DNA of 38,132 bases, from assembly GCA_002731375.1 (NCBI GenBank), contig PCBT01000012.1, forward strand, positions 113,203-151,334, written 5' to 3'. Positions 1-38,132 of this stretch are shown here, one piece after another. Position 1 is the stretch's first letter. Each line of letters starts with the position of its first letter. This DNA is from Rhodospirillaceae bacterium. GTDB taxonomy: Bacteria; Pseudomonadota; Alphaproteobacteria; GCA-2731375. Below the pieces are notes generated by a model. It had not been told where the DNA came from and did no database searches. It saw only the letters and a program-made list of their open reading frames with translations. The translations under genes and the position numbers were made by a program.

Positions 1-1
1 C

Positions 2-700
2 CTACCCTTTACCTTGTTCGTGGCCACCAATGCCGTTGACGCCAAGCGGCAGGGTCATATGACCTGGGCGCAGCTGCGGGCTCTGGCAGCGGCGGGCGTC
101 AGCATCGGCAACCATACCGGCAGTCATGCCCACCTACCGGCCACCAGCCAGGATAGTCTGGAGGAGGAGTTGACCCGTTCTAATGCGCGTTTTCGCGCGG
201 AATTGGGATTTGCGCCGAAAATGCTGGCCTATCCTTATGGCGAGTTTGGCCTGCGAGAGAAAAAGGCGGCCCGGGCGGCGGGTTTCATCGCGGCCTTCGG
301 CCAGCATTCAGGTGTCGCCCACAGCGGCGAGGATCTTTATGGCCTGCCCCGTTTTGCCCTGAACGAGCGTTTTGCTGCGGTCGAGCGGTTTCGCCTCGCG
401 GGCAATGGCTTGCCGCTGCCGGTTAGTGACGTACTGCCCGCCGATACGGTATTGCGCGGCAACAATCCGCCGGCTTTTGGCTTTACCGTGGCGGAAAGCA
501 TTGGTAGTCTAAAAACTCTGGCCTGTTTCGCCTCCAATCAAGGTAGCGTTGCGCAACTGGAACGTCTGGGCCGCCGGCGTTTCGAAGTCCGCCTGGAGAA
601 ACCCTTTGCCCCCGGCCAGGGCAGGATCAATTGCACCCTGAAGGCAAAAGACAACCGCTGGCGCTGGTTCGGGACACCGTTCTATATTCCCAAGAAGTAG
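2..700 (+). CDS. Polysaccharide deacetylase family protein, 5' end outside the window
   Basis: This is a NodB-type carbohydrate esterase (CE4) that would remove acyl groups from an envelope or extracellular polysaccharide. The reading frame is open from base 2, with no start codon in a sensible place, so the N-terminus lies upstream of the window. Seen in the protein: the zinc-ligand motif NHTGSHAHL, where the two His of H-T-G-S-H match the CE4 HxxxH motif, and then the barrel-strand motif MLAYPYGEFG. The first metal/catalytic Asp motif (usually TFDD) should lie in the missing part. The last 80 or so residues after the barrel form a beta-rich tail I do not recognise. It converges with the glucosaminidase gene on the other strand. 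Family is confident; substrate is unknown. Confidence 0.85.
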   Translation, partial: LPFTLFVATNAVDAKRQGHMTWAQLRALAAAGVSIGNHTGSHAHLPATSQDSLEEELTRSNARFRAELGFAPKMLAYPYGEFGLREKKAARAAGFIAAFGQHSGVAHSGEDLYGLPRFALNERFAAVERFRLAGNGLPLPVSDVLPADTVLRGNNPPAFGFTVAESIGSLKTLACFASNQGSVAQLERLGRRRFEVRLEKPFAPGQGRINCTLKAKDNRWRWFGTPFYIPKK

Positions 701-767
701 AACTTCCTACACAAGCAGCCACCGTGCATGACAGCGCGCCGCTGCTGTAAAATCAGCCGTGAAAAAT

Positions 768-1853
768 TCAAGATGGCTGACGGCCAGCGCTTGCATCCGT
801 ATCGGCGGGCAGCAACCGCACATCATCGAAGTCATGCAAGCGGTTGGCCCGCATAATCACGCGGATGGTCTTGATGTATTTCTGGCCCCGTTCGGAATAG
901 CGTTCCAAGGCTCCCGTCAACGCATAGCCACTCAATGGTTTGCCACCATCACGTAAGGCCGCTCGTTTGCTGCGCAATGTCTGGTATGCGAAATGAGTGT
1001 TCAAGTTCCAAACGTAGGACCGCACCGAGGTGTACAGGCTGTTGAACGCCTTTACCTCATAGCGCTGCCCCTGTGCGCGGCGTAGAGGCACCAAACCCGC
1101 GCCCTTGCGGAAGGTCCGTTGACCAAACACCGCGTTACCCTGGCGGGCAAAGCGCGAGGTGCCCCAACCGGATTCTTCCGCCCCTTGCGCCAGGGCCAGT
1201 GAGGCGGGGATCACATCAACCCGCCGCCGCAACTCGTCCAGGTCGCCTTTGGGCACCTCGTATTGCGCCGCCAGATGAACAAGGAAGGCCTGTTCGTTTG
1301 GCGACAGATCGTGTTGCTTGTCTCGCCGCGTCAGAAGGGCCAGCATCCGCTGGCGTTCCGCCCGCACCTCTTTGTTGGCGCGCAGGACGAGGGGCAGCAC
1401 GGTCTTGATGAAAATATCCTTGCGCAGCTTGGGCGAGCGCAATTTCGCCAGCTTGGCGGGGAAGCGGCTCAAATATACCGGCGGTACCGCCGTCTTGCCC
1501 CCGCGCAACGCCGCCAAGGACAAATCCAGCAGTTCCTGGCTGTTAAATTGCCGGCCACGGCGCCAATCAAGACGTTGCCTGGGCAGGATCGTTAAGCTGG
1601 CCAGTTGCAAGGGTAGATCCTTGCCCTGATCCAGATGCGGCATTTTCAATGCAGGCATCGACGCGATGGCGCTGATCGCCGGATGAAAAGCGGGCGCCGC
1701 GAACAGATTTATTTCGCTCACGCCGAAGGCCGCACCGTGCGCCATCTTCGCCACGGCTGAAGGCGGCCCGGAAAGAGTTGGGCCCATGAAGACTTGGCCC
1801 GCACAGGCAACAGCAAGCGCGGCGGCCATGACAGCCTGATTTCCAATCTTCAT
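768..1853 (-). CDS. Bax-like glucosaminidase-domain protein, secreted
   Basis: This is a probable peptidoglycan N-acetylglucosaminidase of the Bax/FlgJ-C type, exported to the periplasm. The N-terminus chosen here (MKIGNQAVMAAALAVACAGQ) looks like a signal peptide. The catalytic domain is in the C-terminal half, with the motif AEESGWGTSRFA containing the likely catalytic Glu, followed by GNAVFGQ and a helical end with YSERGQKYI. About 360 aa fits the Bax family. The start is uncertain. ATG 1853 is preceded by AGGA 12 bases upstream; an in-frame ATG at 1865 and a TTG at 1889 have their purine-rich motif almost touching the start. The gene stands alone, with a long AT-richer gap upstream. Confidence 0.8.
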   Translation of the reverse strand: MKIGNQAVMAAALAVACAGQVFMGPTLSGPPSAVAKMAHGAAFGVSEINLFAAPAFHPAISAIASMPALKMPHLDQGKDLPLQLASLTILPRQRLDWRRGRQFNSQELLDLSLAALRGGKTAVPPVYLSRFPAKLAKLRSPKLRKDIFIKTVLPLVLRANKEVRAERQRMLALLTRRDKQHDLSPNEQAFLVHLAAQYEVPKGDLDELRRRVDVIPASLALAQGAEESGWGTSRFARQGNAVFGQRTFRKGAGLVPLRRAQGQRYEVKAFNSLYTSVRSYVWNLNTHFAYQTLRSKRAALRDGGKPLSGYALTGALERYSERGQKYIKTIRVIMRANRLHDFDDVRLLPADTDASAGRQPS

Positions 1854-2018
1854 TATCAACGCCATTCCTGATTGGCGACTAGCCACCAATCCCCTTGCAG
1901 ACCTTGCACACCCAGCCGTTCAAACAATCGTTCGTCGACTATTCGTTTTTTGATCCAGCCCTACCAGTACACTTTGTCCTGGTCGTTACGCTCGTACTTT
2001 TTCTCAAATCTAACCTTT

Positions 2019-2099
2019 TTTAACAGTTTGTTTATACACTGTTTGCTATCGTCCCAGTTGAGTGCCGAAGTGTTTCCAAATTCCGGGCTGTTTAACAGT
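2019..2099. repeat. Cluster of AACAGT half-sites, direct and inverted
   Basis: TTTAACAGT occurs exactly at 2019-2027 and again at 2091-2099. The inverse ACTGTT lies at 2038-2043, and the second copy sits in the palindrome CTGTTTAACAG (2088-2098). The arrangement resembles operator half-sites for a dimeric regulator upstream of the glucosaminidase gene. That reading is inference; the repeats are seen. Confidence 0.4.
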
Positions 2100-2261
2100 C
2101 CTTAATCACGATTTAGCGGAGCCAGTTAGGGAAATTTTAAATTTTTTCGTCGGTTCTTCTGGGTTTTTGACGCATAAACCCAATTAAATAGGATCAAACG
2201 CCACGCCGGTTTCCGGCGGCCTGACTAGCCATTCTAGCCAGCTTTTTTGCTTCTTCGGACC

Positions 2262-2293
2262 CTTGATTACGCTAAAATCACTAAATAATCAAG
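2262..2293. repeat. 8-bp inverted repeat in the gap
   Basis: CTTGATTA (2262-2269) and TAATCAAG (2286-2293) are perfect inverted arms around a 16-base AT-rich centre. It could be a weak hairpin or a protein-binding site. There is no T-tract that would make it a standard terminator. Confidence 0.35.
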
Positions 2294-2414
2294 CTAACTC
2301 GTGCGGCGTTGTTAACGGATTCATTGGCGCTCAAAGCAAATGCGTCTAATGCAAACCATACATCATCAGAATTAACCTCCGCTAGTTGTGTCCATGGTTC
2401 GCCAGCGCATTTCA

Positions 2415-2990
2415 TCAAACCGCGCGAACTTCCGTTACCTCTGGGATGAAGTGCAACAGCATTCTTTCGATGCCGTTTTTTAGGGTAATGGTCGCGCTGG
2501 GGCAGCCGGCGCAGGCGCCGCGCATATGAAGATAAACCACGCCCTCTTCAAAGGAATGAAAGACAATATCGCCGCCATCCTGGGCCACCACGGGCCGCAC
2601 GCGGGTTTCCAGCAGCTCATTGATTTGCGCCACCACCTCACCATCGGCCCCAGGCTCTCCCTGGTCTCCGCCGGTACTGGCAGGCGCCTCCTTATCTTCC
2701 AATAAAACATTGATTATAACTGGTAATCCCTGGCTGAAATGGGCCATCAATGCGCCAAGGATCAATGGCTTTAGTTGAAACCATTCGGCCTCCCCCTTGG
2801 TTACCGAAACAAAATCCTGGCCCAGGAATACCCCGTCCACCCCATCAATTGCGAACAGGCTCTGTGCCAGGGGGGAGGCCTGCGCCTCCGCCTCGCCGCG
2901 ATAGTCAAAGGTGCCTGAGGGCAGCACGGTTATTCCGGGCAGAAATCTCAAGGTTTCAGGATTTGGTGTAGATTCGGTTTGAATAAACAT
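2415..2990 (-). CDS. NifU-family iron-sulfur cluster carrier (Nfu type)
   Basis: This is an Fe-S scaffold/carrier that passes clusters to cytoplasmic apo-proteins. The N-terminal Nfu domain opens with the standard MFIQTESTPNP and covers about residues 1-90. The C-terminal NifU domain (about 115-191) carries CAGCPS, the CxxC cluster-binding pair. The start at 2990 was chosen because MFIQTE is the usual N-terminus of the family; an in-frame extension of nine residues upstream (MTRQQRGSE) is not typical. The 191-aa length is normal. The gene follows ada on the same strand after 161 bases in which I see only a 30-codon open frame and no recognisable gene. Confidence 0.92.
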   Translation of the reverse strand: MFIQTESTPNPETLRFLPGITVLPSGTFDYRGEAEAQASPLAQSLFAIDGVDGVFLGQDFVSVTKGEAEWFQLKPLILGALMAHFSQGLPVIINVLLEDKEAPASTGGDQGEPGADGEVVAQINELLETRVRPVVAQDGGDIVFHSFEEGVVYLHMRGACAGCPSATITLKNGIERMLLHFIPEVTEVRAV

Positions 2991-3151
2991 TTCGCTGCCC
3001 CGTTGCTGCCTCGTCACTGGACCGTCGCCGGCCTTGATACTGGTCCCCGCCAGTCAGGCCCCTTGATTAGGACAGCCCAGCCTGCCGCCGTCAAGGCGAA
3101 GCACATGCGGCGAATGGTCGCCGTATCGCACCCGCACGGTGCCGAAATAAT

Positions 3152-4255
3152 TCATCCAGCCTGTTCGCGCCGTTGGCGCTCCTCCCGCTCCGCCGCGATC
3201 AGCGCCGCCTTGCGCTTCAGTCCCCAGCGATAGCCGCCTAGGCCGCCGTCGCCGCGCACAACCCGGTGGCAGGGAATAATCAAGGATACCGGGTTGGTGG
3301 CGCAGCCCCGGGCCACGGCGCGCCGGGCCGTGGCCTTGCCGCTGATCTGTTCGGCCAATTCACTGTAGGTGCGCGTTACGCCTGCCGGAATTTGCATCAA
3401 TTCCTGCCAAACCCGGCGTTGAAAGGCGGTGCCTTGCACATCGAGGGGCAGATTGGGATGGGGTATCGCACCTTCCAGATAGGCCACCACCGTGCGCACC
3501 CAATCCCCCAGCACGATCTCGTCCGCGACGATTTCAGCCAGGGGATATTCCCGGTGCAATTCGGCGATCAGATGCGCATCCTCGCCCAGGGACAGGAAAC
3601 AGACGCCCCGTTCGGTCGCCGCCACCATCAGACGGCCCAGGGGTGATGGGGTAATGGTATAGCCCATGCGCGCGCCCTTACCGCCCTTGGCATAGCTGGC
3701 CGGTGTCATGCCCAACTGGCTGTTGGAGCGTTCATACAGGCGCGAGGCGGCGCCATAGCCTGCGTCATACATGGCGTTGGTTACGCTTTCGCCCTGTTTC
3801 AGACCGGCTTTCAGGCGCGAGAGGCGGCGGGCATCGCCATATTGTGCTGGCGTCACGCCCAGCAGACGCTTGAAGGTGCGTTGCAGATGATGCGGGCTGC
3901 CGCCGACCCGCTCGGCGATGGCCGCCAACGAGGGGCTGCCGTCGGCGCCCAACTCCAACTCCTGCTCTATGAAGCCGCAGATCTCCCGTACCTTTTGCAC
4001 GGCCGCATCTGAACTGACGCTCTCCGTCGGTTTGCAGCGTTTGCAGGGGCGGAAGCCTTCCTGTTCGGCGGCCTCGGGCAGATCGAAAAAACGTACATTG
4101 CGGCGTAGGGGCCGGCGCGAGGCGCAGGTCGGGCGGCAGTAGATGCCGGTGGAGGTCACGGCGTAGACGAAGCGGCCATCGGCGGTGCCATCGCGCCCCT
4201 GTACGGCTTGCCAGCGGCTTTGATCGGTCATGGTGCTGTTCCTTTTCTCTGTCAT
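3152..4255 (-). CDS. ada: Ada: methylphosphotriester/O6-methylguanine methyltransferase and activator
   Basis: This protein takes methyl groups from DNA in a suicide reaction and switches on the adaptive response. Domains in order: the N-terminal Zn domain with C40, C44, C71 and C74, at the same spacing as C38/C42/C69/C72 of E. coli Ada, C40 being the expected phosphotriester acceptor; an AraC-type helix-turn-helix at about 85-190; and a C-terminal MGMT domain with the active-site motif IPCHRVV (C329). Its 367 aa is full length. The start at 4255 has a strong Shine-Dalgarno (AGGGAGG, 6 bases upstream). A second candidate, ATG 4231, also has AAAGGAA before it; it would give 359 aa. The gene is transcribed away from the VOC/enoyl-CoA hydratase operon. 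Confidence 0.95.
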   Translation of the reverse strand: MTEKRNSTMTDQSRWQAVQGRDGTADGRFVYAVTSTGIYCRPTCASRRPLRRNVRFFDLPEAAEQEGFRPCKRCKPTESVSSDAAVQKVREICGFIEQELELGADGSPSLAAIAERVGGSPHHLQRTFKRLLGVTPAQYGDARRLSRLKAGLKQGESVTNAMYDAGYGAASRLYERSNSQLGMTPASYAKGGKGARMGYTITPSPLGRLMVAATERGVCFLSLGEDAHLIAELHREYPLAEIVADEIVLGDWVRTVVAYLEGAIPHPNLPLDVQGTAFQRRVWQELMQIPAGVTRTYSELAEQISGKATARRAVARGCATNPVSLIIPCHRVVRGDGGLGGYRWGLKRKAALIAAEREERQRREQAG

Positions 4256-4302
4256 CAACATCCTCCCTTTTAGAAAGCCCGGCAAAATGCCGCTATCCGC
4301 CA

Positions 4303-4320
4303 CTTGCGCTCGATATTATA
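4303..4320 (-). promoter_or_regulatory. Possible ada promoter: TATAAT with Ada-box-like AGCGCAAG
   Basis: On the minus strand a perfect TATAAT (4320-4315) lies about 60 bases upstream of the ada start. AGCGCAAG (4310-4303) follows it and matches the core of the known Ada box (AAAGCGCA). There is no good -35, as is usual for activated promoters. The box lies downstream of the -10 here, which is not the E. coli layout, so the role is uncertain. Confidence 0.35.
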
Positions 4321-4365
4321 GTTTAACCCGTACCGGAGTGCATTTGTTGGAACAGGATTGCCGTG

Positions 4366-5235
4366 ATGTTGAAAAGAGTTGACCGGGTGCAAATCGCCGT
4401 ACCTGACCGCACCGCCGCCGTTGAACGCTGGGCCGCCCTGCTGGGCGCCGAGATGGAGGGCGAGGACCGCGTCGACGTCCTGGGTGCAAGGCGCAGCCGT
4501 CTGCGCCTGGGCACGGGCTATATCGAAATATTGCAGCCCGACGGCACGGGCGCTGTGGCCGATGCCATTGCCCAGCGCGGCGGCGGCCATCTGTTCGCCG
4601 CCGGTCTGTCGACCGGCGATGTCACCGCCTTGGCCGCGCATCTGGACAGTAGGGGCGTTGCCGTCACAAGCGAGAACGGCCAAGCCTACGTTGATCCCGG
4701 CAGCACAGGTGTCCCTGGTCTGCGCGCCGTGTTGAGCACGGAGGAAAAGCTTCCGTCTGTTGGCGCCATCGCTTTTCTTTATGAGGCAACCTTGCTGATT
4801 GATGACCCGGCGGCTGCCGTTGCACGCTGTGCCGATATATTTGCCCTTGATGCGGATATCTTCGTGCCCATCGGCTCGGAGGAATTCGGCTATGACGGCA
4901 GCCTGACCCTGTTTCAGCCGAACCAGCTGTTTCGCTTCGAAATCATCACCCCGACGGATGCCGCCAAGACCCTGGGCCGCTTTTTTGCCAGAACGGGGCC
5001 GAGTTATTACATGTCGTTCGCCGAATGTGGACAATTGGACCTGGTCGCGGAACGGGCCCGCGAACGTGGCGACAGCTTCACGCCGGTGCCTTCGCCCAAC
5101 GCCAAAGACAACGGTGCGGCGGAAACAATCTTTCTGCATCCACCGGCCTTGGGCGGCATGATGTTGGGACTATCACGGCCAAGCCTGGCCTGGCGCTGGT
5201 CCGGCGCCCCTGAACGCGTGGAGGCGATGTCATGA
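4366..5235 (+). CDS. VOC-superfamily (glyoxalase/dioxygenase fold) protein
   Basis: A 289-aa protein with two VOC modules, one in each half. The first begins MLKRVDRVQIAVPD, giving the first metal-ligand position of the fold as Q rather than the common H; GYIEILQP supplies a Glu at the usual second ligand position. The second module starts near SVGAIAFLYEATLLIDDP. With the standard His ligand absent, glyoxalase I activity is not assured, and substrate cannot be read from the sequence. ATG 4366 has AGGA at a good distance; a GTG one codon earlier is the alternative. Its stop overlaps the start of the enoyl-CoA hydratase by 4 bp (ATGA), so the two are translated together and probably act on one CoA-linked or acyl substrate. 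Confidence 0.75.
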   Translation: MLKRVDRVQIAVPDRTAAVERWAALLGAEMEGEDRVDVLGARRSRLRLGTGYIEILQPDGTGAVADAIAQRGGGHLFAAGLSTGDVTALAAHLDSRGVAVTSENGQAYVDPGSTGVPGLRAVLSTEEKLPSVGAIAFLYEATLLIDDPAAAVARCADIFALDADIFVPIGSEEFGYDGSLTLFQPNQLFRFEIITPTDAAKTLGRFFARTGPSYYMSFAECGQLDLVAERARERGDSFTPVPSPNAKDNGAAETIFLHPPALGGMMLGLSRPSLAWRWSGAPERVEAMS

Positions 5236-6014
5236 GTGAATTTGTCAAAATCAAGGATAGAAACCGCGTCCGCCTGTTGACCCTGAACCGGCCGGAAGCG
5301 CTAAATTCCTTCAACGACGATGTCTATGATGCCGTGACGGCGGCGCTGCAGGAAGCGGCGGCGGATCCCGATCTGGCCGTTGTTGTGATCACCGGCCAGG
5401 ACAGGGCCTTTTCCTCGGGCCAGGATCTGGGTGAACTGGGCAATCCGCGGGTTCATGACGATGGCCGGCGTCATGGCTTCCAGCCGTTCATCGAGGTGGT
5501 GGAGGCATTTCCCAAACCCTTGATCGCCGCCGTCAATGGTATTGGCGTGGGTATCGGCCTGACCTTGCTGCCCCATTGCGATCTGGTTCTGATGGCCGAG
5601 GACGCCCGCCTGAAAGCGCCTTTTGTAGATCTTGGCGTCACCACCGAGGCGGGCAGCAGCTTCCTCTTGCCGGCCATGATCGGCTGGGCCGCGACGGCGC
5701 ATATTCTATATACCGCGCCCTGGATCGATGCGGATTATGCGGTGGAAATCGGCCTGGCCTGGCGACAGGTACCGGACGAGCAGCTGATGGAGGAAACCAT
5801 GGAGATGGCCGAATTCATCGCGCAAAAACCCATCCCCTCCCTGGTCGCGACCAAGCAGCTGTTGTTGGCCGCTCGCCTGGATGCGACCCGCCAGGCCCGT
5901 GGGCGGGAGAACGAGGCCTTTGGCCGCCTGGTCGGCGCCCCGGCCAACCGGGAGGCCATTGCCGCGTTCAAGGAGAAACGGCCGGCGAATTTCACCAAGC
6001 TGCCGGCTGAATAG
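5232..6014 (+). CDS. Enoyl-CoA hydratase/isomerase family protein
   Basis: A crotonase-fold enzyme of 260 aa, the usual length. Seen: the opening LLTLNRPEALNSF; the oxyanion-hole segment AFSSGQDL; the second oxyanion strand with AVNGIGVGIGLTL; and PFVDLGVTTEAGSSFLLP, where the Glu is a candidate acid/base. The family covers hydratases, isomerases and thioester hydrolases, and the true reaction cannot be fixed from sequence. It is the second gene of an operon with the VOC protein (4-bp overlap) and ends 8 bases from the convergent MFS gene. Confidence 0.9.
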   Translation: MSEFVKIKDRNRVRLLTLNRPEALNSFNDDVYDAVTAALQEAAADPDLAVVVITGQDRAFSSGQDLGELGNPRVHDDGRRHGFQPFIEVVEAFPKPLIAAVNGIGVGIGLTLLPHCDLVLMAEDARLKAPFVDLGVTTEAGSSFLLPAMIGWAATAHILYTAPWIDADYAVEIGLAWRQVPDEQLMEETMEMAEFIAQKPIPSLVATKQLLLAARLDATRQARGRENEAFGRLVGAPANREAIAAFKEKRPANFTKLPAE

Positions 6015-6022
6015 GAAACGCC

Positions 6023-7264
6023 TTAGGGTTCCGCCGTCTCCGTCTTGGCCGACAGGGGCAGCAGCACCAGGGCCAGGTTGGCCGTCAACAGGCCACCGGC
6101 CAGGAAATAAAACACTGATACCAGGCCCCAGGTATCGGCGATCATGCCGCCCACGATCGGCGCCGTGGTGGCCAGGATCGCCTGGCTGCCGAACATCAAC
6201 GAGGTGGCGGAACCGCCCAGGTTTGGCGGTGTCAGGTCCATCATCCAGGAGTGGATTACCGGACGCACCGCGAATAGGACAAAGCCCAGCACCGAAATGC
6301 CGGCAACAAAAACCTCCGTGTTGCCGATCAACACCAACGAGGCGACGACGACGGTGGAGGCGGACAGGCCCGCCAGGACGATGGGCCGGCGCCCGATCCG
6401 GTCCGACCAGGCCCCCGCGATGGGCGCGGCGACCACGCCCGAGGCCTGCATCGCCGCCAGGGCCGCGCCCAGATACAGCGGACCGGCGCCCAGGTCGTTG
6501 CTCAGATACAAGGGCAGGAAAGCCAGCAGGCCGGCCTGGGTCATGGTGCGCAGGGCGGCCACCAGGCACAGGCTCAACACGGAGCGGTCCCGGACCAGGG
6601 CCGTCAGGCCGCGCCAATAGGCCGCCAGGCTCATGCCCTCGCTAGAACTGGCGCCGCCTCCGCCGTCCTGGCGTTGCGCCGTGCTGCGCGGCAAGGCGAT
6701 GAACAGTATCAGGGCCACGGCCAGGGTGGGCACGCAGGCGGCCATGGCGGCCTGGGGCCAGCTCAACCACAACAGGGCGGCGCCGATGGCAAGCGGTGCC
6801 AGGGCGTCGCCGCCATTGGCGCCCAGGGCGTGGATCGACAGGGCATAGCCGCGGGTTTCGGGAAAGCGGCGGGACAGATACGAGATAGCGGCCGGGTGCC
6901 ACAGATTATTGGTACAGCCAATTAGAACCACCAGGGGCAACAGGCCCCAAACCCCATGTGCGGTGCTAAAGCCGCCCATGGCCAGGGCGCCGATGCTCAA
7001 TGAAGCGACCAGGATCGGGACCCGCCGCCCCGTGACATCCACCACCAGGCCGGAGAATAAATTCGTGCCGAACGAGCTCATGTGCACGGCGGAGACCAAC
7101 AGCCCCGCCTCGGTGTAGCTGAGTTCCAATTGCCGGGCGATAAAAGGTAACAGGATATAGAAGGTGCCCAACAGCCAGTGCGTGGCGCCATGGCCCATGC
7201 CGACCAGCACGATCGGGCCCTGTTCGCGCCAATGCAGGCCGGTCAGGCGTTGAACTACGGACAT
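6023..7264 (-). CDS. MFS transporter
   Basis: A 413-aa inner-membrane carrier of the major facilitator superfamily, with about twelve hydrophobic segments. Seen: a first helix region with GMGHGATHWLLGTFYILLP, the loop 2-3 signature region GLVVDVTGRRVP, and the matching loop 8-9 motif GAWSDRIGRRPIV in the second half. The arrangement resembles the Fsr/fosmidomycin-efflux and organic-acid groups, but substrate is unknown. The start ATG at 7264 has only a weak ribosome site. It is transcribed toward the enoyl-CoA hydratase operon and away from the tRNA. Confidence 0.88.
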   Translation of the reverse strand: MSVVQRLTGLHWREQGPIVLVGMGHGATHWLLGTFYILLPFIARQLELSYTEAGLLVSAVHMSSFGTNLFSGLVVDVTGRRVPILVASLSIGALAMGGFSTAHGVWGLLPLVVLIGCTNNLWHPAAISYLSRRFPETRGYALSIHALGANGGDALAPLAIGAALLWLSWPQAAMAACVPTLAVALILFIALPRSTAQRQDGGGGASSSEGMSLAAYWRGLTALVRDRSVLSLCLVAALRTMTQAGLLAFLPLYLSNDLGAGPLYLGAALAAMQASGVVAAPIAGAWSDRIGRRPIVLAGLSASTVVVASLVLIGNTEVFVAGISVLGFVLFAVRPVIHSWMMDLTPPNLGGSATSLMFGSQAILATTAPIVGGMIADTWGLVSVFYFLAGGLLTANLALVLLPLSAKTETAEP

Positions 7265-7404
7265 ATGCGGGCTGCTCTCGACAATTGCGGGGCGGAGGAT
7301 TCGCCACGATCATCGCATACCTTGGCGATAGGCGAAACCGAGGCCCAAATTCCGGTCCTGGTTCCAGGCCCAAATCATATTGCAAATCGTCGCGGCCCGG
7401 CCTA

Positions 7405-7431
7405 TTGTCCCGCCGCCTTTCGGGCTATAAT
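7405..7431 (+). promoter_or_regulatory. Promoter of the tRNA-Thr gene
   Basis: A perfect -10 hexamer TATAAT (7426-7431) ends 10 bases before the tRNA. TTGTCC at 7405-7410 is the likely -35, with a short 15-base spacer. TATTGT at 7403-7408 would give 17. The transcript would start just before the mature tRNA. Confidence 0.6.
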
Positions 7432-7441
7432 ACAGCCTCAC

Positions 7442-7517
7442 GCCGCCTTAGCTCAGTTGGTAGAGCATCGCATTCGTAATGCGGAGGTCGGGTGTTCGAG
7501 TCACCCAGGCGGCACCA
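7442..7517 (+). tRNA. tRNA-Thr (anticodon CGU)
   Basis: All arms pair. The acceptor is GCCGCCT (7442-7448) with AGGCGGC (7507-7513). The D arm is 7451-7466. The anticodon stem is 7468-7472 with 7480-7484 around the loop TTCGTAA, so the anticodon CGT lies at 7475-7477 and reads ACG. The T stem GGGTG/CACCC (7490-7494/7502-7506) holds the loop TTCGAGT. Discriminator A7514 is followed by an encoded CCA. Total 76 bases. No integrase gene or duplicated tRNA 3' end is seen near it, so it does not appear to be an occupied attachment site. Confidence 0.97.
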
Positions 7518-7573
7518 CATCTTTCTTCTGGTGATATTTTCAGCGCCGGATGCGGCATGCGGAGGGCACGTCC

Positions 7574-8518
7574 ATGATCGATCTGTTGCAGGTTTCCCAA
7601 TTGCCGCCTTTTCTGGTGGAGCGCCTGGAGAAAGAATTTACCTTGCATGACTTCGTCGATCCGGCGGATCCAGACAAGCTGCTTGATGAAATCGGACCGC
7701 GCATTCGCGGCATTCTCGCGGGCGGCATGAAGGGCCCGAACGCCAATCTGATCAACTGCCTGGAAAATCTGGAGATCATCTCGTCATTCAGCGTCGGCTA
7801 TGACGCCACCGACGTGGCGGCGGCCCAGGCCCGTGACGTGATCGTGACCCATACGCCGGAGGTACTCACCGGTGATGTCGCCGATCTGGCGATGACATTC
7901 ATCCTGATGGCGCCACGGCGCATCGGCGAGGCGGAGCGCTATCTGCGCAGCGGCAAATGGCTGGGCGGCCGCATGGACCTTGGCACCACGGTGCGGGGCA
8001 AGCGCCTGGGCATTCTGGGCCTGGGCCGCATCGGCAAGGCTGTGGCGCGGCGGGCCGAGGTGTTTGGCCTGCATATCGCCTATCACGACATCAAACCCAT
8101 GGGTGATTTGCTCTATCGCTCCTATCCCAGCCTGCTTGACCTTGCCAATGCCTCCGACATCCTTCTGGTGGCTTGTGAAGGCGGCGAGGCCAACCGGGGC
8201 TTGGTCGACGGGAAAGCGCTGGCGGCCCTGGGGCCGGAAGGTTTTCTGGTCAATGCCGCCCGGGGACCAATCATTGATCAGCCGGCCTTGATCTCGGCTT
8301 TGCGCGATGGCGGCATCGCTGGTGCGGCAATGGACGTGTTCGATGGTGAGCCGGAAGTCCCGGCGGAGTTGATGGCCATGGAGAATGTGGTTCTAACGCC
8401 GCATATCGCCAGCTCGACCCACGAGACGCGCCGCGCCATGGCCGATCTGGTCTATGACAACATCCGCGCGCACTTTGATGGCAAGCCGGTTCTTACCCCC
8501 GTGCCGCCGCAGATCTAG
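7574..8518 (+). CDS. D-isomer-specific 2-hydroxyacid dehydrogenase (first of two)
   Basis: An NAD(P)-dependent enzyme that interconverts a 2-ketoacid and its D-2-hydroxyacid, perhaps of the glyoxylate/hydroxypyruvate reductase group. The dinucleotide-binding motif is LGILGLGRIGKAVARRA. The catalytic Arg is in NAARGPIIDQPAL, the Glu in DGEPEVP, and the His in LTPHIASST. Its 314 aa is normal. The start at 7574 is set by GGAGGG seven bases upstream; the longer frame from 7550 has no such site. It is followed after 4 bases by the hairpin array at 8523-8647. A second, clearly diverged member of the family lies at 9467-10408. Confidence 0.93.
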   Translation: MIDLLQVSQLPPFLVERLEKEFTLHDFVDPADPDKLLDEIGPRIRGILAGGMKGPNANLINCLENLEIISSFSVGYDATDVAAAQARDVIVTHTPEVLTGDVADLAMTFILMAPRRIGEAERYLRSGKWLGGRMDLGTTVRGKRLGILGLGRIGKAVARRAEVFGLHIAYHDIKPMGDLLYRSYPSLLDLANASDILLVACEGGEANRGLVDGKALAALGPEGFLVNAARGPIIDQPALISALRDGGIAGAAMDVFDGEPEVPAELMAMENVVLTPHIASSTHETRRAMADLVYDNIRAHFDGKPVLTPVPPQI

Positions 8519-8522
8519 ACTC

Positions 8523-8541
8523 TTTCCGTTTGAAACGGAAA
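8523..8541. repeat. Short palindrome just after the dehydrogenase stop
   Basis: TTTCCGTTT and AAACGGAAA form a perfect 9-bp inverted repeat around one base, beginning four bases after the stop codon. As RNA it would be an 8-bp stem with a 3-base loop. It has no following T-tract, so it could be a weak terminator or a 3'-end stabiliser. Confidence 0.6.
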
Positions 8542-8548
8542 CGCCAAT

Positions 8549-8615
8549 CCGCCCGCCCCCCTCCCGTCCACCCACGGAATTATTATCAATGGGTGGACGG
8601 GAGGGGGGCGGGCGG
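8549..8615. repeat. Perfect 26-bp GC-rich inverted repeat, 15-base loop
   Basis: Arms 8549-8574 and 8590-8615 are exact reverse complements over 26 bases. The left arm is almost all C with a few T, G and A; the right arm mirrors it. The 15-base centre is AT-rich (CGGAATTATTATCAA). It sits in the 130-bp gap between two convergent genes and would form a very stable RNA hairpin on either strand. No U-tract follows on either side, so it is not a standard intrinsic terminator, although a terminator, transcript-end stabiliser or a palindromic mobile repeat are all possible. Confidence 0.9.
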
Positions 8616-8618
8616 TCC

Positions 8619-8647
8619 AGGGATCCGACACAAGTCGGAAAGACCCT
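8619..8647. repeat. Third hairpin of the convergent gap
   Basis: TCCGAC (8624-8629) and GTCGGA (8634-8639) pair around ACAA. The outer AGGG (8619-8622) and CCCT (8644-8647) can extend the stem with small bulges. Read on the minus strand it lies immediately after the stop of the methyltransferase-like gene, so it may serve as the end signal of that transcript. Confidence 0.5.
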
Positions 8648-8648
8648 A

Positions 8649-9338
8649 TTATAGAAGATCGAAGCGGGTGTTGTGCAGCACCAGGTTTCGCCTAACCAGG
8701 TAGTTTCCCGATAAATGCTTGCGCAGATAGCGCACGGTGTTGTGACGGCCATCGACCACCATGGTAAAACCGGGTCCGAAACGATCCTGTAAATACATGG
8801 CGTCGAAGCAGATCTTTCGTTTTGGCTGCAACGCCGGTCCGTCCACATAGAGGAAATCCGGCGTGCCCTCGGGCAGCTCTTCGTAGCGATAACCTAAATC
8901 CTGGCCCCGGTCTTCTTCCACTGCTGGTACGTAACGAATTTCGCAATAAGGCGCCAGATGGGCCGGGACCGAGGCGCGGGTGACATCGGCCCATTCCGCC
9001 ATGCCGTCGAAACTGATAATGCGCCCGGCTTTTTCCAGATCATCCCCGGCCGCCCGGGCGTTGTCATGCAGGGCCTGGGCGAAGATCACCGTGGAGCAGC
9101 CACTGCCCAACTCCATGATCAGGCGTGGCTTGAGTTGCCGTATCAAGGAATAGAGGTACCACAGATCGCCGCCCTGGGGAGCCAGGGCGCCCGCCGGGCG
9201 CGCATCGATAAAGTCCAGATAGCCCAGGCGGCGCAGACGCCTCTTGCCATGTGCATTCGCCATGGTACGGGCCAGCCCCAATAGAGGGCGGGCCATTATC
9301 CAGGCCAGATTGCGCCAAAGGGGGGGTGAAGAGCTCAA
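8649..9338 (-). CDS. Class I SAM-methyltransferase-fold protein (paralogue A)
   Basis: Not recognised as a named enzyme. The fold is suggested by motif I (LIMELGSGCSTVIFAQAL), the acidic strand ISFDGMAEW, DFLYVDGPAL as the fourth-strand region, and GFTMVVDGRHNTVRYLRK near the end. It is clearly homologous to the product of 14798-15457: shared GYL...DARPA, GSGCST(V/I)IFAQAL, VDGPAL/LDGPAL and a C-terminal R/K-rich segment ending in DLL. The start is uncertain. TTG 9338 keeps an N-terminal stretch comparable with the paralogue but has no ribosome site; ATG 9296 gives a shorter protein. A run of seven C lies in the 5' codons if the longer form is real. The substrate may be a glycan or lipid-linked sugar given the neighbourhood, but that is inference. 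Confidence 0.65.
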   Translation of the reverse strand: MSSSPPLWRNLAWIMARPLLGLARTMANAHGKRRLRRLGYLDFIDARPAGALAPQGGDLWYLYSLIRQLKPRLIMELGSGCSTVIFAQALHDNARAAGDDLEKAGRIISFDGMAEWADVTRASVPAHLAPYCEIRYVPAVEEDRGQDLGYRYEELPEGTPDFLYVDGPALQPKRKICFDAMYLQDRFGPGFTMVVDGRHNTVRYLRKHLSGNYLVRRNLVLHNTRFDLL

Positions 9339-9466
9339 GAAATCAGATCACTTATGTTGGAAGTGGGGCGGGCAGACCATTATCATTGGCTATCGGCCCT
9401 GTCTATCATGGCAATGTGGTATATGGTGCGGCCAAATGGAATTCAAGATCAGGAAATTATCCCAAA

Positions 9467-10408
9467 GTGTCTAGACCAAGCATTATCTATGTCGGCGCCC
9501 CCGAAGGCTTTGAAGCCTTGGTCGAAACCGCCTCCAATGCCGATTGTGTTCATGTGGCGGCGGAACACGATACCTTATCGGAAGCCTTAAAAGGCGCCGA
9601 TGGCCTGTTGGATGCTTCCATGAAGGTGCGCATTGACGACGCCATGATTGCCGCCGCGCCCAATTTGCAAGTGATCTCCTGCGCCACCACCGGCTCGGAC
9701 CATATCGCGCGCGGCGAGATCGGATCGCGGGGCATCAATGTCCACACCTTGCGCGAAGACGGAGATTTGCTGGCTGGTATCACGCCGGCGGCGGAATTGA
9801 GTTGGGCCCTGGTGCTGGCCTGTGCCCGCCGCCTGCCCGCCGCCGCCGCCCATACCAAGTCAGGCCAATGGGTGCGGGAGGAATTTCCCGGCACCATGTT
9901 GAATGGCCGCGCCTTGGGCCTCGTGGGCTGTGGCCGTTTGGGGCAATGGATGTCCCGCTATGGCGCCGCGTTCGGCATGCGGGTGCTGGGTCACGACCCC
10001 TACATGGATCCCTGGCCCGATGGCATCGAGAAAATGGAACTGGCCGATATGATGGCACAGGCGGATGTGGTTTCAGTGCATGTGCATCTGAGCGAGGAGA
10101 CCACCGGTCTGCTGTCGCCTGAACTGCTGGCGAATATCAAACCCGGCGCCATTGTCATCAACACCTCGCGCGGCGCCATCATCGACGAGGCGGCCTTGCT
10201 GGCCGGCTTGGAAAGTGGGCGCATCGGTGCCGCCGGGCTGGATGTTCTGGATGGCGAGCCGGAGGTCGATCAGCACCCCCTGATTGTGTATTCCCGCAAC
10301 CACGATAACTTGATCGTGACGCCGCATATCGGCGGCTTCAGTCCCGATGCGGTGCGCGTGGTTTGCCGCCGTGCGGCGGAGAAGATCATGGCGAAGCTGG
10401 GGTTATAG
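9467..10408 (+). CDS. D-isomer-specific 2-hydroxyacid dehydrogenase (second)
   Basis: An NAD-dependent 2-hydroxyacid dehydrogenase of the phosphoglycerate-dehydrogenase type. Seen: LGLVGCGRLGQWMSRYGAAF as the cofactor-binding motif, INTSRGAIIDEAALL with the catalytic Arg, DVLDGEPEV with the Glu, and VTPHIGGFS with the His. The start is GTG 9467, giving a protein that begins SRPSIIYVGAP after Met, with AGGAA 11 bases upstream. The open frame continues back into the opposite-strand methyltransferase-like gene without protein-like content. It is the first gene of the 9467-13670 operon; the ThDP enzyme starts 3 bases after its stop. It probably oxidises or reduces the 2-keto/2-hydroxy acid handled by that operon. 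Confidence 0.9.
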   Translation: MSRPSIIYVGAPEGFEALVETASNADCVHVAAEHDTLSEALKGADGLLDASMKVRIDDAMIAAAPNLQVISCATTGSDHIARGEIGSRGINVHTLREDGDLLAGITPAAELSWALVLACARRLPAAAAHTKSGQWVREEFPGTMLNGRALGLVGCGRLGQWMSRYGAAFGMRVLGHDPYMDPWPDGIEKMELADMMAQADVVSVHVHLSEETTGLLSPELLANIKPGAIVINTSRGAIIDEAALLAGLESGRIGAAGLDVLDGEPEVDQHPLIVYSRNHDNLIVTPHIGGFSPDAVRVVCRRAAEKIMAKLGL

Positions 10409-10411
10409 GCC

Positions 10412-11959
10412 ATGGCGATCCAAGCATTGGCCAAGGCAATGGCGGCGAACGGCCCTGGTCACGCCTTCGGGGTGCCCGGATCAGGACAGAGCCTTGATCT
10501 GATTCACGCACTGGAGGGCGACGGCGCCGCCTTTCATTCCGTCCACCACGAAGCCGCCGCCGCCATCATGGCCGGCACCGTGGGGCGGTTGAGCGGCAAG
10601 GCCGGCATGGCCATCGCCATCAAGGGACCGGGCTTGTCCAACATGGTTGGCGGCATGGCGGCCTGCACTTACGAAAATTTGCCGATGCTGGCGGTCACCG
10701 AGGCTTATGGCCCCGAAGTGCCCCTGGCCAAGGCGCACAAGCGCCTGGACCAAGGCGCCTTGGCCGCCGCCGTATCAAAGGGCCGGCGCTATCTGGCCGC
10801 GAACGGCCCCGGCTATGACGCGCTGTCGGGCTGGGCCGAGGGGGAGGCGCCAGGCCCGGTGTTTCTGGAACTGGCGGGACAGATCGATCAGGCGGAGGCC
10901 GTGCCCAAAGCCGAGACCCTGCCCGACTGGGGTGATGTTCTGGGCCTGGTCGAAGGGGCGGCGAGGCCCATCATTATTGCCGGCACCCTGGCGCTTCGTT
11001 TGGGCCTGTCGCCGGATTTGAACCGCATGCAAATCCCGGTGTTTTCCACCGCCGCAGCCAAGGGCGCGGTGCATGAAGCCCTGCCCCATGCCGCCGGTGT
11101 CTACACCGGCGTTGGCCAGGAACTTTCGCCCGAGGCCGATCTGATTAACCGGGCCGACCTGATCGTCGGCATCGGCCTGCGTCCCGGCGAGGGCTTGGGC
11201 GCCGGGCCGTTCCCGTGCGATGCGGTTAATCTTGATCCCATTGACGTTTTGGGCGATGCACCGGGCCATGACGGCTTTGCCTTCGCCGGCGTGTCGCGGG
11301 ACGCTGGACCGGCCATGGAGCTATTGGCGCTAAAAGCCTGGGGGGTGGAGGAATGCGCCGGCGCCGTGGGCAAGCTGCGCCAGCATCTGTTGCGGCCGGG
11401 CGGTTTCCTGCCGGCGCACGCGTTTGCCGCAATCGCCGCCGCCTTTCCCAACGGCGTCCGCATGGTCATTGACACGGGTTATTTCTGCACCATTGGCGAA
11501 CATATCTGGCAGGCACCCAAGGGGAACTGGTGTCTGTCCTCGGGCTCGGGCCGGTACATGGGTATGGGCCTGCCGCAAGCCATTGCCGCCGCGGTCCATG
11601 ACCCATCGGTGCCGACCGTCCTGGCGGTGGGTGATGGCGGCGTCGCGCCGTTTCTGGCCGAGGCGCGTCTGGCCCAACGTCTGAAGCTGCCGTTGGCGGT
11701 GCTGCAAATGTCCGACGGCGGTTATGGTTCCGTCCGCACCCGGGCCGTAGCCGATGGCCTGACGCAAGCGCCCATGCTGGAGCCCGCCGCATCCTGGCGG
11801 GGCGCCTTCGATGGTTTTGGCTTCACGAGCGCGGAAGCAAGCGATGGTGATGCCCTGGCCAAGCTTTTGTCGGATTGGCAGCCGAACGATGGCCCGATGT
11901 ACGCCCTATTGCCGATGCAGAGTGAGCCCTATCAAGAGATGATCCGAGGCGTACGATGA
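10412..11959 (+). CDS. ThDP-dependent enzyme, acetolactate-synthase-like
   Basis: A 515-aa enzyme with the three-domain pattern of the acetolactate synthase/decarboxylase family. The N-terminal PYR domain has the ThDP-activating Glu (E47 in HHEAAAAIMAG). The C-terminal PP domain has GDGGVAPF and, 25 residues further, MSDGGYG. The metal-ligand position that is usually Asn (NN or ND motifs) is Asp here (S-D). No FAD-contact motifs are obvious, which argues against a true acetolactate synthase. 2-Ketoacid decarboxylation or carboligation is the likely chemistry; the substrate is unknown. It lies between a 2-hydroxyacid dehydrogenase (3-bp gap) and a Gfo/Idh/MocA enzyme (4-bp overlap), so it shares their pathway. 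Confidence 0.87.
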   Translation: MAIQALAKAMAANGPGHAFGVPGSGQSLDLIHALEGDGAAFHSVHHEAAAAIMAGTVGRLSGKAGMAIAIKGPGLSNMVGGMAACTYENLPMLAVTEAYGPEVPLAKAHKRLDQGALAAAVSKGRRYLAANGPGYDALSGWAEGEAPGPVFLELAGQIDQAEAVPKAETLPDWGDVLGLVEGAARPIIIAGTLALRLGLSPDLNRMQIPVFSTAAAKGAVHEALPHAAGVYTGVGQELSPEADLINRADLIVGIGLRPGEGLGAGPFPCDAVNLDPIDVLGDAPGHDGFAFAGVSRDAGPAMELLALKAWGVEECAGAVGKLRQHLLRPGGFLPAHAFAAIAAAFPNGVRMVIDTGYFCTIGEHIWQAPKGNWCLSSGSGRYMGMGLPQAIAAAVHDPSVPTVLAVGDGGVAPFLAEARLAQRLKLPLAVLQMSDGGYGSVRTRAVADGLTQAPMLEPAASWRGAFDGFGFTSAEASDGDALAKLLSDWQPNDGPMYALLPMQSEPYQEMIRGVR

Positions 11960-12960
11960 CCCAGCCACTCATATTGATCCTTGGTACCGGCAGTATCGGC
12001 CTGCGCCATGGCCGTAATCTTTCTGAACTAGGTTGCCGCGTATCGGGCATGGACCCGCGCCAGGACCGGCGAGAGGCTTTCGCGGATGAATTCAGCTGCT
12101 TTGCGTTCGAGGATTTGGAAACCGCACTAGCCGCCGGCGGTCTCGACGGTGTCGCGGTCTGCTCACCGACACGATTCCATGTGGAGCAATGCCTGCCCGC
12201 GCTCAAGGCCGGCCTGCCGGTCCTATTGGAAAAACCGGTGGCCAAGACCTTGGCCGAGGCTCAAGTTCTCGCCGACGCGATCACGCGTACCGGTACGCCG
12301 TTGTTGCTGGGCTATACCTGGCGCTGGTGGCCGCCGCTGGCCAAGGTCCGCGCTTTGCTGGCGGAAAATGCCATCGGCGCCATTCGTTACGTGGATTTCA
12401 CCATGTCGGCGCATTTGGCCGACTGGCATCCCGGCGAGCCATTGGAGGAATTCTTCATGTCCTCGGCTGAGCTGGGCGGCGGCGCCCTGCTGGACGAAAG
12501 CCACTGGGTCGATCTGATGCTGTGGTTTTTCGGCATGCCGGAAAACCTTTCGGCGCGGGTGGAAAAGATCTCGGATCTCGACATCACGTCGGACGATAAC
12601 GTGGACATGATGATCAACTTCGCCAATGGCTTGCGCGCCAATCTGCATCTGGACCTGTATGGCCGGCCACACCGCAAATCAATACGTTTCATTGGCGAGG
12701 GCGGCACAATTCTGTGGTCGGAAGCCCCGAACCAGATCGCTGTCTGTGTCGAGGCCGGAGAGAATTGGAACGAGGAGCGCTTTGACTGCGAGCGCAACGA
12801 TATGTTCATGGGCGTGGCCAGGGAATATCTGGACATTCTGGCCGGGGCGCCAGTCAACACGTGTGATATTGGCGACGGCCTGGGCGTCATGACCCTGTTG
12901 GAAGCGGCCCGGCGGAGCCATGCCGAGGGCCGCCTTGTGGAGCCGGAACCGTTGGCATGA
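11956..12960 (+). CDS. Gfo/Idh/MocA-family oxidoreductase
   Basis: An NAD(P)-dependent sugar-type dehydrogenase of 334 aa. The N-terminal Rossmann motif is ILGTGSIGLRHGRNL and the family hallmark EKP is in VLLEKPVAKTL. In the catalytic half, GGGALLDESHWVDLMLWFFG holds the conserved Asp and His positions. Members commonly oxidise or reduce hydroxyls on sugars or sugar nucleotides, often in surface-glycan clusters. It overlaps the ThDP gene by 4 bp at its start (ATGA) and the cytidylyltransferase by 4 bp at its end, a strong sign of coupled translation. Confidence 0.92.
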   Translation: MTQPLILILGTGSIGLRHGRNLSELGCRVSGMDPRQDRREAFADEFSCFAFEDLETALAAGGLDGVAVCSPTRFHVEQCLPALKAGLPVLLEKPVAKTLAEAQVLADAITRTGTPLLLGYTWRWWPPLAKVRALLAENAIGAIRYVDFTMSAHLADWHPGEPLEEFFMSSAELGGGALLDESHWVDLMLWFFGMPENLSARVEKISDLDITSDDNVDMMINFANGLRANLHLDLYGRPHRKSIRFIGEGGTILWSEAPNQIAVCVEAGENWNEERFDCERNDMFMGVAREYLDILAGAPVNTCDIGDGLGVMTLLEAARRSHAEGRLVEPEPLA

Positions 12961-13670
12961 CCATGGCGGGACAAACAATTTTGGCGGTGGTGCCGGCGCG
13001 GGGCGGTTCCAAATCCATTCCGCGCAAGAACCTGGCCAAGGTGGGCAGCATCTCGCTGGTTGGCCGGGCTGGCGAATTGGCCGCGTCCATGCCCTGGATC
13101 GACCACGCCATCATCTCCACCGACGATGTGGAAATCGCGGCGGAGGCCACGCGTCATGGCCTGGAGGCGCCGTTTCAGCGGCCCGAGGAACTCGCCGGCG
13201 ACAAATCCACCTCCACCGATATGTGGCGCCATGCCTGGCTGGCGGCGGAGGAACATTACGGCATGCGTTTCGACGTCTCCATTCTTTTGGAACCCACCTC
13301 GCCCATGCGCCGGGCCGAGGATCTGACCCGTTGTGTCGAGATCTTGTTGGACAGCGGCCACAAGGCGGCGGCGACCCTAAGCCCGACGCCAGCGCATTTC
13401 ACGCCTCACAAGACCTTGAAGCTGGATGACAGCGGCAACCTGGAGCCCTATCTGGCCGAGGGACGCAAGGCGCTGCGCCAAGGCATTCCCGATTACTATC
13501 ATTGCAACGGCATCTGCTATGCCCTGCGCCGGGCCACCCTGGTTGATGAAGGCCATATCATGGAAGACGACTGTATTGGCGTCGTCATCGAGCGTCCCAT
13601 CGTCAATATCGACGAACCGTTCGAGCTGGAACTGGCGGAATGGCTGCTGGCGCGGGAAGCGGCGCTTTAA
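12957..13670 (+). CDS. Acylneuraminate-type cytidylyltransferase (NeuA-like)
   Basis: A CTP-dependent enzyme that would join CMP to an acidic sugar such as a nonulosonic acid, or to a related 2-keto acid. Seen: the nucleotide-binding motif VVPARGGSKSIPRKN, ISTDDVEIAAEA, the family motif LLEPTSPMR, then CNGICYALRR and NIDEPFELELAEW at the C-terminus, in the family order. Its 237 aa is standard. The start at 12957 overlaps the preceding gene by 4 bp; ATG 12963 is two codons inside. No NeuB-type synthase or PEP mutase gene is present in the window, so the molecule it activates is open. It is the last gene of the operon and ends 4 bases from the convergent nitrilase gene. Confidence 0.9.
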   Translation: MTMAGQTILAVVPARGGSKSIPRKNLAKVGSISLVGRAGELAASMPWIDHAIISTDDVEIAAEATRHGLEAPFQRPEELAGDKSTSTDMWRHAWLAAEEHYGMRFDVSILLEPTSPMRRAEDLTRCVEILLDSGHKAAATLSPTPAHFTPHKTLKLDDSGNLEPYLAEGRKALRQGIPDYYHCNGICYALRRATLVDEGHIMEDDCIGVVIERPIVNIDEPFELELAEWLLAREAAL

Positions 13671-13674
13671 ATCT

Positions 13675-14739
13675 CTATGGCGGCAGAAAGCGGCCGGAGG
13701 AGAAAAAGCCGTCGATGACCGGCTGAGGACTGCGCCGGGACATCTCCTTGCGGTTCTTGATTGGCGATTGCAGGAACATGTTGGCGGGATAAATCTCGTC
13801 GTCGTAAAGGCCATCGAACATTTCCGAGCGGATCTGCGCCAGAAAATTTCGCCGCGGTTCCTGCCGCCGCGCCCGCAGCGCCTTCAGGTTGATCTCCGAT
13901 GCCACGACGGTTTCCCCAGGATACGGCGCGCGGCCCTGAATAATGCCCTTATAGTCGACGATCATGCTGTCGCCTGGGGTGAAGTCGGCGGGAAGTTCGT
14001 CGGTGATCAAACCACCTGTGTTTGGCGCGATGACATAGGCGATGTTTTCATGGGCCCGGACCCGGTTCTGTATTTCCCAGGTATTCATCGGTGGCGAGAC
14101 CAATGGCTCGGGATAGGCTGTCGGGCGCAGCAGGATTTCGGCGCCTTGAAAGGTTAGTGCCCGGGTGACTTCGGGAAAATGGCCGTCCATGCAAATGAAA
14201 GTGCCCAGGCGCCCAATCTTGGTCTCGGTGACCGGAAAGAAGGTCTCCAGCTTGCCCTTGCCATAGAGCGCCATATAGCGGTCCATCAAGTCGTGCGGGC
14301 TCATGGCCATTTCCGCATGGATGGCCGGGATAGCCTTGCGGTACTTATGGACGATCTCGCCGCTTGGACTAATGACGAAGGCGCAATTGAAGTAGTACTC
14401 GGGCAATTCGGGATCGTGTTCCAGGGCGCAGCCGGCGATGTAGACGTCAAGCTCCCGCGCCTTTCGCGCCAACGCATCGCTTTCCGGTCCCGGCAAGGTG
14501 ATCAGAATTTCCCGGCGGTAATAGTCCATATCGACATCGTGCCGGGTGGTGAAGCCCTGCAGGAAGAATTCCGGAAACGCGAACAGTTTAAGCGGCGCGG
14601 CCACCTCTCCGAAACGGTGCATGCAGCCATCCATGATACCCAGGTATTTTTCCAGGTTCTCGGCTATATCCCCGCGTTTATAGGCCCATTTGAGAATCGG
14701 CTGAAAGATGCAGGCTGTGTACGTCTCGTAATAACTCAT
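13675..14739 (-). CDS. Carbon-nitrogen hydrolase (nitrilase superfamily)
   Basis: A 354-aa hydrolase with the nitrilase-superfamily triad visible as E57 (FAFPEFFLQGF), K135 (HKYRKAIPAI) and C183 (GTFICMDGHFPE). The family splits amide or nitrile C-N bonds, or N-carbamoyl groups. The Cys context and length are closer to aliphatic amidases and formamidases than to small nitrilases, but the substrate is not decided. The last 50 or so residues (after EINLKALRARRQEPRRNFL) are a polar tail. The gene lies downstream of the methyltransferase-like gene on the same strand, 58 bases apart, and converges with the cytidylyltransferase gene. Confidence 0.9.
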   Translation of the reverse strand: MSYYETYTACIFQPILKWAYKRGDIAENLEKYLGIMDGCMHRFGEVAAPLKLFAFPEFFLQGFTTRHDVDMDYYRREILITLPGPESDALARKARELDVYIAGCALEHDPELPEYYFNCAFVISPSGEIVHKYRKAIPAIHAEMAMSPHDLMDRYMALYGKGKLETFFPVTETKIGRLGTFICMDGHFPEVTRALTFQGAEILLRPTAYPEPLVSPPMNTWEIQNRVRAHENIAYVIAPNTGGLITDELPADFTPGDSMIVDYKGIIQGRAPYPGETVVASEINLKALRARRQEPRRNFLAQIRSEMFDGLYDDEIYPANMFLQSPIKNRKEMSRRSPQPVIDGFFSSGRFLPP

Positions 14740-14797
14740 CCAACGGCACCAGATTGTTAATCCGTCAGCGAAGCTTAACGTGGACGAACGTGAATGA

Positions 14798-15457
14798 TCA
14801 ATCCGGCAGCAGGTCGTAAGTGGTACTTTTCAGGATGGGCCGATGTTTCCGGTCATAGCGGCGCTTGAAGTACTTCTCCAACAAGGCGCGGTTATAGCTG
14901 CGCCCGTCCACCAGCAGGCGAAAGCCGGGGGGAAAATCTGCTTCCATGTCCAGAACATCGATCGCCGCGCGCCGTTCCGGCGTCAGGGCCGGGCCGTCCA
15001 GATAGATCATGTCGGCTACCACGTCCGGTACGTCGGCAAAGCGCCAGACCGGGGTGCCGTCCAGGTCGCCCTCCACCCGCTCGGTCAATGTCACCGTGCA
15101 GTAACGGCGCAGATGTTCGGGCATGCTGTCGATGGTCACTTGGCCCCAATGGGCGTCCGCATCCAGGGAATGTAGAAAACCGGGTGCGCCCTCGGCCGCA
15201 TTGTCGGCCAGGGCCTGGGCGAAAATGATCGTGGAACAGCCGCTGCCGAATTCCAATAGCACCTTGGGCCGGCGCGCCCGGACCTGGCTGTAAATAGCCC
15301 ACAGATCCGACCAGACCGGCGGTTTGGCCGTTGCCGGGCGGGCATCGAACAGCGAGAGATAGCCGCATTTTTTCAGTTGCCGCCAAGCTTGGAAATTCAG
15401 GATGGCGACACCGATCTTGCGGTAAATGATGGCGAGTTTTTGCTTGATCCAGGACAT
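14798..15457 (-). CDS. Class I SAM-methyltransferase-fold protein (paralogue B)
   Basis: A 219-aa homologue of the product of 8649-9338, with LLEFGSGCSTIIFAQALADNA as motif I, LHSLDADAHWGQVT as the acidic strand, DMIYLDGPALTPERRAAID, and FRLLVDGRSYNRALLEKYFKR. No methyltransferase of known target was recognised. The start is set at ATG 15457 (MSWIKQKLAII). The open frame runs on to 15904, but that would cross the 5' part of the divergent sulfotransferase gene and its extra sequence is not protein-like. The first 30 residues are rich in hydrophobic and basic residues and may lie on the membrane. Spacing to the sulfotransferase start is 60 bases, so the two may share a promoter region. Confidence 0.7.
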   Translation of the reverse strand: MSWIKQKLAIIYRKIGVAILNFQAWRQLKKCGYLSLFDARPATAKPPVWSDLWAIYSQVRARRPKVLLEFGSGCSTIIFAQALADNAAEGAPGFLHSLDADAHWGQVTIDSMPEHLRRYCTVTLTERVEGDLDGTPVWRFADVPDVVADMIYLDGPALTPERRAAIDVLDMEADFPPGFRLLVDGRSYNRALLEKYFKRRYDRKHRPILKSTTYDLLPD

Positions 15458-15517
15458 GGCTTTATATAGTCCGAAACGTTCCCGCAACGCATCAAGAAGA
15501 TACGCGAAAAGAGGAAA

Positions 15518-16363
15518 ATGGCCTTGAATAATACCACGCCAATTTTTATCGGCGGCCTGATGCGCTCGGGCACCACGCTGGTGCGTGCCATGCTGGCGCA
15601 ACATTCGGCCATCGCCTCGGGCCTGGAAACCCACTGGTTCGATATTGACTGGCCGGCTCAGCAGGCCAGGGGTGGGGAGCCGTTGCGGGACTATCTCCAT
15701 CGCATTGGTGAGTTCTTCGATATCGGGGCTGAAACGGTCGATGCCCAGATGGCGGCGGCGGACAGCGCGGCGGCTTTTCTGGATCTGTTCATGGGCACGG
15801 TCACGCAGGCGGCGGGCAAGCGGCGCTGGGCCGAAAAGACCACCGGCAATATCCGCCATCTGGATACCATTCTGGCCCATTGGCCCCGGGCGGTGATCAT
15901 TCACGTGGTTCGCGATCCCCGGGACATCTTTGCCTCGTTCCGGCGTAGCAAGAAATACGGCGGCATCACCGATTTCGCCAACCTATGGTGCGACTACCTG
16001 GGCGATGTGGCGCGTTTCAAGGACGCGCTGCCGCTTGACGGGGACAATTATATGGAGCTGCGCTATGAAGCCCTGGTCCGCGACCCGGTCGGCGAGATGC
16101 AAGCGGTGATCAGTTTCTTGGGCGAGGACTGGGAAGATGCCGTGGGCGGCTTTGAAGGCAAGGCCGATGAGCATGACCGGGTGCTGGACCTGACCGGCCA
16201 TTCCTCCACCACCCTGGAACAGATCGCGCATCCTATTAGCCAGAACCGTGTTGGCTTGGGGCAAGGCGGTATCAGTGATGAGGAAATGGCTATTGCCCGA
16301 ACGGTCGCGGCTGAACGCGGCCTGGGCGAACTATTCGCCCGGATCGAGCGGGAAGCGAGATAG
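15518..16363 (+). CDS. Sulfotransferase family protein
   Basis: A PAPS-dependent sulfotransferase of 281 aa. The 5'-phosphosulfate loop is IFIGGLMRSGTTLVRAML (residues 9-26). The 3'-phosphate-binding segment is HVVRDPRDIFASF (129-141), with the expected Arg and Ser. Target is unknown; the group includes enzymes that sulfate glycans, lipids and protein tyrosines. It is transcribed divergently from methyltransferase paralogue B and converges with the alcohol dehydrogenase gene. Together with the CMP-transferase operon it hints at a sulfated or methylated surface molecule, which is inference. Confidence 0.88.
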   Translation: MALNNTTPIFIGGLMRSGTTLVRAMLAQHSAIASGLETHWFDIDWPAQQARGGEPLRDYLHRIGEFFDIGAETVDAQMAAADSAAAFLDLFMGTVTQAAGKRRWAEKTTGNIRHLDTILAHWPRAVIIHVVRDPRDIFASFRRSKKYGGITDFANLWCDYLGDVARFKDALPLDGDNYMELRYEALVRDPVGEMQAVISFLGEDWEDAVGGFEGKADEHDRVLDLTGHSSTTLEQIAHPISQNRVGLGQGGISDEEMAIARTVAAERGLGELFARIEREAR

Positions 16364-16404
16364 GCCATCCGATATGCATATCTTATGCTCAACCCGGAAA
16401 TGGA

Positions 16405-17448
16405 CTAGCCGTCTGGCAGGACCACCACTTTCATGCACTCGCGCCGTTCCAGAAGCGTGAAGGCCCGGTCGATCTCGGCGAAGGGCAGAACATGGGTTAT
16501 CAACTGGCGCAATTGGCCTGTCAGCGCGGCGGCCAAGGCGGTGCTGCGGACCCAGGTGCCCCGGTTATAGGCGCGGCAGCCAATCAGTTCTTTTTCGTCC
16601 AGGGCCAGGGGTAGCGAGTGGAAAGGCGCCGCCGCGTGGCAATAGCCGACAATGCCCAGCCTGCCGCCGCGTCGCAACGCGGGCAGGGCCGCTGCCAAGG
16701 CATCGTGATGGCCGCTGGCATCGTAGGCGACGTCGGCGCCCCTTGGTGCGACGCGACGGACGGCGGCGGCAAGATCCTCGCTGTCCTGATCGACCGTGAC
16801 GGCGCCAAGTTGGCGGGCAATGGCCAGCCGGGTGGCATCGGCGGCCACGCCGGCCACGATCACCGCCGCCGCGCCGGCGGCCTGGGCGACCAGCAGATGC
16901 AGTAGAGCCACCGGCCCGGCCCCCATGACCAGCGCCACGTCGCTGGCTGTAATAGGCACTCGTTCAAGCACGGCATGGCAGGCGACGGTCAATGGCTCTA
17001 TCACGGCGGCGACAAGTGGATCGGTGCCGTCGGGCAGAACAAAAACATTGTCGGCGGGTACGGCGACCTGTTCCGCCAGACCGCCAGGGGCATGGCAACC
17101 CATGATGCGGCGCTGGGTGCAAAGCGAATGGCGGCCGTTGTTGCAATAGAAGCAGCGGCCACAATTGATGTGCGGCGTGACGGTGCTCATGGCGCCGATG
17201 GCAATGCCTTCCACGTCAGAGCCCACGGCTTCGATACGGCCGGCGAATTCGTGGCCCAGGACATGGGGAAACGCCGGTGCGTATTCCGCCGCGATATCCG
17301 CGTCCCAGCGCCGGATCGACAGGTCGGTGCCACAAAGGCCGCCGCCGCCGACGCGTAGCAGGACCTGGCTTGGGCCCAACGTGGGCGGGGGCACCTCGAT
17401 CTCCATGATCTGGCCGGGGGCGGGTTGTGTCTTGGCAATCGCGCGCAT
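16405..17448 (-). CDS. Zinc-dependent alcohol dehydrogenase (MDR family)
   Basis: A 347-aa medium-chain dehydrogenase. Catalytic zinc ligands are C39 (GGLCGTDLS) and H66/E67 (VLGHEFAG). The structural zinc site is complete: C96, C99, C102 and C110. The NAD-binding motif is VMGAGPVALLHL. It resembles polyol, L-threonine and sorbitol dehydrogenases; the exact substrate is not clear. The start at 17448 gives the usual short N-terminus (MRAIAKTQPAPG). A 12-residue extension to 17484 contains several Cys and Ser and is not typical. It is divergent from the TIM-barrel isomerase with about 90 bases between the starts. Confidence 0.9.
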   Translation of the reverse strand: MRAIAKTQPAPGQIMEIEVPPPTLGPSQVLLRVGGGGLCGTDLSIRRWDADIAAEYAPAFPHVLGHEFAGRIEAVGSDVEGIAIGAMSTVTPHINCGRCFYCNNGRHSLCTQRRIMGCHAPGGLAEQVAVPADNVFVLPDGTDPLVAAVIEPLTVACHAVLERVPITASDVALVMGAGPVALLHLLVAQAAGAAAVIVAGVAADATRLAIARQLGAVTVDQDSEDLAAAVRRVAPRGADVAYDASGHHDALAAALPALRRGGRLGIVGYCHAAAPFHSLPLALDEKELIGCRAYNRGTWVRSTALAAALTGQLRQLITHVLPFAEIDRAFTLLERRECMKVVVLPDG

Positions 17449-17537
17449 GCCGGCCAGCTTGCACGAGCAATCGCTATCAGGCAACCTGGATGCCAGGAAG
17501 CGCCTTGGTGGGTCGCCAAACTAGCAGGAGTATGACC

Positions 17538-18356
17538 GTGATTGATATGAACGGCTTTGCCGTCAACACTTACGCCTATACATTTTCCCACGGCGTCGGT
17601 GACTGTATTGAAACCTATGCCGGTACCGGTGCGCAGGGCCTCGAGGTCATGATGTATCCGGGGCACGCCTGGCCCGACGATCTGGACCATGGCGCCCGCC
17701 GCGCCCTGGCGAAAAAAAGCCGGGATGCCGGCCTGCCCATTATCAGCCTGAATATGCCGAACATCGACATCAACATCGCTGCCGCGACACCGGACATGCG
17801 TGCCTACAGTATCGATACCCTGTGCCGCATCATTGCCTTGGCGGGGGACCTGGAGGTGCCCGGCGTGGTCGTTGGGCCAGGTAAACAAAATCCTCTGATG
17901 CCGGCACCGAGGGATGTGCTGCTGGGCCATTTTCACAAGGCGATGGAAACCCTGGTACCCGCCGCCCGCGCCGCCGGCACCCGGCTGCTGGCGGAGAACA
18001 TGCCTTTTGCATTTTTGCCCGGCGCCGGGGAGATGATGGCGGCGCTGGAACCCTATGCGGTCGAGGATGTGGGCGTGGTCTATGATATCGCCAACGGCCA
18101 TTTTTGTGGCGAGGATCTAGCCGATGGTTTTTGTGCCGTGGCGCCGCGTTTGGCCTTGGTGCACGTTTCCGACACGCCCACGGATGTCTACCTGCATGCG
18201 CCGGTAGGACAAGGTACGGTGCCGTTCGCCCATGGCGCCGAGGCCTGCCGGGCGGTGGGCTATGACGGCCCGACCATGATGGAGATTATCTGCGACGATC
18301 CCGACCGGGAAATCCCCGCCTCCGCCGCCGCCCTGTCGAAATTGGGCTGGACATAG
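17538..18356 (+). CDS. Sugar-phosphate isomerase/epimerase-like TIM-barrel protein
   Basis: A 272-aa AP-endonuclease-2/xylose-isomerase-like barrel. The metal-site residues typical of the family are seen in order: E in RLLAENMPF, D in VGVVYDIANGHF, H in LALVHVSDTP, and E in GPTMMEII. Such enzymes isomerise or epimerise small sugars or hydroxypyruvate, or dehydrate inosose-type compounds. The start at GTG 17538 has AGGAG seven bases upstream; ATG 17532 has the same site only one base away and is less likely. The NIPSNAP gene follows after 35 bases on the same strand, so an operon continuing to the SDR at 19127 is likely. Confidence 0.85.
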   Translation: MIDMNGFAVNTYAYTFSHGVGDCIETYAGTGAQGLEVMMYPGHAWPDDLDHGARRALAKKSRDAGLPIISLNMPNIDINIAAATPDMRAYSIDTLCRIIALAGDLEVPGVVVGPGKQNPLMPAPRDVLLGHFHKAMETLVPAARAAGTRLLAENMPFAFLPGAGEMMAALEPYAVEDVGVVYDIANGHFCGEDLADGFCAVAPRLALVHVSDTPTDVYLHAPVGQGTVPFAHGAEACRAVGYDGPTMMEIICDDPDREIPASAAALSKLGWT

Positions 18357-18391
18357 TTCAAATAAATAGTTGCGAGAAGGAGCTTGATACC

Positions 18392-19027
18392 ATGATTTAC
18401 GAACTGCGCACCTACACCATGAAGCCCGGTACGGCGGCCAAGGCCGCCGCCCATTCCGCCACCGTGGGCCGGGACGTTCGCGGCGATGAATACGGCAAGC
18501 TGGAAGGCTATTGGATGACCGAGATCGGGCCGCTGAACCAGGTCATGCATCTATGGAGTTATGCCGATCTCAACGAACGGGCCCGCCTGCGCGCCGCGCT
18601 GTCCAGCAACGAGCGTTGGAACAAAGAATACTTGCCGGCGATGCGGCCCAACCTGCTGCGACAGGATATCCGTCTGCTGAACTGCGTCGTCGGCCCGAAC
18701 CCGCCCGAGAGCGAGGGCAACCTTTATGAATTCAGAAATTACCGCCTGCGCCCAGGTGCGATGAAGGAATGGCTGGGCCTGTACCTGGATGTTCTGCCGA
18801 CGCGGGAAAAATACTCCCGCATCACCGGCCTGTGGTCGACCGAGGCCGGACAGCCCAACGAAGTCTGCCACATCTGGGCCTATCCCAGTTTCGAGGCCCG
18901 CACGAATGTACGGGGCCAGGTGGCCGAGGAGCCGGCCTGGCAGGACTTTCTGGCCAAGGCCGGCGGCATGATCGAGGAAATGCACTCCACCTTGATGCTG
19001 CCCGCACAGCATTCAAAGCTTAAATAG
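18392..19027 (+). CDS. NIPSNAP-family protein, two domains
   Basis: A 211-aa protein made of two ferredoxin-like (dimeric alpha/beta barrel) repeats. The first opens MIYELRTYTMKPG and the second EFRNYRLRPGAMKEW, the standard NIPSNAP openings; each is followed by a W-rich strand (HLWSYADLNERARLR, HIWAYPSFEARTNVR). The family has no settled biochemical role. In bacteria it often sits in catabolic clusters. The start has AAGGAG nine bases upstream. It lies between the TIM-barrel isomerase and an atypical SDR. Confidence 0.88.
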   Translation: MIYELRTYTMKPGTAAKAAAHSATVGRDVRGDEYGKLEGYWMTEIGPLNQVMHLWSYADLNERARLRAALSSNERWNKEYLPAMRPNLLRQDIRLLNCVVGPNPPESEGNLYEFRNYRLRPGAMKEWLGLYLDVLPTREKYSRITGLWSTEAGQPNEVCHIWAYPSFEARTNVRGQVAEEPAWQDFLAKAGGMIEEMHSTLMLPAQHSKLK

Positions 19028-19126
19028 GGCAAAATTGAAGTAGCGAACGTTGGATTATCTTGATCGTTGCCGATGCGCCGTCCGTGCTACCATCGGGCAA
19101 TTATTCTCATAGGAAAGAACAGCAAC

Positions 19127-19831
19127 ATGGATGTCGCCGGAAAGAAAGCATTGGTATTTGGGGGAACCTCGGGAATTGGCCTGGCCACGGTGGAACAACT
19201 TGTCGCCCTGGGCGCGTCGGTTATCGCCATGGGTCGCAGTCCGGACAAGGCTGGCAATCTGCCGGCGGGCGTCGAGTTCAGGCAGTGCGATGTGCGCGAC
19301 CGCGATGCCTTGGAGGCCCTGTTTGCGGATTGCGCCCCTTATGACATTCTGGTCACGGCGGCGACGGGTGGGGACCGCGCCGCCGGCCCGTTCATGGAGA
19401 TGGACATGGACGGCTACCAGGGATCTTTCGACAAGCTGTGGGGCTATGCCAACGTCGTCCGCTTTGGCGCGGGCCGGTTGAGCGACGATGGCGCCATCGT
19501 CCTGGTCAGCGGCTCACCCGCGCGCAAGGCCAAACCGGGGCAGGTCGCCCTGGCCTCGGTCGGCGGCGCGGTCGAAGCCCTGGTCCGCGCCGTGGCGCCT
19601 GAAATCGTGCCGAAACGCCTGAACGTTGTCTCGCCCGGTCTCATCAATACCAACATGTTTGGGCCGGCCAGTGAAAAGCGGGACGAAATGGTCCTGGCCA
19701 ACACGGCAAAGAATCTGATCCCGCGCGGCGGCACGGCGGACGAAGTGGCGCAGGGCATTCTGTTCGTCATTCAGAACGATTTCGTCACCGGCACCACGGT
19801 AGATGTGGACGGCGGCTGGCTGCTGTCTTAA
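19127..19831 (+). CDS. Atypical short-chain dehydrogenase (no YxxxK)
   Basis: A 234-aa Rossmann protein of the SDR family. The nucleotide-binding motif GGTSGIGLATVEQL and the end VTGTTVDVDGGWLLS are standard, and there is an adenine-ring pocket segment RQCDVRDRDAL. The active-site segment reads VSGSPARKAKPGQVALASVGGAVEAL. The Tyr and Lys of the YxxxK motif are both missing (hydrophobic or small residues instead), and the NNAG motif reads ATGG. It may bind NAD(P) without classical reduction, or use other residues. The start at 19127 has AGGAAAG nine bases upstream; the longer frame from 19067 lacks one. Compare the intact SDR at 33728-34459. Confidence 0.85.
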   Translation: MDVAGKKALVFGGTSGIGLATVEQLVALGASVIAMGRSPDKAGNLPAGVEFRQCDVRDRDALEALFADCAPYDILVTAATGGDRAAGPFMEMDMDGYQGSFDKLWGYANVVRFGAGRLSDDGAIVLVSGSPARKAKPGQVALASVGGAVEALVRAVAPEIVPKRLNVVSPGLINTNMFGPASEKRDEMVLANTAKNLIPRGGTADEVAQGILFVIQNDFVTGTTVDVDGGWLLS

Positions 19832-19839
19832 CGCGATCG

Positions 19840-21498
19840 TTACCGCGCTTCGATCTCGTCGATACGGGCGCTGGGCGAGATGTGATTGAGACTAATCCGG
19901 GTCTCGATCACGGCTGGGCCGTCATGGGCCATGGCCTCGGCGACCACCGCTTCAACCTCGCTTTCCGCCGTGATGCGGAAACCTTTGGCGCCGAAGGATT
20001 CGCCCCAGGCGGCAAAATCGGGATTTTGCAGTGCCGTGGCCGTGACCCGGCCCGGGAAGCTCTTCGCCTGATGCATGCGAATGGTGCCGTAGGCGCTGTT
20101 ATTGGCGACGAAAATCTTAATCGGTACACCGTACTGCACCGCCGTCGCCAGTTCGTTGCCGGTCATCATGGCGCCGCCATCGCCGACGAAAACCACGATC
20201 TGCCGGCCTGGCGTTGAAAGTCCCGCCGCCACGCCTGATGGCACGCCCGGTCCCATGGCGCCGACCGTGGCGCCGATGAACATGTTGTCCTGCCCCAGAT
20301 GAAGATAGCGCGCCGGCCAACTGGAAAAATTGCCAGCATCGGTCGTGACAACCGCGTCCTTGTCCAAATGATCGTTGATGGCGGCAACCACATGGCCGAA
20401 AACCACGCCGTCGTTGGCCGAAACCGGCGACCAGGTCATTACCGATCGATGCACGCCATTCAACCGTTCCACCCAAGCCGCGCGCGCCGCGGCGCTGTCT
20501 TCGGGGCCCATGGCCAGCATGGCCTTGATGAATTCAAGGGGGTCGCAGCCAAGGCCAAGGGCGGGTTCAAAGACCCTGCCAACTTCCTCGGCATCGGGCC
20601 AGACATGGATCATCGGCTGGTCGGGTTTCGGGGCACGGGGGAAAGTGAAGCCCTGGCTCATGGAGGGGCCGATCCGTTCACCCAGCACCAGCAATAGATC
20701 GCATTCCCGCATCACATCCAGCAACTCGCCGGGCGCCCGGTTGATCAAACGCCCGGCACTATTCGGATGCCGGCTGTCAAAGAGATGAAAGCGCCGCTGC
20801 GGCGTCGCCACCGGCAGCGCGAAACGCTCGGCGAAAGTGGTCAGATCGGAAAGTGCCGCCGGGCCATGCAGCCGCCCACCGGCTATCACCAGGGGCTGCT
20901 TGGCCGCGCGCAACATATCGACAGCCGTCGCCGCATCCTCCGGCGTCGGTGCGGTGACCGCTCGTTTGCGCGGGCCCAGCACTTCGGCCTCGCAAGGACC
21001 GTAAAGCAGATCCTCCGGCAGGACGACAACGACGGGCCCCGGCGTGCCGGCCTGGGCGACATGGAAGGCGCGGGCGATGGCCTCGCTGATCCGGCCCGGC
21101 TCGATCACCTCAATGACCATTTTGGCGGATTCGGAAAAGGCCCTGGAATAGTTCATTTCCTGCAAGGCCATGCGGCCCAGCTCGTCCCGCTCCGCCTGGC
21201 CAACCAGAAAAATCAATGGCTCGGCATCGTGATAGGACACATGCAGGGCAATGGCGGCGTTCATGGCGCCGGGGCCGCGGCTGATGATGCAGACGCCGGG
21301 CTCGTTACGCAGACGCGCATGCGCCACCGCCATGAAACCGGCGCCGCCTTCATGACGGCAGACCACCAGCTTTATATCAGGAAAATCGATCAAGGCGTCG
21401 GTCAGCGGCAAATAGCTTTCACCGGGCACGCAATAGGCGGTGTCGACACCATGGGCCCGCAATGAAGCGGCCAGGACATGTGCGGCGGATTTACTCAC
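19840..21498 (-). CDS. ThDP-binding enzyme, acetolactate-synthase family
   Basis: A 552-aa three-domain ThDP enzyme. The activating Glu is E50 (CRHEGGAGFMAVAHAR). The cofactor motif GDGGAMMTGNEL is followed at the usual distance by VANNSAYGTIR. The middle domain (about 190-340) looks like the FAD/ADP-binding-type central domain. True acetolactate synthase is not assured; similar proteins are often 2-ketoacid decarboxylases or lyases. The start is GTG 21498 with AAAGGAA six bases upstream. The nucleoside-diphosphate-sugar-type epimerase gene lies 19 bases upstream on the same strand, so the pair probably forms an operon. Confidence 0.9.
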   Translation of the reverse strand: MSKSAAHVLAASLRAHGVDTAYCVPGESYLPLTDALIDFPDIKLVVCRHEGGAGFMAVAHARLRNEPGVCIISRGPGAMNAAIALHVSYHDAEPLIFLVGQAERDELGRMALQEMNYSRAFSESAKMVIEVIEPGRISEAIARAFHVAQAGTPGPVVVVLPEDLLYGPCEAEVLGPRKRAVTAPTPEDAATAVDMLRAAKQPLVIAGGRLHGPAALSDLTTFAERFALPVATPQRRFHLFDSRHPNSAGRLINRAPGELLDVMRECDLLLVLGERIGPSMSQGFTFPRAPKPDQPMIHVWPDAEEVGRVFEPALGLGCDPLEFIKAMLAMGPEDSAAARAAWVERLNGVHRSVMTWSPVSANDGVVFGHVVAAINDHLDKDAVVTTDAGNFSSWPARYLHLGQDNMFIGATVGAMGPGVPSGVAAGLSTPGRQIVVFVGDGGAMMTGNELATAVQYGVPIKIFVANNSAYGTIRMHQAKSFPGRVTATALQNPDFAAWGESFGAKGFRITAESEVEAVVAEAMAHDGPAVIETRISLNHISPSARIDEIEAR

Positions 21499-21517
21499 GG
21501 GTGGTTCCTTTCAGGTC

Positions 21518-22432
21518 TTATTCAGATTCTGCGCTGGCCACGACGTCGCGCCAATCGCCTTGCGGCTGCCAGCACAGATCATCGCGGGCATGGCGGGTAT
21601 CAAGGACCGAGGCATGGGGATCGGCCTGATAGCGCGCCGGGTCGCGCACCTCGGGGCAGGCGCCAAAGACGGCGGCCATCCGCGGCAGGGTCTTGGGGCG
21701 GCCAATGCCGTCGTTGGCGGCCAGGGTGAAAATATCAAACGGACGCGCCTGGTAATCCAGGGCGGCGACAAAACCCCGCGCCGCATCATGGGAACGGACA
21801 TAGGTTCGTATGGCGGACAGCGCGCCGTAGGGCCTTACGCCATCGGCGTCCAATTGGGCCGGTGGTTCGCTATCGGGATCGGGCAGGGCGAGTTGAGCTA
21901 GAATTTGCGCTTCCTTTTCGGGCCGGACGATCAGGGTCGGCCGAAGGCAGACAATGTGCAGCGATCCCCGTGCCACGTAGTGCCGTGCCATGGTCTCGAT
22001 GACCTGTTTGCTCAAGGCATAGGCCCCCATCGGACGCAGAGGATGAGCCTCGTCGATGGGTAGGTAGTCAGGCGCCCGGTCATGGTATAGACCAAGCGCG
22101 GCGGTGCTGGATGCCACCACCAGGTGACGCACCCCGGCATCCTCGGCGGCCTGAAAGACATTCCAGGCGCCTTGCACGTTGGTCGCCATATAGGCCTGTT
22201 CATCGGGCGCCTGGCCGTCGTCATATCCGGCCAGATGGATTACCGCGTCCTGGCCCTTGAAGGCCCCGGTCAGTGCCGGCAGATCGAGGATGTCGGCGGC
22301 GATGTATGGCGTCTTCTGGTGGGGCGGATTGATATCCAGCGCGATCGCCTGGTGATTTGTTTCCAGCGCGGCCATCACGTGGCCGCCGAGGCGCCCGCTG
22401 CCGCCGGTCACGACCACTTTCTCGGGTTTCAA
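21518..22432 (-). CDS. NAD(P)-dependent epimerase/dehydratase (extended SDR)
   Basis: A 304-aa extended SDR. The cofactor motif is VVVTGGSGRLGGHV at the N-terminus. The acidic binder is ALDINPP. The catalytic segment is VASSTAALGLY with the Y-x3-K motif in GAYALSKQVIE. It belongs to the NAD-dependent epimerase group that also includes uronate dehydrogenase; exact substrate unclear. The start is set at TTG 22432, where AGGGGAG lies seven bases upstream. The longer frame to 22531 would overlap the ribosome site region of the divergent EthD gene and adds a non-conserved stretch. It is in one operon with the ThDP enzyme at 19840-21498. Confidence 0.85.
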   Translation of the reverse strand: MKPEKVVVTGGSGRLGGHVMAALETNHQAIALDINPPHQKTPYIAADILDLPALTGAFKGQDAVIHLAGYDDGQAPDEQAYMATNVQGAWNVFQAAEDAGVRHLVVASSTAALGLYHDRAPDYLPIDEAHPLRPMGAYALSKQVIETMARHYVARGSLHIVCLRPTLIVRPEKEAQILAQLALPDPDSEPPAQLDADGVRPYGALSAIRTYVRSHDAARGFVAALDYQARPFDIFTLAANDGIGRPKTLPRMAAVFGACPEVRDPARYQADPHASVLDTRHARDDLCWQPQGDWRDVVASAESE

Positions 22433-22550
22433 ATAAACTCTCCCCTTGGGCTTTGCTGCGCCAGTGGATGGTAGCAATAGCACATTGCCGGGTTCGCCCA
22501 AATCCGGCAGCATGTATTCCATAAAAAACAATCACCGAGGAGGCGGCATC

Positions 22551-23279
22551 ATGACGGCAGCAAGACCTATAGCGACGCCCGGCGCGAAGATGATGTATCT
22601 GATCAAACGCAGGGAAACAACCACCCGTGAAGAGCTGATCGCGCACTGGTTCGCCAATCACATGCCCGATGTCATCGCGCGCGCCGAACAGGCCGCCGCA
22701 GACGGCAAGCTGCACGCGGAGCATTATGTGGCGACGTTGTTCAACCCCAAACACGATAGGCGGCACAACTGGGATGGCATGGCGCAGCTGTGGTATGGCA
22801 AGGCGTTGCTGCGGCCCTATTCAGCCCACGGCGTGGAACCCACAGACACCTTTCAGGAAAAGGTGGAGCCCTATATGCCTTGGGCGACCCGCGAGTATAT
22901 TGTCATGGATGGCGCCTTGCCCTTGAATCCACCGACCCTGAACCTGCCCTTTCCCTGCACCCGAAGCGGCTTTTTCAAGGTCACGTTTCTAGTCAGCATC
23001 AAGCAGGGCGGCGATCATGGCGAGCTGTATGATCATTGGCTCGATGTTCATGTGCCCAATGTGCGCCAGACGATGCAGGCCGTGGGCGGTTTCCGCTATG
23101 TGGTTAGCCACGGCATCGACCCGGAAAGGGACAGCTATGCCGGCATGGCGGAATTATACTTTCCCGACGCATCCGGCTGGGCCCACTACCGCGAACAGAT
23201 CAAACCAGACGGTATGCAGCATCGGATCAATACCTGGGAGGTGTTCTACAGCGGCACCGAAATGGTGGGGATCGCCTAA
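22551..23279 (+). CDS. EthD-domain protein, duplicated
   Basis: A 242-aa protein made of two EthD (dimeric alpha/beta barrel) units. The first has MYLIKRRETTTREELIAHWF and the second VTFLVSIKQGGDHGELYDHW; both keep the H-W pair and the following HMPDV/HVPNV motif. EthD proteins were first linked to degradation of alkyl ethers and are now seen in many degradative and polyketide-type clusters, where some act as cyclases or decarboxylases. The function here is not known. The start has a strong GAGGAGG seven bases upstream. It is divergent from the epimerase gene and converges with the DMT transporter gene (9 bases). Confidence 0.85.
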   Translation: MTAARPIATPGAKMMYLIKRRETTTREELIAHWFANHMPDVIARAEQAAADGKLHAEHYVATLFNPKHDRRHNWDGMAQLWYGKALLRPYSAHGVEPTDTFQEKVEPYMPWATREYIVMDGALPLNPPTLNLPFPCTRSGFFKVTFLVSIKQGGDHGELYDHWLDVHVPNVRQTMQAVGGFRYVVSHGIDPERDSYAGMAELYFPDASGWAHYREQIKPDGMQHRINTWEVFYSGTEMVGIA

Positions 23280-23288
23280 GGCCAGAAT

Positions 23289-24182
23289 TTAGAGGATTAG
23301 CGGCGGTTTGTGGCGCAACCCCGACAGCGCATTGCCGGCAATCGCGGCCAGTAGTACGGCCCCACCCAGTAGTGTGAATACCCCCGCCGTTTCGCCTAGG
23401 AACAGCCAGACCCAGAATGGGCCCAGCACGACCTCGGTCATGGACAGAAGGGCTAATTCGGCGGCTGGCACGACACGCGAACCAATGGTGTAGATAACCA
23501 TGCCCGCGCCAACCTGAAAGATGCCGAGGGATGCGGCGACCAGGATATCCCGTGCTGGCAGGACAAGCGAATATCCGGCGGATAGGCATACCGCCGCCGC
23601 GATGATGACGGCCAGGACGCCGGCCAGAAAAACCGACGGCATCATATCCTCGACCTTGCGCCAGCGCAGCGAAACGGTGAAGACGGCGAAGCCCAATGCC
23701 GAGACTAGGGCTGCTATATTTCCGGCCATGTGGCCTAGCGAGGCTCCTTCCCAGACCATGATGGCAATGCCGATAATGGCGGCGGACATCGCCCACCAGG
23801 TCGCGGTGCGTACCCGCTCTCGCAATATGAACAACCCCAGTAGCGCGGCCATGAACGGTGCGGCGGCAAACAGAAACATCGCATTGGCTACGGTCGTTGC
23901 CTGGATCGCCAGGATCCCACCCGTAAAGGCAAAGACCAGCGCCATGCCGCCAATAAGCCCGGCCAGGCCAACCTTGCGGATGACCTGCAGCGGTTTGCCG
24001 CCCGAGCGCAGCGCGATGACCAGAAAAAGAAACGGCACCAGGAACAGTGAGCGGTAGAACAGGATCTGCCAGACATTGGCGGTCTCGATAAAGCGTATGC
24101 CCAGGCCCATTGACGACCAGCACACACCAGCGAACAGGACAAGAAATACGCCGTGGCGATAGCTCGGGTTAAACAACGGCAT
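23289..24182 (-). CDS. EamA/DMT-family transporter
   Basis: A 297-aa inner-membrane protein with about ten hydrophobic segments in two EamA repeats. The first opens GVFLVLFAGVCWSSMGLGIR and the second ALVSALGFAVFTVSLRW. The helix-4 motif AMFLFAAAPFMAALLG is paired with LALLSMTEVVLGPFWVW in the second repeat, and ends with ETAGVFTLLGGAVLLAA. Members export or import small metabolites; substrate unknown. ATG 24182 has GGAAGG ten bases upstream. It is transcribed away from the ThDP enzyme at 24287, across about 100 bases. Confidence 0.88.
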   Translation of the reverse strand: MPLFNPSYRHGVFLVLFAGVCWSSMGLGIRFIETANVWQILFYRSLFLVPFLFLVIALRSGGKPLQVIRKVGLAGLIGGMALVFAFTGGILAIQATTVANAMFLFAAAPFMAALLGLFILRERVRTATWWAMSAAIIGIAIMVWEGASLGHMAGNIAALVSALGFAVFTVSLRWRKVEDMMPSVFLAGVLAVIIAAAVCLSAGYSLVLPARDILVAASLGIFQVGAGMVIYTIGSRVVPAAELALLSMTEVVLGPFWVWLFLGETAGVFTLLGGAVLLAAIAGNALSGLRHKPPLIL

Positions 24183-24286
24183 TCCCAGGAAACCTTCCAG
24201 CCAGCGATGATCCTAGCGCTACTATGTGCTATGACCCATATAGAGAGGCCCATCGCCAGGATTGGGCCGGTTGACGGGAGTAGAGC

Positions 24287-25933
24287 ATGAACGGGATCGA
24301 CTACATAACCCAAATTCTGAAACAAGAAGGCGTCGAATGGCTGTCCTGTTTCCCGTCCAATCCGCTGATTTCGGCGGCCGCAAGGGAAGGGATCCGTCCC
24401 ATCGCTTTTCGCCACGAACGTGGCGCGGTGATGGCCGCCGACGGCTACAGCCGTATCAGTGACCGCCAGCGCTTCGGCGTGGTCGCGGTGCAGGCCCAGG
24501 CCGGCGCGGAAAACGTCATGGGCGGGCTGTCCCAGGCCTATGCGGACAACATTCCCATTCTGGTCATGCTGGGCGGCAATAACCTCAATCAGATCTCGGT
24601 GCGGCCGAATTTCTCGGCCGTGCAGAAATACCAGGGCTGGGCTAAACAGATCGAGGCGATTTATACTCCCGATCAGGTTGGCGATGTCATGCGCCGCGCC
24701 TTTCATGCCCTGCGCAACGGCACCCCGGGCCCGGTGGTGGTGGAACTGACCGGTGATGTCTGTGCCCAGGAGGTGCCCGAGGCCGCGCACACCTACAAAT
24801 CGCCGAAACCGACCCGCCAGGCACCTGAAGCCGACGCCATCGTGGCGGCGGTGAAGGCTTTACTGGCGGCCAAGAAACCAATGATCTGGGCCGGTGCCGG
24901 GGTGTTGTTCTCGGGCGCCACCGAGGTTCTGCGTGAATTGGCGGAACTAACCGCTACGCCTGTGTTTACCACCATGCCTGGCAAATCCGCCATTGACGAG
25001 CGCCACCCCCTCGCCCTGGGCGCGGGAAGTGGCGCCACCACGCTAGCGGCGCACCGTTGGCTGAGCGACAGCGATGTGTTGCTGGCATTGGGCACCAGCC
25101 TGACCCGCACGCCTTATGGCCAGCGGGTCCCCGCAGGCAAAGTGCTGATCCACAACTCCATCAACCCTGATGATATTAACAAGGACGAGGCCGCCGACAT
25201 CGGCCTCACTGGCGATGCCCAACTGACCATTCAGGCCCTGATCGAGATGGTCAAGGCCCAGATGGGGGAGGGCTGCGATAGAGCACAAGTCGAGGCCGAG
25301 GTTGCCGCCGTCAAGGCCGAATGGATGGCGGAATGGACAGACGCGCTGACTTCCGATGACGAACCACTGACCTACTACCGGGTCATTCACGAGATCAACC
25401 AGAACCTGGACCTGGAAAACTCCATCGTTACCCATGATGCCGGCGCGCCTCGCGATTCCATCGTGCCGTTCCACAATGCCACCACGCCGCACAGTTTCAT
25501 TGGCTGGGGCAAGACCACCCATCTTGGTTTTGGCATTCCCCTGATGATCGGCGCGAAAATGGCCGCGCCGGACAAATTCTGCCTCAACCTGATGGGCGAC
25601 GGCGCTTTTGGGATGTCCGGCACCGACATTGAAACCGCGGCCCGCTCGGGCGCCGCCATTACCACGGTGCTGCTGAACAACAGCGCTATGGCGACCTATT
25701 CCGGCCCGACCCAGGGCGCAATCGGACCTGAGGCGCGGGAAAAGTACGGCGTTTCCCACATGCAGGGCGACTACGCCAAGATTGCCGAAGGCATGGGGGC
25801 GGTTGGCATCAGGGTGCGCAAGGCCAGCGAAATGGCATCGGCGCTTAAGGAGGCCCAACGTCTGAACACCGCCGGCCAGACCGTGTTGATCGACGTGGAC
25901 GCCAACGTGGAAGACCGCCGTTCCCGGTTTTAG
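24287..25933 (+). CDS. ThDP-requiring enzyme
   Basis: A 548-aa ThDP enzyme. The activating Glu is E44 (FRHERGAVMAADGY). The metal/ThDP motif GDGAFGMSGTDIE is followed by LLNNSAMATYSG with the standard Asn pair. The N-terminus has a decarboxylase-like pattern (VEWLSCFPSNPLI). The C-terminal half is close to a benzoylformate-decarboxylase or acetolactate-synthase-type PP domain. Substrate is unknown. Start ATG 24287 has GGGAG seven bases upstream. It stands alone: the DMT gene diverges on one side and a decayed region follows on the other. Confidence 0.88.
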   Translation: MNGIDYITQILKQEGVEWLSCFPSNPLISAAAREGIRPIAFRHERGAVMAADGYSRISDRQRFGVVAVQAQAGAENVMGGLSQAYADNIPILVMLGGNNLNQISVRPNFSAVQKYQGWAKQIEAIYTPDQVGDVMRRAFHALRNGTPGPVVVELTGDVCAQEVPEAAHTYKSPKPTRQAPEADAIVAAVKALLAAKKPMIWAGAGVLFSGATEVLRELAELTATPVFTTMPGKSAIDERHPLALGAGSGATTLAAHRWLSDSDVLLALGTSLTRTPYGQRVPAGKVLIHNSINPDDINKDEAADIGLTGDAQLTIQALIEMVKAQMGEGCDRAQVEAEVAAVKAEWMAEWTDALTSDDEPLTYYRVIHEINQNLDLENSIVTHDAGAPRDSIVPFHNATTPHSFIGWGKTTHLGFGIPLMIGAKMAAPDKFCLNLMGDGAFGMSGTDIETAARSGAAITTVLLNNSAMATYSGPTQGAIGPEAREKYGVSHMQGDYAKIAEGMGAVGIRVRKASEMASALKEAQRLNTAGQTVLIDVDANVEDRRSRF

Positions 25934-26039
25934 GCCATGTGTCCGGCTTGTTTATAAGGTTTAATGAGCGCCGGCCCTGGTGGGTTTCGCGGGCAGGGTT
26001 CCAAATATTTTCACGTGCTCGTGGCGCATGGTGTGGGTA

Positions 26040-26229
26040 TCAGCAACCGTTTGCCGACGCGTGCCGGGCGGCCAACCTGCCGAACAAGGTGCCTCGCAAT
26101 ACCGACGTGGAGCCTGTGTAAACGCGAAGATAGAGCCCCATGGTCTCCCGCCGGATAAAGGCCCTGAATGGGATCGCCGTCGGTGTCCAGGACCTGACCA
26201 TGCCTGTTCGCCTTCAGACCGCCGAAGCC
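26040..26229 (-). pseudogene. Tail fragment of an FAD-dependent fumarate-reductase-type dehydrogenase, frameshifted
   Basis: Translation of the minus strand gives GFGGLKANRHGQVLDTDG followed by DPIQGLYPAGD. This is the typical C-terminal FAD-binding segment of the FAD_binding_2 (fumarate reductase/TcuA-like) family. Between about 26143 and 26120 the frame is lost. The match continues one frame over with VYTGSTSVLRGTLFGRLA, then ARHAS, and a stop at 26040, which resembles the family end (YPGG..L..G..FGR.A.R). The N-terminal three quarters are absent. Its 5' edge runs straight into the broken CheY gene. The fragment is seen; the exact subfamily is a judgement by eye. Confidence 0.6.
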
Positions 26230-26426
26230 TTTAGCGCCAAGGCGATGCCGTCAACATAGGGTATCACGATATAGGTCAACAGCAGGTCATAGTCATCCTG
26301 ACTCAGCGTTTCCAACCTGGCGGAGCCGTCGATCACGGCCTTGATCTCGTGGCCGTGTAGCTTCAGAACCCACGCCACTAGGTCACGGACGGAATCTTCG
26401 TCCTCTGCCAACAGGATTTTCGCCAC
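26214..26426 (-). pseudogene. Broken CheY-like response regulator
   Basis: The first 66 or so residues form a normal receiver start: MAKILLAEDEDSVRDLVAWV with the acidic cluster E8-D9-E10. The phosphoacceptor position then reads LLLTYIVIPYVDGIAL: the Asp expected in T-D-I-V-x-P is Tyr (Y52). After ALALKASA the frame hits a stop at residue 71, so helix 3 to helix 5 with the conserved Thr/Ser and Lys are gone. Full receivers are about 120 aa. The start is GTG 26426, 9 bases after the hpt stop, so it was the distal gene of the zinc-ribbon/hpt operon. It is taken as a pseudogene; a short non-phosphorylated form with a new role is possible but less likely. Confidence 0.75.
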
Positions 26427-26435
26427 TGCATTCTC

Positions 26436-27047
26436 TCAGTCGGTCGTGATTGTCCCAATAAAAGGCAATTCACGATAATAATGAGCGTAGTCAAGACCAT
26501 ACCCAACCACGAATGCATCGCCAATAGAGAACCCGACATAGTCGGCTTCAAGGTCTGCTTTGCGTTTCTCGGGCTTATCCAACAGGACGCACAAGCGTAC
26601 CATCTCAGCTCCGCGCTCCTGTAATAAGACACGGGCGAACGCCAGGGTGCGGCCCGATTCCAAAATATCGTCGATCAGCAAGATCCTCGCCCCACGGACA
26701 TCATCCGTGATGTCCCGGGTAATGACCACCTCGCCGCTGCTCTCCGTGCCGGTTCCGTAGCTGGACAGAGTCATGAAGTCGATTCGCGGATGCACGCCAT
26801 GGTGATGCAGGGCACGCAGCAGATCCGCGGTGAAAACAAAACTGCCCTTCAATACCGCCACAACCATGATATCCGGACCCATGGCATCGGCGATATCAGC
26901 CGCCAGGGCGCTGACGCGGTCGCCGATCTCGGTCGCCGAATACATCATTTCCACCGCGTCCAGTGGCCGTCCGTGCGGCCGCGCCAGTGCCTGTTTATTC
27001 GGTTGTTGCCTGTCTTTATCCAAGGACGCTGCCTCCGAATGGCTCAC
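26436..27047 (-). CDS. hpt: Hypoxanthine phosphoribosyltransferase
   Basis: This purine-salvage enzyme joins hypoxanthine or guanine to PRPP to make IMP or GMP in the cytoplasm. The PRPP-binding loop is ILLIDDILESGRTLAFA. The flexible loop region is LSSYGTGTESSGEV, and the purine-site segment is DYVGFSIGDAFVVGYGLDY. At 203 aa it is about 25 residues longer at the N-terminus than the shortest family members. The GTG start at 27047 is supported by its 4-bp overlap (GTGA) with the stop of the zinc-ribbon gene, indicating coupled translation. Met codons further in (MMYSATEIG) are alternatives. Confidence 0.93.
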   Translation of the reverse strand: MSHSEAASLDKDRQQPNKQALARPHGRPLDAVEMMYSATEIGDRVSALAADIADAMGPDIMVVAVLKGSFVFTADLLRALHHHGVHPRIDFMTLSSYGTGTESSGEVVITRDITDDVRGARILLIDDILESGRTLAFARVLLQERGAEMVRLCVLLDKPEKRKADLEADYVGFSIGDAFVVGYGLDYAHYYRELPFIGTITTD

Positions 27048-27853
27048 GGTTGCATCAGGAATGTGACGGCCAGGCTGCGGGCGCCGTCCGGGGGATCGTC
27101 CAGGCGGGTGGAGAATGTGGTGGTTTGGCCAGGTTCCAACTGGTTCTTGGCTGTGGTTACGGTCCAGCGGAACAAACGACGGTCTTTTTCGTCACGTATA
27201 ATCACGCGTAGCCGCGGCACGGACTTTGCCTTGTCCGAATTATTGATAATCTCACCCAGCACAACCAGGACCGGTTTACCCTTTTCCCGCTTGTGTTCCC
27301 ATTTGACGTTCTGGATCGCCAAGCTGAATTTTTCAGGCACGGGACCCACGCCAAGCATATGGTAAAGCTGTTTGGCGGGAGGCCAGAGTGCAATGATTTT
27401 TTCCTGCAAGAAACCCCCGCCGCTGCCCACGCCGGCCAGAACCAGAAACAGAACAAGCCAGCCGACCAGGCCGCGTTTACCCTTGCCCTCCTGCGCCTGC
27501 AGGCTGCCTCTGGCATGGGTCTGGCGCGAATTCTTATGGGCGAATTCTTCTTCGGCCGCCGAATCTTGCTCCTCCGCGGCCACGGTGGCATCCGTGGTTT
27601 CGGCGTCATCGACGTCTTCGTCCGCCTCGTTGGCGCCGATATCTTCAACGCTTTCTTCATCGGCATTATCAGCCGAATCACCCTGCATCATCTCAGTCGG
27701 AGGATCAAAGGTGGGTGGGTCCTCTTCCTCCACCACCGGCATTTGATGCCAGCTGTAGCCGCACTTGGAACAACGCACCTTGCGGCCCGCCTCGCCAAGG
27801 GCGTTGTCGGGGACATTGAAGCGCGTTTGGCACGCTGGGCAGGAAAGGATCAT
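27044..27853 (-). CDS. MJ0042-type zinc-ribbon membrane protein (DUF3426-like)
   Basis: A 269-aa protein. The N-terminus carries a zinc ribbon with C5-C8 and C28-C31 (ILSCPACQTRF, VRCSKCGYSW), the MJ0042 pattern. A long acidic, low-complexity stretch follows at about residues 45-105. A single transmembrane segment GLVGWLVLFLVLAGVGSGGG comes next, and then an outward-facing beta-rich domain ending in SLAVTFLMQP, as in DUF3426. Function is unknown; such proteins are common next to ftsE in alphaproteobacteria. It starts a minus-strand operon with hpt (4-bp overlap) and is divergent from ftsE. Confidence 0.87.
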   Translation of the reverse strand: MILSCPACQTRFNVPDNALGEAGRKVRCSKCGYSWHQMPVVEEEDPPTFDPPTEMMQGDSADNADEESVEDIGANEADEDVDDAETTDATVAAEEQDSAAEEEFAHKNSRQTHARGSLQAQEGKGKRGLVGWLVLFLVLAGVGSGGGFLQEKIIALWPPAKQLYHMLGVGPVPEKFSLAIQNVKWEHKREKGKPVLVVLGEIINNSDKAKSVPRLRVIIRDEKDRRLFRWTVTTAKNQLEPGQTTTFSTRLDDPPDGARSLAVTFLMQP

Positions 27854-27881
27854 GCAATCTACCGATGAACGAAGTAAAATT

Positions 27882-27910
27882 GATATAGGAACTCAAAACC
27901 GGCGAAGCAA
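27882..27910 (-). promoter_or_regulatory. Candidate promoter of the zinc-ribbon/hpt operon
   Basis: On the minus strand TTGCTT (27910-27905) and TATATC (27887-27882) are separated by exactly 17 bases. They lie about 30 bases upstream of the zinc-ribbon start. Both hexamers are imperfect, so this is a candidate only. The rest of the divergent gap to the ftsE start at 28126 shows no clear gene. Confidence 0.4.
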
Positions 27911-28125
27911 ATTTATACAGCGCACTGGGCAAAAGTTAGCCGTGATCGCCGGGCGGCGCAATACATCGGCTGCCAAGTCTGCTGTTTCTTTTTCGCTGGT
28001 GCCCTTTGGGCCGTAATGGAAATGACTTGCGACGCTGGACCCTGGCCCGGGCACGTGGCATCTTGGCGCAGGCCTGTGATGAGGGGCCATGGTTTCCAAA
28101 ACACGCTTCGGATGGTGCGTATCGG

Positions 28126-28896
28126 ATGGTTCGCTTCGAAAATGTTGGTGTCCGCTACGGCGTTGGGCCGGAGGTGCTGCGTGATATCAACCTGCATATA
28201 GCGCCCGGCAGCTTCCATTTTCTGACCGGCGCCTCGGGGGCCGGGAAATCCTCGCTGCTGAAATTGATGTGTCTGGCTCTATTTCCCTCACGGGGCAGGA
28301 TGGAAGTTTTTGGCCAGGATGTAGCCACCACCCACCGCCGCGACCTGCCCGCCCTGCGCCGGCGCATTGGCGTTGTGTTCCAGGATTTCCGTTTGTTGCA
28401 GAACCTGAGTGTTTTCGACAATGTCGCCCTACCCCTGCGCCTGGCCGGCGAGGACGAGAAGCGTACCCGCAACAATGTATCCGAGTTGCTTAATTGGGTC
28501 GGGCTTGGCACCCGTCTGGATGACAGCCCCGATACCTTGTCGGGCGGCGAGCAGCAGCGGGTGGCCATCGCCCGTGCCGTGATCTCGAAACCCAATTTGC
28601 TGCTGGCGGATGAACCCACGGGCAATGTTGATGACCGCATTGCCTATCGCTTGGTGCGATTGTTCGAGGAGCTGCATCGCTCCGGCACCGCCGTCGTCGT
28701 CGCCACCCATAACGACGCCCTGGTTCGGCGGTTTTCTCATCCGGTGCTGACCTTAACCGATGGTATTCTGTATCCCTCCATCGCTCCGGTCGATAATGGC
28801 GGTTGCTTGGGCGTTGATATCGGCGCTACCAACCGCCCTGGTCAGATTAAGGCCGAGGCTGCCGGCGGCCCCGTTGTGCGGCGCAAGTTGGGTTAA
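28126..28896 (+). CDS. ftsE: Cell-division ATP-binding protein FtsE
   Basis: The ATPase of the FtsEX complex, which works at the inner membrane and controls peptidoglycan hydrolases at the septum. Seen: Walker [10 protein letters not shown] (about 35-43), Q-loop [10 protein letters not shown], signature [15 protein letters not shown], Walker [13 protein letters not shown] and the H-loop [10 protein letters not shown]. The start at 28126 gives the conserved opening [12 protein letters not shown]; the open frame runs 40 codons further upstream without family likeness. At 256 aa it has about 25-30 residues beyond the usual end (from about TLTDG on), Gly-rich and ending VVRRKLG. ftsX begins six bases after the stop. 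Confidence 0.95.
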
Positions 28897-28902
28897 GCCG
28901 GG

Positions 28903-29844
28903 ATGGCGATGCCTGATTTGATACCCGATTCGGAAGGTGCGGGGCGCTTTTTGCCCTGGGTCGTGGCCGTCATGGTGTTCTTCGCAGCCCTCGCCGGCGC
29001 CGCCGCACTCGCCCTGCATCAGGCAACTGGTAGCTGGCACAACGATTTGGCCAACACGGTGACGGTGGAAATTCCGCCGCAAAACCCAAACGCGGATGAC
29101 AAAGCTCGCCACGGGGCGCGGTCGGGGCCGGATCAGACACGCCCCGCAGCCGTGATGGATGCCGTGGTGGACGCCCTGCGCGCGACCGCCGGGGTCACTG
29201 AAGTGCGCCCCTTGGCGGCGGCGGAGATCGCCAAATTGCTGCAGCCCTGGTTGGGCAATAGCGGTCCCGGGGGTCTGCTTGGCAGTTTGCTTGGAAATTT
29301 GCCCCTGCCGCAATTGATCGATGTTCGGTTGTCGGAGGCCGGACCGGCTGGCCTGGCGCTGCTGGCAAAACGGCTGGCTAAGATTGACCCTGGCATCCGC
29401 ATTGATGATCATCAGATCTGGCTGGGCAAGCTGATCCGGTTGAGCCAGTCATTACAATGGATGATGGCGGCCTGTCTGGCTATGATCTGCTTTGCCACCT
29501 GTTCGGTGGTGATCTTTGGTACCCGGGCCGCCTTCGCGGCGCATCTGGAAGTGGTCAAATTGCTCCATGTCATGGGTGCGCGGGACAGCTATATCGCGCG
29601 GTTGTTCCAATGGCGCGCCCTGAACATGGGCCTAAAGGGCGGCCTGATCGGACTGGCGGTTACCGTCGCTGCCTTGTTCGCCCTGTCCCGCTTGGCTGCT
29701 GATCTTGAGGGGCCGTTGTTTGGCGATCTGGCGCTCTCGCCGCTTGCCCTGTTGGCCCTGGCCACATTGCCCCTGCTGGCGGCGGGCCTGACGGCGCTGA
29801 CGGCGCGGCGCACCGTGCTGTATGAATTGTCGCGGCTGCCATGA
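28903..29844 (+). CDS. ftsX: Cell-division protein FtsX
   Basis: The membrane partner of FtsE. Its 313 aa has the family layout: a short cytoplasmic N-terminus; TM1 (PWVVAVMVFFAALAGAAALAL); a large periplasmic loop (about residues 45-180) that should contact murein hydrolase activators; then TM2 (MMAACLAMICFATCSVVIFG), TM3 (GLIGLAVTVAALFALS) and TM4 (LSPLALLALATLPLLAAGL). The cytoplasmic motif LEVVKLLHVMGARDSYIAR before TM3 is the conserved FtsX signature. It follows ftsE closely and overlaps the YdcF-like gene by 4 bp. Confidence 0.93.
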   Translation: MAMPDLIPDSEGAGRFLPWVVAVMVFFAALAGAAALALHQATGSWHNDLANTVTVEIPPQNPNADDKARHGARSGPDQTRPAAVMDAVVDALRATAGVTEVRPLAAAEIAKLLQPWLGNSGPGGLLGSLLGNLPLPQLIDVRLSEAGPAGLALLAKRLAKIDPGIRIDDHQIWLGKLIRLSQSLQWMMAACLAMICFATCSVVIFGTRAAFAAHLEVVKLLHVMGARDSYIARLFQWRALNMGLKGGLIGLAVTVAALFALSRLAADLEGPLFGDLALSPLALLALATLPLLAAGLTALTARRTVLYELSRLP

Positions 29845-30440
29845 AGTGGTTGCCGCGGAGCGTGCTGTTGTGCTTGAGCGCCATGGCGCTGCTGTGGCTT
29901 GGCGGGTTCCTGCTGTTCGCGGCGGAGCTGCCCCGGCAAGCCTCCACCACGGCTCAGCCTGGCGTTAATGATGCCATCGTGGTGCTGACCGGTGGACGCG
30001 GGCGGCTGCGGCTAGGCCTGCAACTGCTGGCCGCCGGCAAGGGGGCAAAACTGTTGTTTTCGGGCGTTCAGACCGGCATATCGGCGGCGGAACTACAGGC
30101 CAATCAGAGCGGCGCCGAGCCCCTGTTTAGCTGTTGCGTTGATCTGGGTTATCAGGCGCGTGATACCCGGGGTAATGCGATCGAGACGGCGTTGTGGATG
30201 GAGCGGAACGGTTATCAAAGCCTGCATCTTGTCACCGCCTCCTATCATATGCCGCGCAGTCTGTTGCTGTTCCAACAGGCCATGCCGAAGATCACCTTGC
30301 ATGCCAATTCCGTGTTTCCGAAGCATGTAAAACTGGCGGATTGGTGGCTGTTTCCCGGCACCATGAAACTGTTGGCCATGGAATACAGCAAATATCTGAT
30401 CTCTCTGCTCAGGGTCCGCTTGACCGGTTCGGCGGGATAG
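29841..30440 (+). CDS. YdcF family (DUF218) membrane-anchored protein
   Basis: A 199-aa protein with one N-terminal membrane anchor (VLLCLSAMALLWLGGFLLFA) and a DUF218 domain. DUF218 hallmarks seen: DAIVVLTGGRGRL, KLLFSGVQTG, RDTRGNAIETALWM and LVTASYHMPRSLLLF. The family includes SanA and ElyC, which are linked to the envelope and lipid-carrier balance. The enzymatic role is not established. The start overlaps the ftsX stop (ATGA), and plsC follows after nine bases, so it sits in a division/envelope operon. Confidence 0.9.
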   Translation: MKWLPRSVLLCLSAMALLWLGGFLLFAAELPRQASTTAQPGVNDAIVVLTGGRGRLRLGLQLLAAGKGAKLLFSGVQTGISAAELQANQSGAEPLFSCCVDLGYQARDTRGNAIETALWMERNGYQSLHLVTASYHMPRSLLLFQQAMPKITLHANSVFPKHVKLADWWLFPGTMKLLAMEYSKYLISLLRVRLTGSAG

Positions 30441-30449
30441 GAAAAAATA

Positions 30450-31184
30450 ATGCGGGCGGTTCGATCCAATCTATTCAACATAATGTTCTATGCCTGGACC
30501 ACGGCGATGGTGCTGGTCTTCGCGCCCGGTCTGCTGCTGCCTTATCAAGTGACGGTTTGGGGCCAACGGCGCTGGGCCAGGGGCGTTAATCTCCTGCTGC
30601 GCTGGAGCGTTGGTATCAAGGTGGAGATCCGCGGTTTGCAAAACCGTCCCCAAGGCGGCGCCATTATAGCCTCCAAGCACCAGTCCGCCTGGGATACTCT
30701 GATCTGGCATGTCATCCTGGATGACCCGGCCATGGTCATGAAGAAGGAGCTGCTGTCCATTCCCATCTATGGCTGGATGTGCCGCAAGACCCGGATGATC
30801 GCCGTTGACCGCAAGGCGGGCGCGAAAGCCCTGCGGGTGATGTTGACGGATGCGAAAGAAGCGGTCGAGCTGGGCCGGGCCATCGTAATTTTCCCCCAGG
30901 GCACGCGCACGGCGCCCGGTGTCTCCACCGCCGATATGCCCTATCAGCCCGGCGTCTCGGCGCTTTATCGGGGATTGGATGTACCCGTGGTGCCGGTGGC
31001 GCTGAATTCCGGACTATTCTGGCCCCGGCGGCAACTGCTGCGCCAGTCCGGCACCATCGTGCTGGAGTTTCTCGAACCAATCCTGCCGGGCCTGCCACGC
31101 AAGGAATTCGATGATCTATTGCAGGAGCGCGTGGAATCAGCCAATTTGGCTCTTGAAGCCGAGGCCAAAACAACGGAAATATAA
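30450..31184 (+). CDS. plsC: 1-acyl-sn-glycerol-3-phosphate acyltransferase
   Basis: This enzyme makes phosphatidic acid from lysophosphatidic acid at the inner membrane. The HX4D catalytic motif is KHQSAWDT. The substrate-binding block is IVIFPQGTRTAPG, and the later block is VPVVPVALNSG. The N-terminus has a hydrophobic anchor (about 9-35). The 244-aa length is typical. It is the last gene of the ftsE operon as judged by short spacings; an 80-base gap follows before nrdJ. Confidence 0.92.
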   Translation: MRAVRSNLFNIMFYAWTTAMVLVFAPGLLLPYQVTVWGQRRWARGVNLLLRWSVGIKVEIRGLQNRPQGGAIIASKHQSAWDTLIWHVILDDPAMVMKKELLSIPIYGWMCRKTRMIAVDRKAGAKALRVMLTDAKEAVELGRAIVIFPQGTRTAPGVSTADMPYQPGVSALYRGLDVPVVPVALNSGLFWPRRQLLRQSGTIVLEFLEPILPGLPRKEFDDLLQERVESANLALEAEAKTTEI

Positions 31185-31264
31185 CTCCCGTTACGAGGCA
31201 AAATCGCATATAGTACATAACAGGAACATTCTTCGCTGATCAAGGCCCTGACCAAGAGGTTCGA

Positions 31265-33607
31265 ATGCCAACCGTCGCACCAATATCCCAGCAAATCTGG
31301 GACATGAAATACCGTCTCAAAGGCGGCGGCGGACAGTGGGTGGACGATACCATCGAGGATAGCTGGGCCAGGGTCGCGGGCGCCCTGGCGGCAGCGGAAA
31401 CGCAGCCCGAGCACTGGAATGTCCCATTTTTTGAAGCCTTGGAGGATTTCAAGTTTCTGCCCGCCGGGCGCATCCTGGCGGGTGCCGGTGCCGGGCGCAA
31501 TGTTACCTTGTTCAATTGTTTCGTTATGGGAACGATCCCGGATGATATGTCCGGAATCTTTGAAAATCTGCGCGAAGCAGCCCTGACCATGCAACAGGGC
31601 GGCGGCATTGGCTATGATTTCTCTACCCTGCGGCCCAGAGGCGCGCCGGTCCGGGGCGTTGGCGCGGACGCCTCCGGGCCGTTGACGTTCATGGATGTCT
31701 GGGACGCCATGTGCCGCACTATTATGTCAGCGGGCCATCGCCGGGGCGCCATGATGGCGACCCTGCGCTGCGATCATCCCGATATTGAGGCCTTTATCGA
31801 GGCCAAGCAAGATCCCGGCCGTCTGCGTATGTTCAATCTATCGGTTCTGGTTACCGACGATTTCCTGGAGGCGGTGAAGGATGATACGCCGTGGGAACTG
31901 CGCTTCGCGGGCCGCACCTACCGCAGTGTGCGGGCGAGGGAATTGTGGGACTGCATCATGCGGGCTACCTATGCCTATGCCGAACCCGGTGTGATCTTCA
32001 TCGACCGCATCAACAAGCGCAATAATTTAGCGTATTGTGAGCAAATTAATTCAACTAACCCATGCGGCGAACAACCACTACCTCCCTATGGGGCCTGTTT
32101 GCTGGGCTCAGTCAATCTGGCCCGGCTGGTGCGGGATCCGTTTGGTTCGGATGCAGCACTTGATATGGACGCTCTGCGCCGTCTGGTCCGAACCTCGGTC
32201 CGCATGCTGGACAATGCCGTCGACATCTCCAACTTCCCCTTGCCAGAGCAGGCTAACGAGGCACGGGCCAAGCGGCGCATTGGTCTTGGCGTTACTGGGC
32301 TGGCGGATGCCTTGATCTTTTGCAAGCTGCGTTACGGCTCGGCTCAGGCGGTGACGCTGACCGAAACCTGGCTGGCGGAGGTGCGCCGGTCGGCCTATTT
32401 AGCCAGTGTGGAACTGGCTAGTGAAAAAGGCGCCTTCCCCCTGTTCGAGGCGGAGGCATATCTGGCCGGCGATAGCGTCCTGGAACTGGATGAAGAGGTG
32501 CGCGCGGCCATCGCCGAACATGGTATCCGCAACGCGCTTTTGACCTCCATCGCGCCGACTGGAACCATTTCGATCTTCGCCGACAATATCTCCTCCGGTC
32601 TGGAACCGGTGTTCGCCTTTACCTACCGCCGCCACGTCACCATGCCCGATGGCGGCCGGCGGGAGGAAACGGTCTCCGACTATGCCTATCGTCAATTCCG
32701 GGCCCAATTCGGCGAGACGGCGCAACTGCCCGATTATTTTGTCACCGCCACCGCCCTGGCACCGTCCGACCACGTGGCCATGCAGGCAGCGGTGCAGAAA
32801 TACGTTGATGCCTCGATCTCGAAGACCATCAATTTGCCCGAGGATATTTCGTTCGAGGCCTTCAAGAACGTTTACATGCAGGCCTATGACCAGGGCTGCA
32901 AGGGCTGCACCACGTACCGTCCCAACGAAATCACCGGCGCGGTGCTGGAGAGCGATGAAGCGGCCAAACCCAGTTTGCCGGCGGAACCGGAATTGCCCCT
33001 GGTCCAGCCCGAGGCCAAGCCGCGCGACGAACTGGATGCGGGCGGCGTGGTCTATATGACCCAGCCCCTGGACCGTCCTGGCGCGCTGCCCGGCCAGACT
33101 TACAAGATCAAGTGGCCGGAAAGCGATCACAGCATCTATATCACCATCAATGACGTGATTCAAGACGGCCGCCGCCGCCCGTTCGAGGTTTTCATCAACT
33201 CCAAGAACGTTGACCATTTTGCCTGGACCGTGGCCCTGACTCGGATGATCTCCGCCGTCTTCCGCCGGGGCGGAGATGTCTCCTTCGTGGTCGAAGAGCT
33301 AAAGGCGGTGTTCGATCCGCGCGGTGGATACTGGGTCGAGGGTCGCTATATTCCCTCCTTGCTGGCCGCTATTGGTGAAATCATTGAGCGCCATATGGTC
33401 GCCATTGGCTTCATGGCCAATCCCAATGCGGACCCTGAGACGGACGAGGCCATAATCGCGCTGCCGGCGGGAGGCGGCACCCAGGCCGATGATGCAACTG
33501 GCGATACCTCCCGTCTGCGTGGTTGTCCTAAATGCGGCACACCGGGCCTGATCCGACAGGAAGGCTGCGAAACCTGCGTCTTCTGCGGCTATTCCAAGTG
33601 CGGCTAG
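31265..33607 (+). CDS. nrdJ: Adenosylcobalamin-dependent (class II) ribonucleotide reductase
   Basis: This enzyme reduces ribonucleotides to deoxyribonucleotides using adenosylcobalamin, with no oxygen needed. Key residues by spacing to Thermotoga NrdJ: thiyl-radical Cys C267 in NPCGEQPL, Asn 265 and Glu 269 beside it, redox pair C85 (LFNCFVMG) and C278 (GACLLGS), the same 11-residue spacing. The phosphate-binding loop is SIAPTGTISIFAD. After residue 600 comes a TSCPD-type domain, and the C-terminus has CPKCG and CVFCGYSKCG cysteine pairs that may shuttle electrons or bind zinc. At 780 aa it is a medium-length form. The start has AGAGG before it. Codons 253-274 are unusual (see findings). Confidence 0.95.
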   Translation: MPTVAPISQQIWDMKYRLKGGGGQWVDDTIEDSWARVAGALAAAETQPEHWNVPFFEALEDFKFLPAGRILAGAGAGRNVTLFNCFVMGTIPDDMSGIFENLREAALTMQQGGGIGYDFSTLRPRGAPVRGVGADASGPLTFMDVWDAMCRTIMSAGHRRGAMMATLRCDHPDIEAFIEAKQDPGRLRMFNLSVLVTDDFLEAVKDDTPWELRFAGRTYRSVRARELWDCIMRATYAYAEPGVIFIDRINKRNNLAYCEQINSTNPCGEQPLPPYGACLLGSVNLARLVRDPFGSDAALDMDALRRLVRTSVRMLDNAVDISNFPLPEQANEARAKRRIGLGVTGLADALIFCKLRYGSAQAVTLTETWLAEVRRSAYLASVELASEKGAFPLFEAEAYLAGDSVLELDEEVRAAIAEHGIRNALLTSIAPTGTISIFADNISSGLEPVFAFTYRRHVTMPDGGRREETVSDYAYRQFRAQFGETAQLPDYFVTATALAPSDHVAMQAAVQKYVDASISKTINLPEDISFEAFKNVYMQAYDQGCKGCTTYRPNEITGAVLESDEAAKPSLPAEPELPLVQPEAKPRDELDAGGVVYMTQPLDRPGALPGQTYKIKWPESDHSIYITINDVIQDGRRRPFEVFINSKNVDHFAWTVALTRMISAVFRRGGDVSFVVEELKAVFDPRGGYWVEGRYIPSLLAAIGEIIERHMVAIGFMANPNADPETDEAIIALPAGGGTQADDATGDTSRLRGCPKCGTPGLIRQEGCETCVFCGYSKCG

Positions 33608-33727
33608 CGCGGCCGCGAACAATTGATGATCTTGCCCGCCGGTGATATCGAAGGCATGAAAAAGTAATTGGCTGAAACCTGCATCTGGCGGTTCGGAGCC
33701 TAATTGAAAACCCTGGGAGTAAGAAGC

Positions 33728-34459
33728 ATGAGTGCAAGTTTTGATTTTTCCGGCAAGACTGTTCTGGTCACGGGCGGCTCCAGCGGTATCGGCCTGTCTA
33801 TCGCTCAGGGTTTTCGCGACGCGGGCGCCCAGGTGACCATCACCGGCACCAGGGACGGGATCGGCGATTATCCCGATGATCTCTCTAGCTTCACCTATCA
33901 TCAGGTCAACATGCTGGATGTTCCGGCGGTCGAGGCCCTGGCGGATGGCGTCGAACAACTGGATGTGCTGGTCAACAACGCCGGCACCACGTTTCGTGGC
34001 CAGGCTGCCCTGGAGCCGGAGAATTTCGAGGCGACCATCGAAATCAACCTGAATTCGGTCTACCGCCTCTCGCACCATTTGCAACCGCTACTCAAGGCCT
34101 CGGGCGGCTCGATCATCAACATCGCCTCGATGACCTCGTATTTCGGCTCGCCGCGGGGCCCGGGCTATGGCGCCTCGAAATCGGCAATCCTGCAAATGAC
34201 CATGAGCCTGGCCGCGCTCTGGGCTAAGGACGGTGTTCGCGTCAATGCCATCGCGCCGGGCTGGATTTCCACCAAGCTGACGGCGCCGATCCAGGATATG
34301 TCGGAAATTGCCGATCCGATCCTGCAACGCACGCCGATGGGCCGCTGGGGCGAACCCGGCGAGATGATCGGCACCGCGCTGTTCCTGGCCTCCGCCAACG
34401 CCGCCGGTTTCATCACCGGGGTCACCATCCCCGTCGATGGTGGTTACTGCACCCTGTAG
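33728..34459 (+). CDS. Short-chain dehydrogenase/reductase (classical SDR)
   Basis: A 243-aa NAD(P)-dependent SDR with all standard motifs: TGGSSGIGLSIA, NNAGTTFRG, IINIASMTSYF with the Ser, GYGASKSAIL with the YxxxK pair, and the closing TIPVDGGYCTL. Substrate unknown. Start ATG 33728 has GGGAG in front; the longer frame from 33704 does not. The serine hydrolase gene begins 13 bases after its stop with its own ribosome site, so the two are one operon. Confidence 0.92.
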   Translation: MSASFDFSGKTVLVTGGSSGIGLSIAQGFRDAGAQVTITGTRDGIGDYPDDLSSFTYHQVNMLDVPAVEALADGVEQLDVLVNNAGTTFRGQAALEPENFEATIEINLNSVYRLSHHLQPLLKASGGSIINIASMTSYFGSPRGPGYGASKSAILQMTMSLAALWAKDGVRVNAIAPGWISTKLTAPIQDMSEIADPILQRTPMGRWGEPGEMIGTALFLASANAAGFITGVTIPVDGGYCTL

Positions 34460-34472
34460 AAGGAGTTCAAGC

Positions 34473-35693
34473 ATGCTCGTCAGCGCAAAACCCGAAGATG
34501 TCGGCCTGTCCAGCGAGCGGCTGGACCGCATCCGCCCGTGGATCGACGGCTACATTGATGCCGGCAAGCTGCCCGGTGCCCTGGTGCTGGTGGCCCGCCA
34601 TGGCCGGGTGGCCTATTGCCTGACGAGGGGTCTACGCGACCGCGAAACTGGCTTGGCGGTGGAGGAAGATACGATTTTTCGCTTCTACTCCATGACCAAG
34701 CCCATAACCTCTGTCGGCATCATGATGCTGTACGAACAAGGGCTGTTTCAGCTCGATGACCCCATAGCGCGTTATCTGCCGGAATTCGCCGAGATGCAGG
34801 TCTATGTCTCGGGTCAGGGTGCGGACACGGTGCTGGAGCCAGCGCGGCAACAAATTACCTTTCGCCATCTGCTGACCCATACCGCCGGTCTGACCTATGG
34901 CAACAGGGGGCAAACGCCGGTCGAGGCGGCCTACCGCGCCAACGGCGTCAATTTCGCCGACCGTCAGAGCAACCTGGCGGAAACCGCCAGCAAACTGGCC
35001 GATCAACCGCTTCTCTGTCATCCGGGCGAGGAATGGAATTATTCCGTCAGTACGGATCTTCTGGGCCGCCTGACGGAGGTGATTTCCGGCCAGCCGCTGG
35101 ATGAATTTTTCCAGCAGCATATTCTGAGGCCTCTGGGCATGGTGGATACCTCTTTCGCCATCGCACTCGAAAAAGAAGACCGCTTTGCCGCCAATTACGA
35201 GCACACGGCAGACGACGGGTTGGCGCTGGCCGATGCGCCCAACGACAGCGTCTACCGTAAAGTCACGCTGTTTTCGGGCGGCGGCGGTCTTACGTCGACG
35301 GCGGGCGACTATCACCGTTTTACCCAGATGCTAAGAGGCAAGGGTGCGCTCGACGGCGTGCGCCTGTTGGGCCGCAAGACCGTGGAGTACATGTCCGAGA
35401 ATCATCTGCCCAACAATGGCGATCTGACCTCCATGGGTCAGCCGGTGCATTCGGAAACATCCTATGACGGCATCGGTTTCGGCCTGGGTTTCTCCGTCAT
35501 GCTGGACCCGGCCAAGGCACAGGTTATTGGGTCGCCCGGCGAACACGCCTGGGGTGGGGCGGCGAGTACCGCCTTCTGGATCGACCCGATGGAAGACATG
35601 AGCGTGATCTTTCTGACCCAGTTGATGCCCTCGTCCACCTATCCCCTGCGCCGTGAATTGCGCGTTCTGACCTATCAGGCCTTGATCGAATAG
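34473..35693 (+). CDS. Serine hydrolase of the beta-lactamase/esterase family
   Basis: A 406-aa class C-type serine hydrolase. The nucleophile motif is S73-M-T-K76 (FYSMTKPITS), and the second motif is Y190-S-V in EEWNYSVSTDLLG. The third region is EHAWGGAAST. These proteins act as esterases, D-aminopeptidases or transpeptidase-like enzymes; true beta-lactamase activity should not be assumed. No clear signal peptide is seen, so it is probably cytoplasmic. Start ATG 34473 has AAGGAG seven bases upstream, just after the SDR stop. It converges with the amidase gene across 7 bases. Confidence 0.9.
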   Translation: MLVSAKPEDVGLSSERLDRIRPWIDGYIDAGKLPGALVLVARHGRVAYCLTRGLRDRETGLAVEEDTIFRFYSMTKPITSVGIMMLYEQGLFQLDDPIARYLPEFAEMQVYVSGQGADTVLEPARQQITFRHLLTHTAGLTYGNRGQTPVEAAYRANGVNFADRQSNLAETASKLADQPLLCHPGEEWNYSVSTDLLGRLTEVISGQPLDEFFQQHILRPLGMVDTSFAIALEKEDRFAANYEHTADDGLALADAPNDSVYRKVTLFSGGGGLTSTAGDYHRFTQMLRGKGALDGVRLLGRKTVEYMSENHLPNNGDLTSMGQPVHSETSYDGIGFGLGFSVMLDPAKAQVIGSPGEHAWGGAASTAFWIDPMEDMSVIFLTQLMPSSTYPLRRELRVLTYQALIE

Positions 35694-35700
35694 GATTTTC

Positions 35701-37107
35701 TTACCAACCTGGAGGATGCATGCGGTGCCAATCCGTGGCGCTTTCAAAGGCGGCGCCGGCCTGCACCAGCATTGGCTCGGCCAAGGGATGGCCAACGAAT
35801 TGCAGCGATAGGGGCAGGCCTAGTTCGGACAAACCACAGGGCAGTGAAATGGTCGGTAGGCCGGCATAGTCCATGGGCACGGTAAAGCGAGTTTGCCAGG
35901 GGTCGCGCTCGGGAATGGGACCGTACGAGATCTCGGGCGTGACCGGAAAGGCCTCTTGCGCCGTGGAAGGGCAAGCCAGCAGATCAATATCCTGCATCGT
36001 CCGGCGCATAGCACCTTCGCAGGCGGCGCGCAGATTGTTGGCATGGGCATAATCAGCGGCGGAAAATGAGTTGCCCCGTGCCAGCCATTCCCTGAACCAG
36101 GGTCCATATTCGGCGGCCCGGTCGGGATAGGTCGCGCGGTGTGCGTCGGCCGCCTCCGCCGTGCATATGACGGGCCATCCCGCCAAGAATTCTCTTAGTT
36201 TTTCCGGCATCGTGACTTCAATGATCTCGGCCCCAAGCTTGGCCATGACCTCCACCGAGGCCGCGATTGCGGCGGCAAAATCCGGCGCTATGTCCTTGCT
36301 GGCATAGCGTTCGTCCCAGCCGATGCGCAGACCCTTCGCGCCCACCTCAAGTCCGACCAGCATATCGGGCACCGGGGCAACCAGGGTGGTGGGATCGTCA
36401 GGGTCCAGTCCGGAAATAGCCTGCATGACGATGCCGGCATCCGCGCTGCTGCGCGTCAGAGGGCCCACGTGATCAAGCGATTGCGCCAGATCCAGCACCC
36501 CATGGCGGCTGACCCGGCCCCAGGTCGGCTTCAAACCCACTGTGCCACAGGCGGCAGCGGGATGGCGGATCGAACCGCCGGTGTCACTGCCCAGGGTGGC
36601 AAAGGCCAGGCCGGCCGCCGTCGCCGCACCCGAACCAGAGGACGATGCGCCGGACCAATGGCTCTCTTTCCACGGATTTTCCGGCACATCAAAGGCCGGG
36701 TTATAGCCGGCCATGGCGCCCTCGGTCAGGTTAAGCTTGCCCAGCAGCACCGCGCCCGCCTCGCGAAACCGCCGCACCACCGTGGCATCGAAATCAGGCA
36801 CATGATCCGCCAGCACGGCACAGCCGCCCATGGTGCGGACACCCTTGGTATAACAAAGGTCTTTCACGGCGATGGGAATGCCATGGAGTGGACCCCGATG
36901 ACGTCCGGCGGCAATTTCCGCCTCCGCCGTCCGGGCCTCGGCCAAGGCGCTCTCGGCCGTCACCGTGGCATAGGATTTCAGCTTTCCGTCCAGCGCCTCA
37001 ATGCGCGCCAATAATGTTTCGGTCAATGTTACTGGTGAAAGATCACCTGATTTGATTTGGCTGGAAAGGCCCAGGATGGTTTGGTAGTGCAGATCATCAG
37101 TCATCAT
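35701..37107 (-). CDS. Amidase-signature family hydrolase
   Basis: A 468-aa amidase-signature enzyme. The Ser-cisSer-Lys triad is visible as K82 (IAVKDLCY), S155 (GASSSGSGAA) and S179 (GSDTGGSIR), with the spacing of known members (24 residues between the two Ser). The sequence resembles both GatA-like and free amidases. No gatB/gatC are next to it, so a catabolic amidase is more likely. It may work with the nearby SDR and serine hydrolase, which is inference. Start: ATG 37107 (GGAG four bases upstream) or ATG 37104 (seven bases). Confidence 0.92.
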   Translation of the reverse strand: MMTDDLHYQTILGLSSQIKSGDLSPVTLTETLLARIEALDGKLKSYATVTAESALAEARTAEAEIAAGRHRGPLHGIPIAVKDLCYTKGVRTMGGCAVLADHVPDFDATVVRRFREAGAVLLGKLNLTEGAMAGYNPAFDVPENPWKESHWSGASSSGSGAATAAGLAFATLGSDTGGSIRHPAAACGTVGLKPTWGRVSRHGVLDLAQSLDHVGPLTRSSADAGIVMQAISGLDPDDPTTLVAPVPDMLVGLEVGAKGLRIGWDERYASKDIAPDFAAAIAASVEVMAKLGAEIIEVTMPEKLREFLAGWPVICTAEAADAHRATYPDRAAEYGPWFREWLARGNSFSAADYAHANNLRAACEGAMRRTMQDIDLLACPSTAQEAFPVTPEISYGPIPERDPWQTRFTVPMDYAGLPTISLPCGLSELGLPLSLQFVGHPLAEPMLVQAGAAFESATDWHRMHPPGW

Positions 37108-37183
37108 CAAACTCCAACTAGTGCCACGGCCATGGTTGCGGCCTGGGCTATTTTTCGACCAGCACCCAAACCCTGCGCTAAGG

Positions 37184-37330
37184 CTACGCCGGAGGCGTCT
37201 CGATCAGCATGCCACGGCATTCAATATAGAACTGCGTAACATTGTCATCAGGGGCGGCAACTGCGCAAGCCTCGAAAACCTTGCAGGCGGCGGCAAAATC
37301 ACCTTCGCGGTAAAGCGCTAAGGATCGATT
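37184..37330 (-). pseudogene. Tail fragment resembling the C-terminal repeat of adenylate-cyclase-type proteins
   Basis: The minus strand encodes RSLALYREGDFAAACKVFE, then ACAVAAPDDNVTQFYIEC and RGMLIETPPA before a stop at 37184. This pattern (YR.GDFAAA...FE......PDD.......RC) is typical of the TPR-like tail of bacterial class III adenylate/guanylate cyclases. The frame has a stop directly upstream (37331-37333) and no start, so only the tail remains. It overlaps the end of the FIST-like fragment in another frame. Assignment by eye. Confidence 0.45.
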
Positions 37331-37550
37331 CTATTCCCGCGATCACCTGACCACCCGCCAAATCCAAGCCGGTGGAGGGGGCGAAGACCATATTGATGCT
37401 TGGGTTCTTGGCCCTTATTTCAGCTGCGACCCGCGCGCCCATTTTAGTGGAATTGCCGCCATTTAGGCCGTTGAAGGCGTGATCGACACATTCCAGGATC
37501 GCGGTTTTTGAATTGACAGCACTGGAGCTGCTGGAATGGAATTCGAGCAT
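37299..37550 (-). pseudogene. N-terminal fragment of a FIST-domain-like protein
   Basis: An 83-codon frame that begins at ATG 37550 with a strong GGGGGA seven bases upstream. The sequence MLEFHSSSSSAVNS, GARVAAEIRAKNPS, MVFAPSTGLDLAGGQVIAG, IESILSALP looks like the first part of a FIST N domain (a ligand-sensing domain: shS...., VlVFaS..yd...l..gi...l...pviG). A stop follows at ALPRR, where the strand leading to the Gly-rich motif should be. The start and ribosome site look intact while the C-terminal 80% is absent. The assignment rests on pattern and is moderate. Confidence 0.4.
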
Positions 37551-37710
37551 GACTATATCCCCCAACCAATCGGTTTGACCTTGAAATTCACCAAACGCCT
37601 AACGCTGGGAATGACTGAAATTGGTTGCCCAACCCGATGGTAAGCGGCGAAGGCCACATTATGCAAACTTTATGCGCGCGCCTTAGTCTCCGAACGTGGC
37701 CATTGCCAGT

Positions 37711-38132
37711 TTAGCCTTGCAATAATGGTCCGCCAAAAGCTGGTTCGCCAAAGGGCGTGGGCGGCAATTGCCAGGTGCCGGTCGCCGGCGGACGGACTTC
37801 CGGGTCCACATGCACATCAAGCAGCGCCGGCTTTCCGAAGGCGATGGCGGCTTCCAGCGCGCCCTTGAAATCATCGGGCTCGGTGACCGTGACGCCATGG
37901 ACGCCGCAGGACCGCGCCATTGCGGCGAAATCGGGATTGTAGGGCTGCTGGTTGTCGCCGCGATAGAAACCGGTGCCATGCTCCCGGCCCCCGAACATGC
38001 CGTACTGAATATCGCGGATCGCGCCCCAGGCAAAATTGTTCCAGACCACCCAGATGCAGGGAATATCGAATTCCACCGCCGTGCACAAAACGTGGGGCGT
38101 CATGGTGAAGCCGCCGTCGCCACAGATGGAGA
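37711..38132 (-). CDS. ThDP enzyme, C-terminal part only (5' end outside the window)
   Basis: The C-terminal 140 or so residues of a fourth ThDP enzyme of the acetolactate-synthase/glyoxylate-carboligase type. The frame is open to the window edge. The motif ICGDGGFTMTPHVL is followed by VVWNNFAWGAIRD, the standard GDG...NN cofactor block. The end is LLDVHVDPEVRPP...LLQG. The N-terminal domain with the activating Glu is beyond the window. Which 2-ketoacid it handles is not decided. Confidence 0.88.
   Translation of the reverse strand, partial: SICGDGGFTMTPHVLCTAVEFDIPCIWVVWNNFAWGAIRDIQYGMFGGREHGTGFYRGDNQQPYNPDFAAMARSCGVHGVTVTEPDDFKGALEAAIAFGKPALLDVHVDPEVRPPATGTWQLPPTPFGEPAFGGPLLQG

Follow-up and report, generated by a model that had tools for sequence, protein, structure and literature searches.

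The described repeat closest in architecture to the element reported here is Br-REP1 of Bradyrhizobium which, in the passages of PMC5082802 that treat it, likewise combines three palindromes with a position between convergent genes, its central palindrome and its flanks varying independently between species. The central stem consensus given there is CCGGAATCTCGAGATTCCGG versus GGGTGGCCGGG for the core here and, unlike our element, Br-REP1 is reported in those passages with neither a TA target duplication nor a related transposon. The CIR repeats of Caulobacter and Brucella (Chen & Shapiro 2003, as excerpted in PMC2229807) share a broad outline with this family—alphaproteobacterial, intergenic, about 110 bp long, with 5'-TA termini and long inverted repeats—but are outlined in that excerpt as a pair of arms plus a linker, with GANTC conserved, whereas this family has one dominant central hairpin. 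RUP and the Correia/NEMIS MITEs (PMC2229807) are also short, TA-terminated and bounded by terminal inverted repeats, and mobilization of RUP by IS630-Spn1 has been proposed; they differ in sequence and in the bacteria that carry them, and in our family it is the internal core that is conserved and the ends that vary. REP/BIME sequences (PMC3733652) resemble this family as intergenic palindromes biased to convergent or unidirectional gene ends, with termini that can give TAG stops, but they measure 20–40 bp, bear a GTAG or CGTC tag and associate with RAYTs, none of which characterizes the copies studied here. For the hairpins of REPs and of Br-REP1, a part in stopping or protecting transcripts has been proposed. 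A described family with the core GGGTGGCCGGG / CCCGGCCACCC was found neither in Rfam nor in the literature open without subscription.

By the features tested, the element works like a TA-inserting MITE and is not a REP, a CIR or an intrinsic terminator. We consider it very probable that it is a non-autonomous, MITE-like palindromic element inserting at TA, from a family spread through the Alphaproteobacteria, with the mechanism set out below.

Structure of the element

The window, by which we mean the whole 38,132-nucleotide stretch of DNA analysed, is part of contig C12 of a 4.5-Mb alphaproteobacterial draft genome. Its longest perfect short-spaced inverted repeat has 26-nt arms, the left at 8549–8574 (+ strand, CCGCCCGCCCCCCTCCCGTCCACCCA) carrying the family-wide core motif of a conserved GC-rich hairpin and the right at 8590–8615 (+ strand) being its perfect complement (100%), around a 15-nt loop, CGGAATTATTATCAA (8575–8589, + strand), of a loop family found in either orientation with respect to the ends. 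The initial annotation had described this GC-rich repeat exactly, and had judged so long a perfect arm beyond chance; first-order Markov windows of the same composition agree, reaching maxima of only 10–12 nt.

The flanking genes are convergent, as first noted: a D-2-hydroxyacid dehydrogenase gene upstream (7550–8518, + strand; PF02826/PF00389) and a methyltransferase-like gene downstream (8649–9338, − strand; just below the PF13578 cut-off), whose stop codon abuts the element. The whole mobile palindromic element spans 133 bp with both TAs (8516–8648), laid out as TA, 129 bases (8518–8646) and TA. Its left TA (8516–8517), presumed to be one copy of a target-site duplication, is the TA of the dehydrogenase's TAG stop (8516–8518, + strand; stop offset 0 at the left end of L001), and its right TA (8647–8648) aligns with that of the sister's empty site, GTCTATTT. 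The left terminal inverted repeat, TAGACTCTTTCCG (8516–8528, + strand), matches the right end on the opposite strand at 11 of 13 positions; aligned copies place the right repeat at 8636–8648 (− strand; CGGAAAGACCCTA when read on the + strand). Next to these lie the subterminal hairpins. The left one, TTTCCGTTT-G-AAACGGAAA (8523–8541), recovered by inverted-repeat search, is a perfect 9-bp stem (8523–8531/8533–8541). The right one, originally drawn at 8619–8647, consists in sequence and family alignment of TCCGAC-ACAA-GTCGGA (8624–8639), a 6-bp stem (8624–8629/8634–8639) with AGGG/CCCT outside it. The three-hairpin array proposed for this gap is therefore present in all its parts, but these are not separate: they are pieces of one transposable unit running from the TA at 8516–8517 to the TA at 8647–8648.

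Folded as RNA, the whole gap (145 nt) reaches −91.3 kcal/mol on the + strand (z = −12.2 against dinucleotide shuffles) and −97 kcal/mol on the other. On the + strand the outer hairpins mostly pair together as terminal inverted repeats, enclosing the central stem. A search of both strands for terminator-like sites with a U-tract returned 0 sites, in line with the absence of a U-tract remarked on earlier, so this is not a textbook intrinsic (Rho-independent) terminator. Rfam gave no match at or above the gathering cut-off, and the sub-threshold matches, mostly to eukaryotic microRNA precursors, arise from the long GC stem. Since many independent assemblies contain related elements, the repeat is unlikely to be an assembly artefact.

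A dispersed family with empty sites

A genome search for further copies, suggested in the initial annotation, reveals a dispersed repeat. BLAST with the gap returned at least about nine copies in the window's own genome (copy numbers are lower bounds, the best 14 candidates per genome being scored), and matches in 10/10 same-genus genomes, in other genera of the family and in three genomes of other families. The core pattern CCACCCA-N-TGGGTGG had four matches, all of them family members, and its reversed control zero. Searched in one genome per species, the strict core CCCGGCCACCCA-N11-18-TGGGTGGCCGGG is present in at least 118 stretches; all listed matches are alphaproteobacterial by record title (80 titles among those listed), and the matches listed include Sphingomonadales, Kiloniellales, Minwuia, Acetobacteraceae, Kordiimonadales and others, with Hephaestia caeni, Sphingomonas koreensis and Tistlia consotensis among the carrier species. 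A looser core pattern was found in 9/289 genomes of the class, with up to 20 matches per genome and zero for the reversed control. Several copies sit at contig ends, as expected because repeats break assemblies, and one contig with its element is common to the genus-mate G010 and the MAG 'Alphaproteobacteria bacterium isolate BS150m-G9' (L055, L170).

Judged by comparison of filled and empty sites, the element is mobile. The sister species G004 has the same convergent gene pair (95% identity for the dehydrogenase, 92% for the methyltransferase); there 2 bp separate the stop codons, and the element is absent. Absence from all sister strains, with no transcript ends nearby, had been named as an observation that would speak against the palindrome; this is answered in part, since the one sister genome in which this gene pair occurs lacks the element, which is what a mobile insertion predicts. 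The window site reads CAGATC-TA-(element)-TA-TTATAGAAGATC against CAGATCTGAGTC-TA-TTTCAACAGATC in the sister. The right TA aligns there, and the left join is blurred a little by 6 additional bases in the empty site. Two other loci are clean: GTGCTT-TA-(element)-TA-AGAACACCCGAC in G000 faces the empty GTGCTC-TA-AAAATACCCGAC in G004, and, with the roles exchanged, AAGACTT-TA-(element)-TA-TTGCCTGG in G004 faces the empty AGAGATT-TA-AAGCGCCG in G000. At both, one TA when empty becomes TA…TA when filled, so that in both lineages insertion was at TA and duplicated it; from these two sites, the same would be expected of the family at large. The copy has a MITE's terminal inverted repeats (11/13 in the window) and the family its TA target-site duplication (two loci, with the 6-bp ambiguity at the window site). 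Of the three origins first entertained, a bidirectional transcript-end structure, a dsRNA-forming element and a small palindromic mobile repeat, it is the last that multiple copies, empty sites and TA duplication support.

Conserved core, variable ends and a candidate transposase

A full copy in the genus runs in the order TA, terminal inverted repeat with subterminal hairpin, core arm, loop (usually 14–16 nt), core arm, subterminal hairpin with terminal inverted repeat, TA, with a median length of 128 bp including both TAs (34 genus copies). The mobile unit would accordingly be an element of about 120–140 bp with TA at both ends, short terminal inverted repeats and subterminal hairpins around a conserved GC-rich core. 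The core consensus is GCCCGCTCCCCC(A/T)CCCGGCCACCCA-loop-TGGGTGGCCGGG(T/A)GGGGGAGCGGGC, and comparison of the arms gives CCCGCTCCCCCTCCCGGCCACCCA. End types vary among copies (TAGAGTCTTTCCG, TAGACCATTTTCGA, TAGAGCATTTTCAA and others), the window copy having the first (TAGACTCTTTCCG / TAGGGTCTTTCCG). TA-bounded terminal inverted repeats of at least 9/13 are found in 40% of copies versus 2% of controls and are unclear in the remainder; core-only copies exist (for example, L009, L044 and L047). Outside the genus the end analysis is noisy (at least 10/12 in 36/97 versus 29/82 controls; at least 11/12 in 20/97 versus 2/82), and end types there are for this reason suggestive only. An inner hairpin conserved class-wide while transposon-like ends vary is unusual. 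For a simple MITE served by one transposase the opposite would be expected, and the restriction of clear terminal inverted repeats to about 40% of copies, some being core only, also counts against the MITE reading.

A duplicated TA flanking terminal inverted repeats is the hallmark of IS630/Tc1-mariner transposases, RUP being a precedent (PMC2229807). Only two IS630 elements whose ends match turned up, both in the genus-mate G008 and none in the window's own genome: one of 1052 bp, with ends TAGAGCATTTCCGAC and TAGAGCGTTTCCGAC, and a second with the end TAGAGCGTGTCG. The palindromic element L137, also in G008, ends in TAGAGCGTTTC, 11 identical bases that it has in common with a G008 IS630 element. 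As none with matching ends was found in the window's genome, and the Y1 loci fetched do not adjoin the repeats, we infer the mobilizing enzyme from end similarity: the element is probably mobilized in trans by IS630-type (Tc1/mariner-like) transposases. The 1052-bp element (L293:58–1109; G008:C42) is TA-bounded, with ends TAGAGC(A/G)TTTCCGAC, and its transposase reading is split over two frames, a possible programmed frameshift.

Placement at gene ends

Copies with both neighbouring genes called lie between convergent genes in 53/80 cases, between tandem genes in 24/80 and between divergent genes in 3/80, compared with 21/181 convergent among other adjacent gene pairs at the same loci; gene context here comes from a home-made gene caller, and the copies share ancestry. 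A second TA-ended family in the same genus, beginning TAGAGCAATTTTCA… and lacking the GC core, is convergent in 16/40 and divergent in 8/40, so that the core family's 66% and 4% stand against 40% and 20% (Fisher p = 0.01). Concentration between convergent genes beyond that of a comparable repeat family is unusual, and the excess suggests that the strong hairpin is either poorly tolerated or useful when transcribed. From this distribution, surviving insertions would, by target choice or purging, be mainly those just 3' of genes, above all between convergent ones. Open frames of at least 100 codons run into 43 element ends, and at 29 of these the stop codon falls exactly on the target TA. Insertion into TAA or TAG is harmless because the element begins with G or A; many insertions may thus have entered the TA of a stop codon that the element's first base then restored.

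The second family is abundant and palindromic, with several short hairpins, and ends in …GCGCTCTA. It was seen outside the window, in G000, G002, G004, G006 and G010 (for example, L273–L280, L289–L292 and L333–L372), and many of its copies also begin on a gene's TAG stop.

Two other origins must be weighed against transposition. That the hairpin is a host-encoded bidirectional terminator or mRNA 3'-end protector, kept in place by selection and not primarily mobile, would account for a convergent skew (66%, with 4% divergent) exceeding that of the second family, for the folding energies of both strands (−91 and −97 kcal/mol), and for a core better conserved than the ends. We nevertheless regard it as improbable: the U-tract is absent, the element is a dispersed repeat with TA duplication, and it is missing from the orthologous site where the stop codons are 2 bp apart; the neighbouring gene itself is present at just 1/12 orthologous dehydrogenase loci examined in relatives (L066, in G004). 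Spread as a REP/BIME-type palindrome by a Y1 (RAYT) transposase was rejected, and we give it very little credence. In its favour, the family is palindromic and intergenic and prefers gene ends; REPs show the same bias to convergent or unidirectional neighbours, and their GTAG termini are often the source of TAG stops (PMC3733652); and Y1 transposase genes were found in 7/7 genus genomes searched. Against this, GTAG and CGTC are rare near the hairpin foot (6/85 and 9/85 copies), the 12 Y1 loci fetched lack the family core, bar one unrelated-looking hairpin in L307, a Y1 search of the carrier genome G042 gave no match, and TA duplication and terminal inverted repeats are not REP features.

Where two 3' ends converge, a hairpin this strong could stop both transcripts or protect them, and a putative bidirectional transcript-end role, without a U-tract, is plausible and compatible with the convergent placement. 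When transcribed, the hairpin may end or protect both convergent mRNAs. If it ends transcripts both ways, it would be a mobile terminator reshaping gene ends throughout the Alphaproteobacteria. More speculatively, and in our estimate doubtful, the core hairpin would be a functional module shared across the class: a two-way, U-tract-free transcript-end or RNA-protection cargo between exchangeable TA-inserting ends, placed between convergent genes, its pairing kept by template switching.

Perfection of the arms

The initial annotation took the perfect arms to mean recent origin or selection, and proposed to ask whether they covary. They do change together. Across 85 copies we counted 92 symmetric arm deviations from consensus, versus 15.9 ± 4.4 expected from matching the left arm of one copy with the right arm of another, and 116 single-arm deviations; these arm-change counts are inflated by the subfamilies' shared ancestry. 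Both arms of the window copy carry a change of their own, GTCCACCCA for GGCCACCCA, and lack one base. The orthologous copies L002 (G000) and L102 (G004) have loops that are exact inversions of each other (ATGAGTATGGTCCCG versus CGGGACCATACTCAT), a single pair from draft assemblies, in which palindromes are hard to assemble; over the family, loop orientation relative to the ends is 17:13, near 1:1. At a tRNA-linked orthologous site, L009, the G000 right arm is the complement of the left over 35 bp, an identity that extends into flanking, non-core bases, and G009 and G004 retain a different right flank.

Template switching at inverted repeats yields arm homogenization and spacer inversion, as set out in the relevant portion of PMC8604942, and both are seen in this family (see also PMC8794818, in part). 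Those accounts, in the portions drawn on here, concern yeast coding DNA and RNA hairpins; we extend the process to a bacterial mobile repeat. The symmetric changes and the inverted loop fit replication template switching, to which selection on pairing could add. The arms would be perfect because template switching (or arm–arm recombination) corrects one to the other and at times flips the loop, a better reading of these changes than recent origin or selection. Selection on base pairing as the sole keeper of the arms, a rival for this step only, we consider unlikely, though not negligible. Compensatory selection would also give symmetric deviations; the exact loop inversion at L002/L102 and the spread of identity into non-core bases at L009 are left unexplained by it, and imperfect arms are tolerated, only 34/85 copies being perfect over 24 nt. 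A perfect GC stem between convergent genes looks designed, yet two ordinary processes, TA transposition and arm-to-arm template switching, would explain it, and the orthologous palindrome series lets both be followed.

Variants of the family

Membership of CIR through GANTC was considered and rejected. The motif occurs in 42% of the 85 copies, clustered by the subterminal hairpins, and at 0.54 per element is about five times commoner than in flanks (0.10) but not above composition (0.57 in mononucleotide shuffles). In L031, L109, L113, L114, L125 and L143 the loop is 25–26 nt long rather than about 15, the additional bases lying to one side of the usual sequence. At L009, L045 and L109, in three species, the core lies at the same place by a tRNA-like gene, with differing arm lengths. 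In Hephaestia and Sphingomonas koreensis a core arm is split by another palindrome (…CCCCGCAAAGTA-TACTTTGCGGGG…); at these places (L160:2976, L163:3235 and L168:3967) one repeat is inserted inside another.
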